Shown piece by piece: positions 1 through 29,423 of a DNA stretch of 29,423 bases. Each line of letters opens with the position of its first letter. Positions within the stretch are counted from its first letter, which is position 1. The notes beneath the pieces were generated by a model. It saw only the letters and a program-made list of their open reading frames with translations. It was not told the DNA's origin and did not search any database. This stretch comes from a virus. The translations under genes and the position numbers were made by a program. The stretch lies in IMG/VR virus record IMGVR_UViG_3300015262_000031, positions 1 through 29,423 of that record; one strand, written 5' to 3'.

Positions 1-14
1 ATCTCACGTACATG

Positions 15-42
15 AAAAAGGCCAGTGCTGTGAACACTGGCC
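15..42 (-). terminator. Rho-independent terminator downstream of the tRNA-Pro fragment
   Basis: Read on the minus strand, an 8-bp perfect stem (GGCCAGTG / CACTGGCC, 20-27 with 35-42) is followed by five T (15-19). It lies just past the CCA end of the tRNA-Pro fragment, so it is probably the native terminator of the original tRNA gene, left behind when the first element integrated. Confidence 0.75.
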
Positions 43-106
43 TAAGTCATTGAATTATATGGTCGGGACGGAGTGATTCGAACACTCGACCCCTAGCACC
101 CCATGC
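42..106 (-). repeat. Left copy of the 65-bp att direct repeat, tRNA-Pro(GGG) 3' fragment
   Basis: The 65 bases are identical to 3486-3550. On the minus strand they contain the anticodon loop ATGGGGT (anticodon GGG), a T-arm with GAGTG-TTCGAAT-CACTC, the acceptor strand GTCCCGA and a CCA end (60-62). This is the 3' part of a tRNA-Pro(GGG) like E. coli proL. The D-arm and 5' acceptor strand are absent at higher coordinates, so it is not a working tRNA. tRNA 3' ends are the usual target of phage tyrosine integrases, and a fragment of this kind is what integration leaves at the distal end. Confidence 0.85.
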
Positions 107-187
107 AAGCAGATGGGGCTACAACCCGCTGAAACCATGACTCCATAAGGGGCGCTCGCTGCAACGATGCCCAACAGTGCTTAACGT

Positions 188-206
188 CGAGTGACAGAAT
201 CACTCG
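188..206. repeat. Inverted repeat beside the att site
   Basis: A perfect 7-bp inverted repeat (CGAGTGA / TCACTCG, 5-nt loop) lies 80 bp inside the left att copy. Its right side, TCACTCGGA (200-208), recurs exactly at 3437-3445 near the other att copy. It could be an integrase arm-type site; no other function is visible. Confidence 0.35.
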
Positions 207-307
207 GATTTCCCTAGACCCCTAGCATTTCACATCTCCGGCATCCTGCCGACCTAATACCTCCCTTTTTTTGACTGCTACCCTCTCCCTTTCACAGAGG
301 AATCGCG

Positions 308-532
308 ATGCCCAACACAGAATTGCTCCCTCCTCTTCTTTTCAAGATCAAGGAAAATCAACTCGCCCTGGAGGCTGCCATCATGGAGCTGACGCTTTGG
401 GTTAAGCAGCGCGGTGCAACCGAGATCGGTGGCAACGTTCGTGGCGCCTTGGAAACGATCGACAAGAACGAAGAATTCATCAAAATGACGCTCGCGGTAC
501 TAATGGCAGATGGGTACGCACTGGAACATTGA
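308..532 (+). CDS. Small conserved att-proximal hypothetical protein
   Basis: This is a 74-aa soluble, mostly helical protein with no signal peptide or membrane segment. An AGAGGA ribosome-binding site lies 6 nt before the ATG. A decayed second copy sits at the same place relative to the other att repeat (3672-3836); both share the stretches QLALEAAIMELTL and NEEFIKMTLAV. A two-copy gene tied to the ends of integrated elements could act in integration, excision or lysogeny, but that rests on position only. No family is recognised. The ~230 bp that follow, up to the peroxidase gene, are AT-rich and hold only a possible promoter. Confidence 0.7.
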   Translation: MPNTELLPPLLFKIKENQLALEAAIMELTLWVKQRGATEIGGNVRGALETIDKNEEFIKMTLAVLMADGYALEH

Positions 533-666
533 GCGCTGGTCCTACGCACAAAAATTTACAAATCATGATTCACGTTCACCACTTGAGAATACCCGCGGAT
601 TGTTACTGATGAAAAATCACCTGAAGATATAAAACTTTCGGCACTTTACGTTATTCCATTAACAAC

Positions 667-694
667 TTACACACCCAAACTTCCCGCCTAAAAT
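667..694 (+). promoter_or_regulatory. Possible promoter of the peroxidase gene
   Basis: TTACAC (667-672) and TAAAAT (689-694) are separated by 16 bp, in an AT-rich stretch 79 bp upstream of the peroxidase ATG. The -35 match is weak. Confidence 0.3.
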
Positions 695-772
695 ACAGTC
701 CTGCTGGCACACCAGAAAGCATCGAATGCCTATCAATGAGACAAATCAAAAACTATCACAGGAGTGTTTTTT

Positions 773-2334
773 ATGTTCCGTAGAGCAGGCCACGGCGACA
801 CACATAAAAAGACGTTAATGAGAGCATTGAGCTCCAAGCTATTTTCGACCAATTTAGTAACTGGAGTTGTAACTAGGCAACATTCTTTCGACTATATGTT
901 CTCGGACTGGGAGGAATCTGACCGCTTGGATGCCACGCCCGAAACTCTGGCAAACCTAAAAATCCTAGGTTCGGTAATGAAAGACACGCCAAATACTGTA
1001 GTTGAAGGTTCAATACCTGCCGCCTATACCTACTTCGGACAGTTTGTTGACCATGACGTAACTTTTGACGAAGACTCGGCGTCAATTGCAAAACTAGCAG
1101 AGCCGACTCTCACCCCCTTCACGATCTAGCTATTCTGAAAAACTCTCGCACCGCAACGTTAGAGCTGGACAGTGTTTACTTTTCGGCAGTACCACGTGAT
1201 TCGATAAATAATGAAAAACTAAAGGTCGGTGAAAACTCCCCATTGAATGGAACAAATAAACCCATCTTGCGGCCAGAAAAAAAGTCAAAGCTCAACGACC
1301 TCCCCCGAACAGCAAGAAACATCGACCCTCAACTTGATCGCGCAGCAGAAATCGGAGACCCTCGAAACGATGAAAATATAATCGTTGCGCAATTACACAC
1401 AGCCTTCCTGAAAGCCCACAATACATTTATAGATACCGGTTTAAGTTTCGATGAAGCAAAGAAAGAGATCATTCTGCGCTACCAATCCGTGGTGCTCGAT
1501 GACTTCTTGAGCCGTGTATGTGATCCTGAAGTGCATCAAAAAGTGCTTACGGAAGGTCCCAGCCATTGGATTATTGAAAAGCCAGACGATCTTTTCATGC
1601 CGGTCGAGTTTGCTTACGCTGCATACCGATTTGGCCATTCAATGGTGAGGACTAATTACAACTACAATCTAAATTTCGAAAATACCGGACTGGACACTCT
1701 TTTCACGTTTACCGCGCTAAGCGGCCAGATCGGCGGAGGGGTAGTCAATCAAGATGGCTTTGATACAGTCCCTGACAATTGGATCATCCAATGGGAACGT
1801 TTGATAGAGCTGCCATCTTCTCTGGCAGTGCAAAATGCCCACCCAATAGATACGCAACTTACAAATTTTTTGTTTAACTTGAGAGACACTTTTGGAAACC
1901 CTCAAGGCCAAGGAGATTCAGCAGAGGTAACAGAGCTAGCTCCCATACTCGCAAAAAGGAATTTATTAAGAGGTTTTTTGGTTGGCCTGCCAACCGGGCA
2001 GGCAATGGCAAAAAAATTCGGTATCCCTCCATTGCAAGGGCAAGAGTTAGTAGATGCATTGCCTACAGTAGAACTGAAGCAGGCGATCATCCCTTTTAAA
2101 GAAAAAACACCTTTATGGTTCTATATTCTTGCTGAAGCCGGGAACGTTTCAGAAGGCGCACCAGCGGGAAAACACTTGGGGAAAGTAGGGAGTACGATTT
2201 TAATGGAAACATTTCACAACCTAATAAAACACTCTCCCATTTCAATATTAGACGGTGGAAATCATGGCACATTGCGTCCATTCACATTAGCGATGCTCCT
2301 AGAGCTAGCAGCCAAGCAGGATCCAACACTATGA
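773..2334 (+). pseudogene. Animal-type haem peroxidase, split by a frameshift
   Basis: Two ORFs together form a bacterial member of the animal haem peroxidase superfamily (myeloperoxidase-like fold). The first runs from ATG 773 (AGGAG at 760-764) and carries the distal-His motif GQFVDHDVT (His94, 1052-1054). It stops at 1127-1129. The protein continues in the next frame with HDLAILKNSRT, then GDPRNDEN (distal Arg/Glu region) and RFGHSMV with the proximal His (1636-1638). The frames rejoin at a run of five C (1113-1117); one more C restores a ~520-aa protein. All catalytic residues are present, so the break is recent or a sequencing error. No signal peptide is seen. The family oxidises halides or phenols with H2O2. 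The following 114-aa gene overlaps its stop. Confidence 0.8.
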
Positions 2335-2675
2335 AAACCGATAACATAATAACGGGTCATAGCTTGACATTAATGAGTGGCGGCTTCGGCTGGATTGAAC
2401 TGGTAGACGGCAACAATATTGCAAGATACGTCTATCTCACTGATGAAGATCCACTCCCCCCCGACCGCTTAGGAAATAAAAGCGGTAGGAACGGCACTTC
2501 TCCATATGTGGTTATGCATCAACGTTTCGCTTCACTATCTCCGATGTTGCAAGTTCTAACTAGAGAAAAGGATCTCAGAATCCGCCTAGATGAGGAGGCA
2601 GACTCAAAAGCTTTTCTTGAAAGCGGTCGTGGATTAGTAGCTTCAGGCGGCGAAGAAGACCCGAGGATAATTTAA
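2331..2675 (+). CDS. 114-aa hypothetical protein coupled to the peroxidase
   Basis: The ATG overlaps the peroxidase stop (ATGA, 2331-2334), so translation is probably coupled and the two form an operon. The protein is soluble, rich in charged residues and glycine, and has no signal or membrane segment. No family is recognised. The tight coupling suggests a partner of the peroxidase (chaperone, inhibitor or subunit), which is inference. If the upstream frameshift is real, ribosomes would not reach this start by coupling. Downstream, up to 2774, only a loose inverted repeat (CGCTAAC / GTTAGCG) is seen. Confidence 0.6.
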   Translation: MKTDNIITGHSLTLMSGGFGWIELVDGNNIARYVYLTDEDPLPPDRLGNKSGRNGTSPYVVMHQRFASLSPMLQVLTREKDLRIRLDEEADSKAFLESGRGLVASGGEEDPRII

Positions 2676-2774
2676 CAAGCCTCCACAGCGCTAACGCACC
2701 GTGACATTCGCGAAACCGAATTCATGATGCTGTTAGCGTCCACTACAAACCAATATACCCTTCGGAACAATCGA

Positions 2775-3150
2775 TCACTTCTGCCAAGACACTTCACGCA
2801 CGTACGCCTGGCACGCCGCCAGCTTGATTAGCCCCCGGTCGCCGTCGTCGGTGATGGCGATAATTCGTTGAGCATGCGCCGGGTCATGCTGGGCTCTTGT
2901 TTTTCCATAAACCACGCCGCCGGCGGCGGTACCGGCTGGCACTGAGCAGCCACTGGCTGAATCCGTGGCGTCGAGAAGGACTGACAGCCGCAAATCAGAA
3001 GTGGCAAGGCGATCGCGCAGGCAAGCCTGATTTGTTTGAGCGATCGGTCCGTTCCTTGTGGTGGTTTGGTCGTTGGCCGCTGCTCGAGTACCAAGCGCTT
3101 GACCTGATTGGCGCGCACTTGGACTGCGGCCGCGCTGCTGAAAACTCGGC
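2775..3150 (-). pseudogene. Rz: Decayed i-spanin (Rz) remnant
   Basis: The minus strand reads as the C-terminal part of a Pseudomonas phage Rz: RDRLATSDLRLSVLLDATDS, then DPAHAQRIIAITDDGDRG and CQAYVREV. Rz is the inner-membrane half of the spanin that joins the membranes at lysis. The upstream part lies in other frames: ANQVKRLVLEQR (3075-3110) in one and NHHKERTD (~3040-3065) in a second. Two indels are therefore inferred. The N-terminal membrane anchor is missing, because the sequence runs into the integrase fragment near 3150. Confidence 0.65.
2828..3040 (-). pseudogene. Rz1: Rz1-like o-spanin lipoprotein nested in Rz
   Basis: It is embedded out of frame in the Rz remnant, the classical Rz/Rz1 arrangement. 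A hydrophobic stretch LACAIALPLLICGC ends in a lipobox-like cysteine. A proline-containing segment (QCQPVPPPAAW) follows, and the product ends SPTTATGG. Rz1 proteins are short outer-membrane lipoproteins that bind Rz. The given start is only the beginning of the recognisable part: no ATG, GTG or TTG lies at a sensible place, and the in-frame ATG at 3172 falls in integrase-derived sequence. Probably not expressed. Confidence 0.5.
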
Positions 3151-3154
3151 ATAG

Positions 3155-3421
3155 AAGTGGCTCGAAAAACATCTCCGATCACCACATGAGGGGTTTACCA
3201 AGATCCGGGTTCACGACCTAAAGCACACCTTTGGCAGAAGGCTACGGGCAGCAGGCGTGACCGAAGAAGATCGAAAGGCATTGCTCGGACACAAGAACGG
3301 CAGCATTACCAGTCACTACTCAGCCGCAGAGTTGGACCAGTTGATAGAAGCTGCCAATAAGGTATCAGTAACCGATTCTCGCGCACCAGCGCTGACGATT
3401 CTGAAAAGGAGGCAGGCTTGA
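3155..3421 (+). pseudogene. int: Tyrosine integrase, C-terminal fragment
   Basis: About 88 codons remain of a phage tyrosine recombinase. They carry box II as RVHDLKHTFGRRLRAAGV, then LLGHKNGSITSHYSAAEL with the LLGH motif and the catalytic tyrosine (HY). Lysine stands where the consensus HxxR motif has arginine; I recall related phage integrases with HDLKHT, so it need not be damage. There is no start, and an in-frame stop lies at 3152-3154. The catalytic core and DNA-binding domain are missing, and the sequence abuts the spanin remnant. The gene ends 65 bp before the right att copy, as expected for an integrase next to its attachment site. Confidence 0.85.
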
Positions 3422-3465
3422 AGAAAAATCCCTAGCTCACTCGGAAAGTCACTAGGGCAGAAATG

Positions 3466-3486
3466 AAAAAGCCACCAAAAGGCGGC
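3466..3486 (-). terminator. Terminator between the integrase fragment and the right att copy
   Basis: On the minus strand, GCCGCC-TTTT-GGTGGC (one G.T pair) is followed by TTTTT. It takes the place that the GGCCAGTG hairpin holds at the left att copy, as expected if this att site was rebuilt with phage-derived flanking DNA. A second hairpin (CCCTAG / CTAGGG, 3430-3457) lies just upstream. Confidence 0.55.
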
Positions 3487-3550
3487 TAAGTCATTGAATT
3501 ATATGGTCGGGACGGAGTGATTCGAACACTCGACCCCTAGCACCCCATGC
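3486..3550 (-). repeat. Right copy of the 65-bp att direct repeat, tRNA-Pro(GGG) 3' fragment
   Basis: Identical to 42-106. Again only the 3' part of the tRNA is present. Beyond the exact repeat the two sites keep scattered similarity (for example TGCAATCGATGCCC here and TGCAACGATGCCC at ~160), leading into homologous small genes. This fits two related elements inserted one after the other at one tRNA. Confidence 0.85.
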
Positions 3551-3671
3551 TTGCAGGGGCGCTAAAAAGCTATACGGAACAGTCCTTTGGAACGGCGCCC
3601 ACTGCAATCGATGCCCTACCGCGACTAACCGTGTTTTACGAATCCCCGCAAAAGTCCCTACAAGCTTTCGT

Positions 3672-3836
3672 CAAAACCAACTGGCCCTAGAGGCTGCCAT
3701 CATGGAACTCACCTTGCTTGTTGAAAGCCAGGGCTCAACAACCGCGGGAAACAATGTTCGCGGCGCCTTGGGCGTGATCGGCCAGAATGAGGAATTCATT
3801 AAGATGACGCTCGCGGTCATGATGACGCCAGAGTAA
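3672..3836 (+). pseudogene. Start-less second copy of the small att-proximal gene
   Basis: 54 codons, QNQLALEAAIMELTLLV to NEEFIKMTLAVMMTPE, align with residues ~17-70 of the 308-532 protein. The first ~16 codons are missing: no ATG, GTG or TTG occurs in frame back through the ~70 bp I read. It is therefore probably a decayed paralogue. Around it (3551-3671 and 3837-4002) I see no other gene. Confidence 0.65.
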
Positions 3837-4002
3837 TCCGCCGACGGGTCGCCACTGACGTCGTGGCGGAAAAACTTTGCCTCCAACTGGAAAGACTTTT
3901 CCGCGCATCGATGCCCCTGAAACAATTTGCGCCGATCGCCATCAGTCTCCTTCCGTCCCTGAGGCCTACAATGGGTAATCACCACCAAGGAGCATGATCA
4001 CC

Positions 4003-4239
4003 ATGACTTCCCCACCGCTCAACCCGTATGCCAATTGGCCCAAGCATCACCTGATGTTCGTGTCACTGCGCGACGGCGGGGACACCCCGGAAAAACTCGC
4101 CCCAGCCGTCGCCGCCGTTAATGGCATCAGTGTCGAAGAGCTGAAAGCGCAGTGCCGGCGGACCGGTGAGGAGTGGATCGCCCGTGACGGCGGTCTGGGT
4201 GAAATCAACCGACGCGTGTATGACTGGGCGAAAGGTTAA
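4003..4239 (+). CDS. 78-aa hypothetical protein
   Basis: AAGGAG (3987-3992) is 10 nt before the ATG at 4003. An in-frame ATG at 3994 is only 1 nt from it and is less likely. The protein is small and soluble, with a proline/aromatic N-terminus (NPYANWPKHH) and a charged C-terminal helix. It has no signal, membrane segment or known motif. It is at the left end of the second prophage, upstream of the SOS pair and in the same direction. Confidence 0.6.
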   Translation: MTSPPLNPYANWPKHHLMFVSLRDGGDTPEKLAPAVAAVNGISVEELKAQCRRTGEEWIARDGGLGEINRRVYDWAKG

Positions 4240-4412
4240 GACCAGCGCTACCCATAACGTATCCTATGTTCAATCGGCCCCCGACACTTGGTCCCAGTGC
4301 GGTGGCCTTTTTCTGGCGGTGCGGAAACCATCACGGCCGGTGCTGGTCTACCAAGACCCGGTCCTCTGGTTTTGCCGTCCAGACCGCCACTTGCGAAAAG
4401 GAACGCACCCCG

Positions 4413-4739
4413 ATGCCCTTCGCCTATGAAGGCCCCGCCTCGGTCACCGTAATCGCGCTATACCGCAGGCGGCCGCCGAGCGAACTGACCACCTTGGAGT
4501 TGCCGGTGGTACTGAGTGACACGGACTCCGGTAACGTCCGGATCGACTTCGGTCATTACCTACAAGGCCCCAAGTACGCCAATGCACTGCGGGTGGTCTT
4601 ACCTGACGGCCAGCGGCTGCACGGGCGGATTATCGACGGGCGCAACGAGCCCTTAGGTGGCTGGCTGGAATTCCACATTGAGCCGCATGAGCTGACCTTG
4701 GACCCGCCGACCCACTCGAACGGCTGGAAGTGGGAATAA
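4413..4739 (+). CDS. 108-aa hypothetical protein
   Basis: The chosen start (4413) follows AAAAGGA by ~10 nt. The longer in-frame reading from 4266 gives a Cys/Arg/Trp-rich leader that looks non-coding. The product is probably mostly beta-strand (SVTVIALYRR, TLELPVVLSD, ALRVVLPDGQRLHGRI) and ends in HSNGWKWE. No family is recognised. The following 305 bp (4740-5044) hold no convincing ORF, only the LexA-type box near the end. Confidence 0.55.
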   Translation: MPFAYEGPASVTVIALYRRRPPSELTTLELPVVLSDTDSGNVRIDFGHYLQGPKYANALRVVLPDGQRLHGRIIDGRNEPLGGWLEFHIEPHELTLDPPTHSNGWKWE

Positions 4740-5005
4740 GCGCGAGCGTACCCAACGGTAACCGGTTGGCATCTTTAGACCTGCCGACGGCGGACCGTAC
4801 TCTGGGTTTTGTCCTGGGCACCGAAATCGAGCGCGCGGAATCCGGGCGACATCGAAGGACCGTTTCGGACGTCAGACCGGTCGAATTGTGAGCGACATTG
4901 GCGCCCTTCGCGTGCGTCGACTTCCGTGGCGGCGCACCGAGCACTGACCTGGCATCCAGCGACTGCTCGTCGCTTCCTCCTCGCCTGAGTCTCGCGGCTA
5001 GATTA

Positions 5006-5021
5006 CTGTACATACAACCAG
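5006..5021 (+). promoter_or_regulatory. LexA-type SOS box
   Basis: CTGTACATACAACCAG has the CTG-N10-CAG spacing of the gamma-proteobacterial LexA operator and agrees with most positions of CTGTATATATATACAG. It ends 23 bp before the ATG of the next gene. A palindromic CTGTACAG (5025-5032) follows at once and may be part of the operator. Because the second gene downstream belongs to a family named for its SOS association, SOS control is likely. Confidence 0.65.
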
Positions 5022-5044
5022 TATCTGTACAGCGAACCGTTACG

Positions 5045-5773
5045 ATGAATTTTGACCAGGCCAAAGCGCTGAGGCTTCAGCATTGGCGCTCGACCCTCGA
5101 TAACCACGAATTTCGAATGCAGAACCCAGAGGCACATCGCCAGACCCTGCACGCAATGAGCGAGACCCTGGCCGCCGAGGGCTTGATCGACAGGCTTGAG
5201 CAATTCGACATGAATGAGCTGGCGAACGCCGCGTACTGGCACGCCGTGGAAGAGCTGATTAACTCGCCACCGCGCTACTGCGGCGCGTCTTCCTATGATG
5301 TGGTGTTACGCGGGACCACCGACTTATTCGGTCGCATCGGACGTTCCATTTTCTACGAAGCCAACTCGCTTGCTGATGCTAAGCGGTCTGGCTACGACGG
5401 CAAGATCTATCCGGATGCAAGCGGCGCAAACCTAGTTTTCAATGCCTCCGGGGCTACCGCAAGAATTACCGGGTTGACTATGGCCATGCCCGACGGGCGA
5501 CTCTACGACCTTGTCGAGACTCAACGCGTGGTCGAGGGTGTGACCTACGAACCGATCGTAGATCCCGACATGTACCGCGCTCTGGTCGACACTGCCCAGC
5601 TTGCCCAGGAGAACCACGATCTGCGTGCATTCGAAAAGGCACGGCCACTTCTTGACCTGGCAAGCTTCTGCATCTGCCCGATCTGCCTTGATCGCTTCGG
5701 CGCGCGGGACGACTGTCCAACCTGCTCCGGAAAAGGGTTTGTAACGAAGCAGACAATGGCTGGTCTACGCTGA
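5045..5773 (+). CDS. Unknown 242-aa protein with a Cys-rich C-terminus, likely SOS-induced
   Basis: The start at 5045 lies just after the LexA-type box; the frame is open to 4898, but that part would run through the operator. The first ~200 residues show no family I recognise: a charged helical N-terminus and then an alpha/beta-like middle (residues ~80-180). The C-terminus has Cys209, Cys211, Cys214, Cys224 and Cys227 in the pattern CICPIC...CPTCSGKG. This resembles a zinc ribbon, and the second half is like one DnaJ CxxCxGxG unit. The SRAP gene starts 23 nt after the stop, so the two form an operon. Its function may concern damaged DNA, by association only. Confidence 0.7.
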   Translation: MNFDQAKALRLQHWRSTLDNHEFRMQNPEAHRQTLHAMSETLAAEGLIDRLEQFDMNELANAAYWHAVEELINSPPRYCGASSYDVVLRGTTDLFGRIGRSIFYEANSLADAKRSGYDGKIYPDASGANLVFNASGATARITGLTMAMPDGRLYDLVETQRVVEGVTYEPIVDPDMYRALVDTAQLAQENHDLRAFEKARPLLDLASFCICPICLDRFGARDDCPTCSGKGFVTKQTMAGLR

Positions 5774-5796
5774 AAGCAGGACGTGAGGACGCGGTA

Positions 5797-6504
5797 ATGT
5801 GTGGACGACTTTCTCAGTATCGAGGCATTCATGACTTTGTGGCGGCGCTGAGCATGCCGGGCGCGCTGACCAACAACACTGGCGACCAGCCGTTCGAGCG
5901 CTATAACGCTGCACCGACCACTCAGCTCGCCCTTTTCCACCTGGAGGAGAACGTGCTGCACGCAGACATGGTGCGCTGGGGCTGGCGACCGCACTGGGCA
6001 AAAGACCGCGCAGCACCTATCAATGCTCGAGTCGAGAAAGTCGCCCACGGCCCGTTCTTCCGCGCGATCTGGCCGCATCGGGCAATCATTGCGATCGACA
6101 ACTGGTTTGAATGGGTGGACGAAGGCGGACCGAAGAAGCAGCCCTACCTGATTCGTCACCGTGACAGATCACCGATCCTCTGTGCCGCGATCGGTCAATA
6201 CCCCAACGCCGAGCATGAGCCCGGCGAGCACGACGGCTTTGTCATCATCACCGCTGACAGCGCCGGCGGTATGGTGGACATCCATGACCGGCGGCCGGTG
6301 GTGTTATCGCCGGAACTGGCCCGGGAATGGCTCGACCCGGCCACGCCAAAGGAGCGCGCCGAACAGATGGTGCTGCTCCAAGGTGAGCCGACTGAGGCCT
6401 TCGAATGGTTCAAGGTTGACCGCTCAATAGGCAATGTGCGCAACCAGGGTCCTGATTTGATTAAGCCAGTAGAGCCAGAGACTCCGGGCGATGACTTGTT
6501 TTAA
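5797..6504 (+). CDS. SRAP-domain abasic-site processing protein (YedK/HMCES family)
   Basis: The 235-aa length is usual for the family. The protein begins MCGR, so Cys2 becomes the catalytic N-terminal residue after Met removal. The other active-site positions are present: Asn76 in INARVE, Glu105 in DNWFEW and His163 in DIHDRRP. They match YedK Cys2, Asn75, Glu105 and His160. Family members form a stable thiazolidine crosslink with abasic sites in single-stranded DNA and shield them from error-prone cleavage. A GAGGA site precedes the ATG. It is the second gene of the SOS pair. Its stop overlaps the end of the convergent gene (6501). Confidence 0.92.
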   Translation: MCGRLSQYRGIHDFVAALSMPGALTNNTGDQPFERYNAAPTTQLALFHLEENVLHADMVRWGWRPHWAKDRAAPINARVEKVAHGPFFRAIWPHRAIIAIDNWFEWVDEGGPKKQPYLIRHRDRSPILCAAIGQYPNAEHEPGEHDGFVIITADSAGGMVDIHDRRPVVLSPELAREWLDPATPKERAEQMVLLQGEPTEAFEWFKVDRSIGNVRNQGPDLIKPVEPETPGDDLF

Positions 6505-6731
6505 ATCGACGCCAGCGACTTCAATCGCTCCTCAGTCGCACAATCGAAGATCACATAGAGGCGGTCAATGGTAGCCTCATTCAATGCTCGGGCCGATTCC
6601 AGGCCAAGAACGAAACCCTCGGCCCGTGCGCCTGCCTTCGCCGCAATGATCATCGAGTCCGCCCGGGCGATTTGGGCGAGAAGCTTATCGGCCGCTCGCT
6701 CAATGGTGGGGCTCAGTTCAACGCCTTCCAT
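6501..6731 (-). CDS. 76-aa prophage hypothetical protein
   Basis: A small, acidic, helical and alanine-rich protein (SPTIERAADKLLAQIARADS) without signal or membrane segment. I chose ATG 6731 (MEGVELS). A TTG start at 6761 would add ten residues and overlap the upstream gene by 14 nt, which is also possible. It is probably the last gene of the minus-strand late operon. The family is not recognised. Confidence 0.55.
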   Translation of the reverse strand: MEGVELSPTIERAADKLLAQIARADSMIIAAKAGARAEGFVLGLESARALNEATIDRLYVIFDCATEERLKSLASI

Positions 6732-6747
6732 GCTGTCACTATACTGG

Positions 6748-7083
6748 TTAACCAGGTTCAATAATGTCGGCGATTAGCTGCAATGTCATGCCGAAACCAA
6801 CCATACAAATTGACCATTTGAACAGAGTTACATTCCTTGCAGGATTGTCGCGACTGGACAAATCGTTATAGCGCAATTCTTCTCTGGACAGCGTGCGGAT
6901 GCCATCACCCTTGGAAGATTCGTATGCCTCCAAAAAGGGGTTGCCTGGGATATCGTCGAAGGCAGTTTCTACAGCCTTACTTCTTAGGTCGATCCGCGAA
7001 GCGATGATTAGCCCGCTCAATTGAAGGATTCCGGAGAGAATTTTCATCCCATAGACCACGTTTTTGATTCCGACATCCATCAT
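6748..7083 (-). CDS. Two-TM membrane protein beside the endolysin (holin candidate)
   Basis: 111 aa from ATG 7083; a second ATG follows directly. Two hydrophobic segments are visible: residues ~9-30 (VVYGMKILSGILQLSGLIIA) and ~88-108 (LFKWSICMVGFGMTLQLIA). A ~55-residue charged loop, IDLRSKAVETAFDDIPGNP onward, separates them. It starts 37 nt after the endolysin stop on the same strand. This position and the small two-TM form fit a holin. The long loop with a DIPGNPFLEAYE segment is unusual for one, so a membrane accessory or exclusion protein is equally possible. Confidence 0.5.
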   Translation of the reverse strand: MMDVGIKNVVYGMKILSGILQLSGLIIASRIDLRSKAVETAFDDIPGNPFLEAYESSKGDGIRTLSREELRYNDLSSRDNPARNVTLFKWSICMVGFGMTLQLIADIIEPG

Positions 7084-7120
7084 GTTGATTAACCGCGCGC
7101 TGATTAATAGTGGACGCAGT

Positions 7121-7546
7121 CTACGGCACATCCTTGAAAAACACGTGATGCCCGAGCTTGAGCGTCTGCTTGGCGCCTTTCGCCCACGTCGGCGCCTTCG
7201 GCATGGTCGTCGCGTAATAGTGCATGGCGCCGCCGGTGGGATCTGGCACCTTGCCGTCGATTACCTGGTCCGCAGCAATACGCGCCTGGGCAAGCTCCCG
7301 GAACGGGATCGCCCTCGCGCCACTCAGGTATGTGTAGTTCGGGTCGCTCCTGTTCCAGCAGCTGAACTGATACGGCGCCTGGCACACACCGGCATAGCCC
7401 TCCCCCCACCACGATCTATCCTTGCCGTCATTCACACGATTGCGAATCGTCCAGGCCGCGGCGATCTGGCCGGCGAGACTCTCGCCACGCGCCTCACCCC
7501 ACAGGGTGCGCGCGAGGATGTCGCGGTCTTTCTCGGTAACAGGCAT
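7121..7546 (-). CDS. SleB-like cell wall hydrolase, phage endolysin
   Basis: 141 aa from ATG 7546, behind CCTGGAGAAAAG. The sequence is that of a Hydrolase_2 (SleB/CwlJ-type) domain: ARTLWGEARGE with the likely catalytic Glu18, AAAWTIRNRVND, then VCQAPYQFSCWN and GAMHYYA. These enzymes cut peptidoglycan as lytic transglycosylases. There is no signal peptide, so export would need a holin. It follows the tail-fibre genes, the usual place for lysis genes, with the two-TM gene after it. No intact spanin pair is visible nearby. Confidence 0.85.
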   Translation of the reverse strand: MPVTEKDRDILARTLWGEARGESLAGQIAAAWTIRNRVNDGKDRSWWGEGYAGVCQAPYQFSCWNRSDPNYTYLSGARAIPFRELAQARIAADQVIDGKVPDPTGGAMHYYATTMPKAPTWAKGAKQTLKLGHHVFFKDVP

Positions 7547-7561
7547 TTCTTTTCTCCAGGC

Positions 7562-7587
7562 AAAAAAATACCCGCTCAATGGCGGGT
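7562..7587 (-). terminator. Terminator upstream of the endolysin
   Basis: On the minus strand, ACCCGC-CATTGA-GCGGGT is followed by ATTTTTTT, directly before the CCTGGAGAAAA site of the endolysin. The 18-nt hairpin is identical to the one at 22875-22892. Confidence 0.65.
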
Positions 7588-7605
7588 GCGCGGGGCAATG
7601 CATAT

Positions 7606-8331
7606 TCAGATCTGTTCGGAGGCCAGCCCCATGGGCGCAGCTTCGATGTTAGGTATTGCGGGGGCCGCTGGCCAAACCGGGGCGGCGTGCCAAGTTGGCT
7701 GTGCGGTGACCTTACCCAGTGAAAACTTGTATCCCTTCCATGCTTTGAGGCTCATCAGCAGCGCATCCTGTTCAGCCAGGTCTTCGTCGGTGGCTTCTCC
7801 GGCATCGACGCCGTAACTGATCGTCTCAACCCGATCCTGAATTCGAAGAATCTGCGTTGCGGCGATGGCATTCCTCGTGGCGAGCTCTGCCTTCATCTTC
7901 AACAGATGTTCAGCCAGGGCGGACGCGTCCTTCATTTCCTTCGTGACCAACTTTGACCAGTCGATAATCCCCGGAACCGTGTAGGTGGGTATTTCGAATT
8001 CAGGCGGCTCTCCACCCTCCACAGGCAATGGCTGAGGGAAAGCAACGATCCCGTCAGGGACGTTTATCAGGTCGGAGGGAAACGCCTGCTCCTGACTGTA
8101 GTTGTCGGGGATCGGCAACGTCAGCATCAGGACCAGTTCACCGTCGACCAGCTGAACGCATTCACTCTGCGGAGCAAACCACTCCGATTCGATAGCTGAT
8201 CGCGGCAGAGTGTCCCCTTCTCGCATCGGCGAAAAGTCAAAAACCACACCGTTCAGAATCAGCTTACGGCCATCCTTCACGGCGACCAGGCGCTTGCCGA
8301 ACAGCAGTGGCGAAAGTTTGATATGCATCAT
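7606..8331 (-). CDS. Probable tail-fibre accessory or assembly protein
   Basis: 241 aa. ATG 8331 overlaps the stop of the tail-fibre gene (ATGA), with GGAAGGTG upstream; a GTG at 8340 is less likely. There is a beta-rich N-terminal part (residues 1-90), a proline-rich linker, a helical region around residues 110-180 and an alanine/proline-rich tail (HAAPVWPAAPAIPNIEAAP). Genes in this place after a tail fibre often encode fibre assembly chaperones or fibre tips. The role here comes from position and coupling; the family is not firmly recognised. Confidence 0.5.
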   Translation of the reverse strand: MMHIKLSPLLFGKRLVAVKDGRKLILNGVVFDFSPMREGDTLPRSAIESEWFAPQSECVQLVDGELVLMLTLPIPDNYSQEQAFPSDLINVPDGIVAFPQPLPVEGGEPPEFEIPTYTVPGIIDWSKLVTKEMKDASALAEHLLKMKAELATRNAIAATQILRIQDRVETISYGVDAGEATDEDLAEQDALLMSLKAWKGYKFSLGKVTAQPTWHAAPVWPAAPAIPNIEAAPMGLASEQI

Positions 8332-9314
8332 GCTGCCCACCTTCCGATAGCAAAATATTCCAGAGTGCCCGTAGCAGAGAACGAAGACGTTGCCATGACG
8401 TAAATGGAGTAGGAGTTCGCCGGCGGGTCATTATTCAGGTTCGACCACATTAACCTGCCGGCGGAAGTGAACTGAGCAAACACCACTGGTGTTGTCCCCG
8501 CAAGGAACGATACGGGGAACGCCCCCGAAAGGGACGTGAAGAACATGCTGCCGGACGCCGTGGTGATGTTTGCCGTCACTGAGCCAGTGACGCCGTAACA
8601 GATCATCTCGCCGCTCGCGTACTTGATGTATTTGCCGTTGGCCGTAGAACCGCTTTGGAAGATGTCACCAGTAGGGAGTCCGCCGGCCATGCTCACTGTC
8701 CCGAGAATGGCTGCGATGGCGGCGGCGCCAAGGCCAAGACCACTTCGGGCTGTGGACGGTGTACTTCCACCGGTGCCGCCCTGGGCAACAGTCAATGCTT
8801 TGGTCAAAGCATTGAGCTCTGTGATGTCCGCATTGACACCAGACTTCGCCGCACCGAGCGCTGCACGAGCTGCCGGGGCATCTGTTGCACCGGTGCCGCC
8901 ACGAGCCAAGGTCTGAACATCCAGAATCCCGAGGTTTGACTTCGCCTCCACCAGAGTGGCCCCGCCAGTACCGCCTTTGGTTACTGGCAGAACATCGTAG
9001 TTGCCGGTCGTTCCCAATGCCGCGAGTTTGGCGCCGTACTGATTGACCAGGGCGCGCAACGCGTCCGCCGAGTCCTTGACGTACCCTTGCAACGGAGCCA
9101 GCGCGTACCCCCCTGCACCGTTGGTTGCGCCTTGATAGTTCGGTGAGATAGACATGGCCGTATCGCTGGCAATGTTCGTCACTTCGTACCAGCCACCGTC
9201 AGGCCCCCGGAAGCCATCGCCCACACGGCTATTGGCAATAAAAGCGGTGCCCGTGCCAATGACGGCGTTCGAATTCAAGGTGACAGAGACCGTTCCTGAT
9301 TTGTACCAGGGCAT
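8328..9314 (-). CDS. Tail fibre protein
   Basis: 328 aa. The N-terminus (MPWYKSGTVSVTLNSNAVIG) resembles phage fibre-base domains. Three imperfect copies of a GGTG...LG unit occur at residues ~113-129, 138-154 and 178-194 (VTKGGTGGATLVEAKSNLG is the first), a repeat typical of phage fibre shafts. The C-terminal ~120 residues are Ser/Thr/Gly-rich and end in EYFAIGRWAA, probably the receptor-binding tip. The start follows CCTGGAGATACTC. It acts at the distal tail in host recognition. It is coupled to the next gene by ATGA. Confidence 0.75.
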   Translation of the reverse strand: MPWYKSGTVSVTLNSNAVIGTGTAFIANSRVGDGFRGPDGGWYEVTNIASDTAMSISPNYQGATNGAGGYALAPLQGYVKDSADALRALVNQYGAKLAALGTTGNYDVLPVTKGGTGGATLVEAKSNLGILDVQTLARGGTGATDAPAARAALGAAKSGVNADITELNALTKALTVAQGGTGGSTPSTARSGLGLGAAAIAAILGTVSMAGGLPTGDIFQSGSTANGKYIKYASGEMICYGVTGSVTANITTASGSMFFTSLSGAFPVSFLAGTTPVVFAQFTSAGRLMWSNLNNDPPANSYSIYVMATSSFSATGTLEYFAIGRWAA

Positions 9315-9338
9315 TGAGTATCTCCAGGAAAAATAGAC

Positions 9339-9998
9339 TCAGGCCAGTAACTTGGCGCAGAGAAATGGCCGGTGACCTTGGTCGGTCCAGGCGTTTGTTG
9401 CGAGGCTGTACATCATGATTCGACCATTGGCGTAATCGACAGCCAACGCACAGCCACCACCGGTTGAAGCGTTATGGCAGTTCATCGCAAAGGGGTTCAG
9501 CGAGATGTACTCCCCCGCCCCGAGCAGCTTGCCAATGGTCCAGATGTAGCGGCGCCCGACGGTGAGCACTTCGTCGCCGAGATAAGTCCAATTGCCGCCG
9601 GCAAAGGTAACGACCACAGCAGGGGCGCCGCTGTCGTACACCAGGGCTGCGTTCTGATCCCATAGCCGCAGTCCATACGCCGCTGTACCCATCGAAGCCC
9701 AGGCCGCAGCGAAGTACAGCCCGCTGAGACTGGCATTAACGACTGAGGCTTTCATCGAGAAACCGGTCCAGTTGCCCGGCCCGCCGGTGAACCACACGGA
9801 TATCGGTACCTGCATCACTCCCGCATCTGGCCGGATGAACACTAGAGGCGGATCCAGGCTCGTTACAGGCCGGGCGAAAGTGCCGGTAGCGTCACCACTA
9901 CCGGAATACGAACCTTTGGTCAGCATGCACAGTCGGGGAGCCTCGGAGTCAATCTGAACAAACGCGTTGTCGTTGATGCTCTGAAAGCCATAGCTCAT
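9339..9998 (-). CDS. Tail-tip structural protein, function unknown
   Basis: 219 aa, strongly beta-rich with many Gly, Trp and Tyr (FTGGPGNWTGFSMKASVVNA), and no signal or membrane segment. It overlaps the preceding gene by ATGA (9995-9998) and lies between J and the tail fibre, so it is very likely a virion component of the tail tip, perhaps a collar or adhesin. A 24-nt gap with a CCTGGAGA site separates it from the fibre gene. The family is not recognised. Confidence 0.6.
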   Translation of the reverse strand: MSYGFQSINDNAFVQIDSEAPRLCMLTKGSYSGSGDATGTFARPVTSLDPPLVFIRPDAGVMQVPISVWFTGGPGNWTGFSMKASVVNASLSGLYFAAAWASMGTAAYGLRLWDQNAALVYDSGAPAVVVTFAGGNWTYLGDEVLTVGRRYIWTIGKLLGAGEYISLNPFAMNCHNASTGGGCALAVDYANGRIMMYSLATNAWTDQGHRPFLCAKLLA

Positions 9999-10351
9999 GT
10001 CGAAAACCTTATGGCGTAGCCTTTGGCGACAATCCGTGTCTGGGTGACACCTGCGGCAGCTGATGGATTTTTTGCCAGAACCGTTACCTGTCCCGAGGCA
10101 GTGGTGACGTAGGGATAAGATTTGGTATTTCCCAACCCATCGTTCTCTGCTGATTGCACGTCTTGCGCTCTGGTCGGAATGATCATGAACACGCAGTTAG
10201 CCGGGTTAAAACCCGGGATACTGATCGTGTAACTGGGCGTGGTCCCGCTGAAGTCGATCACGCCCTGCCAGAGCACCTGATAGGTGAAACTGTTGGTGTC
10301 CATGGCGAGCTGACCGCTCTCGTTAAAGACACGCAGGCCAAATAGAGCCAT
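9995..10351 (-). CDS. Small tail-tip protein downstream of J
   Basis: 118 aa. It opens MALFGLRVFNESGQLAMD and is beta-rich throughout; openings of this kind (FNESGQ.. D) are common in small Pseudomonas phage proteins encoded after J. It begins 4 nt after the J stop and overlaps the next gene by ATGA. It probably decorates the tail tip. The function is unknown. Confidence 0.6.
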   Translation of the reverse strand: MALFGLRVFNESGQLAMDTNSFTYQVLWQGVIDFSGTTPSYTISIPGFNPANCVFMIIPTRAQDVQSAENDGLGNTKSYPYVTTASGQVTVLAKNPSAAAGVTQTRIVAKGYAIRFST

Positions 10352-10355
10352 TTGA

Positions 10356-13300
10356 TTACCCCAGGTAGCCGAGACGGACGCGCAACACGTTGTTGGCGTC
10401 GTAGACCGATACGTTCAGCGAGTTGATCACCAGGCGCCCCTGCCCCGGGACTATGCCGTTAATCTCCAGCGTTCCGTCTTTATTGAGAATCCAGCCTTGC
10501 TGACCGGCGATGTAGTTGGTGGAGCTGATGTAGCTGCCGATCTTGGCGTTGGTGATGGTTCCGTCGGCGATGAACGCCGAGTTGATGAACACCTGGCCAC
10601 CCTGCACCGCAAACGGAACCGAAATGGCGCCGCCGGCGATGGTATTGACGATGGCAAACCGATCCGCGCTGACCAGGAACTGGCTTTGCAAACCAGCACC
10701 GGTGTTCTCGATGCCCAGGCCGATACCTGCGGCGATGTACTTGCCATCGGCCGCCACCTGCATTTTCACCGACCACATGGTGTTCAGCTTGCCGGCCGTG
10801 TCCGCGTAGGCCGTCGACGTCTGCTGGATAGCCGCAGTGTTTTGTCCGACCGACACGTTCAACTGGTCGATCTTGGTGGCCGTCGCTGACTCGTTGGTGG
10901 CCACCACCTGTTCCAGCTCGGTGATGTTGGCCGCGTTCTCGCCGATCTTCGCATCGAAGGTGGTGATACGCTGCGCAAACGCCTCGTTTTCAGAGGTGCG
11001 AACCTTGGATTCCGAAGCGATGGCCGCGGTGCTGGACCAACCCTTGAGGGCGTCGGCCAGGTCCCCTTCCCCGTTGTCGTCTCGCGACGATGCTCGAAGC
11101 GCCTGGAATGCAGTTGCTTGGGCGGTGACAACGCCGTCGATCTCGGTGATGTCTTGAGTGTTGAAGGCTACCTGTTGAGCCAGCCCGTTCGCCGTCTCGA
11201 TTGACTCACCGACATCCAGCCAGTAGGTCGCATTCGGCGGCGGGGTGTTGATTGGCACCTCGCCCTTTGCCTGGAAGATATGGCCGTCCGTAACCACCAT
11301 CTGGTCTTTCTCGTAGACCTGATCCGGCTTGTAGGCGGTCAGGCCGTCAAGCGCGTAGATCTGGTCCTGAAGACCGGGGATTTTGTTGATCTCGTCCAGC
11401 AGGTCCTGACCCAGTTCCGTCTCGCCAATCTGACCAGCGATCATTTCCAAGATGGCCGCCGCGTCCGCGCTCGACTGACCCATAACGCCAAGCCCGATCG
11501 GGTACCAAGGCCCGATGTTGCCAATGCGGTCTACCAACCGCGCCCAGAAGAAAAACGTCACGCCGGCACGCAGCCCTAGCATCGAGAAATCACTTTGCGG
11601 GTATGACAGGTCCGTCAGCTTGGTGGCGGCCTCGAGACTGGTCGTCGGCCCATACCAGATTTCCGTGCGCTGGGTGTCCTCGGCGCCAGCCGGGAAGCCC
11701 CACTTCAGATAGATGCCGAACAGCAATGGCGTGGCCGTCAGGTATGAAACCGCCGGCGGCAATCCCACCTTACCCTTGAGGTTGGTCAGCATCGAGCTGC
11801 GCCAGATCGAGGAGATGTCGAAAGAGCTGACCGCGCGGACGCGGGCCAAGTAATCGCCTGCATAGATGCCGACGACATCCACGCCGGTGGAGCCCGTACG
11901 CGGCAGTTTGATCCAGTTGCCGCTGTCCTTACGCCACTCAACGTCATATGCAACTGCGCCGTTCACCGCCGGCCAAGTAATAGACATGGTGGCCACGGCT
12001 ATGCCCTGGGACACGACAGAGTTCGACGTGACCGTCACGCTCGCCGGCGCCGGAACGACGGTGATCGGAATCACGCTGATTGGGCGTTCCTCCAGACGGG
12101 CGCCAGTGTCGATGTGAGCGAACTTGCTCGGGTCGTACTGGACGGCCGAGATCTCAAATACACCAGGCTCCGGCCGCGAAACTGCCGTAACCCGATAAAG
12201 CGGTACGGCCAAGTCATCGGCATCCAGCGCCCAGACAAGTTCAGGCTCAGGCACCGCAGAGAAGGCAACCGTCACGGTAACCACACGCCCCGCCACCGAT
12301 TGCACGGTACGGCCCTCGCACTTGCCGTTGGGCAGGTTCACGATCAAACGGTCCCCGGCCTTGGCCTGGGTGTCCCGGTCCAGCGTGATAGCGCGGCCAG
12401 CAACCGCCGAGATGCGCCCACCAATCGCGCGGCCGGCCAACAGTTCGTCAGCCACCGGAATGACGTAGCCAGGCAACGGGATGCGACCATCCAGGCCAAC
12501 ACGGAAGTTGATTCCGCGATCTTTCGAGTTGGTCAGCAGTGCCCATTTACCCCGGCGCTGCGCTTCCGATTCACGGGTGCAGCCGATTGCGCTGATCTCC
12601 AGCGGGTTGTCGCCGTAGCGCCGCTGAAGCTTGGCATCGGTCACCGCGGTGACGTCGGTGTCGTAGTTGTTGGCCGGGTTGTCGTAGCTGATCAGGGCTC
12701 GACTGTAGCGAGTGCGCTCCGATGCGCTCGAGTAAGTGAACTTGCCGTCGATGACATTCGCCCGGGTATAGGCAAAGTCGAAGTCGGTGGCGCGCGGCAT
12801 GTCCGACAGCGTGAAGACCTGGCCCTGAGCCCAGTAGGTCATGCCCCGGTAGATCGCCGAGATATCGCGCAGCAGGGCCCAGGCATCGGCCTTGCCCTGG
12901 AGGTTCAGGTTGCAGATGAAGCGCGGCTCTTGGCCGCCTTTACCATCGGGAACCAGTTGATCGCAGTACTGGGCGATCCGGTACAGCTCCCACTTGTCGA
13001 CCTGCCACGGCTTGATGCGACGGCCCAAGCCGAAACGATCATTCACCGTGATGCCGTAGGTGATCCACGCCGGATTATCGGTCCAGGCCTCCTTGAGAGT
13101 GCCGTCCCAGATACCGGTATAGCTTCGAGCTTCCGGGTTGTAGTTGCTGGGCACCAGCCATTTGCGGGCTTGGCATTCGATGGTCACCGCCGGAATGTTG
13201 CGAAACTGCTCGGCCGAGAATTCGATGTAGAGCAGCGCCGTGTTCGGATAGCGCAGCTTGGCGTCGATGACTTCGGTGAAGCCAGCGATTTGCATGGTGT

Positions 13301-13919
13301 CGGCGATTTTATTGTTGTTCTGGTTCGGTGTAATGCGGGTGACGCGGATCAACCAGCCGCTAGTAGCGGCGGGCAGATCAATTCGGCGAGTTCGCTCATA
13401 GGTGCTGGTGGTTTTACCGTCGACGGCTTCGCTCAGCACCTGCTGATAGGCCCCACCGTCGGTGGCCAGCTCAACCTTGTATTCAATCCGATAGCCATTC
13501 ACGTTACCGCTGGCATCAACCGATTGCAGCGCAGGCCAGGCGAAGCGCAGGCGCACTGCTGACAGCTCGGTATTGCTGATCGCTCGAACCCACGGCGTGC
13601 CGCTGCGCAATTCGATTCCCAGAGAGGTTTCGTTCTCGATGGACGGGATACCCTGGATGTAACTCTGCTCGACTGAGCCGCTGCGGAACTCCCACTTAAC
13701 GTTGGGGAAGTTCATATTGCCCTGGGGATCTTGCAGCGGCGTGTTGTCGAGGAAGATGTCTTGTGCGGTCGGGTTGCCGGCGAACTCGCCCTCCCCGATC
13801 GCGATCAGGATCTTGGCCACGGCCACCGAACGCAGGCTGTCCGGCGCCTCGGTCGGCGTCTTCGGCTTGTCCGATCCGCCCTTGGCGCCGTAGATATCAA
13901 GCTGCTGTGCTGCGCCCAT
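10356..13919 (-). CDS. J: Tail tip host-specificity protein J
   Basis: 1187 aa from ATG 13919, behind GGAGAAAAGC; the frame is open to 14048, but the extension overlaps gene I and reads poorly. This is the central tail fibre of lambda-type phages. The N-terminal ~600 residues match the conserved J core (GAKGGSDKPKTPTEAPDSLR at the start, LNLQGKADAWALLRDISAIY in the middle). A fibronectin-III-like segment follows (~residues 640-730), then a short aromatic carbohydrate-binding-like module around YKPDQVYEKDQMVV. The rest is a helical repeat region and a variable C-terminus ending RVRLGYLG. The C-terminus is expected to contact the receptor. Gene I precedes it. Confidence 0.92.
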   Translation of the reverse strand: MGAAQQLDIYGAKGGSDKPKTPTEAPDSLRSVAVAKILIAIGEGEFAGNPTAQDIFLDNTPLQDPQGNMNFPNVKWEFRSGSVEQSYIQGIPSIENETSLGIELRSGTPWVRAISNTELSAVRLRFAWPALQSVDASGNVNGYRIEYKVELATDGGAYQQVLSEAVDGKTTSTYERTRRIDLPAATSGWLIRVTRITPNQNNNKIADTMQIAGFTEVIDAKLRYPNTALLYIEFSAEQFRNIPAVTIECQARKWLVPSNYNPEARSYTGIWDGTLKEAWTDNPAWITYGITVNDRFGLGRRIKPWQVDKWELYRIAQYCDQLVPDGKGGQEPRFICNLNLQGKADAWALLRDISAIYRGMTYWAQGQVFTLSDMPRATDFDFAYTRANVIDGKFTYSSASERTRYSRALISYDNPANNYDTDVTAVTDAKLQRRYGDNPLEISAIGCTRESEAQRRGKWALLTNSKDRGINFRVGLDGRIPLPGYVIPVADELLAGRAIGGRISAVAGRAITLDRDTQAKAGDRLIVNLPNGKCEGRTVQSVAGRVVTVTVAFSAVPEPELVWALDADDLAVPLYRVTAVSRPEPGVFEISAVQYDPSKFAHIDTGARLEERPISVIPITVVPAPASVTVTSNSVVSQGIAVATMSITWPAVNGAVAYDVEWRKDSGNWIKLPRTGSTGVDVVGIYAGDYLARVRAVSSFDISSIWRSSMLTNLKGKVGLPPAVSYLTATPLLFGIYLKWGFPAGAEDTQRTEIWYGPTTSLEAATKLTDLSYPQSDFSMLGLRAGVTFFFWARLVDRIGNIGPWYPIGLGVMGQSSADAAAILEMIAGQIGETELGQDLLDEINKIPGLQDQIYALDGLTAYKPDQVYEKDQMVVTDGHIFQAKGEVPINTPPPNATYWLDVGESIETANGLAQQVAFNTQDITEIDGVVTAQATAFQALRASSRDDNGEGDLADALKGWSSTAAIASESKVRTSENEAFAQRITTFDAKIGENAANITELEQVVATNESATATKIDQLNVSVGQNTAAIQQTSTAYADTAGKLNTMWSVKMQVAADGKYIAAGIGLGIENTGAGLQSQFLVSADRFAIVNTIAGGAISVPFAVQGGQVFINSAFIADGTITNAKIGSYISSTNYIAGQQGWILNKDGTLEINGIVPGQGRLVINSLNVSVYDANNVLRVRLGYLG

Positions 13920-13936
13920 GCTTTTCTCCAGGCAAT

Positions 13937-13957
13937 AAAAAACCGCCTCATGGGCGG
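13937..13957 (-). terminator. Terminator between I and J
   Basis: On the minus strand, CCGCC-CATGA-GGCGG is followed by TTTTTT. The J ribosome-binding site (CCTGGAGAAAA) begins a few bases later. Confidence 0.6.
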
Positions 13958-13978
13958 CTGTGTTGTTCAGCGATTTGG

Positions 13979-14581
13979 CTACATCTGGTCTTCTGCGTAG
14001 ATCGCGGCACTGATGATCGCGCCACCCCACCGACGCTTGCCGATGCAAAGCGGTACCGGGTTACCTGACGCCGTGGTGTTCTTCGCGCTGCCGAAGGCAT
14101 AGCCCGGAGTGTTCTCGGGGGCTGCGCTCGTCTTCAGGCCTTTGGCTTGCGGACTCAGCATTTGAATGACTCCGCTGATCACCATTGCAGCGCCAACCTG
14201 ATAGAGGAATGGTGAAGCTGCAGCGAACGGTGTGAAAGACAGCACAAATGCGACAGCGATTAGGACGGAGCCAACAATGGTTTGAAAGGATCCGCCCCGC
14301 TTGCTCCCTGTGACTACAGGTGCAATACGAATTTCGTCAGAGCCACTGAAACTCAGTTCGTTCTCTTGAACGGTTTTAGAGCCGCGGAAGACCGCGAACT
14401 CAATCCCTTGGGATTTTGCATTTGAAATGAAACGCTCAAACCCGGGGATTTGGATGCACAGTGCTTTTATGGCTTCCGCCGGAGAGCGCACCGATAGTCT
14501 GAATGATCGACCGAATTGCCGCAGTTGCCCGTAAAGCCTGATCGTGGTCATGGGCTGATAGGCGATAGAAAATGCAGCCAT
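13979..14581 (-). CDS. I: Tail assembly protein I
   Basis: 200 aa, lambda tail assembly protein I family. The N-terminal region (TIRLYGQLRQFGRSFRLSV, then EAIKALCIQIPGFE) is beta-grasp-like, as usual for the family. Two hydrophobic glycine-rich segments follow (residues ~100-120 and ~125-145), then a C-terminus with GSAKNTTASGNPVPLCIGKR. In lambda, I and K are needed to assemble the tail tip around J. ATG 14581 is preceded by CCTGGAGAAAAC. It lies between the accessory cassette and J, where lambda has K-I-J in direct succession. Confidence 0.85.
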   Translation of the reverse strand: MAAFSIAYQPMTTIRLYGQLRQFGRSFRLSVRSPAEAIKALCIQIPGFERFISNAKSQGIEFAVFRGSKTVQENELSFSGSDEIRIAPVVTGSKRGGSFQTIVGSVLIAVAFVLSFTPFAAASPFLYQVGAAMVISGVIQMLSPQAKGLKTSAAPENTPGYAFGSAKNTTASGNPVPLCIGKRRWGGAIISAAIYAEDQM

Positions 14582-14597
14582 TGTTTTCTCCAGGTAT

Positions 14598-14624
14598 AAA
14601 AAAACCGCCTCTCGAGCGGTTTTT
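14598..14624. terminator. Bidirectional terminator between the lipoprotein gene and I
   Basis: AAAACCGC pairs with GCGGTTTT (14601-14608 with 14616-14623). T runs lie on both sides, so it can act in both directions. It closes the accessory cassette on the side of gene I. Confidence 0.7.
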
Positions 14625-14629
14625 AAATC

Positions 14630-15052
14630 TCACAGCGTCGTAGGCAAAATATCTATCTGCCCATCGCCACCAGTAAACACTCGGTACTTCTTCACTGAGT
14701 TTTGTGCTGCTACCGCATCTCGCTCGATACGCTCGGTGCCCATCCCACACATTCCTGATCCAGAATAGGCGGCACCCAAAGTCAACGGACCTGGCGCCAC
14801 AAAGAATGCTGCTTTCTGCCCAGGGTCAAGCAAAGCAACCTTCTCGCCGTCGATAAAGACAGCCATTGAACAGAAACTACCCGTATGTCCCGAGTCGCGT
14901 ATCACCTGAACTGTTCCGAAGCTACCCGCAGGCTTGCTTTGGAATTTCAAAAGCTGCTGGGCAGGAGCCTGCGATGCTTGGGAAGAAGGAACTGGAGATG
15001 TAGAACACCCCGCCAACGCCACCAGCACCAATGCCCCTACGGAAATTTTCAT
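14630..15052 (-). CDS. Phage-encoded lipoprotein, possible superinfection exclusion protein
   Basis: 140 aa with a lipoprotein signal: MKISVGALVLVALAGC, lipobox LAGC with Cys16. A Ser/Ala/Pro/Gln linker follows, then a beta-rich domain of ~100 residues with FIDGEKVALLDPGQ and APGPLTLGAAYSG. A GAGGGA site precedes the ATG. It is expected in the outer or inner membrane, facing the periplasm. Lambdoid and T5-like phages place lipoproteins such as Cor or Llp near receptor-binding genes to block reinfection through the same receptor; the position next to I and J suggests the same, but no sequence match to those proteins was recognised. A terminator follows the stop. Confidence 0.7.
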   Translation of the reverse strand: MKISVGALVLVALAGCSTSPVPSSQASQAPAQQLLKFQSKPAGSFGTVQVIRDSGHTGSFCSMAVFIDGEKVALLDPGQKAAFFVAPGPLTLGAAYSGSGMCGMGTERIERDAVAAQNSVKKYRVFTGGDGQIDILPTTL

Positions 15053-15373
15053 GTCATTCCCTCGCTGAGATTTGACGAGACCTTATCACCAACGAGCGAG
15101 CAACACGAAAGCCCAAAATCAGCGAGGATCCTCCGGTTCGCTGCCTGCTCTCTATACAGTCCGGATGTGAAATCAAGTTTCGCAGCGCCCAGAGGTAGCC
15201 CTCGACTGAAATCCAGCTATGAATGGACCAATAGGCTTGACGAGATCGTTCCACCATATACTTCTGCTCAGCAGCAGCCAAATTATGCTCTAGACTTTTA
15301 TCAATTAAAACGCAAAACAAAGGTAAAACGTATAGCAAGCAACTACACGTTTTTCGCAGCTGGAAGGTATCTT

Positions 15374-16405
15374 ATGTCAGAGAAACCAATTCGCCCTGCC
15401 AGACATCTAAGACGCACTGGGTTAAAGCACGCCCCACTTTTGCAGAGCAAGAATTTACTTGAAATTCTTTCCGGGCTGAAAGTCCCAGACGGAGTCTTGA
15501 CTGTTCTTCTGACCTTTTTATCCGCCTTAACTTTAGCCCCATACTTGGGTGGTCGCGCCCTTTGGATCCTAGGCGGAAACCCAGTAGTCATTCCCACTTT
15601 ATCCGAGCAGCTCTTCTGGACGATCATAATTATAACGCCATACATATGGATGCTTGCCCTTGGGCGAATATTTCACGCTTCAAAGTTCAAGATTGCCGTC
15701 AATCTATTTTCAGCCTCAGCTGTTACCGCAGCATTGGTAACCATTCATTCCTTTTACCCCATCATAGGTCTGACCGCGATCGACTCCTCGTACTTAGAAG
15801 AACATGAGGTTTCCGCATGGTACTTAACAGCCGCACACGAAGATGCAAAATATAAATACTTTCGATCAGAACCAATTAATCTTGAACTTGAAAAAGGGTG
15901 TGCCTTACGAATAGAACGCATAGAGCTTTCCGCCAGCGGCTGGGCAAATATCGAAAATTCAACATCAGGGTTTGACATTCAAATATTTGCCAGCACGTCA
16001 GAACTTCTTGCTCCGACATTCAAATCCCATCAAGACCGTAACAACTCAGCAACTATGGAAGCCTCGATGGCTAACACATTGCGCAATGAACCAACCAACG
16101 CAGAGGTAAAAGGTCGATCAACTGTCAGAATAAACAGTACGGACTTAATCAATGAAAATCACATAAATCTAAATATTACATATGATTTCATCGGCCACAC
16201 CACAAAGGTCGAACCGGGGGAATACTCCAAAAAAAAACTTGAACGATCCGATTTAGTAATCCGAAATACGAATGCAAAACTACAACTCGTCGGCTGGACA
16301 CTATATGGTGACGAGGTCGAGCTTACGATTAACGACCCTATAATAAGAGTTACAGGAAAAGAACATTGCTCTCTACCGTCGTGGGTCTTGCGACAAACGA
16401 ACTAA
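15374..16405 (+). CDS. AT-rich multi-TM protein, accessory (moron) gene in the tail module
   Basis: 343 aa on the strand opposite to the late operon. ATG 15374 follows GGAAGGT; the frame is open to 14885, but that part overlaps the lipoprotein gene and is rejected. Three hydrophobic segments are visible: ~residues 37-57 (VLTVLLTFLSALTLAPYLGG), 73-93 (QLFWTIIIITPYIWMLAL) and 102-124 (IAVNLFSASAVTAALVTIHS). About 215 polar residues without membrane segments follow, with a C-terminus at CSLPSWVLRQTN. The base composition is clearly more AT-rich than in the tail genes, a sign of separate origin. The family is not recognised. Exclusion, anti-phage or lysogenic conversion roles are possible. The 321 bp upstream (15053-15373) show no clear promoter. 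Confidence 0.75.
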   Translation: MSEKPIRPARHLRRTGLKHAPLLQSKNLLEILSGLKVPDGVLTVLLTFLSALTLAPYLGGRALWILGGNPVVIPTLSEQLFWTIIIITPYIWMLALGRIFHASKFKIAVNLFSASAVTAALVTIHSFYPIIGLTAIDSSYLEEHEVSAWYLTAAHEDAKYKYFRSEPINLELEKGCALRIERIELSASGWANIENSTSGFDIQIFASTSELLAPTFKSHQDRNNSATMEASMANTLRNEPTNAEVKGRSTVRINSTDLINENHINLNITYDFIGHTTKVEPGEYSKKKLERSDLVIRNTNAKLQLVGWTLYGDEVELTINDPIIRVTGKEHCSLPSWVLRQTN

Positions 16406-16467
16406 CTTACGCCAACCACCTGGATATCGCACATCCATTATGGTAATCCTATGAATTCTTCAGCGGG

Positions 16468-16533
16468 TCAGCCGGTTAACTTGATCAAGCCCGTCAGCAC
16501 CACACCTTCAAGCCATGCTATCGCATTGCTCAT
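16468..16533 (-). CDS. Possible 21-aa peptide behind K
   Basis: A short ORF (MSNAIAWLEGVVLTGLIKLTG) starts 25 nt after the K stop, with a strong GGGAGGA site before its ATG. The peptide is hydrophobic and amphipathic. It may be a real small peptide or the leftover start of a gene displaced by the accessory cassette. The rest of the 16406-16558 gap has nothing visible. Confidence 0.35.
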   Translation of the reverse strand: MSNAIAWLEGVVLTGLIKLTG

Positions 16534-16558
16534 AAGGTCCTCCCACGGCTCTACCGCA

Positions 16559-17323
16559 TCATGTGGTTGATTGTGCATCTTTGTGCCTGAGGATCAGACG
16601 TGTTCGGTCCAGCCAAGGACCGCCGAAGACAATGATCTCGCTCGGGCGTCCATACAGGTGGTGCAAAAGGAATGGCCCGGGGCCGAAGGTGTTTCCCTCT
16701 TCGCCTGGCAGAGCTGGGTCCGAGCCGAGGTAAATCCCGGCGTGGTTCGGATGAGCTGTGCGGCCGACCGCCATAACGATCATGTCGCCGCGCTGCGGCC
16801 GGTCAACTCGCACGAAGCCGGCTGCCTCGTAGTTGGATTCGTACAGGCTTTCAGTCTCAGCACTCTCCCACCACCCCTCTTCTCGCTTGAAGGCCTCAAA
16901 CTCAAGCCCCCACTCGCACTGGTACCAGTCCGCGCAGATCTGCCAGCAGTCCCACGCCCCGTGCACGAACGGCCGGTTTAGCAGCGATGTGCTGCCGCTT
17001 GGGGTGATGGTGCGCAGATCGCCTTCCGGCCAGCTGAGGATGTGCCAAGGCAAGACTGTCGCCTCGCACATGGCCAGGTCGTGCGGTGACGGCCGGCTGG
17101 TTGCGTCAGGGTGAGTGTGGAAGATGCCGATCACCTCACCAACGTCTTCCGCCGCGGCGTAGTCCTCAGGATCGATTCGAAACTCTTCGGTCGGCTCAGT
17201 GGCGATGTTCCGGCATGGGAAGTACTTCTGCTTCCTACCGATCGCCAGCAGCAACCCGCAAGCCTCTTTCGGATACTGGGCTGCCGCGTGCGCTGCCATG
17301 GCGCTCAAAATGTGCTTGCGCAT
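16559..17323 (-). CDS. K: Tail assembly protein K (JAMM + NlpC/P60)
   Basis: 254 aa, two domains. The N-terminal JAMM/MPN domain has Glu20 (PKEACGLLL) and the full metal-binding motif FHTHPDATSRPSPHD (His69, His71, Ser79, Asp82). The C-terminal NlpC/P60 domain has Cys126 (GAWDCWQICADW) and His194 (NHAGIYLG). In lambda-type phages this protein helps to assemble the tail tip, and the P60 domain may cut peptidoglycan peptides. ATG 17323 lies 7 nt after GGAG and 2 nt past the L stop. The longer reading from 17425 overlaps L and is rejected. Confidence 0.92.
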   Translation of the reverse strand: MRKHILSAMAAHAAAQYPKEACGLLLAIGRKQKYFPCRNIATEPTEEFRIDPEDYAAAEDVGEVIGIFHTHPDATSRPSPHDLAMCEATVLPWHILSWPEGDLRTITPSGSTSLLNRPFVHGAWDCWQICADWYQCEWGLEFEAFKREEGWWESAETESLYESNYEAAGFVRVDRPQRGDMIVMAVGRTAHPNHAGIYLGSDPALPGEEGNTFGPGPFLLHHLYGRPSEIIVFGGPWLDRTRLILRHKDAQSTT

Positions 17324-17325
17324 GG

Positions 17326-18078
17326 TCAACTCCGTGCAATCAGGGACACCGCGGGGAATCCGCCGTGAGGAAGTTGGTTGTTCTCGCCGAAACGCAATTT
17401 GCAGGACTTGAGCCCACCCTTGCACTCGTCCTTGCTAGGGTCGTCCGTGGGGTTGTCGTCGTCATCGAACATGGCGCCGCCGGTGTAGCCGCAGTTCGGG
17501 CCGCGGTACCCGCCGGTCATTGCCCAGTGGCAGAAGGTCGTCATCTGCCGGCCCGGCAATCCGTGGTTGTCGATCTCACCAGGTGAGGACAGATCCCATT
17601 GCACTACCTCGCCGTCTTCACTGGTCTTCTGATCGATAAACCAGATTTCCAACGCTTCTTGCGTCGGGTCGGCAGTCGGATTGCCGTCTGGGAAGTTCGC
17701 CGCATCCAAGTACTTGACCATCGTCTCGCGCACGGTCAGCTGAAACTTCAACAGGTCATCGAAAGCCAGGCACAGGGCCGTGATGCGACCGTTCACGTTG
17801 GCAGCCATGAACGTGGGCCGTGTGGCACTGCCATTACTGTCGGCGCCGATGCCTTCGATCTGCACGGGCCAAGCTGCGTATTCGTTGCCCTGCCAAATGA
17901 TCGACTTAGCCGGCAGCTCTTCTGCTGAACCCTCATAAGCCAAAAGCTCATCGGGTGTGTGCGGGATGGCGTGAGCGTGAAAGCGCAGAACGTCCGCGCC
18001 GTACTCCGTGCCATCGATTTCAAACAGCCGCACTTCCCCGCCGGGCTCCAGCTTCTGGATGTCCGTAATCAAAGCCAT
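17326..18078 (-). CDS. L: Minor tail protein L
   Basis: 250 aa, lambda minor tail protein L family. It opens MALITDIQKLEPGGEVRLFE. The middle contains GRITALCLAFDDLLKFQLTV. The C-terminal region has four clustered cysteines (TTFCHW, GPNCGY, KDECKG, LKSCKL), the arrangement that holds an iron-sulphur cluster in lambda gpL. It acts in the tail-tip complex with M, K, I and J, and lies in the lambda order M-L-K. Confidence 0.9.
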   Translation of the reverse strand: MALITDIQKLEPGGEVRLFEIDGTEYGADVLRFHAHAIPHTPDELLAYEGSAEELPAKSIIWQGNEYAAWPVQIEGIGADSNGSATRPTFMAANVNGRITALCLAFDDLLKFQLTVRETMVKYLDAANFPDGNPTADPTQEALEIWFIDQKTSEDGEVVQWDLSSPGEIDNHGLPGRQMTTFCHWAMTGGYRGPNCGYTGGAMFDDDDNPTDDPSKDECKGGLKSCKLRFGENNQLPHGGFPAVSLIARS

Positions 18079-18089
18079 GCGGCGCTACC

Positions 18090-18428
18090 TCAGGGGTGAA
18101 AGGTTTGTTCGAAGGTGGCGGTCAGCGTGTAAATCGAACCGCCTTTGTGTGACGGCTGAAAGCCGGTGCATTTGTAGAGCCCGAGTTCGCCGAGTGGCGG
18201 CGTCCACAGGAAAGCCTTTGCCCCCTTGTGGCGGCGCAGAAACTTGATGATTTCCTTGATGCGCTCAGAGCTGCCCGTGTGGGTGACCGGCCAAGACTGC
18301 TGCTCGTTGTTGATGCCGTCCGAGACAGACTGGCCGTAGCCGTCACCGAAACCTTTGGTGCGAACGCGCTGCTTGATGTCACCCGTCGCACCCTTTTCCG
18401 TTTGCCAGGTGAATCGCTCAATTGCCAT
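18090..18428 (-). CDS. M: Minor tail protein M
   Basis: 112 aa, lambda minor tail protein M family: IERFTW near the start, RVRTKGFGDGYGQSVSDGIN, then FLRRHKGAKAFLWTPPLGE and a C-terminus with TATFEQTFHP. A strong AAGGGGTG site precedes the ATG. It joins the tail tip to the tail tube. It lies between tape measure and L, as in lambda. Confidence 0.9.
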   Translation of the reverse strand: MAIERFTWQTEKGATGDIKQRVRTKGFGDGYGQSVSDGINNEQQSWPVTHTGSSERIKEIIKFLRRHKGAKAFLWTPPLGELGLYKCTGFQPSHKGGSIYTLTATFEQTFHP

Positions 18429-18431
18429 AGA

Positions 18432-21400
18432 TCACCCCTTGATGGCCCTGTTGATTTTCCCGCCCTGCCTCAGGTCCTGGCTCACGAGCTTCTGATAACG
18501 CTGATCGACGAAATCGGCCAAGTCCTTGCCGAACTGCTCGTAAGCAGGATCATCAGTTGTTGAGCTGGTCGATCCGTCGCCAGCCACCATGACCTGCACG
18601 CTGATTGTGGTTCCGCCCCTAGATCCCCCGCCAAGCGCCCGAACACCCAGCGCGCCACCAGCCGTCCTGGTCAGCGGCATGATCGCCTCTGGTCCTGCCT
18701 CACCCATTACGCCAGTTTGCCCGCCGGCTATCCCGAAGGCGGTCGGCTTGGTCACGACGTTGTTGGTGAAGGCGCCACCATTCGCGAATAGCTGCACGCC
18801 GGAGCCCCACGCACCACCGTCCGCCTGTGGAAAGTAGGTGTTGGAATATCCGGCGGCAGTGGATCCTGTTGACGTAGGTGCCGCACCTGCCGCGCTCCCC
18901 GCGAAGTAGCTCGTGGCGGCACCCACCAAACTGCCGAGCAATGCCGAGCTGGCCTGCCGTGTGGCGATGCGTGCCATGTCTGCGAGGATCGACTTGGCAA
19001 AGTCCGCGAACGACAGCTTACCGGTCATGGCGAAATTGACGATCGCGTCTTCCATTGAGCTGAACGCGTTGGTGAACAGGCTTTTCGTCTGCCCGGCCAC
19101 ATCGCGAGCCGACTCCAGATAGTTCTGCCACGCCGACGATGCCCCGGCGCTCCAGTCACCCTGAGCAGCGGTCATTTCCTCGTAGTTGGATTGCACCGTG
19201 TCATGCAGGTCTTGCTGTGTGGCTTTCATCGCGGCCAGCTTCTGGGTGTACTCGTCGAGACTCATGCCGCGCGAGCCATCACCGTATTGGTTGGCCAGTT
19301 CCAGGCGTTGCTGATTGAAGCGATCGTCAATGCCGTTTTGCTGATCCGTCAGCCCGCGCTGCCGATCACCTTGGCCCAGGCCAGAAGCCGCACGCAGGCC
19401 TTGCTGCCGAAGCGTATCGACCTGTTGCTGAAGCGCGCTTGTGTAGGTCTGGACAGCGAGGGTCTGCTTGTTTAAGCGGCCTTGCTCGTTGGTAGCGATG
19501 ATCGACAGCTCGCTTTCGCTGTCCTGCTGCGCCTTGGCCATCGCTGAGCGCGCATCGGCGATCTTCTGATCGATCTGGATGACTTGCGCGGCAGTCGTGC
19601 CCTTTTTGGCCTTGGCCGCTTCGAGCGCGTCGATTTCCAACTGATAGCTTTGAGCAACTTCCTCTGACTGCTGCTTCAGCAGACTGATACGTTGCTCGGT
19701 GTAGCTAGTCTGGGAGATCACGCCTGCACGCTGGGACGCTTCCAATTCCTTGTCGGCGTTTTTGTAGTAGTCCAGGGTCTCAACCAAGGCGTTCTTCGCG
19801 TTGTTGAAGCCGGTTAGATCAGCGCTGCCTGCGGCGGCCTTCGGATCCTTGAACTTGTCATTGATGTTAGCCAGGTTCTTGTCAACGACTGACTGCTCAA
19901 GACGCTTGTCCTTGGGGTCCGCCTTACGGATGTCGTCGAGTTGCCGGCGATATTCCTTTAGCGCATCTGCGCGCTTTTGCTCATTCGTCCAAGAAGACTT
20001 GGTTAGTGTGTCGACCTTGGCCATCGCAACAACGGCGTCTTTTTGGACCTTTGCCTGCTCGCCTTCATACTTTGCGATGTCAGCTTCAGCGGCCTTTTGA
20101 TCCTCCAGCATGTTCAACCGGTCGCGGTAGAATCCGATCATCTCCTGCTTGTTTTGAAATAGACCAACATCGCCGGACTCTGCTCGGGCGAGGTTCCGCT
20201 GAGCTTGTTCGATATCAGAGCCGATGTCGCTACGGCCGATATTTTTCAGGTTGTCAGCTGCTCGCGCGACTGCGTTATATCCCTTTTCCCAGAAACTGAG
20301 GTTTTCAAGGATCCTCGGAGTGCGTTCATTGATAGCGTCGGCGTATTGCTCCGTCGCCAGCTTCACCGCGCCGGCGTGGTCGCCTTGCTGCTCCAGTGCG
20401 GCGATCTGCGAATAAACCGACGCCGTCAGATAGTGGTATTGCTCGTTCAGCGCAGCCGACGCCTTGACCGGGTCGTCGGCCAGTTTGGAGAACTCAGCTA
20501 CCGTCTCGCTGACCGCCTTGCCGGTAGCTTCCTGCATCGACACGGCGGCTTGAGTGATCCCGGCGAAGCTCTCGCCAGCGATCTTCCCGTTGCCAGCCAG
20601 CAGAGCCAGGACCTCTGCAGCCTGCCCGGTGGTGCCGACAGTGGCGCTCACCTGGCGCGCCATATCGCCCAGTTGACCGGCACTCACACCAGCGTAGCTG
20701 CCTGTGAGAATCAGTGACTTGTTGTAACTGTCCTGCTCTTCGCTGCCCTTGTAATAGGCATATGCCAGTGCGCCCACGGCTGCGGTGGCCAGCGCGAGCG
20801 GCGCGAGAATGGCGAGCAATCCCGCCGCACCTGCGCCTGCGCCGGCCCCAAGCTGAGCCACAGCACGAACGCCGCTACCCCAGTCGCCCGAGGACAGTGC
20901 ATTACCGAGCTGCACGACGTTTTCTTGCGCCTGGCGGGAGCCAAGCTTCAACCGGTCGAAACCAGTGGCGGTTTTCTCCAGCGCGGCATAACTGCCGTTC
21001 AGCTTGCCCAGTGCCGAGTTGTACTGGTCCTGACTGATGCGGCCGGCATCAAGGTGCTTACCCAGTTGCTCGACCTGAGTATCCAGTTTGACCATGGCCG
21101 CACGGGCCGGATCAATGGCACCTAGCAGGCTGTTCAGGGCCTTTTGCTCATCCAATGTCGACTTGGCCAGCGCCACTTGCTGTTTATCGAGCTGCGCGGT
21201 GATCTTGGTGAACTCGGCCTCGCCATAAGCGCCGGTCTTGGTGAGTTTCGCCAGGCTTTCGCGTTGTTTGGCCAGTTCCTGCGTGGTGGTCGCGCCTTTC
21301 GACAGCGATTTCTCCAGCGCTTCCATCTCTTTCATCAGGCCGACGGCGGATTGCTCGGCGCGATCGCCAGCCTTGGTCAGCTTGTCGAGATCGGTCGCAG

Positions 21401-21452
21401 CGTTTGCGGCATCAGCCGAATCGACCTTGATGCCGAGTTCTGCAATGTTCAT
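18432..21452 (-). CDS. H: Tape measure protein
   Basis: 1006 aa. Long helical and coiled-coil stretches (residues 1-200, and ~400-780 rich in Gln, Lys and Glu) flank a glycine/alanine hydrophobic segment (residues ~204-234, GAAGLLAILAPLALATAAVG). The C-terminal part (~800-1006) is like the end of the lambda-type tape measure: FTNAFSSMEDAIVNFAMTGK, then glycine-rich sequence and QLFANGGAFTNNVV. It sets tail length; at the usual ~0.15 nm per residue this implies a tail near 150 nm. AAGGTGAG precedes ATG 21452. It follows the G/G-T chaperone genes, as expected. Confidence 0.92.
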   Translation of the reverse strand: MNIAELGIKVDSADAANAATDLDKLTKAGDRAEQSAVGLMKEMEALEKSLSKGATTTQELAKQRESLAKLTKTGAYGEAEFTKITAQLDKQQVALAKSTLDEQKALNSLLGAIDPARAAMVKLDTQVEQLGKHLDAGRISQDQYNSALGKLNGSYAALEKTATGFDRLKLGSRQAQENVVQLGNALSSGDWGSGVRAVAQLGAGAGAGAAGLLAILAPLALATAAVGALAYAYYKGSEEQDSYNKSLILTGSYAGVSAGQLGDMARQVSATVGTTGQAAEVLALLAGNGKIAGESFAGITQAAVSMQEATGKAVSETVAEFSKLADDPVKASAALNEQYHYLTASVYSQIAALEQQGDHAGAVKLATEQYADAINERTPRILENLSFWEKGYNAVARAADNLKNIGRSDIGSDIEQAQRNLARAESGDVGLFQNKQEMIGFYRDRLNMLEDQKAAEADIAKYEGEQAKVQKDAVVAMAKVDTLTKSSWTNEQKRADALKEYRRQLDDIRKADPKDKRLEQSVVDKNLANINDKFKDPKAAAGSADLTGFNNAKNALVETLDYYKNADKELEASQRAGVISQTSYTEQRISLLKQQSEEVAQSYQLEIDALEAAKAKKGTTAAQVIQIDQKIADARSAMAKAQQDSESELSIIATNEQGRLNKQTLAVQTYTSALQQQVDTLRQQGLRAASGLGQGDRQRGLTDQQNGIDDRFNQQRLELANQYGDGSRGMSLDEYTQKLAAMKATQQDLHDTVQSNYEEMTAAQGDWSAGASSAWQNYLESARDVAGQTKSLFTNAFSSMEDAIVNFAMTGKLSFADFAKSILADMARIATRQASSALLGSLVGAATSYFAGSAAGAAPTSTGSTAAGYSNTYFPQADGGAWGSGVQLFANGGAFTNNVVTKPTAFGIAGGQTGVMGEAGPEAIMPLTRTAGGALGVRALGGGSRGGTTISVQVMVAGDGSTSSTTDDPAYEQFGKDLADFVDQRYQKLVSQDLRQGGKINRAIKG

Positions 21453-21479
21453 CGACTCACCTTGAATAAGTGCCCGTTC

Positions 21480-22186
21480 TCACGGGCTGTTGTCGCGAGC
21501 TTCAGCCATCACTGCGATGGCTTCGGATTCCATTACGCGGATGTCCTGAAACACGCCGGGGCGATCCTTCGCCGAAACACCGACGAGCTTCATCACGTTC
21601 GGCAGCACGCCGTAATCGAGGCCTGTCGCGCCGCATGCGCTTGTACGCCACTGAGTCCACATCGAATCCATGACGAGAAAGGACCTCCAGTTATCTGGCC
21701 AGACTCCGTAATCGTCGTCGGGGACGTCCGCCATGGTCATGCCAAAGGCGGCCAGGGCTGCGACAGATGGACCTGGCTCGTACAGAGCGCGTGCGGCGCC
21801 AATCAGTTTCCCAGGCGAGCCTTGCCGAACGCCTCGCTGTAGGCTTTGACGACAGCGTCCGACACGCCGATGCAGCTTTTCACCAGAGCGGTGATCGACT
21901 CGTCGTTGAGCTTTTCTCCGAAGCCCCACGACACGACCAGGTCCTTGATTTGATCGACACCCTGCTCGACCTCAGCCGCGGTGATTTCCGTGAGGGTTGG
22001 TTCGGTTCCTTTGAAACGCTCACCGATCGCTTCCGCTTTTGCCTTCCAGGTATCGAAAAGCTCGGCCAGTGCGGTGCGGTCGCGATACTTGAATGTGAAC
22101 GGCACCATGGCCGGTTTATCGCCGACCTGCGGGATGGCCACATCGACGGTGAAGGTCGGTTTTGGTGCGATTGAGAATTTGGCCAT
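21480..22186 (-). CDS. G-T tail assembly chaperone made by -1 frameshift
   Basis: The reading frame continues past the G stop in the -1 frame. A perfect slippery heptamer G GGA AAC (minus strand, 21812-21806) lies immediately before the G stop TGA. After slippage, 108 codons follow: LIGAARALYEPGPSVAALAA through to MAEARDNSP. This part matches the DUF1799-type 'T' proteins. The fusion is ~235 aa. In lambda the G-T fusion made by a -1 slip at GGGAAAG binds the tape measure and recruits tube subunits. The T part has no start codon of its own in a good place, which supports frameshifting. A stimulatory RNA structure was not identified. Confidence 0.85.
21803..22186 (-). CDS. G: Tail assembly chaperone G
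   Basis: 127 aa, acidic and helical in its second half, from MAKFSIAPKPTFTVDVAIPQ to GKARLGN. It sits between tail tube and tape measure, the invariant place of the siphophage tail chaperone. It coats the tape measure before tube assembly. Most ribosomes should end here, directly after the slippery site. The start lies 3 nt after the tube gene stop, with only a weak ribosome-binding site, so translation may be coupled. Confidence 0.85.
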   Translation of the reverse strand: MAKFSIAPKPTFTVDVAIPQVGDKPAMVPFTFKYRDRTALAELFDTWKAKAEAIGERFKGTEPTLTEITAAEVEQGVDQIKDLVVSWGFGEKLNDESITALVKSCIGVSDAVVKAYSEAFGKARLGN

Positions 22187-22189
22187 CGT

Positions 22190-22843
22190 TTACACCGTTG
22201 CCGCGTAACGGGTTGGGCGCGAAGCCAGCGACAGGGTGATGGTGCGAGTCATGATGTTGTTGCGGGAAAGCGTCGGGGTGGAGGTGATCGACACGTACGC
22301 GTTGTAGTAGATAACAGAGCCATTTGGCAAAGTCAGGCGCAGCACGCGAGGCGCCCGATCATCGTCAGCTGCCTCTACTACCGCCACGTATGGCAGGGCT
22401 GGATCGTCCGCCACGGTGATGGACATGCTGATTGGCGACTTGGTGGTCGGCAATTGGCGGTCATCAGACTCCTCGAGGAAGCCGAAGGTTGTGAATTGCT
22501 GCTCGCCGCCAGAGCTGGTGCTATCGGTGATCTGGCTGATTTGAGACCAGGCGCTTGCCGCTCGAACCGAGCCGACACCTGCGCCTGTCGTGTAAACCAC
22601 GGTGTTGGTGGTGTTGATGCCTTCCAGCTCGAACGTGCCCGCGTCAGATTCGGCGACTCGTGCGACCTTGTCATTCAGGCGAGTCCAGCCAGAGGTAACG
22701 ACGATGACATCGCCATCCGCCATGCCGTGGGCGGCAGCTGTAGCGACTGCCGGGTTGGCGTTGCTGATGGCCGAAACAGGCTTCAGCGCGCTGAACGTTG
22801 CGGCGATTTCGAGAATGGAGCCGTTGGGAAGAATGGCGCTCAT
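22190..22843 (-). CDS. V: Major tail tube protein
   Basis: 217 aa from ATG 22843 (AGAGGAAC upstream); the longer reading to 22873 runs into a terminator hairpin. The protein is beta-rich, MSAILPNGSILEIAATFSAL to TRYAATV, and resembles the lambda V-like tail tube proteins, with SQISQITDSTSSGGEQQFTT and SVIYYNAYVS segments. It polymerises into the tail tube around the tape measure. A terminator and a 72-nt gap separate it from the tail terminator gene; high expression is expected. Confidence 0.85.
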   Translation of the reverse strand: MSAILPNGSILEIAATFSALKPVSAISNANPAVATAAAHGMADGDVIVVTSGWTRLNDKVARVAESDAGTFELEGINTTNTVVYTTGAGVGSVRAASAWSQISQITDSTSSGGEQQFTTFGFLEESDDRQLPTTKSPISMSITVADDPALPYVAVVEAADDDRAPRVLRLTLPNGSVIYYNAYVSITSTPTLSRNNIMTRTITLSLASRPTRYAATV

Positions 22844-22871
22844 TGAGAATGTTCCTCTGTGCAGAAATGAC

Positions 22872-22892
22872 AAAACCCGCTCAATGGCGGGT
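22872..22892 (-). terminator. Terminator upstream of the tail tube gene
   Basis: On the minus strand, ACCCGC-CATTGA-GCGGGT is followed by TTTG. The 18-nt hairpin is identical to the one before the endolysin (7570-7587). A second small hairpin (GCCC-AAC-GGGC) adjoins at ~22902-22912. Confidence 0.55.
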
Positions 22893-22915
22893 TCTGGGTT
22901 TGCCCAACGGGCGAA

Positions 22916-23332
22916 TTAGTTGGTATCGGATCGGTATTGGAACGAAGCCGGTACCGTATAGGTGTTGCCGTCTGGTATGCCTAGGCCGGGCGCAACCGGT
23001 GTCATCACCAGCGCAACCAGCCCGGCGCGGGGAATACGCAGATTGAGCGGGAACAGCGCGGCCAGCTCATCGACAATGCCGCTCGCCTCGGTCCGGTACT
23101 TGCCGGATGGCGTCACGACGCTGACCTGAAACACGCCGGTGTAGACCCGGTGATCGCCGCTCAGCGTGTTGCTGTCCGTGACCGCCGGCAGCGTGAAAGC
23201 CCGCAGGTATGTCTCGGCAGCGCCAGGAGTGTAGGTTTCATTCTCGGCCACGACCTTCAGCGGCTTGGGCCGAGTCTTGGCCCACGCGAGCAGGCGCGAC
23301 TCGAACGCCGCGGCAATGATGTTGTGGCTCAT
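22916..23332 (-). CDS. Tail terminator protein (DUF4128/U-like)
   Basis: 138 aa: an N-terminal helix (NIIAAAFESRLLAWAKTRPK), then FQVSVVTPSG and LFPLNLRIP, as in the DUF4128 / lambda U-like proteins. These cap the growing tail tube and join it to the head. The start overlaps the previous stop (ATGA, 23329-23332). It lies between the gp10-like gene and the tube gene, the standard position. Confidence 0.75.
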   Translation of the reverse strand: MSHNIIAAAFESRLLAWAKTRPKPLKVVAENETYTPGAAETYLRAFTLPAVTDSNTLSGDHRVYTGVFQVSVVTPSGKYRTEASGIVDELAALFPLNLRIPRAGLVALVMTPVAPGLGIPDGNTYTVPASFQYRSDTN

Positions 23333-23925
23333 ACCTGGTTGTTCCTAATGGCTTCCTGCACGATCTGCTGGAAACGGGCCACGGTGATGCGAACCATGCC
23401 GGCGGGCGCCTGTTTCGAATGACCGAACTCGAGCGGAATGGCGTACGGCAGGTTGTTTATGAGGTAAGCGGTCTTGCCCGCGGTGAAGTCGCTGACCGCC
23501 GAGACCAGTGCGCCGATCGTCTCTTGTCCGCTTGGGTCCACTTCTTCAAACGTGACGTTCTCGACGACATCAATTGATAGGTGCCAATTGGCCCGGAACC
23601 GCCCTCCGACGTAGCCTTCTGGCGCAACGATATCCATTCCGTCGTTTAGCTTTCGACCAGGATTGAGCCGGCCCGTCTTCGCCAAGTTGGCCGAGTCGCT
23701 GCGTAGGTTGCTGTTGTGATCGTCCACGGCTTTGTTGTACTGGCGAGCCACGACGTTCTGCGCCCAAATCTCAGGATTCCCCACTGGAGACATGCGTATG
23801 ACGCTGCTGCCGACCTCAATAATGATCTCGCGCAGACTGGCATCGATGGCTTCCGTGGCTTGGGCGGCGAACTCGGCAAGGCTCAGTGCGAAGCTGCCAG
23901 ACTGGCCGGCTCCGGCGCGGCTCAA
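23329..23925 (-). CDS. Minor tail / gp10-like head-tail protein
   Basis: 198 aa. It resembles the HK97 gp10 / lambda Z group: a helical N-terminus, then SSVIRMSPVGNPEIWA and GYVGGRFRANWHLSID, with a C-terminus around YLINNLPYAIPLEFGHSKQA (the YA..LE.G motif of the family). It probably acts in head-tail joining. The start is a TTG that overlaps the preceding stop (TTGA), with AGGTG upstream. Confidence 0.7.
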   Translation of the reverse strand: MSRAGAGQSGSFALSLAEFAAQATEAIDASLREIIIEVGSSVIRMSPVGNPEIWAQNVVARQYNKAVDDHNSNLRSDSANLAKTGRLNPGRKLNDGMDIVAPEGYVGGRFRANWHLSIDVVENVTFEEVDPSGQETIGALVSAVSDFTAGKTAYLINNLPYAIPLEFGHSKQAPAGMVRITVARFQQIVQEAIRNNQV

Positions 23926-24290
23926 GATCGCACCTGCAATTCGTAAAGGATTGGCGTGCCGGCTGGGTTTATTTCTTTCAGCGGCGGAACAATTGACCAG
24001 GTGCGCCCTTGGACTATGACCTTGTTCAATAGGTCAGGCACCCATGCCAACCCGTGCGCGGCGATCTTGAGCTTCTTGTCACCCCGCTTGATCAGGCTGT
24101 TGTTCTGGAATTCTTGACCGGTGAAGTCGAGCAGGATGCCTTGGGCGGTCTGCTCGATGACAGTGTCAGGCGGTGCGCTACCGGCGTCCGGATCGTACTC
24201 GCCGACGGTGATTGCCCGGATGGTCACGGGCTGGCCGAACTCTGTGACCATCTCCAAAGCCATTACGGCCATTTCGTCGTAAAAGGCCAT
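23922..24290 (-). CDS. Head-tail joining / connector protein
   Basis: 122 aa from ATG 24290, with GGAG 5-6 nt upstream; a TTG at 24314 is less likely. The beta-rich C-terminal part contains AHGLAWVPDLLNKVIVQGRT, as in small phage stopper or head-closure proteins. It lies between the DnaT-like connector and the gp10-like gene. The exact family was not recognised. A plus-strand gene separates it from the connector upstream. Confidence 0.6.
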   Translation of the reverse strand: MAFYDEMAVMALEMVTEFGQPVTIRAITVGEYDPDAGSAPPDTVIEQTAQGILLDFTGQEFQNNSLIKRGDKKLKIAAHGLAWVPDLLNKVIVQGRTWSIVPPLKEINPAGTPILYELQVRS

Positions 24291-24370
24291 GAGGGCTCCG
24301 TATGCATCAGTCAAGTGGGGCGGTTACTATCGTGACTCCAAGAACAAAGTTAATGGAGCAGGAAGTCACG

Positions 24371-24745
24371 ATGACTAAAGAAGAGCAGCATGCCCGCGAA
24401 GTCATAGCCAAGATGCGCAGTTTCTGCAGCCAGGCCAACGAATTAATGGCGCTGCACAAACCCAGACTAAATCGCCTAGAGAAGGATGAATTGCAGCAGC
24501 GATTCAGATTGCTTAAAGACGAGATCAAACGATACGCCAAAAGTGGCACTGTCGACGGTGTGAAGCGCGCCCGCAGCGAGTGCGAGGAGTTTTACTTCGA
24601 GCCAGCTGTTAGCACAGCGGCAGCTAATATTCTGGTGAGTGTAAACGCCGACCCAGCAACGCAAGAATGGTTCTCCTGCGTTTACGGCATCAATACCGAT
24701 ATTGGACATCTGCTCTCACAGCTGGAAGAGCAATATCCTGACTAA
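24371..24745 (+). CDS. 124-aa plus-strand accessory protein in the head-tail module
   Basis: ATG 24371 is preceded by AGGAAG; the frame is open further up to 24302, with another ATG at 24353. The product is a highly charged helical protein (REVIAKMRSFCSQANELMAL, then LQQRFRLLKDEIKRYAKSG) and ends LLSQLEEQYPD. No signal, membrane segment or known domain is seen. It runs against the late operon, so it probably has its own promoter and is expressed in the lysogen. A GTGGGGCGG...TACTAT element lies ~40 bp upstream. Its stop overlaps the end of the convergent connector gene (24742). Confidence 0.7.
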   Translation: MTKEEQHAREVIAKMRSFCSQANELMALHKPRLNRLEKDELQQRFRLLKDEIKRYAKSGTVDGVKRARSECEEFYFEPAVSTAAANILVSVNADPATQEWFSCVYGINTDIGHLLSQLEEQYPD

Positions 24746-25245
24746 GCCCTTACGGCGAACAACCCTCTACGCTGAAGGTAATCCGCAAACTGCGTAGCGC
24801 TCGGCCGATCTGGCGCCGCCGGCAACAGGCGGCCACTGGCGTTGGAGATCGTCGCGTACTCGCGAGTTACCGCGCCTTCGACACGCTCCAGAGTGATAGC
24901 GCCTTTGCGCTTCTCCACCGGGTCGATATCGTCCTGATGAATCTCGGCGGCCAGTGCCATCTGGCCGTACTGGATTCGCGCCGGCAGGTAGTTGTCGGGC
25001 TTGATCTGCTGATCCAACTCGACACCTCGGCGCGGCCAAGCCAGAGCCTGATCGCTATCCGTCTTGCGCCCTTTCCAAGTCTTGCCATCCATCGCCAAGG
25101 CGGCTCGACGAAGCAGTGCTTCTTGCGCTGGCTCGTCCGCAGGGATGTTCACGCCAAACTTACCGGCGTACATAACCAAGTCCGCGGCGCTCGCGTAGCT
25201 TTCGGCGTCTGGCTTACCGGTGCCGTCCTCGATAATGAGTGTCAT
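24742..25245 (-). CDS. Head-tail connector, DnaT-like domain type
   Basis: 167 aa. The pattern LIIEDGTGKPDAESYASAAD, then AMDGKTWKGRKTDSDQALAW, WPRRGVE and a C-terminus with YLQRRGL is that of the phage proteins annotated as 'DnaT-like ssDNA-binding domain'. These sit in the connector region and are probably head-completion proteins rather than DNA replication factors. The ribosome-binding site is weak. The gap to the next gene (25246-25307) holds nothing visible. Confidence 0.65.
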   Translation of the reverse strand: MTLIIEDGTGKPDAESYASAADLVMYAGKFGVNIPADEPAQEALLRRAALAMDGKTWKGRKTDSDQALAWPRRGVELDQQIKPDNYLPARIQYGQMALAAEIHQDDIDPVEKRKGAITLERVEGAVTREYATISNASGRLLPAAPDRPSATQFADYLQRRGLFAVRA

Positions 25246-25307
25246 GGATCAACTCGCTGAATTGAGTCTTGAATGATTGGCCGCCGGATAACCGACAGCC
25301 AGCAGTA

Positions 25308-25859
25308 TCACGCTTTGGGCAGGTCCGAGACGAGCTTTTCCAAGGACTCTTTCGACGCATTCGCGCGATACGAAACGCCTGCCACATCGAGCGCAGCCTT
25401 CAGGGCTTCGACTGCCTTCCCTTCGCCCGCCTTCAGCTCTGCCAGCTCGTTACGCAACCTTTCGTTTTCCGCTGCGAGCTCATCACGCGCAGTGGCAAGA
25501 TCTGTCATGCCGGCGTGGATGCCGCTCAACGCGTAAAACAAACGAATCGGAAGCTCACCGGCGCCCGGGTGTTCCAACGGCGCCGCACTCTCCAGCGACT
25601 CGATCAGTCCGCGGAAGCTGTCACGCTCGGCGCGCAGATTGCCGTTTTCCTCGTCCAGTGTGCTTTGCACAGAAAAGTCGGCGATCAGCTGCGGCACAGC
25701 CTCTTTCAGGGTAACTTCGGGCGTGTTCCTGGCTTCGTCGTCGCGGCTCGCGGTCACATTCGCGTCGATGATGCGCAGGCCCGCCTCTTTTGCCAGCGCC
25801 TTCACGTCTTGCTCGTACTGGTGGAACGGGCCTGAGAGATACCAAACGTTCTTGCTCAT
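25308..25859 (-). CDS. Coiled-coil hypothetical protein downstream of the capsid gene
   Basis: 183 aa from ATG 25859 with GAGGAAAG upstream. The N-terminal ~60 residues begin MSKNVWYLSGPFHQYEQDVK and look alpha/beta. The middle (~70-145) is coiled coil (ATARDELAAENERLRNELAE). The last ~35 residues (ALDVAGVSYRANASKESLEK) resemble the short HeH/LEM-like helical motif found at the end of several phage head proteins. It lies between major capsid protein and connector. A role in head decoration or DNA-end contact is inference. Confidence 0.6.
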   Translation of the reverse strand: MSKNVWYLSGPFHQYEQDVKALAKEAGLRIIDANVTASRDDEARNTPEVTLKEAVPQLIADFSVQSTLDEENGNLRAERDSFRGLIESLESAAPLEHPGAGELPIRLFYALSGIHAGMTDLATARDELAAENERLRNELAELKAGEGKAVEALKAALDVAGVSYRANASKESLEKLVSDLPKA

Positions 25860-25876
25860 GATCTTTCCTCACCGGA

Positions 25877-25893
25877 CCGGGCGCATGGCCCGG
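25877..25893. repeat. GC-rich hairpin after the major capsid gene
   Basis: CCGGGC pairs with GCCCGG around a 5-nt loop in the 49-nt gap after the capsid gene. No T run follows on either strand, so it is more likely an mRNA-stabilising or attenuating hairpin than a terminator. Confidence 0.4.
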
Positions 25894-25908
25894 CTCAGCT
25901 GTCAGTGG

Positions 25909-26877
25909 TTACTTGGAGGCGTCACCGATCAGAGCGACACCGGCCGTGTCCTTGATGCTGGACGCCGTTTTGTCCCAGTTAGTGCCGGTAGCCAGCGCCG
26001 CGTTCGACGGCGATTTGCCGCCAGTAGTGGTGTCCCAGGTGTAACCCTTCAGACCCAGGCCAAAGGTGTAGTCGGTCTGAATAGTGGTTTCGATGCGCTC
26101 TTTGCCGTTGACGGTTTGAACGTTCGAAATGATGTCGCGGTTGTCATGGACCAACGCGGCACCGCCCACCAGACCCAGGATGATTTCCTTGTTTGGCGTG
26201 CCGGTCTGCATCAACGCAGGGGCGTCGGTGACGACCGAGACTTTGCCGAGGATGTCGACTACACGAACGTTGCCAGCTACGAACAGGTTGGTCGAGTTGC
26301 CGATCGCTTGGCCAACCAGCTTGTGCCAGGTTGTGCCCTGCATGATCTGGGCAACAATCGATTGGCTCGCATCGCCAAACTTCGCGTGCGCGCTGTTCAG
26401 GCCGGCCTGGGTGATGCCGGCGGTAGCCGACACATCATTCACCGCGGCGGCTTGTGCGGTGATTGCCGCTACCAGCGCAGCGATCGCGGTGTTCAGTTGG
26501 TCTTTCAGCAGAACCTCGGCAAACGCACGGCTGGCCACTTCGATGCCCTGAACAGTTGGGCGCTCCAGCCAGGTCATCTGGGATGGTTCATAGCGGATCG
26601 GACCAAAGCCGCCAGCAACCTTGACCGAAGTGTTCTTCAGTTCAGTCAGATCGGTGATTGGTGCGGCACCGTTGGCAGCGTAGCGATCAACACGACGCTG
26701 AGCAGCACCCAAGGCCTGGAAGAACGACTCTTGCAAGAAGTCGCCGGTGAAGCCTTCAGGAGAAAGCACGATTGCGCCGTTACTGGCCGCGTTGAATGCC
26801 TGAAGCATTTGATCCAGCGTCTCGAGAGTCGCGGGCATGATGAAGTCGTTGAAGACCTGCATTTGAGACAGGGACAT
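25909..26877 (-). CDS. Major capsid protein
   Basis: 322 aa. The sequence matches a capsid family common in Pseudomonas siphophages: MSLSQMQVFNDFIMPATLET at the start, then FFQALGAAQRRVDRYAANGA and VAGGFGPIRYEPSQMTWLER. The C-terminal third contains TIQTDYTFGLGLKGYTWDTT. The HK97-like fold is expected from the family and gene order, not shown directly. AAGGAAAT precedes the ATG. It follows the scaffold gene by 11 nt and builds the head shell. Confidence 0.88.
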   Translation of the reverse strand: MSLSQMQVFNDFIMPATLETLDQMLQAFNAASNGAIVLSPEGFTGDFLQESFFQALGAAQRRVDRYAANGAAPITDLTELKNTSVKVAGGFGPIRYEPSQMTWLERPTVQGIEVASRAFAEVLLKDQLNTAIAALVAAITAQAAAVNDVSATAGITQAGLNSAHAKFGDASQSIVAQIMQGTTWHKLVGQAIGNSTNLFVAGNVRVVDILGKVSVVTDAPALMQTGTPNKEIILGLVGGAALVHDNRDIISNVQTVNGKERIETTIQTDYTFGLGLKGYTWDTTTGGKSPSNAALATGTNWDKTASSIKDTAGVALIGDASK

Positions 26878-26888
26878 GAATTATTTCC

Positions 26889-27596
26889 TTACTTGAGAGG
26901 GAGATCAGAGAACCGTGCAGCCAGTGCCGCCGTGCGCTCTGCCTTGGTACCGCCGATGTTTCCTTTCGGGGCCCCGCCCCCACCACCTGCACCGTTGGCC
27001 CCGCCGCCGGATGCCTTACTACCCGCGATTAACGGCGCGAACGCCGTGTCGTTTGCGAATTCTGCTTTCAGCTCATCCAGCGTTGCCGCCGAGAGCTTGC
27101 CCTGCTGGTCGAGGACGACCACGACAGGCTTCCCATCACGCTGCTCGACGCTCAAACGGCGTTCGATGTGCGGCAACAGGGCTTTGGCGCTGCCTGGGAT
27201 TGTCAGGGCAGACGCGATATCAGTAGCGGTACGGCCGACAGTCAGATCACGGATCTGAGTGCTCAGCGTTGTACGCTCCTGTTCCAGCGTGCCGTTCAGC
27301 TCAGCTTCGCGGCGGTTGTATTTTTCTGACCAGGAACGTTCGAGCTCTTCGACGTTTCCAGACTTGCGTGCGAGTTCTTCACGCTCAAGTCGCGCCGCTT
27401 CTTCAGCTTCGCGTGCCTTTTTCTCGGCGGCCTTCTTCTCGCCAAGCAGTTCTTCAACTTTGGATTTCAGGCCAGATACGTCTTCTGGTTGCGGCAGTCC
27501 TTCAATACCGAGGACAAACTTGCCGTCCTTCTCGGTGTAAAGAGCGCGCACGGCTTCATCGACACCTTCCAGGCTGTCCAGTTGGAATTTCAGCAT
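26889..27596 (-). CDS. Capsid scaffold protein
   Basis: 235 aa from ATG 27596, with GGGAG 8 nt upstream. The middle is a long, highly charged coiled coil (KVEELLGEKKAAEKKAREAE), followed by a helical domain and a glycine-rich linker (ANGAGGGGGAPKGN), with a basic tail. This composition and the place just before the capsid gene mark a scaffold that guides procapsid assembly and then leaves. No protease motif is seen. Confidence 0.8.
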   Translation of the reverse strand: MLKFQLDSLEGVDEAVRALYTEKDGKFVLGIEGLPQPEDVSGLKSKVEELLGEKKAAEKKAREAEEAARLEREELARKSGNVEELERSWSEKYNRREAELNGTLEQERTTLSTQIRDLTVGRTATDIASALTIPGSAKALLPHIERRLSVEQRDGKPVVVVLDQQGKLSAATLDELKAEFANDTAFAPLIAGSKASGGGANGAGGGGGAPKGNIGGTKAERTAALAARFSDLPLK

Positions 27597-27645
27597 CTGT
27601 TGTCTCCCAGAGACTATTCGCAGGCCCTGCCCGCAGACATGAAAA

Positions 27646-27666
27646 AGCCCCGTCATTGACGAGGCT
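27646..27666 (-). terminator. Terminator upstream of the scaffold gene, second of two
   Basis: On the minus strand, AGCCTCGTC-AAT-GACGGGGCT (one mismatch or wobble) is followed by TTTT. It forms a tandem pair with the hairpin at 27675-27695. Confidence 0.6.
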
Positions 27667-27671
27667 GGATG

Positions 27672-27695
27672 AAAAAGCCCGCTGTGAGCGGGCTT
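27672..27695 (-). terminator. Terminator behind the two-TM accessory gene
   Basis: On the minus strand, AAGCCCGC-TCACA-GCGGGCTT (8-bp perfect stem) runs into a T tract. It ends the transcript of the accessory gene 27710-28297. Confidence 0.7.
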
Positions 27696-27709
27696 GGATA
27701 TATAGAGCG

Positions 27710-28297
27710 CTATTTAGGCTTGATTTGGCTCAGTTCATTACCGAGGCGACTCACGAAGTAGTCCGGTAACGGAAACTTAAATGCCTTCAGTGGTGTTGAA
27801 ACTACAAGCGAAATCGATCCGATGTCTCGATTGCAGCAAACGTGCACCCAAGACGCGGCGTTTAACATCAGATGGTCGCCGTAACGGAAAGTGGCAATCT
27901 CGCCAAATCCCAATACGGCTCGCTCCCCGCTTTCCTCTTCCAAGTCATGGCCGAAAACGAATGTTCCATATTTCGAAGTCAAATACAGCCACCGGCCGTT
28001 AACTTCTATCGGCAGACGACCGTTATTAACAACCGAGAACGCATAGGATCCGTGGACGGATACCGAAAGATTCGGCAATTCTTCTCGTCGCTGCTTATCT
28101 GCTAAATAAACAGCTACAGCAGCTGCCGCCAAAGCACCCGAGCCAGAAACCCAATCCCCCGCTGAACCCATCAACTCCTTCAGAGTTTTAGCGGGATTTT
28201 TCTCAGAGGCTACATCTAGGCTGATGACAACGCCCGCAGTGAATGCAATTGGCAAACCAAGGACCGCTATCAAAATTGCGGCGATCATCCATCTCAT
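27710..28297 (-). CDS. Two-TM accessory (moron) protein between head genes
   Basis: 195 aa from ATG 28297, with GGGAGG upstream; the longer frame to 28372 is poor. An N-terminal membrane segment (WMIAAILIAVLGLPIAFTAG) and a second at ~residues 54-68 (GSGALAAAAVAVYLA) precede a ~125-residue beta-rich domain (LSVSVHGSYAFSVVNNGRLP, then YLTSKYGTFVFGHDLEEE). By charge, the domain probably faces the cytoplasm. The base composition is more AT-rich than in its neighbours. Scaffold and minor head genes are normally adjacent, so this is an insertion, bounded downstream by two terminators. The family is not recognised; an exclusion or host-modifying function is possible. Confidence 0.7.
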   Translation of the reverse strand: MRWMIAAILIAVLGLPIAFTAGVVISLDVASEKNPAKTLKELMGSAGDWVSGSGALAAAAVAVYLADKQRREELPNLSVSVHGSYAFSVVNNGRLPIEVNGRWLYLTSKYGTFVFGHDLEEESGERAVLGFGEIATFRYGDHLMLNAASWVHVCCNRDIGSISLVVSTPLKAFKFPLPDYFVSRLGNELSQIKPK

Positions 28298-28373
28298 AGC
28301 AGCCCTCCCCCAGAAAACTGCGGATTCTACCTGAGCGGGACCCTTTCGCCATTGAGTAGGTACCAGACACACA

Positions 28374-28393
28374 ACAGTATCTCCGCCCCACCA
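28374..28393 (-). promoter_or_regulatory. Promoter-like element upstream of the two-TM gene
   Basis: The minus strand reads TGGTGGGGCGGAGATACTGT. TACTGT is a possible -10 box ~77 nt before the ATG. The GTGGGGCGG part recurs before the plus-strand accessory gene (24315-24323), followed there by TACTAT. No clear -35 is present. Confidence 0.35.
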
Positions 28394-28405
28394 ATTGGCA
28401 TTCCT

Positions 28406-29423
28406 CTATTTAATACCAGCACGCTCGAACGCCAACGGCTCAAGAGCCTTCATCTGCACAAGGTTCAGAGCTGAAAAGTTGCGATCAAGCTGAAGTTCGG
28501 AGAATCGCTCGATGCTGAGGCCGCCTTCGCGGAACAACTTCGCACGGATCGGGCCAATGGCCTTGTCCTGAAACGCCGCCGGCTGTTGCTTGAGCCAATC
28601 GTAATAGCTGAGGTCCGCCCTCACCTGCTGGGCGCCGCCATCGCCGATTGATGCTCGCGTGGCGTCCTTGGCAAACAGAGCGCTGAAGCGGGTGACCGCC
28701 ACCACCGTTGAGCGGCAGTTGATGTGGATCGGCGGCCGCGGCCCCTCAGTCAGCTTGAACCGCTGCTTGTCGAGTGATCGGCACTGACTGGTCGTCTTCG
28801 TGTCTAGGGTGCTGACCCATTCCACCGCCTGCACAACATCAGAGTTCTCTTTCAGCGTCTCCATGCGTGCTTGGGTGGCAACGTGTTGCACCGCGGTTCG
28901 CACCACAGCGCCGGCATTCCGGTTGGTCGTGGCCATGATGCCGTCGTTGTACTGGAGCGCTTTGGTGCCCCGGATGTTCTTGATGATCTGGAAGTTGGTT
29001 TGGCCTTCGAAGAAGCCCTGCCGGATCGCGCCAGTGAGGCGTTGTCGCTCGGTTGCGGTGAAGCCATCAATGAAGGACTTGAGCAGCTTGCCGCCGTCCG
29101 CGCCGCGCACGCTGAGCGGGTTGCCGAGGATGGCCGCCCTGATTGCAGCAGCACCTGGCACCGCGGCATCAAACGAGACGCCCATCGGCGCAGCCCGGGT
29201 CAGGCTGGTCGCCTCGAACTCAGCCTCATAGTTGGCAATGTCTATCAGGTCGAGGTTCAGCTTCTCGCTGTACCGATCGAAGATGCCCAGCAACAGGCTA
29301 TCGACTTCGCTCAGCAGCCTTTCCAGCCGCGCCACGGTGTAATCCGTAAGGTCCGCCCGGGTCAGCCGCTCACGGATCGAGCGGTCAATCTCCTTGAGGA
29401 ATGGCCCGAACTTCGCGACCTCC
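28406..29423 (-). CDS. Minor head protein, Mu gpF / SPP1 gp7-like (5' end outside window)
   Basis: 338 codons are visible; the frame stays open to the right edge, so the GTG at 29335 is probably internal. The N-terminal part is helical. The C-terminal part carries the hallmark of the family: VSTLDTKTTSQCRSLDKQRF and, after ~20 residues, PPIHINCRSTVV (two conserved Cys with the PPIH.NCRS motif). Such proteins enter the procapsid with the portal and act in head assembly. The gene lies upstream of scaffold and capsid, where portal and terminase genes should follow to the right. Confidence 0.85.
   Translation of the reverse strand, partial: EVAKFGPFLKEIDRSIRERLTRADLTDYTVARLERLLSEVDSLLLGIFDRYSEKLNLDLIDIANYEAEFEATSLTRAAPMGVSFDAAVPGAAAIRAAILGNPLSVRGADGGKLLKSFIDGFTATERQRLTGAIRQGFFEGQTNFQIIKNIRGTKALQYNDGIMATTNRNAGAVVRTAVQHVATQARMETLKENSDVVQAVEWVSTLDTKTTSQCRSLDKQRFKLTEGPRPPIHINCRSTVVAVTRFSALFAKDATRASIGDGGAQQVRADLSYYDWLKQQPAAFQDKAIGPIRAKLFREGGLSIERFSELQLDRNFSALNLVQMKALEPLAFERAGIK

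Follow-up and report, generated by a model that had tools for sequence, protein, structure and literature searches.

A resident lipoprotein gene and a changing cargo slot between the lambda-type tail genes K and I of a virus, with a possible role in superinfection exclusion

Organization of the K–I region

The window analyzed here is the whole of a 29,423-base virus record from IMG/VR, and its tail genes match those of the Pseudomonas phages phiAH14a and PseuP_222. The late genes on its minus strand are arranged in the order K, lipoprotein, I, J, and an open reading frame for a 343-aa protein lies on the plus strand, in the interval that separates K from the lipoprotein gene. Gene K (16559–17425, minus strand) has lambda-type matches to the Prok-JAB and NlpC/P60 domains. 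Gene I (13979–14581, minus strand) codes for the 200-aa tail tip insertion or plug protein gpI (Pfam Lambda_tail_I, E = 1.1e-8; PHROG 32, E = 1.3e-73), and the J central tail fibre, listed as an open reading frame at 10356–14048 on the minus strand, matches the J-type tail fibres of phiAH14a and PseuP_222. A preliminary description of this DNA had placed about 2 kb of foreign base composition between K and I, and both points hold: the distance is 1977 bp, both flanking genes are lambda-type by profile, and the GC content is 44% in the region as compared with about 60% in the tail genes.

Two other features of the window are recorded here. A second hairpin with a T run, on the late strand at 13941–13959, is near the I–J junction. 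Far from the tail genes, a low-GC open reading frame of 363 aa (1243–2334, plus strand) has a partial match to animal haem peroxidase (Pfam E = 2e-10) and no PHROG match, and sits in an AT-rich stretch (about 500–2700) without recognized phage genes.

The lipoprotein gene

The gene adjacent to I (14630–15052, minus strand) codes for a 140-aa protein of PHROG 890 (E = 1.2e-41), and the profile match is full-length, with residues 1–140 aligned on positions 1–136 of 136. The protein has a predicted signal peptide (residues 1–15), a putative lipid-anchored cysteine (Cys16), and the characteristic motifs of the family, namely the lipobox and RDSG...C...G.C, with two invariant cysteines, C61 and C102. 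The lipobox LAGC/S and the Shine-Dalgarno sequence GAGGGA agree with its earlier description as a secreted lipoprotein on the late strand. The mature part is predicted to be a beta-sandwich (AlphaFold2, pLDDT 84), for which a fold search returned only generic beta-sandwiches (best PDB match E = 2.8e-3) and uncharacterized viral matches; no experimental function for the PHROG 890 family was found in the literature.

The gene is flanked by putative transcription signals. An extended –10 element, TGATAAGGT, is located 27 nt before the lipoprotein start (15080–15088, minus strand) and is probably its own promoter, and a symmetric hairpin with A and T tracts (14600–14624) lies between the lipoprotein gene and I, consistent with the bidirectional terminator noted previously. 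Across 116 non-identical upstream regions, TGNTANNNT is present 25–30 nt before the lipoprotein start (mostly 25–28, rarely 38) in 59.5%, whereas it occurs at 0% before I, 1.1% inside the lipoprotein gene and 4.1% in shuffled sequences; the strict –10 motif is absent from about 40% of the relatives. Downstream of the lipoprotein gene, 118 of 124 relatives have a hairpin with a T run.

A loose scan found an open reading frame with a lipobox just before I in 126 of 127 K–I intervals, and a stricter one gave 124 loci plus the window, in which there are two unrelated lipoprotein families (69 PHROG 890 and 55 PHROG 914-like, with one false assignment). As in the window, PHROG 890 genes occupy the K–I place in phiAH14a (p83), in coliphage mEp390 (gp17) and in an N15-like Klebsiella plasmid; in the last two no cargo accompanies the gene, whereas the lipoprotein of the window sits beside a cargo gene. 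Members of the family also occur away from the tail operon. That of the phage-plasmid SSU5 lies in the early region, where its neighbours are a helicase and a repressor gene; in both SSU5 and HK639 the lipoprotein does not adjoin I. A PHROG 890 lipoprotein is beside I in the satellite phiAH14b. Judged from sequence, the lipoprotein gene of the window has the architecture of a moron resident at the K–I junction, with a promoter-like element and a terminator of its own; almost no relative lacks the lipoprotein.

Two further arrangements were seen among the related loci (numbered with the prefix L). In the 16.8 kb satellite phiAH14b (L004, 3353–4417), I comes first and the lipoprotein gene follows, and the surroundings contain no further annotated tail gene. 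The lipoprotein gene at L011 (5001–5420) contains an in-frame stop after 48 codons and is possibly a broken copy.

The K–I junction is a cargo slot

The comparison covers 127 distinct K–I intervals, gathered through relatives of the lipoprotein and of gpI in two query-biased scans. They range in length from 428 to 5691 bp with a median of 1812 bp, and at least 900 bp separate K and I in 117 of them; the statement in the preliminary description that phages of the lambda type keep K, I and J together therefore fails for this phage group. Cargo open reading frames predicted in these intervals form 180 clusters, although some of those listed are antisense artefacts. Most relatives bear other genes between K and the lipoprotein gene, and a few (L102, L105 and L160) bear none, with only 35–56 bp from K to the lipoprotein gene. 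Compared with these empty sites, the 343-aa gene of the window is an addition between two genes that otherwise adjoin each other. The K–I junction is thus a cargo slot, with contents that change from phage to phage.

The slot of the window is bordered upstream by K and contains a swapped block from 15141 to 16539, in which the gene for the 343-aa protein is the only gene. In blastn comparisons with about 120 relatives, homology ends at 16540, which is 19 nt past the end of K, and resumes at 15141, the limit of homology of the lipoprotein promoter. The nearest relative, IMGVR_UViG_3300041407_000352, matches the window at about 88% identity as far as 15017, which falls within the codons of the signal peptide, and at about 90% from 16529 onwards; the DNA between these points is unrelated. 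A segment of promoter and signal-peptide DNA (14996–15141 in the window) is also common to L118, L115 and L150, whose mature lipoproteins are of the other family, so that exchange seems to cut at the border of the signal peptide and the mature protein.

The cargo of relatives includes SieB (L152, E = 3.6e-31) and Imm_superinfect (L112, E = 6.6e-16), as well as AbiU2-HEPN, zeta toxin, SocA/Panacea and DUF4747 proteins, and there are PADLOC matches to the mREase_IV, RmrA and PDC-S families. The presence of SieB, Imm_superinfect, AbiU2 and PADLOC-type cargos indicates that exclusion and defence genes are part of what the slot contains, and many of its cargo genes are without known function. Membrane-protein cargos, mostly without a family, are present in the same slot at L148 (4234–4974), L039 (4971–5804), L051 (3614–4261) and L100 (2411–3067), and are candidates for prophage defence screening.

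The 343-aa protein

The cargo gene of the window (15374–16405, plus strand) is preceded by a Shine-Dalgarno sequence, GGAAGG, at 15362–15367, and inspection of the sequence gave no convincing promoter site. The reading frame is longer than expected by chance; in 1000 shuffles of the region the longest open frame was 100 codons on average and 243 at most. As previously described, the product of this divergent gene has three hydrophobic segments (at about residues 39–59, 79–99 and 107–128), and these are followed by a C-terminal domain (138–343, about 206 residues) with cysteines at 176 and 332. The N terminus is basic, and by the positive-inside pattern the protein is therefore predicted to be N-in, in the inner membrane, with the C-terminal domain in the periplasm. 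An AlphaFold2 model was unusable (pLDDT 37).

The description of this protein as belonging to no known family is confirmed, as there are no significant matches in Pfam, PHROGs, NCBIfam, PADLOC or the PDB. In particular, no SieA, SieB or Imm_superinfect profile in Pfam, PHROGs or NCBIfam matches it, and neither this protein nor the lipoprotein matches a PADLOC defence profile. Relatives were sought without success in phages, plasmids, six-frame translations of the loci, 50 whole related records, HMM libraries and the PDB; the genome contigs searched also gave none, and they gave no relatives of the lipoprotein either. The sole identical copy is in IMGVR_UViG_3300015265_000019, a contig that is the same as the window wherever compared. 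A match to DUF846 (E = 0.15) was rejected, as it reflects transmembrane similarity only. There is also an imperfect 20-nt direct repeat (80%), of which one copy (15072–15091) overlaps the lipoprotein promoter and the other (15237–15256) is upstream of the 343-aa gene; it may be due to chance.

The 343-aa protein has three predicted transmembrane segments, as many as P22 SieA (PMC10883804), but differs from the inner-membrane exclusion proteins P22 SieA, SieB and HK97 gp15 in its additional predicted periplasmic domain of about 206 residues. The L148 cargo noted above has, like the 343-aa protein, a divergent orientation, three N-terminal transmembrane segments and a soluble C-terminal domain (DUF4019), although no sequence relationship between the two is detectable.

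The lipoprotein covaries with the gpI hairpin

The tail tip of lambda is plugged by a trimer of gpI, whose two hydrophobic helices (H1–H2) are proposed to enter the outer membrane upon opening (PMC11101478), and a similar suggestion on gpI is made in PMC10721106. By position and hydrophobicity, residues 81–142 of gpI in the window are the likely counterpart of lambda H1–H2, with the hydrophobic hairpin itself at residues of about 100–142 (14156–14284, minus strand).

Sliding-window correlations were calculated for 44 non-redundant loci and partial correlations for 61, with permutations that ignore relatedness. The lipoprotein and I genes are linked, being 55 bp apart, and the loci come from the two query-biased scans uncorrected for relatedness, and within these limits the lipoprotein correlates with gpI at r = 0.87 for residues 81–140 and 0.80 for residues 121–160, as compared with 0.53–0.58 for residues 1–80, which are encoded nearer to the lipoprotein gene. 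The correlation with K is about 0.2, and that with the receptor-binding end of J (its last third) is 0.02–0.14, with partial correlations of about zero. Given the rest of gpI, the partial correlation for the hairpin is 0.78 overall (61 loci), 0.88 within the N-domain type of the window and 0.64 within PHROG 890 alone, whereas for the first 45 residues of gpI it is about zero or negative. The association of lipoprotein family with gpI as a whole is partly a product of locus sampling, to which comparisons within gpI are less exposed.

Pairs of loci show the same pattern. Where the N domain is the same and the lipoprotein type is different, the hairpin differs in eight of nine disjoint pairs, and mean hairpin identity is 0.86 in comparable same-type pairs versus 0.55 in different-type pairs (Mann-Whitney p = 9e-4); the K columns and the values conditioned on K in this comparison derive from unaligned DNA and are left out. 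In the window itself, a promoter and gpI N domain nearest to those of the other lipoprotein family are combined with a PHROG 890 lipoprotein and a PHROG 890-type hairpin. There are exceptions: L010, with lipoprotein A, has the same hairpin as L157, with lipoprotein C; L100 and L101 combine lipoprotein C with an A-type hairpin; and the nearest relative of the window keeps the lipoprotein (92% identical) but bears another hairpin. The lipoprotein sequence thus covaries with the gpI hairpin, with these exceptions and with relatedness uncorrected.

Possible roles of the two genes

We propose that two independent units share the K–I slot, a resident lipoprotein moron and a swappable cargo. The lipoprotein would probably be made in the lysogen and attached by its lipid to the periplasmic side of the outer membrane. 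There it would keep out superinfecting phages with the same type of tail at the step of DNA entry, in that it would bind or jam the hydrophobic hairpin of gpI as this tries to enter the outer membrane. Action at DNA entry is suggested by the match between an outer-membrane lipoprotein and the gpI hairpin, and by analogy with SieA, which acts against the P22 ejection proteins (PMC10883804). The gene for the 343-aa protein would be one interchangeable cargo of the slot between K and the lipoprotein gene, and its product, too, most likely serves in exclusion or defence. From the sequences we infer that both products are expressed in the lysogen and located in membranes. We think it somewhat probable that the lipoprotein excludes superinfecting phages, while the choice of gpI as its target is tentative. 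For the 343-aa protein a role in exclusion or defence is a good possibility though not a probable one, as sharing a slot with such genes is guilt by association rather than proof. The explanation as a whole has, in our view, a little less than an even chance of being correct. Superinfection exclusion or anti-phage activity, suggested in the preliminary description, remains the best interpretation of the two genes and is strengthened by the Cor-like proposal for a homolog (PMC4936722), the resident moron, and the SieB, Imm_superinfect, AbiU2-HEPN and PADLOC-type cargos of the slot; what does not stand is the notion of a single two-gene module.

Such a module, in which the lipoprotein and the 343-aa protein form one divergent pair, would fit their arrangement and the predicted envelope location of both, but it is highly improbable. 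The 343-aa gene is absent from dozens of relatives that have the lipoprotein, the nearest relative pairs its 92% identical lipoprotein with unrelated cargo, and a search of 50 whole related records gave no homolog of the 343-aa protein. The expectation that the two genes travel together is accordingly not borne out, since relatives retain the lipoprotein with other cargo or none and, apart from the identical contig, the 343-aa gene is known from this phage only; the two-gene cassette is largely refuted. A different possibility is that the lipoprotein attaches to the phage receptor on its periplasmic side and leaves it unable to bind J. There are precedents for receptor-blocking lipoproteins in T5 Llp with FhuA (PMC9586334), Rtp45 with LptD (PMC12685063) and Lpp021/Lpp010 (PMC11893012), Llp and Rtp45 acting at receptor binding (PMC9586334, PMC12685063), and it is for the phiAH14a homolog of this lipoprotein that the Cor-like role was proposed. 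Lipoproteins of the Cor, Llp, Rtp45 and Lpp021 type are small, encoded near tail-tip genes and have a cysteine pair, and the lipoprotein of the window likewise has its gene near J and two invariant cysteines; however, it is twice their size, is predicted to be a folded beta-sandwich, lacks homology to Lpp021 and has no Cor PHROG match. A receptor-blocking lipoprotein should also follow the receptor-binding end of J, and the lack of such tracking counts against this role, which we regard as unlikely. It likewise goes against the link to receptors implied in the preliminary description by the nearby receptor-binding genes, for the lipoprotein tracks the membrane hairpin of gpI and not the receptor-binding end of J.

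Covariation with the hairpin could have other origins. The lipoprotein might be a partner of gpI in the phage's own lytic growth, shielding the envelope from newly made, hydrophobic gpI or aiding tail-tip assembly, with no part in exclusion. The covariation, the 55-bp spacing and the late-strand location agree with this, but the lipoprotein gene has its own promoter-like element and terminator and lies away from I in SSU5 and HK639, and we consider such a partnership decidedly unlikely. Lambda itself is not known to have a lipoprotein between K and I, which also counts against it. Alternatively, the association with gpI may reflect linkage only, and both genes may be lysogenic-conversion genes unrelated to exclusion, for example in surface or stress fitness. 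The genes are adjacent, sampling was not independent and many cargo genes have no known function; nonetheless, the hairpin is more strongly associated with the lipoprotein than is the part of gpI encoded closest to the lipoprotein gene, and the slot is also used by known exclusion and defence genes, so that linkage alone seems a rather improbable explanation.

Exclusion through gpI could take a more specific form, that of a matched pair, in which lipoproteins recognize the gpI hairpin and the two are swapped together while the rest of gpI and J recombine freely; we advance this as a speculation, and a somewhat unlikely one. If it is true, exclusion by the matched pair would be specific to the DNA-entry device and not to the receptor. 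The passage of DNA across the outer membrane in lambda-like phages is unsettled, and the part of the gpI hairpin in it is a hypothesis based on structure. If the proposal is correct, a lipoprotein that is widespread and follows this hairpin would provide a genetic handle on it, and also a receptor-independent form of superinfection exclusion. The slot between K and the lipoprotein gene is in addition a place that can readily be mined for prophage defence genes, among them orphans such as the 343-aa protein.
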